Positions 1-47,925 of a stretch of 47,925 bases of DNA are shown in pieces. Each line of letters opens with the position of its first letter. Position 1 is the first letter of the stretch. Source of the stretch: Elusimicrobiota bacterium (lineage in GTDB: Bacteria > CAYTYR01 > UBA6262); NCBI GenBank assembly GCA_003153935.1, contig PMCA01000030.1:1-47925 (forward strand). Reading direction: 5' to 3'. Under the pieces are notes generated by a model. The model was not told the origin of the DNA. It saw only the letters and a list, made by a program, of their open reading frames with translations, and searched no databases. Made by a program: the position numbers and the translations under genes.

Positions 1-304
1 CGGCGCCTGGGATAATGCCAAGAAAGTGGTGGAAGTTGACCTGAGGGAAAAAGGCACCCCTCTGCACGCGGCCTCAGTCGTCGGCGACACGGTCGGAGAT
101 CCTTTCAAGGATACTTCCTCAGTGGCCCTGAACCCGACCATTAAATTCACTACATTGTTCGGCTTGCTGGCGATCGAGATGGCCATTGAACTGAATCGTA
201 AATTGGATTATATACTGTTCGCGGTTTTCTTGGCCATAGCCATGTTCTTCGTAATGCGTTCCTTTAATTCTCTGCGCATAAGACTGGATGAGGAAAAGAA
301 ATAA
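1..304 (+). CDS. hppA: Membrane-bound proton/sodium-translocating pyrophosphatase, C-terminal fragment
   Basis: This is the 3' end of a gene that begins before the window; the reading frame is open from base 2. The visible residues are the conserved end of the membrane pyrophosphatase family: GAWDNAKK, then VVGDTVGDPFKDTS, where the Asp and Lys residues belong to the pyrophosphate/Mg site, then two hydrophobic segments and a basic tail. The enzyme couples hydrolysis of cytoplasmic pyrophosphate to H+ or Na+ export. The ion cannot be decided from this fragment. The GDPFKDTSSVALNP form resembles Bacteroidetes/Chlorobi-type enzymes (recalled, not searched). Its stop lies 2 bases before the first hydrogenase-operon gene, so the two are probably co-transcribed. 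Confidence 0.93.
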   Translation, partial: GAWDNAKKVVEVDLREKGTPLHAASVVGDTVGDPFKDTSSVALNPTIKFTTLFGLLAIEMAIELNRKLDYILFAVFLAIAMFFVMRSFNSLRIRLDEEKK

Positions 305-306
305 TA

Positions 307-1749
307 ATGAGAACTGAAGCGACACTGCTAGGTATCGTATTCATACCCTTGCTGGGCTCGTTCCTGCTGCCTCTGATCGGCCGGCTTTCGGCCCGGTTCA
401 GGAATTATTGTGCCTTAGGCCTGGTGCTGGTCACATTTTTATTGTCGGCCTCGCTAATCGGCAAGGTGCTCTCCGGACAGGCTATTACCGTCAGCCAACA
501 ATTGGTATTCGGTTTCAGCACGGTCTTTACCGCTGACGGACTGGCGGTATTCATGGCCAGCGTAGCGTCCTTTATCAGTTTGCTGATAGTTATCTATTCG
601 TTCGGCTATATCGACCACTATGACCACCAAAGCGAGTATTACTTCATGGTGGTCTTTTTCTTAGGCGCCATGATGGGCCTGGTGATGGCCAGCAACCTGA
701 TCTTCCTGTATATTTTCTGGGAATTGACCGCGATCGCCAGCTGGCGGTTGATCGGTTTCTTCCGTGAAAAGAACCAGGTAATGCGGGCCGATAAAGCTTT
801 CCTGGTGACTTTTTTCGGCGCGGTGGTGATGCTGCTCGGCTTTATAGTGGTTTACCAGCAGACCGGTTCGTTTGACTATGCGACCATTAAAGCCAGTCTG
901 AATGGCGGCACGCTATCCAACCTGGCGGTCGGCCTGATATTATTCGGTATTTTAAGTAAGTCGGCTACCTTGCCGTTCCATACCTGGCTACCGGATGCCG
1001 GCGTCGCGCCTTCCCCGGTCACGGCTTTGCTGCACGCCGCTATACTGGTCAAGATCGGCGTTTATGTTTTTGCCCGGTTGTTCGTGGCCACATTCCCGAT
1101 CGAACAGATCTGGCACACGGTAGTACCGATCATCGCGGGTGTCAGCGCCATCGTGGCGGCCGGAGCGGCATTGGTCGAAACAGATATCAAGAGAATAATC
1201 GCTTATTCCACTATCAGCCAGATCGGATTTATTTTCTTCGGCCTGGCGACCGGTAACATGGTGGGAGTGGCGGGGGGACTACTATATATATTGGCGCATG
1301 GCCTGTCCAAAGCCGGCTTGTTCCTGTGCGCCGGCATCGTGGAACAGAATACTCATGTCAAAGATATTAACCGTTTGGGCGGACTGATGAAAACCATGCC
1401 GTTCACGGCGATTGCGTTCCTGGCCTGTTCATTTTCCGTGATGGGTATACCGCCTTTCAGCGGATTTTTCGCCAAGTATATGGTTTTCGCCGGCGGTATC
1501 AACAACGGCCAGATCGGCACCACGATCTTCTTCATGGCCGGCGCTTTCATGACCATTCTTTATTTATTGCGCGTGTTCTATAAGGTCTTCATGGGCGAAA
1601 CGGGAGAATCACAGGCTCCGGAAGGATCGGCGAGCATGGTTTATACCGTTGTTATCTTTGCCGTATTGTCCCTGCTAAGCGGCATTCTAATAAGTTATCC
1701 CGCCCAGTTCGTGCAGGCGGCTTTGTTAAATTTACCGGGAGTTAAATAA
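307..1749 (+). CDS. Antiporter-like proton-channel subunit 1 of the membrane hydrogenase (NuoL/M/N, MrpD family)
   Basis: A 480-residue polytopic membrane protein of the proton-conducting transporter family, which forms the ion-pumping arm of complex I, Mrp antiporters and group-4 hydrogenases. The key channel residues are present: Glu139 in FWELTAIASW (TM5), Lys218 in LSKSATLPFHTWLPDA (TM7), Lys249 (TM8), His331 and Lys390 in FFAKYM (TM12). Length and motifs match NuoM/MrpD rather than the longer NuoL. It starts 2 bases after hppA and shares one base with the next gene (TAATG), so translation is probably coupled. The exact one-to-one match with NuoL, M or N cannot be settled by eye. Confidence 0.92.
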   Translation: MRTEATLLGIVFIPLLGSFLLPLIGRLSARFRNYCALGLVLVTFLLSASLIGKVLSGQAITVSQQLVFGFSTVFTADGLAVFMASVASFISLLIVIYSFGYIDHYDHQSEYYFMVVFFLGAMMGLVMASNLIFLYIFWELTAIASWRLIGFFREKNQVMRADKAFLVTFFGAVVMLLGFIVVYQQTGSFDYATIKASLNGGTLSNLAVGLILFGILSKSATLPFHTWLPDAGVAPSPVTALLHAAILVKIGVYVFARLFVATFPIEQIWHTVVPIIAGVSAIVAAGAALVETDIKRIIAYSTISQIGFIFFGLATGNMVGVAGGLLYILAHGLSKAGLFLCAGIVEQNTHVKDINRLGGLMKTMPFTAIAFLACSFSVMGIPPFSGFFAKYMVFAGGINNGQIGTTIFFMAGAFMTILYLLRVFYKVFMGETGESQAPEGSASMVYTVVIFAVLSLLSGILISYPAQFVQAALLNLPGVK

Positions 1750-3593
1750 TGGATTCAATTTTACTTTGGCCCATACTGGTACCCTTGCTTGGCGGTTTGC
1801 TGGTGCTGGCTGTTCCCAGGAGCGTGCGCTTCTGGAAAGAATCTATAACCCTGCTGGCCACCGGAGTGAACCTGTGGCTGGTATGCAGTTTATTTGATAA
1901 GAACCTGTATTATTTCTGGAGCTGGCTTGGTTTTGGCAATATCGAGTTCTCCCTGAGACTCTACCATTTCAGTTCCTTTATTGTCATCGCTGCCGGCGCT
2001 TTTGCTTTCCTCATTGGTCTTTATTCACTGTCCTTCATGAAGTATCGCAATTACCTGCGTCAATTCTACGCGTACCTGCTCTGGTCGCTGGCCCTGGCTA
2101 ACGGCGCGGTGCTGGCGGATAACCTGATAGTATTGCTGTTCTTCCTGGAAGCGTTGCTGATAACATCTTTCGGCTTCATCGCCATCGGTTCTAAAGATTC
2201 CATGAAGACCGCTATCAAAGCTTTTATCATCATGGGCATAACCGATATCTGCCTGATGACCGGCGCTATTATCGCCGGTTATCTGAGCGGCACACTGACC
2301 ATGTCCAATATACATTTGACAGTAAGCGGTTTAGGTGGATTAGCTTTCATATTAATGATGATCGGGGCGATAGCCAAGGGTGGCTCCATGCCGTTCCATA
2401 GCTGGATACCGGATGCGGCCATAGACGCGCCGTTGCCGTTCATGGCTTACATTCCAGCCGCTTTGGAAAAGTTGCTGGGCATATATTTACTGGCCCGGAT
2501 TTGTTTGGATCTGTTCCAACTGCAGGCCGGTTCCTGGGCCAGCATAACACTAATGACCATCGGTGCCATTACTATATTACTGGCGGTAATGATGGCCCTT
2601 ATACAAAAAGATTATAAGCGGCTGTTGTCTTATCACGCGATCAGCCAGGTAGGGTATATGATCCTGGGCGTGGGCACAGCTTTGCCCGTGGGTATTATCG
2701 GCGGCCTGTTCCATATGATCAATCATGCCATGTATAAAAGCTGTCTCTTCCTGACCGGTGGCGCGGTGGAAAAACAAACCGGTACCACCGACCTGTCCAG
2801 GTTAGGCGGTATCGGGCGGAAGATGCCCATAACCTTCGGCGCTTTCATCATCGCGGCCATGGCCATCTCCGGCGTGCCGCCGTTGAACGGCTTCTTCTCC
2901 AAGGAACTGGTTTATGACGGCGCTCTGAAAAGCGGGGCGATCTTTTACCTGGCGGCAGTAGCGGGGTCATTCTTCACCGCGGCTTCATTCCTGAAACTGG
3001 GCCATGCCGCATTCCTGGGCAAGATCAGCGAAGAAAACAAGCAGGTGCGGGAAGCCAGCCCGGTGATGCTGATACCGATGATCGTGATCGCTGCGGGCTG
3101 TATTCTTTTTGGTGTCTATAATTCCTTGCCCCTGCAACATTTGATCCAACCGATACTCTCTGTGAAACAATTAGCCGGCGAACGTTTCGCGGGTTGGCCG
3201 GCCAGCTCTATGCTGGTGGTGGTAACTTGCGTTGTACTGATCGGGGCGCTGATCAATCATTACTATGGCGTAAAAAGCGAAGGCAGCGGGTTAAAAGCGG
3301 TTGACCACATCCATTATGCGCCCGGCTTAAAAGGTATCTACGACCGGGCGGAGAAAAGATATTTCGATCCTTACGATATCGGCTTAAAATTGGCTGGATA
3401 TTTATCGCAAATAACCTGGGGTATCGATAAGGCGGTTGACTGGATATATGAAACCGCGGCCGTTTCCGTTTCATTCTTCGCCGGCCGGAAAGCCCGGGAA
3501 TTGTATAAGGGTTATTACGCCAGTTCTTTAAGCTGGGCCCTGCTGGGGTTCCTGGTAATAGCTTTGTACTTGATGGTTACTCTGAATGGATAG
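1749..3593 (+). CDS. Antiporter-like subunit 2, long NuoL-type with C-terminal extension
   Basis: A 614-residue membrane protein of the same antiporter-like family. Visible channel residues are Glu134 (FFLEALL), Lys210 in AKGGSMPFHSWIPDA, Lys241 in AALEKLLGIY and the Lys of FFSKELV. Unlike its two paralogues it has about 130 extra C-terminal residues that end in a final hydrophobic helix, as in NuoL, whose extension forms the lateral helix bracing the membrane arm. The stretch containing DRAEKRYFDPYDIG is typical of NuoL-like hydrogenase subunits. The ATG overlaps the previous stop by one base. A GGAG Shine-Dalgarno for the following GTG gene lies just after its stop. Confidence 0.92.
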   Translation: MDSILLWPILVPLLGGLLVLAVPRSVRFWKESITLLATGVNLWLVCSLFDKNLYYFWSWLGFGNIEFSLRLYHFSSFIVIAAGAFAFLIGLYSLSFMKYRNYLRQFYAYLLWSLALANGAVLADNLIVLLFFLEALLITSFGFIAIGSKDSMKTAIKAFIIMGITDICLMTGAIIAGYLSGTLTMSNIHLTVSGLGGLAFILMMIGAIAKGGSMPFHSWIPDAAIDAPLPFMAYIPAALEKLLGIYLLARICLDLFQLQAGSWASITLMTIGAITILLAVMMALIQKDYKRLLSYHAISQVGYMILGVGTALPVGIIGGLFHMINHAMYKSCLFLTGGAVEKQTGTTDLSRLGGIGRKMPITFGAFIIAAMAISGVPPLNGFFSKELVYDGALKSGAIFYLAAVAGSFFTAASFLKLGHAAFLGKISEENKQVREASPVMLIPMIVIAAGCILFGVYNSLPLQHLIQPILSVKQLAGERFAGWPASSMLVVVTCVVLIGALINHYYGVKSEGSGLKAVDHIHYAPGLKGIYDRAEKRYFDPYDIGLKLAGYLSQITWGIDKAVDWIYETAAVSVSFFAGRKARELYKGYYASSLSWALLGFLVIALYLMVTLNG

Positions 3594-3602
3594 GAGCAGT
3601 TA

Positions 3603-5045
3603 GTGTTCTCTTTACTTATTTTTGTGCCTTTATTTATAGTGATGCTGATAAACATGCCGTTTGGCGGTATCAGAAAATCCGCCTATATTTTGGCCTTTTT
3701 GCTGGCTCTGGCGCAGATAGTCTTTACGCTGCTGGCCTTTTTTACGCCTTTAAGCCCGTTGAGCTCGGGACGTCAGGATATACTGGGTAATTTCTTTAAT
3801 TTCAGGATCGGGGTTGATAACCTGACCCTGGTGTTGCTGTTCTGCATCGGGTTGACTCTCCTTGTTACGTTATTGACTGGGCGGGAAGTTGTCGTGGACC
3901 AGCGCCAACGCTTTAATTTCGTCAACCTGCTGGTGATAGCCATGGCCGGCTTGAACGGCATCGTGCTGGCGCAGGATATTTTTACCATGTACGTGTTCCT
4001 GGAGATAGCAGCGGTTGCGTCCTATATCCTGATCAGTTTCCAAAAGGGTATACTGGCGCTGGAAGCCGCTTTTAAATATTTGATACTTTCAGCCGCCGCT
4101 TCCGTATTGATGCTTTCGGCGATCGCTTTGCTGGTGCTGGTATCCGGTGATACTTCTTTTGCCATTATCAGCCAGGCTCTGCGCGACGGTTCGGGCGGAT
4201 TTCCGGTCAAGCTGGCACTGGGATTGTTCGTTTGCGGCTTTGCCATCAAGGGCGGTATTATACCTTTCCATGGCTGGCTGCCGGACGCATATACAGAAGC
4301 GCCGGCACCGGTTTCGATATTCCTGGCTGGCATCGTCACTAAAACGTTAGGTTTGTATACGTTGATCAGGGTAGTCACCGTTCTGTTCGGCCAGGCCGCT
4401 TATATATCGCAGATCCTGCTGGTGATGGGTATATTGTCAGTGGTGTTCGGGGCCTGGATGGCCCTGACACAGAACGATTTCAAAAGGATGCTAGCTTACT
4501 CCAGTATCAGCCAGGTAGGGTATATAATACTCGGTTTGGCGTGCGGCCCGGGATGGGGTTTGGCCGGAGCGATACTGCACATTCTCAATCATACGGTCTT
4601 TAAATCTCTTTTATTCGTGAACTCGGCCGCCGTAGAAACTAAAACCGGGACCAGGAACATGGACCAGCTCGCTGGCCTGTCGGACCGCATGCCGGTTACC
4701 AGCTTTACATCCATCATTGCCAGTCTTTCCGCCGCGGGTGTGCCGCCTTTAGCCGGATTCTGGAGTAAATTGTTGATCATTATCGGTTTGTGGCAGGCAG
4801 GGTTTAAATTGGTGGCGGTGATAGCCGTCTTGGCCAGTATAATTACCCTGGGCTACTTGCTGTCGATCCAACGCCGCGTTTTCTGGGGAAAATTAGGCTC
4901 CGAATTACTAAATGTAAAAGAAGCCAAAGGCGGGATAATGATCTCCGCGGTTTTGCTGGCGGCCATTGCGATAGGCGTGGGGCTGGCATTCCCGTTCATA
5001 CCGGCAGCCATGCTGAATTCCCTTTCCAGTCTTTTAGGAGGATGA
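3603..5045 (+). CDS. Antiporter-like subunit 3 (NuoN/MrpD-type)
   Basis: The third paralogue, 480 residues and polytopic. Glu134 (VFLEIAAVASY), Lys216 in IKGGIIPFHGWLPDA and Lys247 (VTKTLGLY) match the conserved TM5, TM7 and TM8 charges, and a Lys in FWSKLL matches TM12. The gene starts with GTG, preceded by GGAGCA 9 bases after the previous stop. Three consecutive antiporter modules imply a pump with several ion channels, as in complex I or Hyf, rather than the single module of small Ech hydrogenases. The next gene follows after a single base. Confidence 0.92.
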   Translation: MFSLLIFVPLFIVMLINMPFGGIRKSAYILAFLLALAQIVFTLLAFFTPLSPLSSGRQDILGNFFNFRIGVDNLTLVLLFCIGLTLLVTLLTGREVVVDQRQRFNFVNLLVIAMAGLNGIVLAQDIFTMYVFLEIAAVASYILISFQKGILALEAAFKYLILSAAASVLMLSAIALLVLVSGDTSFAIISQALRDGSGGFPVKLALGLFVCGFAIKGGIIPFHGWLPDAYTEAPAPVSIFLAGIVTKTLGLYTLIRVVTVLFGQAAYISQILLVMGILSVVFGAWMALTQNDFKRMLAYSSISQVGYIILGLACGPGWGLAGAILHILNHTVFKSLLFVNSAAVETKTGTRNMDQLAGLSDRMPVTSFTSIIASLSAAGVPPLAGFWSKLLIIIGLWQAGFKLVAVIAVLASIITLGYLLSIQRRVFWGKLGSELLNVKEAKGGIMISAVLLAAIAIGVGLAFPFIPAAMLNSLSSLLGG

Positions 5046-5046
5046 A

Positions 5047-5544
5047 GTGTTAGGCCATTTAAATCTGCTCTTATTAATAATTTTACTGGTTTCGGCTCTC
5101 TGGACGGTTTTAACCAGAAGCCTGATCCGCTCGGCTATCGGCCTGGCTCTGACCAGCGCGGTCCTGGCGGTGATCATTTTCCGTTTAGGTTCTCCACTGG
5201 CGGCGGTTTGCGAATTGTCCGTATGCGCCGGGTTGATACCAGTTCTCTTCGTCAGTACCATCAGCCTGACCCATCCCCGCACTCAGGCCGAGAAACTGGA
5301 GCACCGGCGCGGGCGCTTGAAAAGATTTATATTCCTGCCCTTTGTGGCGCTGGGCCTCGGTTTATTCCTGAGCTTGATGAAACTGCCGCTCAATATACCG
5401 TCACCTTTGGCGCAAAGAGTATATGACGTCAGGGAAGTGATCTGGAATATGCGTTCCCTGGACCTGATAGGCCAAGTTATCATATTCCTGGCGGGAGTGT
5501 TCGGCGTGGTTATATTGCTTAAGGAGATAAAGAGCCATGAATAG
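5047..5544 (+). CDS. NuoJ / MbhD-MrpB-like membrane subunit
   Basis: A 165-residue protein with about five hydrophobic segments and a basic loop around residues 80-92. The segment AVCELSVCAGLIPVLFV, with Glu56, resembles the DUF4040/NuoJ motif where a buried Glu followed by Gly sits in a helix of the proton path. It starts with GTG, using the AGGAGG inside the end of the previous gene as ribosome binding site. It overlaps the NuoK-like gene by 8 bases. The family assignment rests on this motif, size, helix pattern and its place directly before a NuoK-like subunit; NuoJ and MbhD/MrpB are distant relatives and I cannot separate them by eye. Confidence 0.78.
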   Translation: MLGHLNLLLLIILLVSALWTVLTRSLIRSAIGLALTSAVLAVIIFRLGSPLAAVCELSVCAGLIPVLFVSTISLTHPRTQAEKLEHRRGRLKRFIFLPFVALGLGLFLSLMKLPLNIPSPLAQRVYDVREVIWNMRSLDLIGQVIIFLAGVFGVVILLKEIKSHE

Positions 5545-5875
5545 CGCCTTGTTACCAATGTTCTGGCCGTTCTGTATATTTGTGCTGATGATACTGGTCA
5601 TTGGTTTTTACTGCATACTGGTCACTTATAACCTGATCCGGGCCTTGATCGGGGTGGAACTGCTGATGAAGGCGGCTACCTTACTATTGATCCTGGTCGG
5701 TTATATTACCGGACAGACCGCCCTGGCCCAGTCCCTGGTGATCACGCTGATAGTGGTGGAAGTGGTGGTGATGGTCGTCGCCGCCGGCATCATCCTGCGT
5801 ATCTACAGCCATACTGATTCAGTGGATGTACGAGACCTGTTAAAATTAAAGGATAAGGATAAAACCAATGCCTAG
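5537..5875 (+). CDS. NuoK/MrpC/HyfE-like membrane subunit
   Basis: A 112-residue protein with three transmembrane helices, the size of NuoK. The two hallmark buried glutamates are present with NuoK-like spacing: Glu41 in LIGVELLMKA (TM2) and Glu75 in VVEVVVMVVAAG (TM3), close to Glu36 and Glu72 of E. coli NuoK. In that family these carry protons between the antiporter modules and the NuoH heel. It has a short charged C-terminal tail (KLKDKDK). It overlaps both neighbours by 8 bases, so it is surely part of the operon. Confidence 0.9.
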   Translation: MNSALLPMFWPFCIFVLMILVIGFYCILVTYNLIRALIGVELLMKAATLLLILVGYITGQTALAQSLVITLIVVEVVVMVVAAGIILRIYSHTDSVDVRDLLKLKDKDKTNA

Positions 5876-6203
5876 CTTGTTATTGTCACCGCCGGCGGCC
5901 TTCATTATTCTGTTGCTGGTCATCCTGGTGGTGGCGAGTTTACTGTCCAAACTGGCTTTTAAACCGGCCAAACATTCGGAAGCCGAGACCAAGCCCTATG
6001 CCTGCGGCGAAGACGATTACGACGCCCGGGTACAGCCGGATTACAGCAGTTTCTTCCCGTTCGCGTTTTTCTTCACCCTGGCGCACGTGGCCACACTGAT
6101 CCTGGCCATTATACCGGCGGTCAGCCTGACGACCCTGATCCTGGCTGGCATCTATATCGAGGGCGCGGTGGTAGCGTTATTTATTCTATACAGGAAGTGG
6201 TAA
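5868..6203 (+). CDS. NuoA-like membrane subunit
   Basis: A 111-residue protein with three hydrophobic helices (about 10-32, 60-82 and 85-106). Between helices 1 and 2 lies KPYACGED, which matches the conserved YECG loop of NuoA (complex I subunit 3), the loop that touches the quinone-site region at the junction of the two arms. Small energy-converting hydrogenases of the Ech type have no NuoA-like subunit, so its presence puts this complex nearer to complex I in composition. It starts inside the NuoK-like gene (8-base overlap) and ends 4 bases before the small subunit. Confidence 0.8.
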   Translation: MPSLLLSPPAAFIILLLVILVVASLLSKLAFKPAKHSEAETKPYACGEDDYDARVQPDYSSFFPFAFFFTLAHVATLILAIIPAVSLTTLILAGIYIEGAVVALFILYRKW

Positions 6204-6207
6204 TATA

Positions 6208-6645
6208 ATGGATATGGTAAAAAAGATCGTAACCTGGGCGCGTATTAAATCCCCCTGGATACTGCATTTCAATACCGGCGCCTGCAACGCCTGCGATATC
6301 GAATTGATCGCGGCGCTGACGCCGCGTTATGACGTGGAGAGGTTCGGTATACAACTGAAGAGCACGCCTCGTCACGCGGATGTCCTGGTGTGTTCCGGTC
6401 CCGTGACCCGGCAGATCGAGGACCGGCTGGTCCGCATCTACGAACAGATGGCTCAGCCAAAATTCGTGGTGGCGGTGGGCACCTGCGCCTGCAGCGGCGG
6501 AGTGTTCAAAGGTTGTTATAATATCAAGTCTGGCATAGATCAGGTCATACCCGTGGCTGCGTATATTCCCGGCTGCCCGGCCAGCCCCAAGGCGATCATC
6601 GACGGGGTAGTAAAGCTGCTGGCGACCCTGGACGAAAAGAAATAG
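6208..6645 (+). CDS. [NiFe] hydrogenase small subunit, NuoB-like (group 4)
   Basis: A 145-residue soluble protein of the NuoB/hydrogenase small-subunit family that holds the proximal [4Fe-4S] cluster. The ligands are Cys26 and Cys29 in TGACNACD, Cys93 in GTCACSGG and Cys123 in IPGCPASP. The CxxC spacing of the first pair is the form of energy-converting hydrogenases, while complex I NuoB has two adjacent cysteines. There is no Tat signal or C-terminal anchor, so it faces the cytoplasm and docks through the NuoH/NuoI-like subunits. It follows the NuoA-like gene by 4 bases and precedes the NuoC-like gene by 9. Confidence 0.95.
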   Translation: MDMVKKIVTWARIKSPWILHFNTGACNACDIELIAALTPRYDVERFGIQLKSTPRHADVLVCSGPVTRQIEDRLVRIYEQMAQPKFVVAVGTCACSGGVFKGCYNIKSGIDQVIPVAAYIPGCPASPKAIIDGVVKLLATLDEKK

Positions 6646-6654
6646 GAGAAGATC

Positions 6655-7119
6655 ATGAGCGTGGAAGAAAAAATTAAACAGGAATTGTTAGCCAAATTCA
6701 CGAATATTGCTGCCGACCAGGTCAGGATACAACGCGCGCGGCGCATCTTCGCCGACGTTCCGCTGGATGATTTTTTCAGCGTGCTGGATTACCTGATTAA
6801 GCAGCAGAAGTTCACCCAACTGTCCGCTATCACCGGTATGGATGAAATGGACAAGATAACGCTGGTGTATCACCTGGCTCATGAAACGGGAATAGTTTTT
6901 AATTTAAAGGTCGCCATCGCGCGGCTGAACCCGGTTATGAAAACCGTCATCGCTTATTACCCCAGCGCGGAAATATACGAACGTGAGATCATGGACCTGC
7001 TCGGGGTGCAATTTGAGGGTTTGCCGGAAGGCCGCCGTTATCCCTTGCCGGATGAATGGCCGGCGGGGCAGCACCCGTTATTAAAGGATTGGGATCCGTC
7101 AATACTGGACAAGAAATAG
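6655..7119 (+). CDS. NuoC-like 30-kDa subunit of the membrane hydrogenase
   Basis: A 154-residue soluble subunit. The C-terminal half has the signature of the complex I 30-kDa family: AEIYEREIMDLLGVQFEG, then RRYPLPDEWP and HPLLKDW. It is a separate gene, not fused to the large subunit as in HyfG or HycE. The Shine-Dalgarno is AGGAG 5 bases before the ATG. It is followed by the only sizeable gap (55 bases) in the operon, which contains a small hairpin and T-run before the large-subunit gene. Confidence 0.92.
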   Translation: MSVEEKIKQELLAKFTNIAADQVRIQRARRIFADVPLDDFFSVLDYLIKQQKFTQLSAITGMDEMDKITLVYHLAHETGIVFNLKVAIARLNPVMKTVIAYYPSAEIYEREIMDLLGVQFEGLPEGRRYPLPDEWPAGQHPLLKDWDPSILDKK

Positions 7120-7126
7120 ACAGTTA

Positions 7127-7157
7127 CGAGTTGACGAAGGAAACTCGCAAACTTTTT
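7127..7157 (+). promoter_or_regulatory. Hairpin plus T-run inside the hydrogenase operon
   Basis: The arms CGAGTT (7127-7132) and AACTCG (7142-7147) pair around a 9-base loop, and TTTTT follows at 7153-7157. It lies in the only real gap of the operon, directly before the Shine-Dalgarno TTAAGGAG of the large-subunit gene. The stem is short, so this could be a weak attenuator, an mRNA processing or stability element, or chance. Confidence 0.3.
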
Positions 7158-7174
7158 GTGTTAAGGAGTATATC

Positions 7175-8404
7175 ATGGCTGAAAAAAGGAAATTTACCAT
7201 ACCGATAGGACCTCAGCACCCGGCTTTAAAAGAGCCGGAGAGCTTTAGCGTCGCCCTGAAAGGCGAGAAGATACTGGGCGTGGAGATCAAGCTCGGTTAC
7301 AACCACCGGGGCCTGGAAAAAGCCTGCGAAAGCCGGACCTTTATCCAGGATATTTACTTGATCGAGCGCATTTGCGGTATCTGTTCCCATTCGCATTCCA
7401 CCTGTTTCATCCAGGCGGTGGAAGAGATCGCCGGCTTGCAGATACCGGCCCGGGCCAACTATATCCGCACCCTGGTAGGGGAACTTGAGCGCGTGCACAG
7501 CCACCTGTTGTGGCTGGGCGTAGCGGGACACGAGATCGGCTTTGACACCCTGCTCATGTATTCCTGGCGCGACCGGGAAGTGGTCATGGATGTTCTGGCG
7601 GAACTGACCGGGAACCGGGTCAACTACGGCATTAATACTATCGGCGGGGTACGGAGAGATATTTCCGAGGAACAGATCAAAGAGACCGCTAAAGCGATCG
7701 ACATCCTGGAAGAAAGAACCAAATATTACGTGGAAGTGGCCCAGCAGGAAACCACCATTATTAAAAGATTGTCCGGAGTGGGAGTGCTGAAACATGATGA
7801 CGCCTTGCGGTTAGGCGCGGTCGGACCGACGGCGCGCGCTTCCAACATCGCCAGGGACATCCGCAAGGACGATCCCTACGCGGCTTACGCCGAACTGGAC
7901 TTCAAAGTGATCACCGATAACCATGAAGATATATACGGACGCACAGTAGTGCGCCTGCTGGAACTGATGGAATCATATAAAATTATTCGCCAGGTGCTGG
8001 AGAAGTTGCCGGCCGGAGATATTTGCGTGAAAGCGCCGCGCAAGATACCGGCGGGAGAAGCTTTATCCCGCTATGAAGCTCCGCGCGGGGAAGATATGCA
8101 TTATGTTAAAGCTAACGGTACGGAGAAACCGGACCGGGTCAAAGTCCGCGCCCCAACTCTGGCCAACGTCCAATCGGTCAAGACCATGTTGCAGGACCGT
8201 AACCTGGCGGATATGCCGATCGTGATCGCCGCCATCGACCCATGTTTTTCCTGCACCGACCGGATGACTCAGGTCACCGACCTGGCTGACAACAGCCGTC
8301 AGGTCTGGGACTGGGAGAAACTGCGTTCGCACGGAATTGAATGGTACCGTCAGCGCGGCGTGGATTTCACCGCCTTGAATAATAAACTTAAGCAAAGGTT
8401 GTAA
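7175..8404 (+). CDS. [NiFe] hydrogenase large (catalytic) subunit, group 4, NuoD-like
   Basis: The 409-residue catalytic subunit of a membrane-bound energy-converting hydrogenase. Both nickel-iron ligand pairs are intact: Cys67 and Cys70 in ERICGICSHSHS, and Cys357 and Cys360 in DPCFSCTDR. Complex I NuoD and the hydrogenase-related Ehr complexes lack these cysteines, so this is a true hydrogenase. The group-4 form GELERVHSHLLWLG is also seen. After DPCFSCTDR there is a 46-residue tail starting at Met364, comparable to the tail removed from HycE by HycI; a HycI-like protease lies three genes downstream. The ATG has a strong TTAAGGAG ribosome site. The complex probably couples ferredoxin oxidation to H2 release and ion pumping, or the reverse. 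Confidence 0.96.
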   Translation: MAEKRKFTIPIGPQHPALKEPESFSVALKGEKILGVEIKLGYNHRGLEKACESRTFIQDIYLIERICGICSHSHSTCFIQAVEEIAGLQIPARANYIRTLVGELERVHSHLLWLGVAGHEIGFDTLLMYSWRDREVVMDVLAELTGNRVNYGINTIGGVRRDISEEQIKETAKAIDILEERTKYYVEVAQQETTIIKRLSGVGVLKHDDALRLGAVGPTARASNIARDIRKDDPYAAYAELDFKVITDNHEDIYGRTVVRLLELMESYKIIRQVLEKLPAGDICVKAPRKIPAGEALSRYEAPRGEDMHYVKANGTEKPDRVKVRAPTLANVQSVKTMLQDRNLADMPIVIAAIDPCFSCTDRMTQVTDLADNSRQVWDWEKLRSHGIEWYRQRGVDFTALNNKLKQRL

Positions 8405-8408
8405 ATTA

Positions 8409-9347
8409 ATGATCAAAGAATTATTTTACCTGCTGATCTTTCCGGGATTCCTGTTCATCAGCGCGTTCGCCCTGGCCGGCGAATACATTGACCGGAAGCT
8501 TTACGCCCGGTTCCAGAACCGGGTGGGGCCCCCCTGGTTCCAGCCGTTGGCGGATCTTATAAAACTGCTGGCCAAAGAAGATATTGTTCCGTGTGACGCC
8601 AATGCCAATATGTTCAAGTTGGTGCCGGTTTTCGCCTTGACGGCGGCAGTGGCCTCTATAATTTACATTCCGCTCTGGCAATCCAGTTCAATATATTCTT
8701 TCCCGGGCGACGTGATAGTGGTCCTGTACCTGCTGACCATCCCGACCTTGTGCTTTTTCATGGGTGGCTGGTATTCCACGTCTTTATTCGCGCGCATCGG
8801 TTCGGTACGGACACTGACGCAGTTATTCGCCTATGAAGTGCCTCTCTTTATGAGCATTCTTTCGGCTGCCGTCCTGGCGGACAGCTGGTCTATAAAAGAT
8901 ATCGTAAACTTTTACAACTCTCATCCGGGATACCTGTTATTCAACGGGATCGGTTTTGTGGTCTCCATGATCGCCCTACTGGGAAAACTGGAGAAAACAC
9001 CCTTTGACATACCGGAAGCGGAAACCGAGATCGTGGCCGGCAGTTTCACCGAATACAGCGGCCGCTTATTGGCCATCTTCCGGCTGACCCTGGATATAGA
9101 GATGGTAGTGGGAGCAGCGCTGATATCGGCTATTTTCATTCCCTTCGGACTGAACTTCAGCCCAGTACCGGCTTTCATTATAACCGTCATCAAGATCGAG
9201 CTGGTCATTGCTATGCTCTCTCTGGCCCGCACCATCTTCGCGCGTTTGCGGATAGACCAGATGGTAAACTTCTGCTGGAAATACGTGGTGCCCCTGGCCC
9301 TGACACAGTTATTGATAAACTTCTTAATAAAAGGATTTTTTAGATGA
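8409..9347 (+). CDS. NuoH/HyfC/EchB-like membrane anchor subunit
   Basis: A 312-residue membrane protein with about eight helices. The loop YARFQNRVGPPWFQPLADLIKL (residues 32-53) and the later TPFDIPEAETEIVAG carry the conserved charged residues of the NuoH family, which links the soluble arm to the pumping arm and lines the first proton channel. It starts 4 bases after the large-subunit stop and ends with a 4-base ATGA overlap with the NuoI-like gene. Confidence 0.95.
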   Translation: MIKELFYLLIFPGFLFISAFALAGEYIDRKLYARFQNRVGPPWFQPLADLIKLLAKEDIVPCDANANMFKLVPVFALTAAVASIIYIPLWQSSSIYSFPGDVIVVLYLLTIPTLCFFMGGWYSTSLFARIGSVRTLTQLFAYEVPLFMSILSAAVLADSWSIKDIVNFYNSHPGYLLFNGIGFVVSMIALLGKLEKTPFDIPEAETEIVAGSFTEYSGRLLAIFRLTLDIEMVVGAALISAIFIPFGLNFSPVPAFIITVIKIELVIAMLSLARTIFARLRIDQMVNFCWKYVVPLALTQLLINFLIKGFFR

Positions 9348-9700
9348 TCAATCCCGGGAAAATGCTTAAAGAAGTACTGTGTTCTCTTTTTCGTAAGCCG
9401 GTGACTGTCCTCTATCCGCATGTGAAGATGGAAATGCCAGTCGGATTCCGGGGCGCGATCAAGTTCTCACCGGATAAATGCAGCGGCTGCAAACTTTGCA
9501 TGCGGGACTGCCCGACCAACGCCATCACCATCAACAAGGTTGGGGAAAAGCAGTTTGAATGCGAGATTGACTTAGGCAAATGCATTTATTGCGGGCAATG
9601 CGTGGACTCCTGTTTCAAAAAAGCCCTGGAAGTTACCAGGGACATGGAACTGGCCCAAGCCGGCAAGAACAAAGGCAAACTGAAAGTAACCCACCGTTAG
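9344..9700 (+). CDS. NuoI/HyfH-like 2[4Fe-4S] ferredoxin subunit
   Basis: A 118-residue electron-transfer subunit with two complete CxxCxxCxxxC cluster motifs: Cys46, 49, 52, 56 (CSGCKLCMRDCP) and Cys80, 83, 86, 90 (CIYCGQCVDSC). In this family the clusters pass electrons from a soluble donor such as ferredoxin to the small subunit. No NADH-binding subunits (NuoE, F, G) are present in the operon, which fits a ferredoxin-linked complex. It overlaps the NuoH-like gene by 4 bases and is followed after 9 bases by the maturation protease. Confidence 0.95.
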   Translation: MINPGKMLKEVLCSLFRKPVTVLYPHVKMEMPVGFRGAIKFSPDKCSGCKLCMRDCPTNAITINKVGEKQFECEIDLGKCIYCGQCVDSCFKKALEVTRDMELAQAGKNKGKLKVTHR

Positions 9701-9709
9701 GTAAACCCC

Positions 9710-10201
9710 ATGGCTAACCTGGAAATGTCCCTGAAAACAAAATTAAAAAATGCCCGTCGTGTTTTAATACTTGGCGTAGGAGCCGAACTGAGAGCCGATG
9801 ACGCGGCCGGGTTAATTTGCGCCCAGTCTATAGGTAAGGCCGTGAAGGGCAAGAAGACCAAGGCGCGGATAAAGGTCCTGCTAGGTTCCACCGCTCCGGA
9901 GAACCTGACCGGCCAGATCAAGGATTTCGCGCCCACACATTTGATCATCATTGATGCCGCCGACCTGCAAACCAAACCGGGAACTATCAGGATCTTACCG
10001 CGGGAAGACATAAATAACGCGTCTTTTAGCACCCATCGTATGCCGCTTAAGATCATGCTCTCCTACTTGGATCACTTCCTCAAATGCGAGATGATAGTGA
10101 TCGGGATCCAACCCAAATCCACCGAATACACCGCTTCCTGTTCTCCTATAGTAGATAAATCCGTAAAACAGCTTGCCAAAATAATATCGGGTCTGATATA
10201 G
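9710..10201 (+). CDS. hycI: Hydrogenase maturation protease, HycI type
   Basis: A 163-residue endopeptidase that trims the C-terminus of the hydrogenase large subunit after nickel insertion. Asp30 (LRADDAAG), Asp82 (IIDAADL) and His109 (STHRMPL) occupy the nickel-sensing positions of E. coli HycI (Asp16, Asp62, His90). GSTAPEN near residue 60 and IGIQP are also close to HycI, more than to HyaD or HybD, which fits a group-4 substrate. It is the last hydrogenase gene of the operon. The HypA-F factors needed to make the NiFe site are not in the window. Confidence 0.92.
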   Translation: MANLEMSLKTKLKNARRVLILGVGAELRADDAAGLICAQSIGKAVKGKKTKARIKVLLGSTAPENLTGQIKDFAPTHLIIIDAADLQTKPGTIRILPREDINNASFSTHRMPLKIMLSYLDHFLKCEMIVIGIQPKSTEYTASCSPIVDKSVKQLAKIISGLI

Positions 10202-10219
10202 TTTCCTTAAGAGGTTCCT

Positions 10220-11464
10220 GTGAATATTTACTTAATTATTATATTAACGATATTGCTGGTCGATTATGTGCTGGACTTTATAGTCGACCACCTGAACATT
10301 AAAAATATCGATCCCAACCTGCCGCCGGAGTTTGCCGGCTACTACGATGCCGCTAAGTACCGCCGGTCCCAGGAATACCTGAAGGAAAACACCAATTTTG
10401 GCCTGTTTACTAATACTTTCTTCACTGTTATCACCATCCTCTTTGTATTGCTGGGCGGTTTTAACCTGGTCGACCTTGTCGCCAGGCATTTCCGGCAATC
10501 GGAGATTATCACCGGCCTGATCTTCGCGGCCATAATGATTTTTGGTTCACAGGTGCTGTCCCTGCCGTTTTCTGTTTACGGAACCTTTGTCATAGAAGAG
10601 AAATACGGTTTTAACCGGACGACCGTGAAGACTTTCATCCTGGATATTCTCAAAAGCTGGCTGCTGACAGCGCTCATTGGCGGCGCGGCATTCGCCCTGG
10701 TGATCTGGTTTTTTGCCCGGTCCGGAGCCTGGGCCTGGGTTTACTGCTGGCTGGCACTGACGGTTTTTGAACTGTTCATCACTTTTATCGCGCCCGTGGT
10801 GATTATGCCGTTATTTAATAAATTCATCCCGCTGCCGGAAGGGGAGCTGCGCTCCGCTATCGAGGATTACGCCCGGAAACAGGGTTTTAAGATGAAAGGG
10901 ATCTTTACCATGGATGGGTCCCGTCGTTCCTCCAAAAGCAACGCTTTTTTCACTGGCTTTGGCCGTTTTCGCCGGATCGTCCTGTTCGATACCTTGATCG
11001 AGAAACACATGATAGTCGAGTTGGTAACGGTATTGGCCCATGAGATCGGGCATTATAAGAAAAAGCACATCTTCAAGCAGATCCTCCTTTCCCTGACCAT
11101 CAGCGCCATTATGCTGTTCATCTTGAGCCGTTTTATCAATAATCCCGGGTTATTCCAGGCTTTCCGGATGCAGGAAATTTCCATCTATGCCAGCCTGTTC
11201 TTTTTTGGTTTCCTGTTCTCGCCGTTGAACCTATTCTTTTCCATCTTGGGGAACCAATTGTCCCGGCGCTATGAATATGAGGCCGATGCTTATGCCGTCT
11301 CCACGGCCGGACAGCCGGAGGCTATGATCACGGCTCTAAAGAAACTAACCGTGGATAATCTGGGGAACCTGACGCCTCATCCGCTGAATGTTTTCCTGCA
11401 CTATACCCATCCGCCCGTACTGGAGCGGATCAAAGCCATAAGAAAGTTGAGCGCTAAACCATGA
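10220..11464 (+). CDS. Ste24-type CAAX prenyl protease-like metallopeptidase (M48A)
   Basis: A 414-residue integral membrane zinc protease. The zinc motif HEIGH is at 274-278, with the third ligand Glu353 in YEYEADAYA, and about seven helices in total, as in eukaryotic Ste24/ZMPSTE24. Bacterial members have no known prenylated substrate and are thought to act in membrane-protein quality control. The start is GTG, chosen for AAGAGG 6 bases upstream. It follows hycI by 18 bases and overlaps the PilZ gene by 4 (ATGA), so it may be read through from the hydrogenase operon. Confidence 0.92.
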   Translation: MNIYLIIILTILLVDYVLDFIVDHLNIKNIDPNLPPEFAGYYDAAKYRRSQEYLKENTNFGLFTNTFFTVITILFVLLGGFNLVDLVARHFRQSEIITGLIFAAIMIFGSQVLSLPFSVYGTFVIEEKYGFNRTTVKTFILDILKSWLLTALIGGAAFALVIWFFARSGAWAWVYCWLALTVFELFITFIAPVVIMPLFNKFIPLPEGELRSAIEDYARKQGFKMKGIFTMDGSRRSSKSNAFFTGFGRFRRIVLFDTLIEKHMIVELVTVLAHEIGHYKKKHIFKQILLSLTISAIMLFILSRFINNPGLFQAFRMQEISIYASLFFFGFLFSPLNLFFSILGNQLSRRYEYEADAYAVSTAGQPEAMITALKKLTVDNLGNLTPHPLNVFLHYTHPPVLERIKAIRKLSAKP

Positions 11465-11868
11465 GAAATTTTATCAGGCATCCTTCCGATATTCCGATCG
11501 AAGTGCGTTATGCCGGACGGGTGTTGCCAGCCGAGCGCCAATTGAATAATATCGGCTTGGGCGGGTTATCGTTGCGATCGGATATGTACCTGGAACGGGA
11601 TTCGATAATAGATATAGAAATACCGGTAGTGAAACCGGTCTTCCGGACCAGGGGCAAGGTCATCTGGTGCCAGCAGGCTGACGACCACTATGATGTCGGC
11701 GTGGAATTTGCCGAGGAAAAAGATTCCTTCCGGGCCCGTCTGGTAGAGCAGGTCTGTTACATTGAACATTATAAGAAGGAAGTACTGGAAAAAGAGGGCA
11801 GGATATTGAACGGGCGGGAGGCGGCGCAAGAATGGGTGCGGAAGTACGCGGAAAATTTCCCAAAATAG
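11461..11868 (+). CDS. PilZ-domain protein, probable c-di-GMP receptor
   Basis: A 135-residue single-domain protein. The N-terminal Arg2 and Arg6 form the RxxxR half of the c-di-GMP site, and NIGLGG near residues 29-34 corresponds to (D/N)xSxxG with Gly in place of Ser. The barrel strands VIWCQQADDHYDVGVEF are typical of PilZ. The last 40 residues are helical and charged. The Ser-to-Gly change may weaken nucleotide binding. The ATG overlaps the protease stop by 4 bases. It is the last gene before a strong terminator. The pilus locus about 30 kb away could be one target. Confidence 0.85.
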   Translation: MRNFIRHPSDIPIEVRYAGRVLPAERQLNNIGLGGLSLRSDMYLERDSIIDIEIPVVKPVFRTRGKVIWCQQADDHYDVGVEFAEEKDSFRARLVEQVCYIEHYKKEVLEKEGRILNGREAAQEWVRKYAENFPK

Positions 11869-11889
11869 ACGGCACACCTTAATCAATCG

Positions 11890-11925
11890 AAAGGATCATT
11901 CAAATATGAATGATCCTTTTTTTTT
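11890..11925 (+). terminator. Rho-independent terminator after the hydrogenase/PilZ run
   Basis: A perfect 12-bp stem (AAAGGATCATTC at 11890-11901 with its complement at 11908-11919) with a 6-base loop runs into nine T residues (11917-11925). It lies 21 bases after the PilZ stop and should end transcription of the whole upstream run. Confidence 0.92.
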
Positions 11926-11953
11926 GCTGACAAAAAGGACAAATTATGATAAT
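11924..11953 (+). promoter_or_regulatory. Possible sigma70-like promoter for the barrel/VWA pair
   Basis: TTGCTG at 11924-11929 and GATAAT at 11948-11953 are 18 bases apart, placed between the terminator and the barrel gene. The -35 match is weak. A promoter is expected here because the terminator isolates the next genes. Confidence 0.4.
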
Positions 11954-11997
11954 TAAGGATAATTGATCGTCATTTTATCCCAGTTTAGGAGAGGATA

Positions 11998-12642
11998 ATG
12001 AAAAAGTTCGCTGGTATTGCGGTTTTCCTGCTATTGATAAGTTTGGGCACGGTCTTACGGGCCGAAGAGGAGGATAGGTTCGGTGTCGGCACCAAAGAAG
12101 ATACGGATAAACTATTGTATATTGGTCTGGGCGGATATGCCGGGGAAAACTTCCTATTGAAAGGTTATGACCAACGGAAAAAGAGTAACATCTTCGGCGG
12201 CGGGGAAGTGGATGCCGGTCTGGCGGAAAAAGGTTATATACCCAAATACCGTTTGCGTTTAAGCGTTGATTATATACCCCTGACCGTTCTGGACGGGCCC
12301 TATGGTATGAGCGAATCACTCCGGGCCATAACGCTGGGATTTGTCTTTAATCCGCGTCCCGACGCGAGGGTGAGCTACTTCATCGGACCGGGCGTCGGGT
12401 ACTATTTCGACGCGATCAGCTTGGATACACCGGCCACCGGCCAGTTGTCGCACACCTATAATTTCCTGGGCTTCAATATATCCGGCGGGGTCAGGATCAG
12501 GCTCTCTCCCAGGCTATTCCTGTCGCCGGAACTGCGCTATCATATGGTCAGGGAACCGGATCCCTTCTGGGCCACTCACCTGAATTTCCAGATCGGTCTT
12601 AATTATATAATTATTAACAGGGAGTATAAAAAATGGGACTAA
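11998..12642 (+). CDS. Outer-membrane beta-barrel protein
   Basis: A 214-residue secreted protein. A signal peptide (MKKFAGIAVFLLLISLG...) ends near Arg-Ala-Glu at residue 20. The rest is rich in Gly, Tyr and alternating hydrophobic residues, as in small OmpW/OprF-like barrels, and it ends in strand-like QIGLNYIII followed by a short polar tail. The ATG has AGGAGAGG upstream. The stop lies inside the next gene, a lipoprotein (10-base overlap), so the two probably work together at the outer membrane. I do not recognise a specific substrate or family. Confidence 0.75.
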   Translation: MKKFAGIAVFLLLISLGTVLRAEEEDRFGVGTKEDTDKLLYIGLGGYAGENFLLKGYDQRKKSNIFGGGEVDAGLAEKGYIPKYRLRLSVDYIPLTVLDGPYGMSESLRAITLGFVFNPRPDARVSYFIGPGVGYYFDAISLDTPATGQLSHTYNFLGFNISGGVRIRLSPRLFLSPELRYHMVREPDPFWATHLNFQIGLNYIIINREYKKWD

Positions 12643-13562
12643 AAATAAAAGCCTTGATAATCATGTCTTTTATACTGGCGGTCACTGCCGGTTGCGAAAA
12701 AAAGTCTAATCCCATACTGTCCGAACCAAGCAGCTCCATCTATGCCTTGAACGGGGTCTGCACCCAGGTGGACGTCAACCAATTTCCCCAGAACCGGGCA
12801 TTTCTCTCCATAGCCGACCAGAATGACCAACCGGTCTTTGATTTTTCTGTCGGCAATTTCAGCGTAGTGGAGGAAAACAAGCCTGATGTGGTCACGGACG
12901 TGCACAAAGTTGACAATAACGCTGACACGCTATCTATAGCTTTGGTGCTGGACCGCAGCGGTAGTATGTATGGTTCGCCAACCGATGAACTGAATGTCGC
13001 CGCGGTGAATTTTGTCGACCAACTGGGCGTTCACGATGAAGCCGAGATAATTAATTTCGAAACCACCGTGTCCGTGTCCCAGGGATTCACCAGTAATAAG
13101 AACCTGTTAAAGACCGCTATCCTGAACGCTCCGCCGGGCAATTCCACTGCCTTATACGACGCCATTGGCCAGGCCGTATCCGACCTAAGTAACCGTAATG
13201 GGCGTAAATTCGTTCTGGCCATGACCGATGGTGGCGAGAACGCCAGCCAGACGTATACGGGTTTAGAGAGCATAACCGATTTCGCCAACAGCAAAGGGTT
13301 ATCGGTATTCACCGTGGGCCTGGGCAACTTAACAGTGGAACAGGAATCTGCTCTCAAGAACCTGTCGGCGGACTCAGGCGGCCGTTATTTACACGCGGCC
13401 AATCCGGCGGACCTGGACACGGTATTCCAAAAGGCACTGAATCAGTTCAATAATGAGGTAGAGGTGCATTTCCGTACCCTGAACAGTGGTAAGCGTCATC
13501 TTAAAGTTTACATGAATTACGGTAAGTTTACCAATGCTTTTGAAAAGACCTATGGTGATTGA
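12633..13562 (+). CDS. VWA-domain lipoprotein
   Basis: A 309-residue lipoprotein: signal sequence, lipobox VTAGC with the lipidated Cys21, a short linker, a small beta-rich domain (about 40-95, VFDFSVGNFSVVEE), then a von Willebrand A domain (about 98-275). The MIDAS metal site is complete: Asp107, Ser109 and Ser111 in DRSGSM, Thr172 in NSTALYD, Asp199 in MTDGGEN. Such domains mediate Mg-dependent protein binding on the cell surface or in the periplasm. It overlaps the upstream barrel gene by 10 bases, which suggests a partner role. The target is unknown. Confidence 0.9.
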   Translation: MGLKIKALIIMSFILAVTAGCEKKSNPILSEPSSSIYALNGVCTQVDVNQFPQNRAFLSIADQNDQPVFDFSVGNFSVVEENKPDVVTDVHKVDNNADTLSIALVLDRSGSMYGSPTDELNVAAVNFVDQLGVHDEAEIINFETTVSVSQGFTSNKNLLKTAILNAPPGNSTALYDAIGQAVSDLSNRNGRKFVLAMTDGGENASQTYTGLESITDFANSKGLSVFTVGLGNLTVEQESALKNLSADSGGRYLHAANPADLDTVFQKALNQFNNEVEVHFRTLNSGKRHLKVYMNYGKFTNAFEKTYGD

Positions 13563-13573
13563 GTCTACAACCC

Positions 13574-15043
13574 ATGGATAAAAAAGTTGTATTGGCTATA
13601 GACCTGGGCACGACCGGTAACCGCGTGATGGCTTTTGCGCGCGACGGTTCTATCGTCGCCAGGTCCTACTACGAGTTTCCGCAAATTTTTCCCCAACCCG
13701 GCTGGGTGGAGCATGATCCCGGCCAGATCCTGAGCACTACCCTGAAAGCTTTGCAGGAAGTCTGCACCAAGGTAGGAGCGGAGAACATTGACTCCATCGG
13801 CATAACCAACCAGCGGGAAACCACCATATTATGGGACAAGAACACCGGCCAACCGGTTTACAACGCGATCGTCTGGCAGGACCGGCGCACGGAAAATACC
13901 TGCCTAGAATTGGCCGCGCGCCGAGACCTGTTAAAACAAAAAACCGGGCTATTCCTCGATCCTTATTTTTCCGCTACCAAGGTAAAATGGATAATCGACC
14001 AGGTGGCCGGTGTTAAAGGAAGGATCGCCAAGGGCGATATCCTGTTCGGCACTCCTGATACCTGGGTCCTCTGGAACCTGACCGCCCGGCGCGCGCACCT
14101 GACTGAACCCAGTAACGCGTCCCGGACCATGCTTTTTAATATCTCCCTCCTGAATTTCGACCAAGAACTACTGCAGATATTCGGTGTTCCGGAAAATATA
14201 TTGCCGGGGATAATGCCCTCGGATAGTTTATTCGGTTACCTGAAAAAAGAGATCTGCGGCCGTGAGATACCTATCCATGGCGTATTAGGGGACCAGCAGG
14301 CGTCGCTGTTCGCGCAGTGTGCGGGACAGGCCGGCGCGGTAAAGGCCACTTATGGCACCGGCATATTCGTCATGACCAATACCGGTAAACAACTGCGGAT
14401 TTCGGAAACATTGATCAATACGGTCTCCTGGCAGATAAAGAAAGAAGTTAATTACGCGCTGGAGGGCAGTATCTTCATGGGGGGCGCGGCTATCCAATGG
14501 TTGCGCGATAATTTAAAAATTATAGAAAAAGCGGCTGATAGCGAAGCCATCGCTACGGCTTTGACCGATAATGAGGGCGTTTATTTTGTGCCGGCCCTGC
14601 AGGGACTGGGCGCTCCATACTGGGAAGCGCAGGCCCGGGGAGCCATTACCGGTTTGACCCGGAAGAGCAACCGCGCTAATATTATCCGGGCTGCCCTGGA
14701 GGCCATGGCTTACCAGGTTTGCGATGTCCTGAATGAAATGAAAAAGACTAGCCTGGAACCATTATGCCAGTTAAGAGTGGATGGCGGCGCCGCGGTCAAT
14801 AATTTTTTAATGCAGTTCCAGGCGGATATTGCCCGGGTGCCGGTGGAGAGAGCGACTATCACCGAAACCACGGCTTTAGGCGCAGCCGGGGTAGCGGCTA
14901 TAGCTACCGGATTCTGGGATGAGCAGGGGTTCGCGGGAACCATTAAGCGGGACCGGGTGTTTAAACCCCTCCTGGATGAACAAAAAGCGCAAGCCAGTTA
15001 CCAGGGCTGGCAAACAGCGGTAAACCGTTGCCGGCAAAGATAG
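13574..15043 (+). CDS. glpK: Glycerol kinase (FGGY family)
   Basis: An enzyme of 489 residues that phosphorylates glycerol to glycerol 3-phosphate. Characteristic segments are the phosphate loop AIDLGTTGNR (usually GTTSSR), NQRETTILWD with the substrate Arg-Glu pair, DPYFSATK with the substrate Tyr, NASRTMLFNI, GDQQASLFAQ with the catalytic Asp, and YGTGIFVMTNTG. GDQQ and NASRTM favour glycerol kinase over other FGGY kinases. I chose ATG 13574; a TTG at 13559 overlapping the lipoprotein stop would add five residues. No glycerol facilitator or glycerol-3-phosphate dehydrogenase is nearby, so it is an orphan glpK, perhaps supplying lipid precursors. Confidence 0.92.
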   Translation: MDKKVVLAIDLGTTGNRVMAFARDGSIVARSYYEFPQIFPQPGWVEHDPGQILSTTLKALQEVCTKVGAENIDSIGITNQRETTILWDKNTGQPVYNAIVWQDRRTENTCLELAARRDLLKQKTGLFLDPYFSATKVKWIIDQVAGVKGRIAKGDILFGTPDTWVLWNLTARRAHLTEPSNASRTMLFNISLLNFDQELLQIFGVPENILPGIMPSDSLFGYLKKEICGREIPIHGVLGDQQASLFAQCAGQAGAVKATYGTGIFVMTNTGKQLRISETLINTVSWQIKKEVNYALEGSIFMGGAAIQWLRDNLKIIEKAADSEAIATALTDNEGVYFVPALQGLGAPYWEAQARGAITGLTRKSNRANIIRAALEAMAYQVCDVLNEMKKTSLEPLCQLRVDGGAAVNNFLMQFQADIARVPVERATITETTALGAAGVAAIATGFWDEQGFAGTIKRDRVFKPLLDEQKAQASYQGWQTAVNRCRQR

Positions 15044-15046
15044 TAC

Positions 15047-15075
15047 TTGCTTATTTTTTTGAAAAAGCATATGAT
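15047..15075 (+). promoter_or_regulatory. Sigma70-like promoter for the RRM protein
   Basis: TTGCTT (15047-15052) and TATGAT (15070-15075) are separated by 17 bases, just after the glpK stop. The predicted start near 15082 gives a leader of about 31 bases containing GAGAGGAGAG before the ATG. Confidence 0.62.
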
Positions 15076-15112
15076 ATAAATAACAGCATCACATTCTAGA
15101 GAGGAGAGCAAC

Positions 15113-15448
15113 ATGAACATCTATGTAGGTAATTTAGCGCGTGAGGTCAGCGAGGAAGACCTAAAACAGGCATTCGCCCCCTTCGGTCAGGTGGCTACCG
15201 TTAATATTATTAAGGATAAATTCACCGGCGAATCAAGAGGGTTTGGCTTTGTGGAGATAGCGTCCAAGGAAGAGGGCACCGCGGCCATAGCCGGTTTAAA
15301 CGGTAAAGACTTAAAAGGCAGAAACCTGAACGTCAATGAAGCGCGTCCCAAGACTGAGGGCGGCGGCGGTGGCGGACATCGTGGCGGTGGCGGCGGCGGA
15401 AGAGGCGGCTACGGCGGTGGCGGTGGCGGCGGACGGCGCCGGTACTAA
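15113..15448 (+). CDS. Glycine-rich RRM RNA-binding protein
   Basis: A 111-residue protein with one RNA-recognition motif (residues 2-78): RNP2 IYVGNL at 3-8 and RNP1 RGFGFVEI at 42-49. A glycine/arginine-rich tail (about 83-111, GGGGG blocks with R, H and Y) follows. This architecture matches bacterial cold-induced or constitutive RNA-binding proteins (Rbp type) and plant glycine-rich RNA-binding proteins, which act as RNA chaperones. It is monocistronic, with its own promoter and a GC-rich hairpin behind it, and a strong ribosome site (GAGGAGAG), so it is likely abundant. Confidence 0.95.
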   Translation: MNIYVGNLAREVSEEDLKQAFAPFGQVATVNIIKDKFTGESRGFGFVEIASKEEGTAAIAGLNGKDLKGRNLNVNEARPKTEGGGGGGHRGGGGGGRGGYGGGGGGGRRRY

Positions 15449-15481
15449 ACCATAAATCTGTTTGAGATTAATGTATACTAA

Positions 15482-15509
15482 AAGCGCCCCGATGACAATC
15501 GGGGCGCTT
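15482..15509. terminator. GC-rich 12-bp hairpin after the RRM gene
   Basis: AAGCGCCCCGAT (15482-15493) pairs perfectly with 15498-15509 around the loop GACA. It is followed by CTCT rather than a T-run, so it may be a weak terminator or a 3'-end stabilising hairpin. It sits 33 bases after the stop codon. Confidence 0.65.
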
Positions 15510-15536
15510 CTCTAACCAATCATAACCGGAGAATTT

Positions 15537-16004
15537 ATGGATAAAAAGTTTATGCTCCTGGCGATTAAAGAAGCCGGAAAGAATTTAAAGGAAATGCGCG
15601 GAGGACCCTTTGGCGCCTGCCTGGTGAAAAACGGTAAGGTACTGGCAGTGGAGCGCAATACCGTGCTGTCCGGAGACGCGACTTGCCATGCCGAGATAAA
15701 CGCCATCAGGATGGCTGCCCGGAAACTTAGGACTCACGACCTGTCGGGCTGTGTCATATATTCTACTACTGAGCCTTGCCCGATGTGCTTCAGCGCTATC
15801 CATTGGTCAAGGATCGGGAGCATAATTTACGGTACGGGAATAACGGCCGTGAAAAAAAGGGACTTTAACGAGCTAAGTATCTCCAACCGCCAAATGAAGA
15901 AGATCGGCCGGAGCCAGGTGAGGATCAAGAGCGGTTTCTTAAAAAAACAATGCCTGGAATTGCTCCAGGCCTGGGATAAATTAAACTGCAAGAAAACCTA
16001 TTAA
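15537..16004 (+). CDS. Nucleoside/guanine deaminase-like zinc enzyme
   Basis: A 155-residue member of the CMP/dCMP deaminase fold. The zinc and catalytic site is intact: His51-Ala-Glu53 (CHAEINAI) and Cys81, Cys84 in EPCPMC. The form IYSTTEPCPMCFSAIHWSRI followed by a C-terminal helix with FNELSI resembles guanine deaminase of the Bacillus GuaD type more than TadA tRNA deaminase, but the substrate is not certain. It starts 28 bases after the hairpin and ends 3 bases from the convergent minus-strand gene. Confidence 0.85.
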   Translation: MDKKFMLLAIKEAGKNLKEMRGGPFGACLVKNGKVLAVERNTVLSGDATCHAEINAIRMAARKLRTHDLSGCVIYSTTEPCPMCFSAIHWSRIGSIIYGTGITAVKKRDFNELSISNRQMKKIGRSQVRIKSGFLKKQCLELLQAWDKLNCKKTY

Positions 16005-16007
16005 AGA

Positions 16008-17615
16008 TCATTTAATAATGGCAAATTTGTTTCTTATCAGCGTTTCTTCGTTAGTTTTCCCGTCTTTCAGCTTAATCACGTAAATATAGACTCCGCTAGC
16101 CAGTTTCTTTCCCGCCTCATTACGGCAATCCCAATTCCTATAATAGTAGGTCGGCCTCTGGCTCTTATCCACGTTATGGTCAGCCAGGGTCGCGACCAGT
16201 TCTCCGTTCAGGTTGTAAATTTTTATTTCGATCTCCGGGTCTATGGCTGCGCTATAGAACCGGAAATTTACCAGTCCCGTAATAACAGGATTGGGATAAG
16301 GGTAGTTCACGCTGGGCCTGATGGTTTCAGGATAACCGATATTCATGAGAACGCTATCCCAGTTGCCCAGATTGGTTTCGCCTTCCAGGTTGCTCTCAGT
16401 ACGGCCGGCCAGGTAGATCCTGTTGGCCGCATAGATGGCTACTCCGTAAGACAGGTCCTCCAGTGCCGTGCCGGATTCTTTCGTCCATAGCAAATTGCCC
16501 GCCGCATCGAATTTTAAGAGGAAAAGGTCATCACCACCGGCATTGGTATGTCCCGCCCAGGCTCCAGAGGTGTACCCTGTTACATAAGAGTTCCCGTAAC
16601 CATCTTCCGCCACTCCTGTGCCGACTTCATTGCCCATGGTACCGGGTTGTTGGGTCCAAAGGATCGCTCCAGTTGGATCAAATTTGATCAGAAAGACGTC
16701 ACTGGATCCCAGATCACCGGCATTCACGGCTGACCCCATGCCGCCGTAGGTGTACCCGGTTACAATTATATTACTATTATTATCAATGGCCAGTCCCTGG
16801 CCGTAATCGTCAAAAGTTGATCCGGTCTGAACAGTCCAGATATTGTTCCCGCTGGTATCATATTTGGCCAGGAACATGTCAATATTTCCGGCGCTCGCCT
16901 GCCCCGGTAAACTACCATCGGTTATTCCGGTCAGGTAAATGTTATCGGCGCTGTCGCAGGCTAAAGCCGTTCCGTAGTCCGAGGAAGCTGACCCGAATTG
17001 CTTGGTGAAAATTTTATTACCGTTCCCGTCGTATTTGATCAGGAAGATATCTCTGCCACCCTGGCTGGTATTACCATCCAGGTCCCCGTCGGTTTCGCCC
17101 GTCAGATAGATGTTCCCGGCGCTATCGGTAGTCATGCCATGGGCGATATCGGTCGTGGGCGAGCCGGTCTCTCTGGACCAGATCTTATTACCGTGGGTGT
17201 CGAATTTTACCAGGTAAATGTCGCTCTGGCCGTTATGCGGGTTGCCGTCAAAACTGCCGGTGGTACCACCGGTGACATAGATGTTGTCATTGCGGTCTAT
17301 GGCTATGGCGTTGCTGTCATCCCAGTCAGGGGAACCTGTTTGTCGGGTCCAGACCAGGGTGCCGTGCGAGTCATATTTCATCAGGAAAATGTCATCGAAA
17401 CCGTAATTGGTTTCACCGGGTAGGGTGCCCCAGGTAAAGCCGGTAATATAAATATTGCCGATACTATCCACGGCCACCCCTGTGGCGCCGTCGGAAGTGG
17501 CGGTACCTCCTAACCTGGTCCAGACAAAAGACATTGGCTCCTCGGCCCGAAGCGCTGGAGGCCTGAGGACGGATAAAATCGTTATAATGACTGATAATAT
17601 GTACTTTAATTTCAT
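16008..17615 (-). CDS. Secreted seven-repeat SBBP beta-propeller protein with C-terminal sorting-like domain
   Basis: A 535-residue exported protein. After a signal peptide (about 1-24, ending ALRAEE) there are seven repeats of about 57 residues, each with the pattern W-T, then TG(S), a DSxGNIYxTG strand, a DIFLxKYD strand and GN. These are SBBP repeats that probably fold as a seven-bladed propeller. The last 95 residues, starting at YPYPNPV and including IKIYNLNGELV, W-D and ASGVYIYVIKL, match FlgD-Ig/type-A secretion-sorting-like C-terminal domains common in FCB-type bacteria. The role is unknown, probably surface attachment or binding. No type IX secretion gene is in the window. It is the only gene in this area on the minus strand. 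Confidence 0.88.
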   Translation of the reverse strand: MKLKYILSVIITILSVLRPPALRAEEPMSFVWTRLGGTATSDGATGVAVDSIGNIYITGFTWGTLPGETNYGFDDIFLMKYDSHGTLVWTRQTGSPDWDDSNAIAIDRNDNIYVTGGTTGSFDGNPHNGQSDIYLVKFDTHGNKIWSRETGSPTTDIAHGMTTDSAGNIYLTGETDGDLDGNTSQGGRDIFLIKYDGNGNKIFTKQFGSASSDYGTALACDSADNIYLTGITDGSLPGQASAGNIDMFLAKYDTSGNNIWTVQTGSTFDDYGQGLAIDNNSNIIVTGYTYGGMGSAVNAGDLGSSDVFLIKFDPTGAILWTQQPGTMGNEVGTGVAEDGYGNSYVTGYTSGAWAGHTNAGGDDLFLLKFDAAGNLLWTKESGTALEDLSYGVAIYAANRIYLAGRTESNLEGETNLGNWDSVLMNIGYPETIRPSVNYPYPNPVITGLVNFRFYSAAIDPEIEIKIYNLNGELVATLADHNVDKSQRPTYYYRNWDCRNEAGKKLASGVYIYVIKLKDGKTNEETLIRNKFAIIK

Positions 17616-17621
17616 GAGCTA

Positions 17622-17650
17622 AGTTTAGCATACTTTTTGTTAAAATTCAA
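17622..17650 (-). promoter_or_regulatory. Promoter for the SBBP gene, predicts leaderless mRNA
   Basis: On the minus strand TTGAAT (17650-17645) and TAAACT (17627-17622) are 17 bases apart. The -10 box ends 6 bases before the A of the ATG, so the transcript should begin at or near the start codon. No Shine-Dalgarno is seen. Confidence 0.5.
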
Positions 17651-17680
17651 TTGCTTTAGTGCTCAAAAATGCGGTAAAAT
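17651..17680 (+). promoter_or_regulatory. Promoter for the barrel/zinc-ABC operon, predicts leaderless mRNA
   Basis: TTGCTT (17651-17656) and TAAAAT (17675-17680) are 18 bases apart. Its -35 box abuts the -35 box of the divergent promoter. The -10 box ends 7 bases before ATG 17688, and there is no purine-rich ribosome site. Confidence 0.55.
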
Positions 17681-17687
17681 CAAAAAT

Positions 17688-18191
17688 ATGAAATTAGCGG
17701 TTAAGGCGGCAATTATATTGTCGGTATTGGCTTGCTTGTCCCCGCCTTTGGGGGCGGAAATAAAAAGGGGGGATTGGGCGGTCGGAATTAATTACCCCGG
17801 CCTTAGCGGCAAGTATTTCTTCAGTGATAATTTCAGTCTGGAAGTCCGCGGGCAAAAAGGTGATAATATTTTTACCGGCGGCTTGCGCGGCAATTTATAT
17901 TTTAATCCCGCTTATAAGACCGTTTTATTCTCCGGTGTGGAAGCTGATTATTTGGCCTTCAAAGGCGAAGAATCCAAGGGTACCGGACTGGCCGGAGAGG
18001 TGTTTTTCGGATTGGAATATTTCTTCCTGGATAACTTTTCCTTCCAGGCGGATCTGGGGCCGGCCTATATACATTTAAAGGATAATGATTCGGCTTTGAC
18101 CGTTAGTGGTATAGAATACGTGGTTAATTTCGGTTTCAACTGGTATCCGGGTAAAGGGAATAAACGGGAGAAAGAAGAATGGGACCAATGA
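17688..18191 (+). CDS. Small outer-membrane barrel protein linked to the zinc importer
   Basis: A protein of 167 residues: signal peptide MKLAVKAAIILSVLACLSPPLGA, then a Gly/Tyr/Phe-rich body with alternating strands (NFSLEVRGQ, FFGLEYFFLDNFSFQ, VVNFGFNWYPG), typical of an eight-stranded OMP-type barrel. The charged tail GKGNKREKEEWDQ lies after the last strand. ATG 17688 is chosen because it begins the signal peptide; an upstream in-frame TTG (17637) would add 17 polar residues. Its end overlaps the zinc-binding-protein gene, so it is in the same operon. A role in metal passage or sensing is inference from that position only. Confidence 0.72.
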   Translation: MKLAVKAAIILSVLACLSPPLGAEIKRGDWAVGINYPGLSGKYFFSDNFSLEVRGQKGDNIFTGGLRGNLYFNPAYKTVLFSGVEADYLAFKGEESKGTGLAGEVFFGLEYFFLDNFSFQADLGPAYIHLKDNDSALTVSGIEYVVNFGFNWYPGKGNKREKEEWDQ

Positions 18192-19081
18192 AATTATTTA
18201 CGTCATTATGTTTGCTGATGTGTTTCTGGATAAATGTCCCGGCTTTCGCCGCAGAAAGAAAAATCCAGGTGGTGACCAGCCTTTTTCCACTGTATGATTT
18301 TGCCCGGCAGGTGGGCGGGGATAAAGTAGAGGTTTCACTGTTGCTGCCGCCGGGAGTGGAAGCGCACGATTTTGAACCCAAGCCGGGAGATATGATCAAG
18401 ATCAATCGGGCGGATATATTTATTTTTACCGGGAAGTTCATGGAACCCTGGACGGCTAATCTGACCAAAGGGTCCGACAACCAGTCTTTGCTGGTGCTAG
18501 ATGCCAGCCAGGGTATAATCCTGCTCAAGGACCGGGCCGAAGAGAAAGGCGTGGACCCGCATATCTGGCTGGACCTGGCTAACGCCCAAAAAATGGTGAA
18601 TACGATAGCTGGCTGTTTTAAGGCCAAAGACCCGGCTAACAGCAAATTTTACCAGGATAACTCTCTATCATATAATAAACAATTGCAGGCGCTGGACCGG
18701 GAATACCAGGCCGCTTTGGCCAAGTGCCGGCAAAAAGTCATGATCAGCGGCGGACATTTTGCTTTCGGTTACCTGGCCAAAAGGTATAACTTGCAATACC
18801 AGGCTGCTTACCGCGGTTTCGGCACTGACGCCGAACCGACGGTCCGGGACCTGCTGGACCTGATCAATAAAATAAAAAAATACCAGGTGAAATATATTTT
18901 CTATGAAGAACTGATCAATCCCAAGGTGGCCAATACGCTGGCCCAGGAAACCGGAGCGGGACTGTTAAAGCTTAATTCCGCGCATAATTTGACCCGGGAT
19001 GAATGGGAAAAAGGGGTTACCTTCTTAACCATCATGGCCGAAAATCTCATCACCCTGAAAGTTGGACTGTCATGTCAATGA
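18179..19081 (+). CDS. znuA: Zinc/manganese-type ABC importer substrate-binding protein
   Basis: A 300-residue periplasmic protein of the cluster A-I metal-binding family (ZnuA/TroA). After the signal peptide, three histidine ligands are visible: His63 in EAHDFEPKPGD, His128 in VDPHIWLD and His193 in SGGHFAFGY. The His-rich loop that marks many zinc-specific ZnuA proteins is missing, so Zn or Mn are both possible. ATG 18179 has GGAG 8 bases upstream; the internal ATG 18188 would make an ATGA overlap with the barrel gene stop. The gene overlaps the ATPase gene at its 3' end. Confidence 0.9.
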   Translation: MGPMKLFTSLCLLMCFWINVPAFAAERKIQVVTSLFPLYDFARQVGGDKVEVSLLLPPGVEAHDFEPKPGDMIKINRADIFIFTGKFMEPWTANLTKGSDNQSLLVLDASQGIILLKDRAEEKGVDPHIWLDLANAQKMVNTIAGCFKAKDPANSKFYQDNSLSYNKQLQALDREYQAALAKCRQKVMISGGHFAFGYLAKRYNLQYQAAYRGFGTDAEPTVRDLLDLINKIKKYQVKYIFYEELINPKVANTLAQETGAGLLKLNSAHNLTRDEWEKGVTFLTIMAENLITLKVGLSCQ

Positions 19082-19848
19082 ACGCGCTCAAAGTGGATGA
19101 CCTATCCGTGCGCTATGACGCCGGTGAAGTTTTAAGCGATATCTCTTTTACGGTAGGTAAAGGTGATTATATCGGCGTGGTGGGGCCCAACGGCTCCGGG
19201 AAGACCACCTTGATACGCACCATACTCGGCCTGACCCAGCCCCTTAAAGGGACCATCTCCCTGCTGGACAACGATATTCATTCTTTCCGGGATTGGCAGA
19301 AGATCGGCTATTTACCCCAAAAACTTATCGGTTTCAGCCCGCAGTTCCCCGCCACGGTCAGGGAAATCGTCGCCCTGGGGTTGCTGGCTGGCAAAAAATT
19401 ACCCAGACGGCTGGCCGCAGCGGACGAAGCTGCCATTGACCGGGCCCTGGCCTTGCTGGATATAACCGGCATAAAGAATAAATTGATCGGTGACTTGTCC
19501 GGCGGGCAGCAGCAGCGCGCCCTGGTCGCCCGTGCCATTGCGGGTCAGCCGGAGTTGTTAATACTGGACGAGCCGACTACCGCCCTGGACCCCGATACCC
19601 GGGAGAAATTCTTCGCGGTGCTGAAAGAATTGAACAGTCGGGATAAGATCACCATAATACTGATAACGCATGACGTAGGCAATATCGGCCGGTACGCGTC
19701 CAAGCTGTTATATCTGGATAAAAAGATAATTTTCTATGGAGGCTTCGATGATTTTTGCCATTCGCCGGAGATCACCGAATACTTTGGCGAATACTCGCAG
19801 CATTTGATCTGCCATCGCCATGATAAGACGGTTACTCATTCCGGATGA
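19072..19848 (+). CDS. znuC: ABC importer ATPase (metal uptake)
   Basis: A 258-residue ATP-binding subunit. Walker A GPNGSGKTT, Q-loop LPQKL, signature LSGGQQQR, Walker B LLILDEPTTALDP and switch His in ITHD are all present. I start it at ATG 19072 (a second ATG at 19078 gives an exact ATGA overlap with znuA); the longer open frame upstream lies inside znuA and is not conserved-looking. It delivers ATP-driven transport to the ZnuB-like permease that follows after 10 bases. Confidence 0.93.
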   Translation: MSMNALKVDDLSVRYDAGEVLSDISFTVGKGDYIGVVGPNGSGKTTLIRTILGLTQPLKGTISLLDNDIHSFRDWQKIGYLPQKLIGFSPQFPATVREIVALGLLAGKKLPRRLAAADEAAIDRALALLDITGIKNKLIGDLSGGQQQRALVARAIAGQPELLILDEPTTALDPDTREKFFAVLKELNSRDKITIILITHDVGNIGRYASKLLYLDKKIIFYGGFDDFCHSPEITEYFGEYSQHLICHRHDKTVTHSG

Positions 19849-19858
19849 GGGAAGATTG

Positions 19859-20662
19859 ATGGAATTCTTATCCTTATTGAACTTCGGATTTGTCCAACGG
19901 GCCCTGCTGGCGGGATTGTTCATTGCCGTGGCCTGTTCGCTGCTAGGCGTGTTCCTCGTCCTGCGCCGTTTATCCTTGATCGGTGACGGCCTGGCTCATG
20001 TTACCTTTGGCAGTATCGCTATCGGTCTCTTCCTGGGATTCACCCCGCTTTACGTAGCCATTCCCCTGGTAGTTCTGAGTTCCCTCGGTATCCTGAAATT
20101 GATCGACCGCAGCCATATCTACGGGGATACAGCGATCGGTATTGTCTCGTCAATAGGAGTGGCCGGAGGCGTATTGCTGGTCAGCTTGTCCCGGGGGTTC
20201 AACGCTGACCTGTTCAGTTATCTTTTTGGCAATATCCTGGCTATTACCCGGCAGGAAGTAGTGGTGTCAATACTCCTCTCCGCGGGGGTGGTGGGTGCCG
20301 TGTATTTTTTCTACCAGGACCTGGTCGCCATCACCTTTGACGAAGAGTGCGCCGCCGTTTCCGGCATTAAAACACAACTGATCAACAGGATACTGGTAAT
20401 GTTGACCGCTTTGACGGTAGTTTTGGCGATGCGGGTGACGGGTATTATGCTGGTTTCCTCTCTGCTGATATTGCCGGCAGCGACGGCCCTGCAGCTGGCC
20501 CGCGGTTTCAAGCTGACCATGGCGCTATCAGCCCTGACGGCGATCGTGGCCGTACTGGCCGGCGTTTTGTTGTCATTTCTTTTTAACCTGCCCACGGGCG
20601 CCACAATTGTCATACTGCTTTTTATTTTCTTTATTATTTCCTTCATCGTTAAAAAATTATAA
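19859..20662 (+). CDS. znuB: ABC importer permease (ZnuB/TroC family)
   Basis: A 267-residue membrane protein with about eight helices. The family sequence LSLIGDGLAHVTFGSIAIGLFLG near residues 40-62 and the later MRVTGIMLVSSLLILPAATA are typical of the ABC-3 family of zinc/manganese permeases. ATG 19859 is chosen for GAGGGAAG just upstream; an earlier ATG (19820) lies inside the ATPase gene. It completes the importer. The following P-type ATPase gene starts 20 bases later and could be co-transcribed. Confidence 0.93.
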   Translation: MEFLSLLNFGFVQRALLAGLFIAVACSLLGVFLVLRRLSLIGDGLAHVTFGSIAIGLFLGFTPLYVAIPLVVLSSLGILKLIDRSHIYGDTAIGIVSSIGVAGGVLLVSLSRGFNADLFSYLFGNILAITRQEVVVSILLSAGVVGAVYFFYQDLVAITFDEECAAVSGIKTQLINRILVMLTALTVVLAMRVTGIMLVSSLLILPAATALQLARGFKLTMALSALTAIVAVLAGVLLSFLFNLPTGATIVILLFIFFIISFIVKKL

Positions 20663-20682
20663 TACCTCTTAAGGAGCCAGTT

Positions 20683-23247
20683 TTGCCTAATCAGTTCGAT
20701 CTGAAAAAAATAACCGGGTTGAGTTCTGACGTCGTGGCGTCCAAAATGGCCGCAGTCGGTCTCAATGAACTGCCATCCGCCCGGAAACGCAATATTATTG
20801 ATATTGCTCTGGAAGTCCTGCGCGAGCCGATGTTCCTGCTGCTGGTAGCCTGCGGTTCCATTTACCTGTTGTTGGGCGATATTCGTGAAGCTTTAATGCT
20901 GCTGGGTTTTGTCGTGGTAGTGATCAGTATAACCCTTTACCAGGAGCGCAAGACCGAGCGGGCCCTGGAAGCGTTACGGGACCTGTCCAGCCCGCGTGCC
21001 CTGGTCATCAGGGACGGCCGGCAGAAGAGGATCGCCGGCCGTGAAGTGGTCCCGGATGATATCCTGGTGCTGACGGAGGGAGACCGCGTTCCGGCTGACG
21101 CTATGCTGCTGGCTTCCAGTAACCTGGCGGTGGATGAATCGTTGCTGACCGGCGAATCTGTGCCGGTGCGGAAGATCGCCTGGGACGGTTTTGAGGAAAT
21201 GAAACGGCCGGGCGGGAATGACGCTCCTTTTGTGTACTCGGGGACATTGATCGTGCGCGGCCAAGGTATCGCCCAGGTTAAAACTACCGGGGCCAATACC
21301 GAAATAGGCAAGATCGGAAAATCCCTGCAAACCCTGGAGAGCGAAAAAACCCCGCTGCAAAAGGAAATAGCTCTGCTGGTGAAGAATATAGCTATCATCG
21401 GCACCGCGCTGTGCGTGGTGGTGGTAGTGGTTTACGGGCTGACCCGCTTTGACTGGCTGCACGGATTTCTGGCCGGCATTACTTTGGCCATGGCTATGCT
21501 GCCGGAAGAATTCCCGGTGGTACTGACCATATTCCTGGCCCTGGGGGCCTGGCGCATTTCCCAGAAACAGGTGCTGACCAGGCGGGTACCCGCCATTGAA
21601 ACATTAGGAGCGGCCACGGTCCTGTGCGTGGATAAAACCGGGACTCTGACCCTTAATAGTATGACGGTAAGCAATATCTTCGTACAGGGGGATTTCCTGG
21701 AGATCGCCGGCGAGGGACAAAGCTCCCTGCCGGAAAAATTCCATGAACTGGTAGAGTTCGGCATCCTGGCCAGCAATATCAATCCCTTCGATCCCATGGA
21801 AAAAGCGTTGCGGGAACTGGGAGAGAAAACTCTTTCCAATACGGAACACCTGCATTATAATTGGGCGCTGGTCCAGGAGTATCCGCTGTCGCAACAACTG
21901 CTGGCCATGTCCCATGTCTGGAAATCACCCGACGGCCAGGATTACGTGATCGCGGCCAAGGGTTCGCCGGAGGCCATAGCCGACCTGTGCCATCTTAACC
22001 AGTTGGAAACGGATAAGGTCGACCGTTCCATTACTGCCATGGCGGATAAGGGGTTGCGCGTGATCGGCGTAGCCAAGGCCCATTTCAAACAAACCTCCCT
22101 GCCGGGAGAACAGCATGATTTTGTTTTCCAATTCGTGGGCCTGGTGGGACTTACCGACCCGGTACGGCCGACGGTACCCGCGGCGATAAAGGAATGTTAT
22201 TCCGCCGGCATAAGAGTGGTCATGATCACCGGCGACTATCCCGGGACGGCTTTGAATATTGCCGCGCAGATCGGCCTGGCGCCGATGGATGCGGTCATTA
22301 CCGGCCCGGAGCTGGAAAAAATGGGGCAGGAAGAGCTGCGGGAACGGATCAAGAGAGTTAATATTTTCGCCCGGATAATGCCGGAACAGAAATTGCTGCT
22401 GGTCCAGGCGTTGAAAGCTAACGGTGAGATCGTAGCCATGACCGGGGATGGAGTGAACGACGCCCCGGCCCTGAAGTCGGCCCATATCGGTATCGCCATG
22501 GGCGGCCGCGGGACCGACGTGGCCCGGGAGTCGGCCGGACTCGTCCTGCTGGATGACGATTTTTCTTCTATCGTGCAGGCGATCAGGCTGGGACGGAGAA
22601 TCTTCGATAACCTTAAAAAAGCTATGGCTTATATTTTTGCCATCCATGTGCCTATAGCCGGCATGTCCCTGATACCGGTGCTATTGAAATGGCCACTGGT
22701 GCTCTTGCCGGTACATATTGTTTTCCTGGAGCTGATCATCGACCCGGCCTGCTCGATCGTCTTCGAAGCGGAAAAGGAAGAAAAAAACGTCATGACCAAA
22801 CCGCCGCGAAACCCAGAGAAGCCCTTGTTCGGCCGGCGGACCATCGCTTTAAGCTTACTGCAGGGGTTCGTAGTCCTGTTCATCGTTTTGATCATATATA
22901 TGTTGGCCCTGTACCAGGGCAAAGGGGAAATGGAAGCGCGGGCACTGGCGTTCACCACCCTGATCATCGCCAATATCGGCTTGATCTTCACCAATCGTTC
23001 GTGGACGAGGACTATCGTTTCCATGCTGACCTCGCCTAATAAGGCTTTATGGTGGGTGCTCTCGGGGGCGCTGTTGTTCCTGGGACTGGTATTATATACA
23101 CCGGGTCTGCGCGACTTGTTCCATTTTACCCAACTGCATCTGCCCGACCTGGCGCTATGCCTGCTGGCCGGCGGCTTGAGTATATTATGGTTTGAAGGTT
23201 TGAAGATGTTTGAGAACCGCAAACCCTTGCAATTAAACGGAAAATAA
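20683..23247 (+). CDS. P2-type cation-transporting ATPase
   Basis: An 854-residue P-type ATPase. The domains are in order: N-terminal cation-ATPase domain, actuator loop with LTGES (156-159), phosphorylated Asp317 in DKTGTLT, nucleotide domain (KGSPEA), hinge GDGVNDAPALK, and a six-helix C-terminal half with LELIIDPACSIVFEAE. The M4 motif is LPEEFPVV, not the PEGLP of classical Ca pumps, so the ion is uncertain (Ca is likely, others possible). The start is TTG, chosen for AAGGAG 6 bases upstream and the normal N-terminus. The divalent-metal importer next door hints at metal homeostasis, but this is weak. Confidence 0.92.
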   Translation: MPNQFDLKKITGLSSDVVASKMAAVGLNELPSARKRNIIDIALEVLREPMFLLLVACGSIYLLLGDIREALMLLGFVVVVISITLYQERKTERALEALRDLSSPRALVIRDGRQKRIAGREVVPDDILVLTEGDRVPADAMLLASSNLAVDESLLTGESVPVRKIAWDGFEEMKRPGGNDAPFVYSGTLIVRGQGIAQVKTTGANTEIGKIGKSLQTLESEKTPLQKEIALLVKNIAIIGTALCVVVVVVYGLTRFDWLHGFLAGITLAMAMLPEEFPVVLTIFLALGAWRISQKQVLTRRVPAIETLGAATVLCVDKTGTLTLNSMTVSNIFVQGDFLEIAGEGQSSLPEKFHELVEFGILASNINPFDPMEKALRELGEKTLSNTEHLHYNWALVQEYPLSQQLLAMSHVWKSPDGQDYVIAAKGSPEAIADLCHLNQLETDKVDRSITAMADKGLRVIGVAKAHFKQTSLPGEQHDFVFQFVGLVGLTDPVRPTVPAAIKECYSAGIRVVMITGDYPGTALNIAAQIGLAPMDAVITGPELEKMGQEELRERIKRVNIFARIMPEQKLLLVQALKANGEIVAMTGDGVNDAPALKSAHIGIAMGGRGTDVARESAGLVLLDDDFSSIVQAIRLGRRIFDNLKKAMAYIFAIHVPIAGMSLIPVLLKWPLVLLPVHIVFLELIIDPACSIVFEAEKEEKNVMTKPPRNPEKPLFGRRTIALSLLQGFVVLFIVLIIYMLALYQGKGEMEARALAFTTLIIANIGLIFTNRSWTRTIVSMLTSPNKALWWVLSGALLFLGLVLYTPGLRDLFHFTQLHLPDLALCLLAGGLSILWFEGLKMFENRKPLQLNGK

Positions 23248-23255
23248 CGTATAAT
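23227..23255 (+). promoter_or_regulatory. Sigma70-like promoter of glutamine synthetase
   Basis: TTGCAA (23227-23232) and a perfect TATAAT (23250-23255) are 17 bases apart. They overlap the end of the ATPase gene and give a leader of about 23 bases with AAGGAGGAAG before the ATG. Confidence 0.75.
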
Positions 23256-23284
23256 TTTAATTCACTAAACTTAAGGAGGAAGTC

Positions 23285-25477
23285 ATGTGTATCCGGCAGA
23301 AGATCGTGGAAAAAATTGAACCGGTCAAATTCACCAAAATAGACAAACCCAGAAAGGTATCCACCTATTTCGGCGAAAACACTTTTAATATCGGCGTTAT
23401 GCAGAAAATGATCGGCAAGAAGACTTTCGAGTCCTTTAAAAAATGGCAGACCGAGGGTAAAACGATCAGCGCGGCCGAAGCGGACGATATCGCCGCAGCG
23501 ATGAAGAATTGGGCGACGGAAAGAGGAGCGGTGTACTACGCCCACTGGTTCCAGCCTATGACCGGACTGACCGCGGAAAAACACGACAGTTTTGTGACGC
23601 CGCAAGGCGCCGGTAAGGTGATCGAGAAATTCTCCGGATCCAAACTGATATTGGGAGAGCCGGATGCCAGTTCTTTCCCCTCCGGCGGTATCAGGAGTAC
23701 TTTTGAAGCGCGCGGCTATACGGCCTGGGATCCCTCCAGTCCGGCTTTTATAAGTGAAACGGATTTGGGCAAAACCTTATGTATCCCCTGCATATTTGTT
23801 TCTTACCATGGCTATGCCCTGGACAAAAAACTGCCATTATTGAGATCGGATGAGGCTATCAGCAAGGCGGCCTTGAAACTATTGGCGCTTTTTGGCCATA
23901 AGAATATCAAGAAAGTCATATCCACCTGCGGTCCGGAGCAGGAGTACTTCCTGATCGATAAGCATTACTATAATATGCGCCAGGACCTGATCCTGACCGG
24001 CCGGACCCTGATCGGCGCGCCATCGCCTAAAGGGCAGCAGCTGGAGGATCAGTATTTTGGCTCGATCAAAGAGCGGGTGTTGAACTTCATGGAGGAAGTT
24101 TCGGTGGAAGCTTACAAAATGGGCATACCTGTAGCCACACGACATAACGAAGTGGCGCCGCACCAATTTGAGTTCGCTCCGGTTTTTGAAGAATCCAACC
24201 TGGCAGCCGACCATAACCAGCTGTTGATGGAGATAATGAAGAAAGTGGCCCTGCGCCATAACCTGGTCTGCCTGCTGCATGAGAAACCCTTTGCCGGGAT
24301 CAATGGCAGCGGAAAACACGTTAATTGGTCCATGGCTGATGACCGGGGCAACAATCTGTTGAATCCTGGGCTAACTCCTCAGGATAACCTGCAGTTCCTG
24401 GCTATTCTCGTAGGGGTTCTGCGGGCCGTCTATTATCATGCCGATCTGCTGCGGGCCAGTATCGCTTCCGCCGGTAACGAGCACCGCCTGGGCGCCAATG
24501 AAGCGCCGCCGGCTATCGTTTCTGTTTTTTTGGGCGAGCAATTGACCTCTATCCTGGATACGATCGAAAAAGGCGCCAAACAAAAAGTAAGCAAGAAGGA
24601 TATAATCGATCTCGGCGTGGGCAAACTGCCCAAGGTTAATAAGGACGCAACCGATCGCAACCGCACTTCGCCTTTCGCTTTTACCGGCGCCAAATTTGAG
24701 TTCCGAGCGGTGGGTTCTTCACAGAATATCAGCTGGCCGCTGACGGTCCTGAATACCATCATCGCCGATTCTCTGGGGTTCGTGGCAGAAGAGATCGCTA
24801 AGGCGTCAAAAACCAAGGACTTTGATTCTGCCGTGGTGAGCGTAGTTGCTCGTTTAGCCAAAGAGACAAAAAAGATACGTTTTGAAGGCAATAATTACTC
24901 TGCGGAATGGCTCAAGGAAGCAGCGGACCGGGGACTGCCGAACATAGCGTCAACGGCGGAAGCTTTGGCAGCGTTCGGCCAAAAACAGAATATCGCCATC
25001 TTCGAAAAATTGGGCGTATTGAGCAAGGATGAGCTGGTGGCGCGGCAGCATATCTGGGTGGAAATGTACGACACCATTCTGAACATCGAGGCCAACACCC
25101 TGCGGGAAATGGTCGACTCGATCGTGGTCCCGGCGGGTTTTGAATACCAGAACCGGCTGGCGCGCAATCTGGAGAGTTTGCTGCGGTTAAAAGAAAAGGC
25201 CAGCTTGAATATCGATGAAAAAGCTTACGAGGATCTGAAGTTCCACCTGTCCGACGTGAGCAATAAAATTTATTATGTACGCCGCAATACCCTGGCACTG
25301 GCTAAAATGCTGGAACAGGCCAAGGGACTGGAAGGGGCGGAAAAAGCCCAGCTTTATTTTTCCGAGCTTAAACCGTTGATGGAACATATACGCAAACACA
25401 GCGATGAGCTGGAAGCAGTTATTGCCGATGAGCACTGGGACCTGCCTAAATACCGGGAGATGTTATTTGTAATGTAA
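23285..25477 (+). CDS. glnN: Glutamine synthetase type III
   Basis: A 730-residue enzyme that makes glutamine from glutamate, ammonium and ATP. The length and N-terminal block (YFGENTFN, then WFQPMTG and EKHDSF) identify the GSIII class, distinct from the 450-470-residue GSI. Catalytic segments seen are EQEYFLID, HEVAPHQFE-like RHNEVAPHQFEFAP, NGSGKHVNWSM and GNEHRLGANEAPPAI. GSIII is typical of Bacteroidetes, some cyanobacteria and anaerobes. It has its own consensus promoter and a strong AAGGAGGA ribosome site, and no PII or NtrC gene is next to it. A large hairpin follows the stop. Confidence 0.96.
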   Translation: MCIRQKIVEKIEPVKFTKIDKPRKVSTYFGENTFNIGVMQKMIGKKTFESFKKWQTEGKTISAAEADDIAAAMKNWATERGAVYYAHWFQPMTGLTAEKHDSFVTPQGAGKVIEKFSGSKLILGEPDASSFPSGGIRSTFEARGYTAWDPSSPAFISETDLGKTLCIPCIFVSYHGYALDKKLPLLRSDEAISKAALKLLALFGHKNIKKVISTCGPEQEYFLIDKHYYNMRQDLILTGRTLIGAPSPKGQQLEDQYFGSIKERVLNFMEEVSVEAYKMGIPVATRHNEVAPHQFEFAPVFEESNLAADHNQLLMEIMKKVALRHNLVCLLHEKPFAGINGSGKHVNWSMADDRGNNLLNPGLTPQDNLQFLAILVGVLRAVYYHADLLRASIASAGNEHRLGANEAPPAIVSVFLGEQLTSILDTIEKGAKQKVSKKDIIDLGVGKLPKVNKDATDRNRTSPFAFTGAKFEFRAVGSSQNISWPLTVLNTIIADSLGFVAEEIAKASKTKDFDSAVVSVVARLAKETKKIRFEGNNYSAEWLKEAADRGLPNIASTAEALAAFGQKQNIAIFEKLGVLSKDELVARQHIWVEMYDTILNIEANTLREMVDSIVVPAGFEYQNRLARNLESLLRLKEKASLNIDEKAYEDLKFHLSDVSNKIYYVRRNTLALAKMLEQAKGLEGAEKAQLYFSELKPLMEHIRKHSDELEAVIADEHWDLPKYREMLFVM

Positions 25478-25501
25478 GTATCGGCTCAGGTCGATTTCTT
25501 G

Positions 25502-25556
25502 GACATCATGGGTTTCGAAATAAGCGAAAGAAACCTTGGTTCGAAACCCAGATGTC
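25502..25556. terminator. Long imperfect hairpin between glnN and the glycosidase gene
   Basis: The left arm 25502-25519 (GACATCATGGGTTTCGAA) pairs with 25540-25556 with a single bulged base, giving 17 pairs around a 20-base loop. No T-run follows, so it may act as an mRNA 3' stabiliser, an attenuator or a protein-binding site rather than a classical terminator. Confidence 0.5.
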
Positions 25557-25599
25557 TCGGCGAAATCAACCCTTCGCCTACTATATTAGTGGGGGGAAT

Positions 25600-26799
25600 A
25601 TGAAACGGATAGCAGCGGTACTTTTAACCTTAATGCTGTTGTTGGCGAGTGTCAATTTATGGGCCCGGGACAAGATCGAGGTCGTCAAGAATGTGTTGGG
25701 ACAGTACCAGCTGCTGGTGAACGGGCAACTATATTTTATCCGCGGGATGGTTTACCAGCCCATACCGGCCGGGCAGAACCGCGATTATAACTGGTGGGGC
25801 GATGCCAACCGGCCCTGGCTGGCTGATGGCGAGAGAATGAAAAACGCCGGGATCAATACGGTGCGCTTCTACCAGCCCGGTGAAAATATCCCGCAGACCA
25901 AACGGGTGATATCCGACCTGTACAAGAACTTCGATATCCGCTGCGTCATGGGGCATTGGCTGGATTGGTCTGAGGCGGATTACGCCAATCCCAAATTCCA
26001 GGACCAGGTCATGCAGGAAGTTTGCCAGATGGTGGTTATCTATAAAGATACTCCCGGCATCCTGATGTGGGTGCTGGGCAATGAGAACAATTATTCTTTC
26101 GCCGGACAGAAGATAAATTACTGGACCAGCGCGGAGTTGGAAAGGATCAAGGACCCGTACCAGAAAAGGATGGCGCAGGCCAAGATCTATTACCAGTTCG
26201 TCAATAAGCTGGCTAAGCAGATTAAAAAGATCGACCCGGATCACCCGGTGGTATTGGGCAACGGAGACCTAGCCACGGTTTCCGTGGCGGCTAAATGCGG
26301 CTCCAATATCGATATACTGGGTTCGAATTGTTACCGGGGCAAGAGTTTCGGAAATTTCTGGCGGGAAGTGGACCGGGAATGGAAAAAACCTGTATTATTG
26401 CTGGAATTCGGCTGCGACGCTTATGATGCCTATAAGAAAAGAGAGGACCAGCAAACCCAGGCCGAATTTGCCCGTAAACAATGGCAGGAGATCGCGGAAA
26501 ACGCCTGCGGCGGATTGGGATTTGGCAATTCCCTGGGCGGTTTCCAGTTCGAGTTTATGGATGAATGGTGGAAGTGCGATGGGGCGCCCACGGCTGAACA
26601 TGACACGGATGGTACCTGGTCCAACGCCGCCTACTGGCGTGATATTAAAGCGGATAATAACATGAATATGAACGAGGAATGGTGGGGGATTGTGGCCCAG
26701 GATACCGGGACCATCGTCAACGGGAACTATGCCCGGGTGCCTAGGTTGGCTTATTATATGTTGGCGGAAATATTCACCGGCAAAAAGATAAATAAATGA
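25600..26799 (+). CDS. Secreted clan GH-A glycoside hydrolase (GH2/GH72-like TIM barrel)
   Basis: An exported protein of 399 residues: signal peptide to about residue 23 (LWARDK). The barrel segments are LYFIRGMVYQPIP, NTVRFYQPG, the acid/base Glu162 in LGNENN and the nucleophile Glu269 in LLLEFGCDAY, the pattern of clan GH-A families such as GH2, GH5 and GH72 (beta-1,3-glucanosyltransferases). The C-terminal part has many Trp residues (DEWWKCDG, NEEWWGI) that suit sugar stacking. ATG 25600 is chosen because it begins the signal peptide and follows GGGGGGAAT; the longer frame from 25552 would start in the hairpin. Substrate is not predicted. Confidence 0.8.
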   Translation: MKRIAAVLLTLMLLLASVNLWARDKIEVVKNVLGQYQLLVNGQLYFIRGMVYQPIPAGQNRDYNWWGDANRPWLADGERMKNAGINTVRFYQPGENIPQTKRVISDLYKNFDIRCVMGHWLDWSEADYANPKFQDQVMQEVCQMVVIYKDTPGILMWVLGNENNYSFAGQKINYWTSAELERIKDPYQKRMAQAKIYYQFVNKLAKQIKKIDPDHPVVLGNGDLATVSVAAKCGSNIDILGSNCYRGKSFGNFWREVDREWKKPVLLLEFGCDAYDAYKKREDQQTQAEFARKQWQEIAENACGGLGFGNSLGGFQFEFMDEWWKCDGAPTAEHDTDGTWSNAAYWRDIKADNNMNMNEEWWGIVAQDTGTIVNGNYARVPRLAYYMLAEIFTGKKINK

Positions 26800-26808
26800 G
26801 GTATTCCC

Positions 26809-27234
26809 ATGAAGAATCCTAAAGATGACCTGTTTGACGAATTTGGCGTGAAATCTTTTGAGATAAATAGGATCGTCAGCCAGATCCTGAGAGCGAAAAC
26901 GCCGCCGCGCATGAGTTGCCAGTTAAAGTGGGCCCCGCCCGTTGATGTCTATGAAACCTCTACGGAGATAGTCATCAACCTGGAAGTGCCGGGTATAAAG
27001 GTGAAGGAACTGGAAGTGGGATGGCGAGATAATATATTGTGCATCCGCGGCCGGCGCAGGGACAGCCATAACTCCGGCAAGGTGAATTATTACCAGATGG
27101 AGATCCATTACGGCGATTTTGAAAAGCTGGTCATTTTACCGGCGTCGGTAGCCGGTGCTAAATGCAAACCTTTTTACCAGGATGGGTTCCTGCAGATAGT
27201 ATTGCCGAAAGCAGACCATAAAAAAATTAGATAG
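26809..27234 (+). CDS. Small heat-shock protein, Hsp20/alpha-crystallin family
   Basis: A 141-residue holdase chaperone. The alpha-crystallin domain spans about 40-134: PPVDVYETSTEIVINLEVPG, LCIRGRRR, then the signature AGAKCKPFYQDGFLQIVLPK (consensus A.y..GvL.i.lPK). The C-terminal I-x-I/V oligomer motif is not obvious. It lies 9 bases after the glycosidase stop and 9 bases before lon, so this chaperone and protease pair is probably co-transcribed and stress-related. Confidence 0.92.
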   Translation: MKNPKDDLFDEFGVKSFEINRIVSQILRAKTPPRMSCQLKWAPPVDVYETSTEIVINLEVPGIKVKELEVGWRDNILCIRGRRRDSHNSGKVNYYQMEIHYGDFEKLVILPASVAGAKCKPFYQDGFLQIVLPKADHKKIR

Positions 27235-27243
27235 AGGTGAACG

Positions 27244-29568
27244 ATGTCCGAAGATAAACGCATAGACCTACCAAATGAAGTGCCGATATTGCCGGTTCGC
27301 GATACGGTTTTTTATCCTTTCGTGGTCAGCCCGATCGTCGTGGGACGGGAAAAGTCCATCCGGCTGGTTGATGACGCTTTGCTCAAGGATAAGATCATCG
27401 GCTTGTTCACCCAGAAAGATGCCCAGGTTGAGGATCCCCAGGTTACCGATCTTTATGACATGGGGACTATGGCCTTGATCCTCAAGATGTTGAAGTTTCC
27501 TGACGGTTCACTGCGCCTGATCGTGCAGGGACTGGGTCGGGCTAAGCTGAAAGGCATCGTACAGGCGGAGCCGTACCTCAAAGGACGCGTGGATATCCAG
27601 GAAGAAGTGGAAGAAAAGAGTATCGAGATCGAAGCCATGATGCGCAATATGATCACCCTGTTCCAAAAACTGGTTTCGCTGGCGCCGTACCTGAGCGAAG
27701 AAGTTTACATCGCCGCGATGAATATCGATTCCCCTAACAAACTGTGCGATTTTATCGCTTCCAACCTTAACTTGGATATCAAGATCAAGCAGGAGATATT
27801 AGAGACGACCGAGGTCAGAAAAAGATTGCAACGCCTGACCCTATTCCTAAACGAAGAATTGGAAGTGCTGGAACTGGGCAGTAAGATTCAGTCTCAGGTG
27901 CGCACCGAAGTGGATCGCGCGCAGAAAGAATTTTTCCTGCGCAAGCAGATGGAAGCGATCCAACGGGAGCTGGGAGAGGGCGATGAAAAAACGTTGGAGA
28001 TCAATGAGCTGAGGATCAAGATCAAGGAAGCCAAGATGCCGCCGGAAGTGGAAAAGGAAGCAGACCGGGAATTAATGCGCCTGGCTAAGATGCCACTGGC
28101 CGCGGCCGAATATACGGTCAGCCGTACCTACCTGGACTGGCTGATCGCGCTGCCCTGGAACCGGAGCACAACCGATATGCTGGATATCCCAGCGGCCAGG
28201 CAGATACTGGAAGACGACCATTACGGTCTGGAGAAAGTCAAGCAGCGTATCCTGGAATACCTGGCGGTGCGCAAACTCCGGCCGGAAGCCAAGGGTCCTA
28301 TCCTGTGTTTCATCGGTCCGCCGGGCACGGGAAAAACTTCGCTCGGGCGTTCCATCGCGCACGCCCTGGGCCGTAAGTTCATGCGTATTTCACTGGGCGG
28401 GATCAGGGATGAAGCGGAGATCCGCGGGCACCGCCGTACTTATGTCGGCAGCCTGCCGGGGCGCATCATCCAGGGTATTAGGAGAGCGGAAACTAATAAC
28501 CCGGTCTTCATGCTCGACGAGATCGACAAGATCGGCGAGGATTTCCGGGGCGATCCTTCCAGCGCACTGCTGGAGGTACTGGACCCGGAACAGAATAATA
28601 CTTTTTCGGACCATTACCTGGACGTGCCCTTTGACCTGTCTAAGGTGATGTTCATTGCCACCGGCAACATCATGGATCCGATACCGCCTGCTTTGCGCGA
28701 CCGTATGGAAATACTGGAATTGCCCGGCTATACCCAAAGGGAAAAATTGCTGATAGCGCAGAAATACCTGATACCGCGCCAAACCCGGGAGCAGGGGTTG
28801 ACCGCTGATAACGTGGAACTGAGCGATGACGCAGTCCTGAAGATCATTAATAATTATACCCGCGAAGCAGGCTTGCGTAATCTCGAAAGGGAGATCGCCG
28901 GCGTTTGCCGCAAGGTAGCTACCAGAGTGGCGGAGGGACATAAAGAAAAGATCCTGGTCACGGATAAAAATATACAGGAATTCCTGGGTCCGATTAAATT
29001 TATCATGGAGATCGCGGAGAAGAAGGATTCCATCGGGGTCGCCACCGGCATGGCCTGGACGCCGATGGGCGGCGAGATCCTGTTCGTAGAATCCACCAAA
29101 ATGCGCGGCAGCAAGGGTTTGACCCTGACCGGACAGCTCGGCGATGTCATGAAGGAATCGGCTCAGGCGGCCCTGAGCTACATACGCTCGCACGCCAAAG
29201 AGTTGAATATTGCCGAAGACTTTTTTGAAACCATGGATATTCACGTGCATGTGCCGGCTGGCGCCATACCCAAGGATGGCCCTTCGGCCGGGGTGACCAT
29301 GGCGACCTCACTGGTCTCCTTATTGACCGATCGTCCCGTCAAACACGACCTGGCGATGACCGGCGAGATCACTTTGCGCGGCGATGTCCTGCCGATAGGC
29401 GGCATCAAGGAAAAAGTTCTGGCGGCGCAACTGGCGGGTATCACCACCATCGTACTGCCTAAACAAAATGAAGGCGACCTGGAAGACATCCCGCAGGAGA
29501 TACGGGAGAAAATGAAATTCATCAAGGTAGAGAGATTGGACGACGTGCTTAAAGTCGCCCTGATCTAA
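27244..29568 (+). CDS. lon: ATP-dependent Lon protease (LonA)
   Basis: A 774-residue cytoplasmic AAA+ protease of usual LonA length. An N-terminal substrate domain (1-200, [14 protein letters not shown]) and coiled coil lead to the ATPase with Walker A GPPGTGKT (358-365), Walker [12 protein letters not shown] and arginine fingers, then the protease domain with the catalytic dyad Ser681 (DGPSAG) and Lys724 ([10 protein letters not shown]). The ribosome site is GAGGTGA. It follows hsp20 and is followed after 19 bases by the degenerate archaemetzincin. Confidence 0.97.
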
Positions 29569-29587
29569 TAATATATTCCGGACGGAT

Positions 29588-30136
29588 ATGATAAAAATCA
29601 GCCTGGTCCCTATCGGTAATATAGAGGAAAGGATCCTGTGTTTCCTACAGGCGCAGTTACCGGTAAAGCTAAAAGCCGGAAACCTGGAAATAAAGCTGCG
29701 GCCGGCTTGGTCGGCGCCGGATCACCGTAAGTTGAAAACCGGCCAGGGCTTAAGCGCGCTGGTATTGGCGGACCTGGCCCGGATAGTGGGACCCGATCTG
29801 GATGAATATGTACTGGCGGTGATCGACGAGGACCTTATTGATCCCGCCATCGAATATGTTTTAGCCGAGACCGCTCCCGCGTTGAGGCTGGGGATCATCT
29901 CCCTGACCCGCCTGCGGCAGGAATTCTACCATTTACCCCCCGAAGAAGAAGTTTTTAAGGCTCGCTTGCTGAAAATAGCCCTGCAAATACTGGGAACGTT
30001 ATGGGGTTTGGCCAGGTGCCAGGACGTTAAGTGCCTGATGGCCCACGGCCGCAATACCCATGAACTGGACCGCAAATATACCGTTTATTGCCTGAACTGC
30101 TGGCCCCTGGTGCAGCGTCGGCTGGGGACGCCATGA
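29588..30136 (+). CDS. Degenerate archaemetzincin-like protein lacking the catalytic zinc site
   Basis: A 182-residue protein. The C-terminal block matches archaemetzincins: WGLARC then four residues, CLM (Cys144, Cys149, Met151), DRK, and CLNC (Cys168, Cys171), which is the CX4CXM...CXXC part of the family motif. The preceding HEXXHXXGXXH, which holds the catalytic zinc, is replaced by QILGTLWGLAR (133-143): the Glu and all three His are gone, while Gly136 and Gly140 remain. No frame shift nearby restores it. It is therefore probably a non-proteolytic relative that still binds a structural zinc. Its first part (EYVLAVIDEDL, LGIISLTRLRQEFY) also fits the family. It lies between lon and a YfhO-like gene. 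Confidence 0.8.
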   Translation: MIKISLVPIGNIEERILCFLQAQLPVKLKAGNLEIKLRPAWSAPDHRKLKTGQGLSALVLADLARIVGPDLDEYVLAVIDEDLIDPAIEYVLAETAPALRLGIISLTRLRQEFYHLPPEEEVFKARLLKIALQILGTLWGLARCQDVKCLMAHGRNTHELDRKYTVYCLNCWPLVQRRLGTP

Positions 30137-32433
30137 ACCGAAAAGAAACTGGTTTTCTCTGGCTCCTGCTGACCCTCCTGTTGATCTTCTTCTCGCGACT
30201 GGTCTTCTGCGGGCAGACCTATTTCCTGGGCGATATCATGAGCTTCTTCCAGCCCTGGACCGTTTTTGGGGCGGAAGGTATCCAGCGCGGCCATTTCTAT
30301 CTATGGAACCCTTATCTCTGCAACGGCGAACCTTTCCTGGCCAATATACAGGTAGCTATGCTGTACCCCTTGAAAATTTTCTTCTATCTGTTCCCTTTTG
30401 CCTGGGCTTTTAAAGCTTACCTGCTGGCGCATTTTTTTCTCTGCTTTCTGTTCCTGTTCCTTTTCCTGAGACAGTTCCGTTTCCATCCCCGGGCCTGTTT
30501 CCTGGGCGCCCTGGTATTCACTTTTTCCGGATATATGCTGGTGCAAATAGAATTCTTCAGCGTGCTGGCCAGCGTGCTCTGGTTCAGCCTGGTCTGGGTG
30601 TTTTTGCGCCGGGCCCTGAATTCCGCCGGAATATTTTACTGGCTGATGTGCAGCCTGGCGCTGGCCCTGCAGTTCTACGGCGGCTATACTTTCCTTTTCT
30701 ATTATACTAACCTGCTGATAATATTTTACGTACTGTGGCAGCGCCAGTGGCGTTTCTGGCCGCGGTTCCTGCTGATGTGGTCTGTGACCGTGGGTTTGAT
30801 CGCGGCGCAACTCCTGCCCACGGTGGAGTTAATGGGGCACGGGATCAGGTCGGCCTGGACGGTCAGCGAGGCCACAACCTGGAGCTTACCGCCGCTGTTC
30901 CTGATCAAATTCATTTTGCCGGACCTGGTCGGCAAGGCCTGTTTGCCCGACTTATTCCCGCAACCGTTCGGCACGGAATATTTTGCCATTAAGCAATATT
31001 GGCTGAGCACCTTCTACCTGGGGATAATGCCCTTATTGTTCCTGGCTTTTTCCTGGCGCGGCAGGAAGAGAGGCTATTTCTGGGAAGCAGTGGCGCTGAT
31101 CAGTTTATTCTTAGCCATGTCGGCGGACTTTCCCGTTACTCGCTATTATTACCAGTATATGCCCCTAGCCAGGAGTTTTACCCATCCGGCTTCATTTATG
31201 TTCTTTTTTATATTTGCCCTGGTCATATTTATCGTGCGCGGCATTGATAATTTCCTGCGGCCCGAATTTCGTCCCAGCCGCAAACTATTCACGGCGGGAC
31301 TGGGCGCTATCACGGCGGGGTACGGATTGATATACCTTATCTTTTATCACCGGCCCTGGCTGCAGTACCTCGCCGGGTTGCTGACCGGACTGGACCTGCA
31401 GGCCAGCCAATGCGTTCACCTGGAGATAAACTTCTTTGAGTTCAGTGTGCGCTTTTTAGCGGCGGGAGCTTTATGGTACTGGTGGTATCGCCAGCGGGGG
31501 CGGGGGCTCGTCTATGGCGTCGTTATAATTTTTATGGCGGTGGATCTTTTTTCATTCGGCTGGGATATAAATCCCCTGGCGCCCAATGATTTTTTCGCTA
31601 TTAAACCCCGGAATGTGACGACGGTCAGGGATAATGTCGGCTCCGGACGCTATTTACTGGATCCGGCCGCACAAACTAACCGCCCTTTATTCGGAGATAG
31701 TTTTGTCGATAAATACCAGAGTTTAAGACAGGCGCTGCAGCCCAACGCGGGATTGCCTTATCACCTGCCTTACGTTTATGAATACGGTTATTTTACCATC
31801 AAGGATTATAAGGACCTGCTGCTGCGTGCCAAGAGTTTTCCTTCCATCATGGATTCCCCGATAATCGATATGCTGGGCGGTCGGCTGATCCTGTCTTATA
31901 CTGAATTAACGCATAAGAAATTGCGGGCGCTGGAGTCCTATTATATAAACTTGTATGAGAACCATAACGCTTTACCCAGATACTGGGTGGTCCACCGGGC
32001 CAAATACCTGCCGCGGGATAAGATCCTGGAATATCTGGCCGGTAAGGATTTCCAGCCCGACCGGGAAGTCGTTCTGATCAGCCAGGCTGGCGAGGCGGCA
32101 CCAGGCCAGGCGCAGTCGGCCCATTTAGCGGATCGCGTGGAAACGGCAGAGACCGGCCCCGATGATATTACTATTGACGTAAATTCTTTCGCTCCCGGCT
32201 GGCTGGTGACCAGCGACGTATATTATCCGGGTTGGCGGGCAACAGTTGATGGAGAGCGGACGGAAATATTGAAAGCCAATTACATCGTCAGGGCCATAGC
32301 GCTAAAGGCGGGCCGGCAACATTTGCGGTTACAATACCGTCCAGCGGCATTTTATGCCGGCTTAGGGATAACCCTGTTCATGCTATTACTGATCAACCTG
32401 CGGGCTATGAGGATAAAAGGGAACTTTTATTAA
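30133..32433 (+). CDS. YfhO-family polytopic membrane protein (GT-C-like glycosyltransferase)
   Basis: A protein of 766 residues with about a dozen helices in the first 490 residues. The luminal loop after TM1 has GDIMSFFQPW and RGHFYLWNPYLCNGEPFLAN, the pattern of YfhO and related GT-C fold enzymes that use lipid-linked sugars to decorate envelope polymers. The soluble C-terminus ends with VYYPGWRATVDGE and a final helix, as in the family. ATG 30133 gives an ATGA overlap with the upstream stop; the open frame from 30088 would add 15 residues. The sugar and acceptor are unknown. Confidence 0.82.
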   Translation: MNRKETGFLWLLLTLLLIFFSRLVFCGQTYFLGDIMSFFQPWTVFGAEGIQRGHFYLWNPYLCNGEPFLANIQVAMLYPLKIFFYLFPFAWAFKAYLLAHFFLCFLFLFLFLRQFRFHPRACFLGALVFTFSGYMLVQIEFFSVLASVLWFSLVWVFLRRALNSAGIFYWLMCSLALALQFYGGYTFLFYYTNLLIIFYVLWQRQWRFWPRFLLMWSVTVGLIAAQLLPTVELMGHGIRSAWTVSEATTWSLPPLFLIKFILPDLVGKACLPDLFPQPFGTEYFAIKQYWLSTFYLGIMPLLFLAFSWRGRKRGYFWEAVALISLFLAMSADFPVTRYYYQYMPLARSFTHPASFMFFFIFALVIFIVRGIDNFLRPEFRPSRKLFTAGLGAITAGYGLIYLIFYHRPWLQYLAGLLTGLDLQASQCVHLEINFFEFSVRFLAAGALWYWWYRQRGRGLVYGVVIIFMAVDLFSFGWDINPLAPNDFFAIKPRNVTTVRDNVGSGRYLLDPAAQTNRPLFGDSFVDKYQSLRQALQPNAGLPYHLPYVYEYGYFTIKDYKDLLLRAKSFPSIMDSPIIDMLGGRLILSYTELTHKKLRALESYYINLYENHNALPRYWVVHRAKYLPRDKILEYLAGKDFQPDREVVLISQAGEAAPGQAQSAHLADRVETAETGPDDITIDVNSFAPGWLVTSDVYYPGWRATVDGERTEILKANYIVRAIALKAGRQHLRLQYRPAAFYAGLGITLFMLLLINLRAMRIKGNFY

Positions 32434-32504
32434 CTCACTGGTGTCTAAACAAATACAACGGGAAATAATCGAGAGTAAAATATAATAAAAAACAGGAGGA
32501 TAGC

Positions 32505-34073
32505 ATGAACAAACACCTGAAAGTAAAATTATGGACTATGGTTTGCGCCACTGTGCTTTTAGTAGGCGTGGGCGCTTTCTTTGGCCGGAATATCGGCCTG
32601 TTGACGTGTTCCAACGGTCAGCAACTCAGTCTGGGGCCGAGCGTAAAGCCGGATATCCAGGTAGCACCGGTAGTAACCAGCCTGCAGGACTCGTTCGCTA
32701 ATGTGGCGGCGGTCATGAAGCCGGCGGTAGTGAATATTTCCACCACGCAGATAGTGAAACAGGAATACGCGCCCGAATTTTATTTCGGCAACCCGTTCGA
32801 TGATTTCTTCGGCGATTTTTTCGGCAACCAGGGACAGGGCAATAAGCAACAGGCGCGACCCAAACCGCAAAAGAAGTACGTGGAAAGACGGTTCAGCGGC
32901 ACCGGTAGCGGCGTGATCATCAGCGAGAACGGATTGATCCTGACCAATAACCATGTCATCGGCGGCGCCAGCGATATTGAAGTGACTTTAAGCGATGAAC
33001 GCAAGTTCAAAGGGAAAGTGATCGGGGCGGACGCGCGCCTGGACCTGGCGGTGATCAAGATAGAAGCTACTAAATTGCCGGCCGCGGTCCTGGGCGATTC
33101 CGATAAGATCCGAGTCGGGGACTGGGCCATGGCCATCGGCTCCCCGTTCGGCTTGGAACAAACAGTCACCCTGGGCATCATCAGCGCCCGGCGGCAATCG
33201 TTAATGGTCGAGGGACAGCAGTACCGGGAGATGATCCAAACCGACTGCGCTATCAACCAGGGAAACAGCGGCGGACCGCTGATCAATATCAAAGGTGAAG
33301 TTGTGGGTATCAATACTGCTATTTATACCCCGACCGGTGGTTTTGTCGGCGTAGGTTTTGCCACCCCGATAAATAAAGCGAAGGAAATACTTACCCAGCT
33401 GATAGAAAAGGGTAAGGTGATCCGGGGCTGGCTGGGTGTGGAGATCCGGCCGGTGGACGGCGCCGTAGCCAAGCAATTCGGTTTGCCGGAAGTTAAAGGC
33501 GCCCTGGTCAATACGGTCATGAAAGATGCCCCGGCTGAAAGATCCGGCTTAAAGCGCGGCGACATAATCCTGGAGTTTAACGGTAAACCGGTCAAGGATG
33601 TGACCGCTTTGCAGGATATGGTAGCCCAAACCGAACCCAAGAAGAAGGTCAATCTTACCATCTGGCGCAATAATAAGGAAGACCACCTGGATCTGGTAAT
33701 CGGGGAAATGCCCGGCAATCTGAAAGAATCGGCGACTGACAGCGGAGAAGAAAAGAACAACGCGCCAGGGCAGGAAGCCGAATCACAGGAATGGCTGGGA
33801 ATAAAAGTTAAGACTCTGACCAGCGACCTGGCCGGACAGTTGGGCGTGGACGCGTCAGAAAAAGGTGTAGTGGTAACGGAAATAACGCCCGGCAGCAAGG
33901 CCGATGAATCTGGGATAGCGGCAAACGACGTTATTCGCGCCATTAACCGTGATCCGGTAACCAATATAAAGGAATTCACCGCGGTCTCGGCTAAGGCGAA
34001 ATTGAGTGACGGCATAGTGTTCGATATCAACCGTGGGGGCCAGTTGATTTACCTGACCATCCAGGAGCGGTAA
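32505..34073 (+). CDS. degP: HtrA/DegP-type periplasmic serine protease with two PDZ domains
   Basis: A 522-residue protease/chaperone. An N-terminal helix (8-27) serves as signal or anchor, then a trypsin-like domain with the complete triad His150 (TNNHVIGG), Asp180 (RLDLAVI) and Ser255 (GNSGGPL). Two PDZ domains follow (about 305-395 and 425-520), separated by a Glu/Ser-rich linker. It handles misfolded envelope proteins. The ribosome site is AGGAGG. A TATAAT sequence lies at 32481-32486 but without a clear -35 box. It is monocistronic, closed by a strong terminator. Confidence 0.95.
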   Translation: MNKHLKVKLWTMVCATVLLVGVGAFFGRNIGLLTCSNGQQLSLGPSVKPDIQVAPVVTSLQDSFANVAAVMKPAVVNISTTQIVKQEYAPEFYFGNPFDDFFGDFFGNQGQGNKQQARPKPQKKYVERRFSGTGSGVIISENGLILTNNHVIGGASDIEVTLSDERKFKGKVIGADARLDLAVIKIEATKLPAAVLGDSDKIRVGDWAMAIGSPFGLEQTVTLGIISARRQSLMVEGQQYREMIQTDCAINQGNSGGPLINIKGEVVGINTAIYTPTGGFVGVGFATPINKAKEILTQLIEKGKVIRGWLGVEIRPVDGAVAKQFGLPEVKGALVNTVMKDAPAERSGLKRGDIILEFNGKPVKDVTALQDMVAQTEPKKKVNLTIWRNNKEDHLDLVIGEMPGNLKESATDSGEEKNNAPGQEAESQEWLGIKVKTLTSDLAGQLGVDASEKGVVVTEITPGSKADESGIAANDVIRAINRDPVTNIKEFTAVSAKAKLSDGIVFDINRGGQLIYLTIQER

Positions 34074-34102
34074 ACGCTGCTAAAGACCTAAGTTACGAAA
34101 CT

Positions 34103-34133
34103 AACGGCAGGGGGTAGTTCACCCTGCCGTTTT
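34103..34133 (+). terminator. Rho-independent terminator after HtrA
   Basis: AACGGCAGGG (34103-34112) pairs with CCCTGCCGTT (34122-34131) around a 9-base loop, ending in TTTT (34130-34133) and further T/A sequence. Confidence 0.88.
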
Positions 34134-34136
34134 ATA

Positions 34137-34165
34137 TTGTATTTTTGCCGGCCTGGTGGTAAAAT
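34137..34165 (+). promoter_or_regulatory. Promoter for the TMTC-like gene, predicts leaderless mRNA
   Basis: TTGTAT (34137-34142) and TAAAAT (34160-34165) are 17 bases apart, and the -10 box ends 6 bases before the A of ATG 34172. No Shine-Dalgarno is visible. Confidence 0.48.
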
Positions 34166-34171
34166 TGACTA

Positions 34172-35749
34172 ATGATAAAATCAGCTGAAACCATCCGGCC
34201 GCTGGTCCTTTTGCTTTTGCTGACCTTGGCGGTTTTCGCTAATTGCCTGTTCAATTCTTTCGCCTATGATGACAAAGTTTTCGTGGTAAATAATCCCGAG
34301 ATCAGGCATTTAACCAATGTCCCGGGTTTTTTTGTTTCCGCCAAAGCTTATGCCGGAGAAAGAAACTTTTTTGTTTACCGGCCGCTGGCCGCGTGCTCCT
34401 ATGCTTGCGATTATTTCTTTTGGGGCTTGAGGCCGTTCGGTTTTCACCTGACCAATATCTTCTGGCATCTGTTGAACGTGTTATTAGTTTATTTCCTGGC
34501 CCTGCAGCTCAGTCCTAATCGCTCGACGGCCCTGATCGCCGCCGGGATATTTGCCATCCATCCGGCCCAAGTCGAAACCGTGGCCTGGATCTCTGCGCGC
34601 AGTAACCTGTTGAGCCTGTTCTTCCTGCTGGCCGCCTGTCTCTGTTACCTGCGCAACAGCCGGCTGAATTATAAACTTTCTTTGCTCTTTTTTATCCTGG
34701 CGCTGCTGGCGAAAGAGACCGCCCTGGTGTTCCTGTTGCTCATCTGGCTGTACGATTATTATTTCGCCTTAAAAGAAGGCAAGGAAAAAGCGTCAAACGC
34801 CTGGTGGTCATACCTGCCGTTCTGGATAAGCGCTTTTCTGTACCTGGTCCTGCGCACCACGGTGCTGGGCCAGTTTAGCCAAAGGTCCTGGTGGGGAGGC
34901 AGTTTTCTCGTGACCGCCCTGACCATGAGCAAAAGTTTCCTGCATTACCTGGCTATAACCATTTTCCCGGCCCGGTTATCGATAGATTATGTATTCCTGC
35001 TTTCGCATAAACTATGGGAGCCGGAGGTGCTGGCCGGAGTGCTTGCGCTTATCACTATCATTGCCGTGGCTCTGGCAGTTAGCCACCGGCGGAAACTTGC
35101 GGCTTTCGGTATTTTCTGGTTCCTGATCTGCCTGTTGCCGGTCTCGAATATTATTCCGCTGGAAGCGCATTTAGCTGAACGGTTCCTGTATTTTCCCCTG
35201 ATCGGCTTTGCTTTGGCTCTGGCTGACACTGCCCGTTCCCGCCGCCTGCCTGTCCTGATGCTCCTGACAGTATTATTGCTGGCTTATGGTTGGCGGTCCG
35301 TGGAACGCAACCGCGACTGGCGGAATGACTTTACCCTGTGGAGCAGCGCAGTCCGAACTTCTCCGGAATCGCCGCGGGTCCATTACGCTTTAGGGGATAT
35401 TTATTACCAGCAGGGCAAATTCAGGGAAGCTATTGACCAATACCGGCAAGCCCTGGAATTGAATCCCAATGTGGCTGAATTATATAACGCTCTGGGTTTG
35501 GCTTGGGAAGGATTGGGTGATTATCGCCATTCCATAGCGGTTTACCAGGAAGGCCTGAAAGTGCCATCCCTGGAAAACAGAGCCAAAATAAGTTTAATGA
35601 TAAATTTGGGCAATGCCAACGGCCGCCTGCATAATTATAAAGAGGCAGCCGCGTATTACCATAAAATACTGGACCTGGAGCCGGACGATCCGGAAGCCAG
35701 GCATAATTTAGCCGTGATAGGACGTTTATCCAAAAATGCCGTTCATTAA
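34172..35749 (+). CDS. TMTC-like GT-C membrane glycosyltransferase with C-terminal TPR repeats
   Basis: A 525-residue protein: about ten helices (1-390), then three to four TPR repeats (about 405-515, e.g. HYALGDIYYQQGKFREAIDQY). The first loop has the acidic pair AYDDKVFVVNNP (33-34), followed by VYRPL, HLTNIFWHLLNV and IHPAQVETVAWISARSNL, which are the marks of the TMTC/O-mannosyltransferase-like GT-C family. Such enzymes move sugars from lipid carriers to proteins outside the cytoplasm. The bacterial substrate is unknown. It overlaps the sulfatase-like gene by 14 bases. Confidence 0.85.
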   Translation: MIKSAETIRPLVLLLLLTLAVFANCLFNSFAYDDKVFVVNNPEIRHLTNVPGFFVSAKAYAGERNFFVYRPLAACSYACDYFFWGLRPFGFHLTNIFWHLLNVLLVYFLALQLSPNRSTALIAAGIFAIHPAQVETVAWISARSNLLSLFFLLAACLCYLRNSRLNYKLSLLFFILALLAKETALVFLLLIWLYDYYFALKEGKEKASNAWWSYLPFWISAFLYLVLRTTVLGQFSQRSWWGGSFLVTALTMSKSFLHYLAITIFPARLSIDYVFLLSHKLWEPEVLAGVLALITIIAVALAVSHRRKLAAFGIFWFLICLLPVSNIIPLEAHLAERFLYFPLIGFALALADTARSRRLPVLMLLTVLLLAYGWRSVERNRDWRNDFTLWSSAVRTSPESPRVHYALGDIYYQQGKFREAIDQYRQALELNPNVAELYNALGLAWEGLGDYRHSIAVYQEGLKVPSLENRAKISLMINLGNANGRLHNYKEAAAYYHKILDLEPDDPEARHNLAVIGRLSKNAVH

Positions 35750-38147
35750 GATCATCCTGAAAATTATCTGGCGGGCAGTGCTCTGGACGGCGCTGCTCTA
35801 CGTGCTGTTCTTCGCCATATTCGTCATTCCTAATGACTGGCGGGTAAAGTCACCGCGCTGGAAATTGCAGCCATTGAACGAGAGAAGGATCGTCGCCGCC
35901 AACCTGATAGATCTTAGCCCGCAGGCTAAAATCAGTCATGAAAATTACGATGAGCAGTATCGGGAACTGAAAAATATCGCGCCAATTAATGATAACCGGT
36001 CTTTTCATAATATCCGTGAAAACATGCACCTGTCGCTGGGTTGGTATCCTTTAAAGATGGTGCATAAGAACTGCCTGTACGCGCCGGCACCGACCAGCAT
36101 TACCTATGAACTGACAGTGCCACGGTTCAGGCCGGAATTGCTGTTTTCAGCGGGGATCCTAAAGCAGCCGGTGGAGTTCAGGGTAACCGTAATTCCGGCG
36201 GAGGGACGCGAGGTCATCCTGCTAACCCGGACCTGCGAACCGTTACCTCATTACCCTTATGACTTTGAAGATAAAATATACCGTAATCTTTACCAGTATT
36301 GGGACGTGCAAATGGCCGACCATGACTATCGCTGGCAGGATATGGAAGTGGACCTGTCCCGGTTCAGCGGCCAAAAAGTAAAATTGCGCCTGGAAACCAG
36401 GGGCCATGAGGGGCAGGCTTTCTGGGGCAATCCGCTAATTACGGCTAAGCCCGACCGAGCCGAATCTGAACCAAAATTCAACTTATTACTGATAGTGATG
36501 GACTCCACCCGCCAGGACGCTATCGGACCGCAAGCCGACGGGCGCAGTTTTACCCCCAACCTGGATGCTTTAATAAGCCAGGGGGTGGCCTTTGACCGGC
36601 ATTTAGCTAACGGAAATATGACCAAACAGTCCGTCACCTCTCTGCTGACTTCCCGTTTGCCGTATGAACTGGGAGATGTCTCCCTGGAATATGTGGCCAG
36701 TGCCCAGAGCCGGGAGCAGTTTTACCGGCGCAAGTTTGCCACCCTGGCCAGCCAGCTTAACGGTAACGGCTACGTGACCGGGGCCATCGGTGTTATTTCC
36801 CTGGTGGTGGACGGGGCGGGATTCGGGACCGATTTTGGTTTTAATGACGCCCGCATCATGGAGCGCTACGGATATAGCAATGTTTACATAACCAATGAAG
36901 CTATCGGCTGGCTGCAACTGTACGGTAAATTACCCTTTGGTTTGCTGGTTTATTATGATTCGGCTCATGGACCTTATAAACCGCCGTTCCGCTATTTCTG
37001 GCAAACTAAATCACTGCTGGGCGACCTGGACGCTCGCGCCTGGTATAAATCTTTGTATGAAGCCGAAGTGGCCTATAACGATCATTGCCTGGGACAGCTG
37101 TTCAAGGCTTTGTCGGACCTGGGACTGAGAGATAATACTTTAGTCGCGGTTACCAGTGACCACGGCGAAAATCTGGACTGGCACACCTTGCCTAATAGCC
37201 ATAGGAAGATGATCTTCCATGATCATGGCATCAGCGTGAAGGATACCGACGTGCAAGTGCCGTTGCTGATACGTTTCCCGGCCAAAATAGCTACCCCCCA
37301 GCATATCAAAGCCACTACTGAACATTTGGACCTGGCGCCAACCCTGCTCGATCTTATGAACCTGCCGCCTTGTCCTGAATTCGAAGGCCAGAGCCTGGCC
37401 AGGATGATAGCCGGAGAAACCCCGGGTCCGGCCCGGGATATTTTTATCCGTGGCCGTTTTAACAAGGGCGTCAGGGTGGGGGACCGGTACAAATATATTC
37501 GCAATTTCGGCGTGTATGAAAAACGCGGACGGAATTTGCAGGATTTTATCCCGGAAGAGCTTTACGACCTGGAACAGGATCCGCAGGAACAGGTCAATAT
37601 CATCGACCGGGATTTTGCCCTGCGGCAGAGGATGAGATTGTTGCTGGATACTTATGAGCCCGATCCGGAAATTAACGTCTTTAAATTTCGTAACATGGGT
37701 ACCGGCCCGGTGACCGGAGTGATAGAGGCGGCTGGGACCATAAACGAAGTACAATTTGAGGGGCAGGGGCGGGCGGAGGCCCAGGATAATATTTTACAGG
37801 TGCGCGCCGTAGGTGACCGGGCGGTCTTGCGTTTCACGACCAGACCCTATAATGCGGCATTGAAAATAAAGTTTAATTACCGCGGCGAGCCGGTGCCTGT
37901 AGATCGTTTGCTGGTTTCCAACTATGCTTTACCGTTGCTGGAAAACCGCGCCGGCGCCAGCGGCGGGGCCGATCTTTACCTGCTTAAGGGCACCGCCGAT
38001 TATGAAGATAATAGCGGAGCTTTCCGGGTTTATTGGGGACGGCTGGCTCAGTATAAATTAGAGTGGGAAAAACAAGCCGGGGTCAGCGGGGTATTTAAGG
38101 AAATGCTGGCCGAATGGGGCTATCTCAGCGAACCGCAAAAAAAGTGA
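35736..38147 (+). CDS. Membrane-anchored sulfatase-fold protein 1 (alkaline phosphatase superfamily)
   Basis: An 803-residue protein: an N-terminal anchor (5-30), a beta-sandwich-like domain (about 110-240, carbohydrate-binding in appearance), a sulfatase domain (246-640) and a C-terminal beta domain. Metal ligands are Asp256 (VMDSTRQDA) and Asp475-His476 (TSDHGEN). The nucleophile position holds Thr296 in GNMTKQSVTSLL, not the Cys or Ser that is matured to formylglycine, so it is more likely a phosphotransferase or phosphatase of the LtaS/EptA kind than a true sulfatase. It overlaps the TMTC-like gene by 14 bases and the inverted phosphoesterase by 23 at its 3' end. Confidence 0.85.
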   Translation: MPFIKIILKIIWRAVLWTALLYVLFFAIFVIPNDWRVKSPRWKLQPLNERRIVAANLIDLSPQAKISHENYDEQYRELKNIAPINDNRSFHNIRENMHLSLGWYPLKMVHKNCLYAPAPTSITYELTVPRFRPELLFSAGILKQPVEFRVTVIPAEGREVILLTRTCEPLPHYPYDFEDKIYRNLYQYWDVQMADHDYRWQDMEVDLSRFSGQKVKLRLETRGHEGQAFWGNPLITAKPDRAESEPKFNLLLIVMDSTRQDAIGPQADGRSFTPNLDALISQGVAFDRHLANGNMTKQSVTSLLTSRLPYELGDVSLEYVASAQSREQFYRRKFATLASQLNGNGYVTGAIGVISLVVDGAGFGTDFGFNDARIMERYGYSNVYITNEAIGWLQLYGKLPFGLLVYYDSAHGPYKPPFRYFWQTKSLLGDLDARAWYKSLYEAEVAYNDHCLGQLFKALSDLGLRDNTLVAVTSDHGENLDWHTLPNSHRKMIFHDHGISVKDTDVQVPLLIRFPAKIATPQHIKATTEHLDLAPTLLDLMNLPPCPEFEGQSLARMIAGETPGPARDIFIRGRFNKGVRVGDRYKYIRNFGVYEKRGRNLQDFIPEELYDLEQDPQEQVNIIDRDFALRQRMRLLLDTYEPDPEINVFKFRNMGTGPVTGVIEAAGTINEVQFEGQGRAEAQDNILQVRAVGDRAVLRFTTRPYNAALKIKFNYRGEPVPVDRLLVSNYALPLLENRAGASGGADLYLLKGTADYEDNSGAFRVYWGRLAQYKLEWEKQAGVSGVFKEMLAEWGYLSEPQKK

Positions 38148-39036
38148 GAATTGCCAGTGCCAGTAGCGCCAGCGCTGCGGCGGACCAGCGGGCGATGACC
38201 GCAGGGCTTAGATGGGGTTGGATCTTGACCGCGGAGACTTTAAATATAGGCCCGGAAATGTCCAGCCGGAGATAGTGGTAGTAATCCTGCGGGGAAGTTA
38301 AAGTGCTGCCGGCTCCGCCGGTAATATAGTATTTGACTCCCGCATCCTCCGCCTGGTAGAAGCCATGCAGGTGGGAGGCGAAGACGGCTTTAACCTTGGC
38401 AGCGCGGAAAAGTTCCTGCAGGCGTGCGGCTTGTTCCCGGTCGTTCATGGCGTAATTACCACCCGGGCGGGGATCGAATACCGGCTGGTGCATAAAAACA
38501 TAAATATGGCAGGAAGAGCTTTCCCTCAGCTGGCTTTCCAGCCAGGTTAATTGCGCGGCATCCAGGGAACCCTCGGCGTTATCCAGGAAAATGAAAGCAT
38601 TGGCGCCGATAATTAAAGAATAATAAGCCGGGCCGAAAATAAATTTAAATATCTGACGACCGTTATATTTGGCGTCATGGTTGCCCAGGACCACATAACC
38701 GGGAGAATGTAGCCGGGAAAGTTGCCGCCGGAAACGATAATAATGATAAGCGCGGCCACTGGAGACCATGTCTCCCAGGACCGCGGTAAAATAGGGTCGG
38801 GTTTTATTGACCTGTTCGATGATGTTGTTAAAAACCAGGTAGGTGGGGCGCAGTGAAGTTAGGGGATTGTCCGCGCCCTGACAGTCGCCGAATAGCGCTA
38901 CGGAGAAATCCTGCGGCGGCACGGTCCGGTCCAGTTTCCTGATGACCGGGACGGAGAGGCCGAAATAACGGTGATAAAGAACCAGCAGGAATATCAGCCA
39001 ACCGCACGCTAAAATTATTTTATAAAGAGGTTCCAT
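38125..39036 (-). CDS. Membrane-anchored calcineurin-like metallophosphoesterase
   Basis: A protein of 303 residues on the minus strand with an N-terminal helix, a phosphoesterase domain and a C-terminal helix (last 25 residues), so it is anchored at both ends. The metal motifs, counted from the ATG, are GDCQG (the usual His is Gln), GDMVSSG, GNHD, FMHQP and SHLHGFY. ATG 39036 begins the membrane helix; a TTG at 39072 with AGGAG 9 bases upstream would add 12 residues. Either start overlaps the divergent gene at 39035, and the 3' end overlaps the convergent gene. It probably hydrolyses a phosphodiester or phosphomonoester outside the cytoplasm. Confidence 0.87.
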   Translation of the reverse strand: MEPLYKIILACGWLIFLLVLYHRYFGLSVPVIRKLDRTVPPQDFSVALFGDCQGADNPLTSLRPTYLVFNNIIEQVNKTRPYFTAVLGDMVSSGRAYHYYRFRRQLSRLHSPGYVVLGNHDAKYNGRQIFKFIFGPAYYSLIIGANAFIFLDNAEGSLDAAQLTWLESQLRESSSCHIYVFMHQPVFDPRPGGNYAMNDREQAARLQELFRAAKVKAVFASHLHGFYQAEDAGVKYYITGGAGSTLTSPQDYYHYLRLDISGPIFKVSAVKIQPHLSPAVIARWSAAALALLALAILTFFAVR

Positions 39037-41131
39037 GGGTTCAATTGTAGTTAAATTAAAAGACTTAGTCAAGCATAAAAGCTCCTGCCGCTGGGGCCTT
39101 TTAGGCGCGGCGGTTTACGCCCTGTTCTTCGTGCTTTCCCTGGCCGACCAGAAGATCTTTTCCTACATGGGCGTCAACGGCCAGGCCGCGGTGGACCTGA
39201 TCAGGAAGTATTTCTGGCGGGATGTCTTATTCACGGAAGCCAAGATCCTGCTGGCTTACCTGGTTATCGGTTTTGCGGCCGGGTTGATAATTTACTATTT
39301 CTGGCTGGTGGTTTTGGGCGCGCGGTTCCTACAGGGTCGTACCTGGTTTAAAACCGGGCTAATGATCTTTTCTCTAGTCGCCACCGAGATTCTGTTCCTG
39401 CTGTCCAGCATGCTTAAATACCCGCAGGTCTATAGCGAATATTTTTATGAACGTTCGCCCTGGCGCCAGGGGCTGCAGCTAACCGTGACCGACCATCTGC
39501 ATCCGCTATATTTCCAGGCGGCCGGAGCTGTTTTTATTTTGATATTCGTTTATTTTTGGTTTAAACGGCTGCGCTGGTGGTCGCGCCTGATCATCATCGG
39601 ACTGGCAGTAGCCCTGTCGGTGCTGTGGGGGTTGGTCAACCTGGCGGGGAGAACTTATCCCGCGGAGACAGCCGGCCCCAATATCATAATCCTGGGAGCG
39701 GACAGCTTGCGCAATGATTACCTGACCGGGGAAACAGCTCCTAACCTGACCGCGCTCGCGGAAAAGGGGGTGCGTTTCGACCGGTGCTACGTTTCGCTGC
39801 CCCGCACCTTTCCGCAATGGATCACTTATTTGCGGGGTATATATCCCAGCGAGCACGGGGTGCGTAACATGTTCCCGGACAAGAGCCTGCGGGATCAGAC
39901 CAGGGATTCTCTCTGCTCGGTCTTGAAACAGCAGGGATACGCCACGGCGGTCGTGAGCGATTTTGCCGGTGACGTTTTTCCCCGGTTCCAGGCCGGCTTT
40001 GATACGGTCCAGGCTCCTTATTTCAATTTTAACACGCTGGTCGACCAGCGCTGCCTGGAAATGCAGTATTTATTATTACCGTATTTGCTGAACGCTCCCG
40101 GCCGGAAAATTTTTCCCGTACTGAAGGAAATGGACAATGATGACGATCCGTTGTTGTTGGAGCAGGAAGCGGAGCAGGTCATCGACAGCGTACCGGCGCG
40201 GCAGAAATTCTTCCTGGTCATGTTCTCTTCGGTCACGCATTTTCCTTACGCCGCCACTTACCCTTATTATCAGGCCTATACCGATCCCGACTACCGGGGG
40301 AAGTATAAGTATTATAAACCGAACATACCGGGAGAGAAACTGGACCTGCCGCCTGCCGATATCGCTCAGATCCGGAATCTTTATAAAGGAGCGGTGCGGG
40401 ATTTTGACGCAGCCGCCCAGAAATTAATTACCTACCTGAAAAAGCGTAACCTGGATAAGAACACCATTATAGTTGTCCTGGCCGATCACGGAGAACAACT
40501 TTACGAGAATGGCTGGGGCCAGGGCCACGGCGAGCATTTGCGCGGCAACGCCATGCTTAACGTGCCCTTTATTTTTTACGATCCGCGGGAAACCTATCCG
40601 GTGAAGAAGACGGCGGAGCTGGTGCGGGACATCGACCTGGCGCCTACTCTGCTGGATATGCTGCACCTGTCCAAACCGCCGGCTATGGAGGGGTTAAGCC
40701 TGTTGCCGCTGGCGCGCGGAGCAACTGCGACCTTAAATCTGACCGCTTACGCGGAAACAGGACTGTGGTTCACCGACCAGGGCGATAATTTTTACCAGAA
40801 GCAGAGGATCATGTACCCGGATATCATCGGCCTGGGCGCGATCGACGATACTTATCATAACGAGGTGGTGGTCAAACCGGAATACCGCGCCCTGACTAAT
40901 ATCGCCAAACACCGCATGATCCGCACCAAGGATTATAAATTGATCTACATCCCGACCCGGGAAAAGATAATGTGGGAATTGTACGACGAGAACCGGGATC
41001 CGGAGGAGCTCAATAATATCGCTGTCCAAAATCCCCAGGTAGTGGGGGAACTGCAGGGAAAGCTTTACGATTGGATGGGCAAAGACAAGAACAGTTTTTG
41101 GCGCAACGGCTATTTTGTTCCCTATCCGTAA
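39035..41131 (+). CDS. Membrane-anchored sulfatase-fold protein 2 (LtaS/EptA-like)
   Basis: A 698-residue protein with about five helices (15-205) and then a sulfatase domain. Metal ligands are Asp223 (GADSLRNDYL) and Asp484-His485 (LADHGEQ), and the nucleophile position holds Thr258 in LPRTFPQW. Five helices plus an extracytoplasmic Thr-nucleophile domain is the layout of LtaS and phosphoethanolamine transferases, so it may transfer a phospholipid head group to an envelope glycan. The ATG has AGAGG upstream and overlaps the start codon of the divergent phosphoesterase. It ends 6 bases before the pilus promoter. Confidence 0.88.
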   Translation: MGSIVVKLKDLVKHKSSCRWGLLGAAVYALFFVLSLADQKIFSYMGVNGQAAVDLIRKYFWRDVLFTEAKILLAYLVIGFAAGLIIYYFWLVVLGARFLQGRTWFKTGLMIFSLVATEILFLLSSMLKYPQVYSEYFYERSPWRQGLQLTVTDHLHPLYFQAAGAVFILIFVYFWFKRLRWWSRLIIIGLAVALSVLWGLVNLAGRTYPAETAGPNIIILGADSLRNDYLTGETAPNLTALAEKGVRFDRCYVSLPRTFPQWITYLRGIYPSEHGVRNMFPDKSLRDQTRDSLCSVLKQQGYATAVVSDFAGDVFPRFQAGFDTVQAPYFNFNTLVDQRCLEMQYLLLPYLLNAPGRKIFPVLKEMDNDDDPLLLEQEAEQVIDSVPARQKFFLVMFSSVTHFPYAATYPYYQAYTDPDYRGKYKYYKPNIPGEKLDLPPADIAQIRNLYKGAVRDFDAAAQKLITYLKKRNLDKNTIIVVLADHGEQLYENGWGQGHGEHLRGNAMLNVPFIFYDPRETYPVKKTAELVRDIDLAPTLLDMLHLSKPPAMEGLSLLPLARGATATLNLTAYAETGLWFTDQGDNFYQKQRIMYPDIIGLGAIDDTYHNEVVVKPEYRALTNIAKHRMIRTKDYKLIYIPTREKIMWELYDENRDPEELNNIAVQNPQVVGELQGKLYDWMGKDKNSFWRNGYFVPYP

Positions 41132-41137
41132 TTCTTA

Positions 41138-41167
41138 TTGACAAAGGACAACTGGAATTTATATAAT
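41138..41167 (+). promoter_or_regulatory. Consensus sigma70 promoter of the pilB operon
   Basis: A perfect TTGACA (41138-41143) and a perfect TATAAT (41162-41167) are 18 bases apart. The predicted leader is about 50 bases with GTGGAG before the ATG of pilB. Confidence 0.85.
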
Positions 41168-41224
41168 AACATAATAAATATCAAAATATCATCGCCGGTA
41201 AATAAGTTCCACAGTGGAGAATAA

Positions 41225-42925
41225 ATGCCTGAAAAAGCAGGTAAAAAAAGATTAGGAGAAATGCTAATCGACTCTGGCGTGATCAATGAGCGCCAGTTAC
41301 AGGAAGCCCTGGAAGCGCAGAAACGTACCGGGGAACGGCTGGGAAAGACCTTAGTCAAGCTGGGGTTTATCGACGAAGACAAACTGATGGATTTCCTCGG
41401 CCAGCAATTGGGTATCCCGCACATCAACATGGGTACCTACATCATCGACCCCGAAGTGATCAAGCTCATCCCCGAAAAAATGGCCCGCAAGTACCAGGCC
41501 ATTCCGCTGTTTAAGATCGAAAATGTCCTCACCGTCGCCATGGGCGATCCCTTTGACGTCATGGCCATCGATAACCTGAAATACATCACCAAGTGCGAGA
41601 TCGAGCCCGCCATCGCCACCGAAGTAGAGATCCTCAAAGCTATCGACCAATATTACCGTTCTCTCGAAGCCATCCAGCAGATCACCCAGGACCAGAACGT
41701 GCAGGTGGAAGAAGAAGCGGCCGAAGAAGAAATGGACCTGGGCAAACTTAACGACCAGTCGGACGAAGGTCCGGTCATCAAGCTGGTCAACGCCATCATT
41801 ATGCAGGCCATCCAGAACCGGGCCAGCGACATTCATATCGAGCCCGATCGCAACATCGTCCGGATACGTTACCGTATCGACGGTGTTCTGCGCGAGATCA
41901 TGACCCCGCCGAAAAGATTGCACGCCGTCATTACCTCCAGGATAAAAGTCATGGCCGATCTGGACATCGCCGAAAAACGGTTACCGCAGGACGGCCGGTT
42001 CCACGTGCGTCTGTGGGACAAAGGCATCGACTTCCGCGTTTCCACCTTGCCCACCATTAACGGTGAAAAAATAGTTATGAGAATCCTGGACAAAACCTCG
42101 TTCTTGTTCGGTTTGGGACAGTTGGGGTTCCAGCCGGTGGTATTGGAAGGATTTGATAACCTGATCAAGAAACCTTACGGCATCGTGCTGGTCACCGGTC
42201 CTACGGGCAGCGGCAAGACCACGACACTGTATGCCGCTCTCGATAAGATCAATACCCTGGACCGCAATATTATTACCATCGAAGACCCGGTGGAATACGA
42301 ATTGAAAATGGTTAACCAGGTGCAGGTCAACCCCAGGATCGGGCTGAATTTCAGCGACGTTCTGCGTTCCGTGCTGCGGCAGGACCCCAATGTCATCATG
42401 GTCGGTGAGATCCGCGATAAAGATACGGCCGATATCGCCATTCGTTCCGCCTTGACCGGCCACTTGGTGTTTTCCACCATCCATACCAACGACGCCCCGG
42501 GCGCTATCACCCGCCTGGTGGATATGGGCATTGAACCATTCCTGATCGCCTCGGGTATATTGGGAGTGCTGGCCCAAAGACTGGTGCGCAAACTTTGCCC
42601 GACCTGTAAAGAACCTTATACGCCTTCCAAAGAAGTGCTGGAAAGATTCGGTTTCGACCCCAGCCAGGAGTATACATTTTACAAACCGGTCGGTTGTAAG
42701 GAATGCCAGAAGATCGGCTACAAGGGCCGGTTGGGCATATACGAACTGATGGTCAGCGAAAGAAGGATCCGGGACCTTATCATGACGAGGCCCTCTACGG
42801 AAACCTTGAAACAGGCGGCGATCGAGAACGGCATGATCTCCCTGAAGGAAGACGGCCTGGACAAAGTGAAGAAGGGCATTACTAGCGTGGAAGAAGTCGT
42901 CAGAGTAGTGACGGAGCAGGAATAA
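41225..42925 (+). CDS. pilB: Type IV pilus/type II secretion assembly ATPase with double MshEN c-di-GMP domain
   Basis: A 566-residue hexameric ATPase that drives pilin polymerisation. The N-terminus has two MshEN motifs of 24 residues, 9-32 and 38-61, separated by exactly five residues; each begins RLG and ends with Gln, the arrangement known to bind c-di-GMP in MshE-like ATPases. The ATPase core has Walker A GPTGSGKT (325-332), Glu395 in MVGEIRD, and the zinc tetracysteine (KLCPTC and GCKECQ). MshE, PilB and GspE share this design; with only a PilC and pilins nearby I use pilB. A perfect promoter precedes it; the HD-GYP gene follows after 3 bases. Confidence 0.95.
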   Translation: MPEKAGKKRLGEMLIDSGVINERQLQEALEAQKRTGERLGKTLVKLGFIDEDKLMDFLGQQLGIPHINMGTYIIDPEVIKLIPEKMARKYQAIPLFKIENVLTVAMGDPFDVMAIDNLKYITKCEIEPAIATEVEILKAIDQYYRSLEAIQQITQDQNVQVEEEAAEEEMDLGKLNDQSDEGPVIKLVNAIIMQAIQNRASDIHIEPDRNIVRIRYRIDGVLREIMTPPKRLHAVITSRIKVMADLDIAEKRLPQDGRFHVRLWDKGIDFRVSTLPTINGEKIVMRILDKTSFLFGLGQLGFQPVVLEGFDNLIKKPYGIVLVTGPTGSGKTTTLYAALDKINTLDRNIITIEDPVEYELKMVNQVQVNPRIGLNFSDVLRSVLRQDPNVIMVGEIRDKDTADIAIRSALTGHLVFSTIHTNDAPGAITRLVDMGIEPFLIASGILGVLAQRLVRKLCPTCKEPYTPSKEVLERFGFDPSQEYTFYKPVGCKECQKIGYKGRLGIYELMVSERRIRDLIMTRPSTETLKQAAIENGMISLKEDGLDKVKKGITSVEEVVRVVTEQE

Positions 42926-42928
42926 ATT

Positions 42929-44611
42929 ATGGAAGAAAAAACAATTTTTTTGGTCTGGCTGGGTGTGGTCCTGTTATTGGCGCTGAACGCCAATTTCATG
43001 GGTTACCGTAATTACAAAAAGAATTTGCTGGGATCTTGGGTATTAGTAAGTAACGCCCTGATTCTCGCCTGGGGCCTGGGGCAGCTGCTTTCCGTGTACT
43101 TGGTTTTTGAAGAGCTCAAAATAGCCAACGTGGCGATCTTCGCTCTGGTCTTCCTGGGTAACGCTATTAATTCGAGCCGGAAACAGGTCCTGTCCTATGC
43201 CGGTTTGGCCGTGGCGGCTTTCGGCCTGCTGGCCGGCGCCGGTCTCAGCCTGCTGCCCGATAACGGGGTCTTTTCCTGGGCGGGAAGGATGCTGCAGTTA
43301 ACCGCCCTGGGTTTCTGGACCACTTTCCTGTTACTGCCCAAGATCGAGAGTAAATTCAAAAAGGACGAGCAGAAGTTGCAGAACCTGGCCGTTGAGAAAG
43401 AGAACCTGCTGGCGGAAAAACTGCGTGAAAGCGACGCGCGCAAGCAGGAAATGAAAACCCTGACCGAGACGGTGCAGCGGCACCAGGAGCAGGCCCGTAA
43501 GTTATCGATCCTATCGCTGGTAGCCAAGAGCATGGGTTCCAGTACCGACCGGGAACTGATCCTGCAATCCATTCCTGAGGAGCTGCAAAAGATCTGGAAG
43601 GTGCAGACCTGCGGTTTCTACCTGTGGGATGAGGAGCTGCAAGTCCTGGTGCTCAGGTACGGGTCCGGTTATGAGGCCGGCCTGCTGAACCGGCTCAGTT
43701 TTAAAAAAGGGGAGGGCCTGATCGGCTGGGTAGCGGTAGAAGGGCGTCCGGTAAGATTGGCGGACCCGGCTGGCGATGTGCGCTTCAAGGACAAATACAG
43801 CCAGTTGGCCAAGAACAAGAAAATGGATTTCAAGACCACCCTGGTGGTCCCGATAAACACAGATGATAAAAATCTGGGCGTGATCGAGCTGATCAATTAT
43901 GCCAGCGGGTTTAAAGATAAAGCCAGCCAGCAGCTGTTCAGCGATGATGACGAGCATATACTATATACCTTGGCCAACCAACTGTCCTTGTTCCTGGAGA
44001 ATATCGGCCAGTATGAGGAGAGCCGGGAAGCTTACCTGGATATCATACGGTCGCTGGTCAACGCCATCGAGGCGCGTGATCCTTATACGCGCGGCCATTC
44101 CGAGCAGACCACCAAATACGCGGTGGCGATAGCCCAAAAATTGAATTTACCGGCCGAAGCGGTGGAAACAATACGCTACGCCGCCAGCCTGCATGACATC
44201 GGCAAGATCGGTATCAAGGAAACCATATTGAAAAAAGCCAAGAAGCTTACCGCCGACGAATATTCCCACATCAAGAACCATCCTTTTATGGGCGCCCAGA
44301 TACTCAAACCGATCAAGAGCTTGCAGGAGGTCATACCCATTGTGTACCACCATCATGAACGCTATGACGGGCAGGGCTACCTCGACGGCCTGCAAAAAGA
44401 CGAGATACCCATCGGCGCCAGGATCCTGTGCGTGGCTGATTCCTTTGAAGCCATGACCAGCGACCGGCCCTATCATAAGGGTATGCAGAAACACGAAGCG
44501 ATGACCGTTTTAAGGGGAGCGACAGGAACCCAGTTCGACCCTCAGGTGGTCGACGCTTTCCTGGATGTGCTGCAGGAAGAGACCAGTATAGTTATAGGGG
44601 CCCGGCATTAA
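42929..44611 (+). CDS. Membrane GAF/HD-GYP protein, probable c-di-GMP phosphodiesterase
   Basis: A 560-residue signalling protein: four or five helices (1-137), a coiled coil (about 138-195), a GAF sensor domain (about 195-350) and an HD-GYP domain (about 365-555). The metal motif His422-Asp423 (LHDIGKIG) and the later HHHERYDGQG are intact, but the GYP signature reads GYL (483-485). HD-GYP proteins hydrolyse c-di-GMP. It lies between pilB and pilC, sharing one base with pilC, so it probably lowers the ligand that the MshEN domain of PilB reads. Confidence 0.93.
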   Translation: MEEKTIFLVWLGVVLLLALNANFMGYRNYKKNLLGSWVLVSNALILAWGLGQLLSVYLVFEELKIANVAIFALVFLGNAINSSRKQVLSYAGLAVAAFGLLAGAGLSLLPDNGVFSWAGRMLQLTALGFWTTFLLLPKIESKFKKDEQKLQNLAVEKENLLAEKLRESDARKQEMKTLTETVQRHQEQARKLSILSLVAKSMGSSTDRELILQSIPEELQKIWKVQTCGFYLWDEELQVLVLRYGSGYEAGLLNRLSFKKGEGLIGWVAVEGRPVRLADPAGDVRFKDKYSQLAKNKKMDFKTTLVVPINTDDKNLGVIELINYASGFKDKASQQLFSDDDEHILYTLANQLSLFLENIGQYEESREAYLDIIRSLVNAIEARDPYTRGHSEQTTKYAVAIAQKLNLPAEAVETIRYAASLHDIGKIGIKETILKKAKKLTADEYSHIKNHPFMGAQILKPIKSLQEVIPIVYHHHERYDGQGYLDGLQKDEIPIGARILCVADSFEAMTSDRPYHKGMQKHEAMTVLRGATGTQFDPQVVDAFLDVLQEETSIVIGARH

Positions 44612-45831
44612 TGCCTATATTCAATTACGTAGCTTTTGATAAAGCCGGCAAGAAGGTCAAGGGGTCAATTGACTCTTCTAACCAATTACAGGCCGGTTTG
44701 AACCTGAAAAAGCAGGGTCTTTTTGTCCAGCATATGACATTGGCCAAAAAGGGCGGCTTGAACATCAATTTCAATGAGATGTTCATAAAGATAACCACCC
44801 GCGATAAAGGTATCTTTGCGCAACAGCTTTCTACCATGATCGGCGCCGGCATGGCCTTGACCAAATGCCTGGATGTGCTATCCAACCAGACTATTAATCC
44901 CAAATTCAAACGGGTGATACAGAACGTGTCGCGTGATATCAGCCATGGCAACGCTTTGTCCTGGGCGCTGGCCAGGCATCCCCAGGTGTTCGACGACTTA
45001 TTCATCAGCATGGTGAAAGTGGGAGAAAGCGGCGGCGAAATGGACAAGATCCTGATCCAATGGGCCTCGTTCATGGAACGCGACGAAGAGATCCGCGGCC
45101 GCCTGAAAGCGGCTCTGATGTATCCCTTTATCCTGACCATCATCAGCACTGTAGCCGTACTCTTCCTGATAATTTTCGTTCTGCCCACATTCACTAATAT
45201 TTTCGCTTCCTCCGGCGTACAGCTGCCGGGACCTACGCGGGTCCTGCTTTTTATCAGCGACCTGCTTAAGAAACGGTTTTACATACTGATCATCGCCGCT
45301 GTCCTGATCACTATTTTCTATAAGAAGTTCAGCAAAACCAAGAAGGGTAAATATACTATTGATATGTTCAAACTGAAGGCTCCTATTTTCGGCACCTTGC
45401 AGCATAAAATGATCCTGACCAGGTTCTCCCGGACGTTTGGCGTGATGTTAGGCGCCGGCGTGCCGATCATCGAGTCATTGAATATCGCCCGCGATATCGT
45501 CGGTAATGTTTGTATCGCCGCGGTGCTGGATACGGTGATAGATTCCGTCCGCCAGGGTGGCGATATGGGAGCGCCGTTTGCCAAGAGTCCGCTGATCCCG
45601 CCCATGATCGCCAATATGATCCCGGTCGGGGAAGTGACCGGCGCCATCGAGAAGATTCTGATCAAGATCGCCGATTTTTACGAACGGGAAGTTGATTACC
45701 TGATCCGCAATTTGTCCAGTATCCTGGAACCGGTCATGATCCTGTTCATGGGGATCGTAGTGGGGTTCATAGCGTTGTCCCTGGTCATGCCCATGTATGA
45801 CATGATCAAGGTGGCGCGGGCCGGCGCGTAA
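44611..45831 (+). CDS. pilC: Type IV pilus/type II secretion inner-membrane platform protein
   Basis: A 406-residue protein with two T2SSF domains (about 65-190 and 270-395), each followed by hydrophobic helices (170-195, 220-245, 370-395). The typical sequences QQLSTMIGAGMALTKCLD and KVGESGGEMDKIL are present, and the C-terminus ends near GIVVGFIALSLVMPMYDM. It anchors the assembly ATPase at the inner membrane. Start and stop are coupled to the HD-GYP gene (TAATG). Confidence 0.95.
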   Translation: MPIFNYVAFDKAGKKVKGSIDSSNQLQAGLNLKKQGLFVQHMTLAKKGGLNINFNEMFIKITTRDKGIFAQQLSTMIGAGMALTKCLDVLSNQTINPKFKRVIQNVSRDISHGNALSWALARHPQVFDDLFISMVKVGESGGEMDKILIQWASFMERDEEIRGRLKAALMYPFILTIISTVAVLFLIIFVLPTFTNIFASSGVQLPGPTRVLLFISDLLKKRFYILIIAAVLITIFYKKFSKTKKGKYTIDMFKLKAPIFGTLQHKMILTRFSRTFGVMLGAGVPIIESLNIARDIVGNVCIAAVLDTVIDSVRQGGDMGAPFAKSPLIPPMIANMIPVGEVTGAIEKILIKIADFYEREVDYLIRNLSSILEPVMILFMGIVVGFIALSLVMPMYDMIKVARAGA

Positions 45832-45889
45832 AAAACTATCTAAAATCGCAAATTTCTGATAAAAAAATAACGCTGAAATGTATACGAGA

Positions 45890-45905
45890 AACGAAAATTT
45901 TCGTT
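45890..45905. promoter_or_regulatory. Perfect 16-bp palindrome upstream of pilin 1
   Basis: AACGAAAATTTTCGTT is a perfect inverted repeat, 58 bases after the pilC stop and 12 bases before the -35 box of the pilin promoter. It may be an operator for a dimeric regulator; as a hairpin it has no loop bases and no T-run, so a terminator role is less likely. Confidence 0.45.
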
Positions 45906-45916
45906 CCCGAAACCGC

Positions 45917-45945
45917 TTGACAAACAACGTTCTTTGACATATATT
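45917..45945 (+). promoter_or_regulatory. Sigma70-like promoter of pilin 1
   Basis: TTGACA (45917-45922) and TATATT (45940-45945) are 17 bases apart, giving a leader of about 38 bases before ATG 45991. A second TTGACA (45934-45939) overlaps the spacer. Confidence 0.75.
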
Positions 45946-45990
45946 TATATTGGGTAAGGTACAAGGTTTTTGGGCAGCAGGGAGTGTGCT

Positions 45991-46467
45991 ATGAAACGGA
46001 GTACCGCGAAATTGAATAGAAGGATCAAGAGACTGTTAAGGAAAGCCATCAGGGTCAAATATAAAGGCTTTACCTTAGTGGAATTATTGATCGTCATAGT
46101 TATCCTGGGTATCCTGGCCGCCATCGTCATCTCCCGTTTTACCGGCGCGACCAAGGATGCTAAGGAAACCTCTCTTAAAGCCAACCTCAGCGGCATGCGC
46201 AGCCAGGTAGAAATCTACCGCGCTCGTTCCGCTTCCGACAGTTATCCCACTAATTTAGCGGCCTTAGTAAACGAAGGCTATATCCGTAAGATCCCGCAGG
46301 ATCCTTTCTACAAGAAAAGCACTGAGTATACTGCTATTCAGGCGGCCGGCGTAGGTGGTTGGGTTTATAACAACAGTACAGGAGCGGTGTACGTTGACAT
46401 ACCCAGTACAGATCCGGTTGAGCCGCCTAAAGATACCAGTTGGGGCACCAGTTATAGTTCCTGGTAA
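45991..46467 (+). CDS. Type IV pilin-like protein 1 (long leader)
   Basis: A prepilin of 158 residues. The leader is unusually long and basic (26 residues, MKRSTAKLNRR...KYKG), cleaved before Phe27 with Glu31 at the +5 position and the class-typical FTLVELLIVIVILGILAA helix. The globular part has IPQDPFYKK, GGWVYN and ends in SWGTSYSSW. It lacks the DRDGK loop of pilins 2 and 3. ATG 45991 is chosen for AGGGAG 6 bases upstream; a TTG at 45970 would add seven residues. Its own promoter separates it from the pilC operon. Confidence 0.9.
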   Translation: MKRSTAKLNRRIKRLLRKAIRVKYKGFTLVELLIVIVILGILAAIVISRFTGATKDAKETSLKANLSGMRSQVEIYRARSASDSYPTNLAALVNEGYIRKIPQDPFYKKSTEYTAIQAAGVGGWVYNNSTGAVYVDIPSTDPVEPPKDTSWGTSYSSW

Positions 46468-46746
46468 TTTTATTAGTTCTTTTTGAGCAGGTTTGATACG
46501 AATTCAAGTTCCAGTTGAAGATAAGATGGGTATCTTTGACAAAAGAATATGACCTTAGGGGTGTAATATGAGGAGCAGTTTGAGGAAGCGGCTTAGTCCA
46601 ACAATCAAAGCTTTAAGACAATTGGGCAAATTGATTGGAGACATAGAGGGCCGCTATTTTTATTGCCAAAGGCTTTACATTTATACGGGTTTGTGTTATA
46701 ATGAACAGCAAGAAAGATTTATATCCCACGAAAGGAGTATATCTAT
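46468..46746 (+). other. 279-base leader region between pilin 1 and pilin 2
   Basis: There is no confirmed gene here. It holds a TTGACA (46536-46541), AGGGG and an ATG (46568) that opens a 61-codon frame with a basic start like the pilin 1 leader, then the consensus promoter of pilin 2 at 46674-46702. The frame may be the remnant of a lost pilin gene's 5' end. Confidence 0.5.
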
Positions 46747-46753
46747 ATGTTAA
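46568..46753 (+). pseudogene. Possible relic of a pilin leader (61 codons)
   Basis: The frame begins MRSSLRKRLSPTIKALRQLG, basic and helical like the long leader of pilin 1 (both have R-S near the start and I-K-x-L), and is preceded by GTGTAATATG, close to GTGTGCTATG at pilin 1. No FTLVE helix follows, and the rest reads like non-coding sequence. It overlaps the pilin 2 start by 7 bases. It could also be a chance frame or a small protein. Confidence 0.25.
46674..46702 (+). promoter_or_regulatory. Consensus sigma70 promoter of pilin 2
   Basis: TTTACA (46674-46679) and a perfect TATAAT (46697-46702) are 17 bases apart. The leader is about 38 bases, with AAAGGAG before ATG 46747. Confidence 0.85.
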
Positions 46754-47244
46754 GTAAATTGAGAAGCAGCAAAGGTTTCACCCTGGTAGAATTGTTGATC
46801 GTTATCGTCATTCTGGGAATTTTGGCGGCAATTGTTATCTCCAGGTTTGCCGGAGCCACCAAGGAATCCAAGGAAGCCAGCTTAAAGGGAGATCTGCGTA
46901 CTATGCGTTCTTCACTGGAAGTGTATAAAAGCTATTCCCAAGCCGGCATCTATCCTGTCTTGCTCGATGATCTCTGGAAAGGCACTAGTGCTGACGTATT
47001 AAGCAAAACTTTCATAGACAAAGTCCCGCAGGATCCTTTTTATAAGAAAAAAACTACGTACAGCGCTTCGGTGGCCTTTAGTCCTACCGATTTAGCTACA
47101 GACCGTGATGGTAAGATCAACGGCGGAGGCGGTTGGGCTTATGATTCAGCTACCGGCAGTATCTGCGCCAATTACAAATCCACGGATACGGTACCTGGAA
47201 CTCCAAGCGACACTAGCTGGGGAACGTCTTATAATATCTGGTAA
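46747..47244 (+). CDS. Type IV pilin-like protein 2
   Basis: A 165-residue prepilin: ten-residue leader MLSKLRSSKG, cleavage before Phe11, Glu15 at +5, and the hydrophobic helix. The globular domain has VPQDPFYKKKT, a loop TDRDGKINGGGGWAYD that resembles a calcium-binding loop of GspG-type pseudopilins, and the end DTSWGTSYNIW. It shares about 75% identity with pilin 3 (hand count over 165 aligned residues, no gaps). It has its own perfect -10 box promoter, so it may be the major subunit, perhaps together with the copies that follow it. Confidence 0.93.
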   Translation: MLSKLRSSKGFTLVELLIVIVILGILAAIVISRFAGATKESKEASLKGDLRTMRSSLEVYKSYSQAGIYPVLLDDLWKGTSADVLSKTFIDKVPQDPFYKKKTTYSASVAFSPTDLATDRDGKINGGGGWAYDSATGSICANYKSTDTVPGTPSDTSWGTSYNIW

Positions 47245-47282
47245 GAACATATAGCTTTGACTGTAAAAGAAGGGGAGGGCAT

Positions 47283-47780
47283 ATGATTAAAAAATTAAGA
47301 AACAGCAAAGGTTTTACCTTGGTAGAATTATTAATAGTCATCGTCATCCTGGGTATTTTAGCGGCTATCGTCATTGCCAGGTTTGCCGGCGCTACCAAGG
47401 AAAGCAAGGAAGCCAGTTTGAAGGGCAACCTGCGCACTATGCGGTCCTCCCTCGAGATATACAAGGCAAATTCAAATGCTAATCTTTACCCGGCTTCTTT
47501 AGACGACCTCTGGAAGGGCACCAACCCCGATGTCCAGAGCAAAACCTTCATTGAAAGAATTCCGGCTGATCCATTCTATAAGAAGAAAACCGTTTACTTG
47601 TCTTCATCCGTGTTTGACCCGACCGATGTTGGTACAGACCGTGATGGCAAGGTCAACGGAGGCGGCGGCTGGGCCTATGATTCCCAGACCGGCCGGGTTT
47701 GCGCCGACTACAAGTCTACCGATTCTACAGTAGGAGCGCCGATAGACACCAGCTGGGGCGGGGCTTATAACGTTTGGTAA
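47283..47780 (+). CDS. Type IV pilin-like protein 3
   Basis: A 165-residue prepilin with leader MIKKLRNSKG, Glu15 at +5, TDRDGKVNGGGGWAYD and the end DTSWGGAYNVW. Differences from pilin 2 are concentrated in the middle (about 60-115) and near the C-terminus, which would be surface-exposed. It lies 38 bases after pilin 2 with GGGGAGGG before the ATG and has no clear promoter of its own, so it is probably co-transcribed with pilin 2. Confidence 0.93.
   Translation: MIKKLRNSKGFTLVELLIVIVILGILAAIVIARFAGATKESKEASLKGNLRTMRSSLEIYKANSNANLYPASLDDLWKGTNPDVQSKTFIERIPADPFYKKKTVYLSSSVFDPTDVGTDRDGKVNGGGGWAYDSQTGRVCADYKSTDSTVGAPIDTSWGGAYNVW
47352..47383 (+). repeat. 32-bp exact repeat in pilin helix region, copy 1
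   Basis: This segment of pilin 3 is identical to 47894-47925 in pilin 4 (542 bases apart). It encodes the end of the hydrophobic pilin helix. The repeat may continue past the window edge. Confidence 0.9.
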
Positions 47781-47824
47781 ACAGCAATCTTTAGAATATT
47801 ATACAAAGAAGGGAGGTGAACAAA

Positions 47825-47925
47825 ATGATGAATAAATTCAAAAACAGCAAAGGTTTTACCCTGGTGGAACTGCTGATCGTCATAGTTATCTTAGGTATTT
47901 TAGCGGCTATCGTCATTGCCAGGTT
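47825..47925 (+). CDS. Type IV pilin-like protein 4, 5' part
   Basis: The window ends inside this gene. The 33 visible codons give a leader MMNKFKNSKG, then FTLVELLIVIVILGILAA and the start of the helix end. ATG 47825 (or the adjacent 47828) follows GGGAGGTGAA, the strongest ribosome site of the pilin array. The last 32 bases are identical to pilin 3. It lies 44 bases after pilin 3, so it is a further tandem copy. Confidence 0.92.
   Translation, partial: MMNKFKNSKGFTLVELLIVIVILGILAAIVIAR

Follow-up and report, generated by a model that had tools for sequence, protein, structure and literature searches.

The gene at positions 29588 to 30136 of the 47,925-nucleotide stretch of Elusimicrobiota DNA analysed here (the window) is an open frame on the forward strand with an ATG start and a product of 182 amino acids, which we name pAMZ (pseudo-archaemetzincin). 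With a probability of roughly 0.45, we consider pAMZ to be a catalytically dead archaemetzincin that, stabilised by zinc, serves an Hsp20-Lon stress cassette as an accessory. Dead members of this protease family are themselves a known kind, but the pAMZ lineage and its linkage to Lon and Hsp20 appear to be undescribed so far. The source genome is a 1.75-Mb draft, and five genomes of its phylum were compared.

The original prediction of an archaemetzincin relative was borne out by profile searches. The protein matched Pfam PF07998 (Peptidase_M54; E value of 1e-10) at 42.4 bits, above the cut-off of 24.4, and also matched NCBIfam NF033823 (archmetzin; 9e-23, 81.1 bits, below the cut-off of 145) and NF033824 (non-proteolytic archaemetzincin-like; 2.7e-15, 56.6 bits, below the cut-off of 250). 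A PDB sequence search returned the solved archaemetzincins 2x7m (1.7e-12) and 3lmc (3e-12, reaching 6.7e-17 with a profile of three pAMZ sequences), and profile-profile comparison with eight intact bacterial archaemetzincins gave a probability of 99.8% over 165 columns. These E values and the orthologues described below rule out a chance open reading frame, and the gene shares the codon usage of its neighbours. An AlphaFold model built from three sequences was of moderate quality (pLDDT 65, pTM 0.68); its top Foldseek match in the PDB was again 2x7m (E value of 1.2e-4, TM score of 0.54), consistent with a metzincin fold, while the C-terminal cysteine region scored below 50, too low for zinc-site geometry to be judged. 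Viral contigs searched to deepen the alignment for this model yielded no relatives.

The archaemetzincin fingerprint is HEXXHXXGXXHCX4CXMX17CXXC (PMC3427221). In pAMZ, alignments place QILGTLWGLAR (residues 133-143, positions 29984 to 30016) at the HExxHxxGxxH site, so that all three His and the catalytic Glu are gone, as had been proposed from the sequence alone; Gly140 is retained. All six frames of positions 29400 to 30300 are devoid of HExxH, which rules out a frame shift masking an intact site and agrees with the earlier claim. The adjoining Cys4 subdomain with its Met-turn methionine (positions 30017 to 30100) was found to be unbroken, reading C144-X4-C149-X-M151-X16-C168-X2-C171, in line with both the predicted family match and the fingerprint established for AfAmzA (CX4CXMX16-17CX2C). 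Measured against 44 positions conserved across 29 intact archaemetzincins, pAMZ keeps 0 of the 4 catalytic positions and 26 of the 40 others (Fisher p of 0.02), and the Cys4 zinc subdomain is its best-kept part. When AfAmzA residue numbers were mapped onto pAMZ through the PDB sequence alignment (2x7m/3lmc search), the counterparts of the substrate-edge residues Phe82, Gly83 and Ala85 were also found to be lost, which counts against the former cleft simply binding peptides and favours the Cys4 subdomain, together with the fold, as the working part. Judged by its sequence, pAMZ has permanently lost catalysis, with the His triad and the substrate-edge residues both gone.

That the cysteines persist raises the question of whether they are themselves the working part, as a redox or zinc switch in which oxidation or zinc loss under stress would alter the fold and signal to Lon1 or Hsp20. 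In both dead lineages (pAMZ and that of another phylum, described below), no part is better kept than the Cys4 residues, and oxidation of Cys4 has been proposed, as speculation, to be a regulatory step in AfAmzA. The same cysteines are, however, structural in active enzymes, and we regard such a switch as improbable.

A second M54 gene is present in the same genome (contig G000:C5, locus L002 / L027, positions 8802 to 9395), and its product is 28% identical to pAMZ. It shows the reverse pattern, in that HEVGH is kept, with Tyr as third ligand, and the Cys site is gone. It was rejected as an intact counterpart; it is a paralogue and not a functional copy. Its hydrophobic N-terminus resembles a signal peptide.

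Orthologues of pAMZ were found directly after lon in two genomes of a second genus (G001 and G003), with 39% identity to the window protein. Two near relatives of the source genome are publicly available, under the names 'Elusimicrobia bacterium UBA6262' and 'bacterium isolate STB_115'. When GTDB contigs were scanned broadly for clade-specific patterns, only the two relatives already known came up. Rather than an intact HEXXH, the orthologues read REIALLLGLSL, retaining Glu and the four Cys but lacking all three His, so that loss of the metal ligands is, on these alignments, the feature common to pAMZ and its orthologues. Seventeen conserved positions are kept in all three proteins, including Arg126, Lys129, C144, C149, M151, D161, K163, C168 and C171. 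Between the G001 and G003 orthologues, which differ by 42 synonymous and 26 nonsynonymous codons, dN/dS (omega) was 0.13 by NG86 (bootstrap 0.077-0.22) and 0.24 by YN00, compared with 0.04-0.06 for the stretch of lon next to it. With His losses in two genera and omega well below 1, the dead form is, as far as sequence comparison can tell, both old and under purifying selection. The selection first proposed from an intact frame and ordinary codons thus stands.

The opposite view, that pAMZ is a former protease in decay and without present function, draws on an identity between the genera of just 39%, where lon1 has 83%, and on the third genome of the second genus (G002), where a deletion has left only about 28 codons of the gene. 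We judge decay highly improbable for the full-length gene, given the low omega between the two species, the invariance of the four Cys, the normal codon usage and the presence of a full-length frame in three genomes, which span two genera. In G002, lon is followed by a 28-codon in-frame remnant, MIKHEINIKYPSYCLDCWPQLNTQISKK (L026, positions 2957 to 3043), whose ATG overlaps the lon stop; in the retained tail, 8 of the 12 codon differences from G001 are synonymous. This remnant may be a relic of decay, or it may have been retained as a C-terminal tail peptide. Either way, G002 has kept lon1 with a mere remnant of pAMZ and no hsp20, indicating that the pAMZ gene can be lost, that Lon1 does not need it and that pAMZ is not an obligate Lon subunit.

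The gene stands last in a conserved run on the forward strand. The run opens with a gene for a putative secreted, glycoside-hydrolase-like protein (positions 25552 to 26799; PF02836, 9.6e-6), a homologue of which lies at positions 5526 to 6773 of locus L019. This is followed after 9 bases by the small heat-shock protein gene hsp20 (positions 26809 to 27234; PF00011, 1.1e-12) and after another 9 bases by lon1 (positions 27244 to 29568; Pfam Lon_C, LON_substr_bdg and AAA), a second Lon paralogue with the motifs GPPGTGK (Walker A), DGPSAG (Ser) and GGIKEK (Lys). Only 19 bases separate lon1 from pAMZ, confirming the predicted adjacency to Lon. Downstream, the ATG of a YfhO-like membrane protein gene (positions 30133 to 32433; PF09586, 1.4e-10) overlaps the pAMZ stop (ATGA); this gene is not conserved at that position in the other genus, where a GAF/PAS histidine kinase gene takes its place (L019 and L020). 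Scans for promoters and terminators gave results at chance level. Elsewhere in the window, positions 45970 to 47780 hold three 165-aa pilin-like genes in succession, whose products begin almost identically (GFTLVELLIVIVILGILAAIVI).

The other Lon gene of the genome, lon2, is 54% identical to lon1 and lies apart, adjoining trigger-factor- and ClpP-like genes in a housekeeping-looking setting, which marks lon1 as the extra copy. A Lon of another phylum (63-65%) is closer to lon1 than lon2 is, so that lon1 may, by its sequence, have been acquired.

The order of the glycoside-hydrolase-like gene, hsp20, lon1 and pAMZ is the same in the window and in G001. Among the genomes compared, just the three that carry full-length pAMZ have a homologue of hsp20; it was absent from G002, including its lon1 contig, and from G004; with only four genomes in the family, this co-occurrence amounts to a single contrast. 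That hsp20 and pAMZ come and go together around lon points to a cassette rather than to Lon alone.

The neighbourhood might nonetheless be incidental, with pAMZ a functional dead archaemetzincin whose role is unrelated to Lon or Hsp20. The linkage is seen in two genera only, each with a different downstream gene, lon occurred in only the two orthologue loci among 80 archaemetzincin loci examined, and the dead family of another phylum adjoins an MrfA-like helicase gene instead. We nevertheless hold this to be unlikely, as the order hsp20-lon-pAMZ has been kept at 39-50% protein identity and as hsp20 and pAMZ are jointly absent where lon1 remains.

If pAMZ is an accessory of the Hsp20-Lon cassette, it would be made from the hsp20-lon1-pAMZ gene run, presumably by co-transcription, and its Cys4 subdomain would bind zinc and so stabilise the protein. 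As a small protein-binding accessory, it might then bind either Lon1 or clients that Hsp20 passes on, and could change, in whichever direction, which substrates Lon1 degrades. This partner and mechanism, including any physical link to Lon1 or Hsp20, are what we infer from the gene order and the conserved residues. A bolder version, which we advance only tentatively, is that a former metalloprotease now has the dedicated task of regulating an AAA+ protease, with pAMZ and Hsp20 steering or activating the second Lon. It would form part of a repeated bacterial trend in which the Cys4 module is kept, catalysis is discarded and the protein is turned to partners (CarG with CarD, the MrfA-linked family, and pAMZ with Lon). 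Archaemetzincins are widespread, and yet we know of no natural substrates for them; a selected Cys4-only lineage paired with Hsp20 and Lon offers a concrete partner to test and, if the assignment is true, would enlarge the small set of known Lon regulators.

The dead family mentioned above belongs to the phylum of genome G013, in which M54 relatives were found in 121 of 133 genomes. Among 20 low-scoring loci sampled, 19 had a degraded catalytic motif with Cys4 kept, and the twentieth (L101) lacked the third His alone. A helicase was encoded by the next gene in most of 21 neighbourhoods, and the member tested has an MrfA Zn-binding (MZB) domain. The family (L045, L089-L108) is nearly phylum-wide and usually lies directly upstream of the MrfA-like helicase gene. 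In a phylogenetic tree, the window clade was separate (100/100) and joined only weakly (70/94), with long branches, to this family, from which we take catalysis to have been lost probably several times in archaemetzincins. Together, pAMZ and this family suggest that a non-catalytic role of the archaemetzincin fold may be commoner than recognised. Separately, six intact bacterial archaemetzincins from several phyla (L047, L051, L052, L054, L055 and L056) were seen to adjoin genes for an NtrC-type response regulator, a membrane histidine kinase or both, and ferredoxin/NrfD-like genes were often near; this suggests a two-component link.

Compared with the dead M54 proteins of that other phylum (L007, L089-L108), pAMZ shares the degraded motif, the invariant Cys4 and the loss of the same edge-strand Phe, but differs in lying away from an MrfA-like helicase gene, in forming its own clade and in having no catalytic His, where many of those proteins keep one or two. 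It resembles AmzA (2x7m, 3lmc, 3zvs/4axq; Peptidase_M54) in sequence, predicted fold and the Cys4-Met fingerprint; unlike AmzA, it lacks every ligand of the catalytic zinc and the counterparts of Phe82 and Ala85, and the window copy lacks the catalytic Glu as well. NF033824 (Myxo_non_zincin) is a family of non-proteolytic archaemetzincin-like proteins which pAMZ matches, although its score falls far short of membership. A strong match to this model (293.9 bits) was observed at L017 / L046, positions 6584 to 7183, with HQAGHLLGLSYC. The gene upstream of this match does not resemble carD, and proteins other than CarG may therefore fall within NF033824.

The small Lon regulators LarA, HspQ and SmiA are tied to Lon as pAMZ appears to be; their interaction with Lon has been demonstrated, whereas that of pAMZ is predicted. 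We know of no sequence relation between them and pAMZ.

To our knowledge, CarG of Myxococcus xanthus is the only characterised dead bacterial archaemetzincin. Like pAMZ, it is a bacterial archaemetzincin relative of about 170-180 amino acids with the four Cys kept. CarG has no protease activity, binds CarD and acts purely by protein binding, and its Cys mutants fail (PMC8156234, PMC3427221). By analogy, pAMZ might be a transcription co-factor that binds a regulator, its place behind lon reflecting stress co-expression only; CarG is monomeric, does not bind DNA and acts through CarD, and the pAMZ profile also matches NF033824. We think this rather unlikely, because CarG keeps all three His and the catalytic zinc, binding two zinc ions (HQx2Hx2Ex2HCx4CxMx16Cx2C), and pAMZ does not keep any of those His. 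Moreover, CarG is coupled to carD, whereas pAMZ lies behind lon in a genome with no stand-alone CarD; the only CarD_TRCF domains of the phylum are in Mfd-sized ORFs (1042-1065 aa), with no stand-alone CarD/CdnL, and a CarD partner for pAMZ was therefore rejected. In being without protease activity and in having its partner encoded in the same operon, CarG is nonetheless one of the known systems to which pAMZ, on its sequence and neighbourhood, may best be likened.
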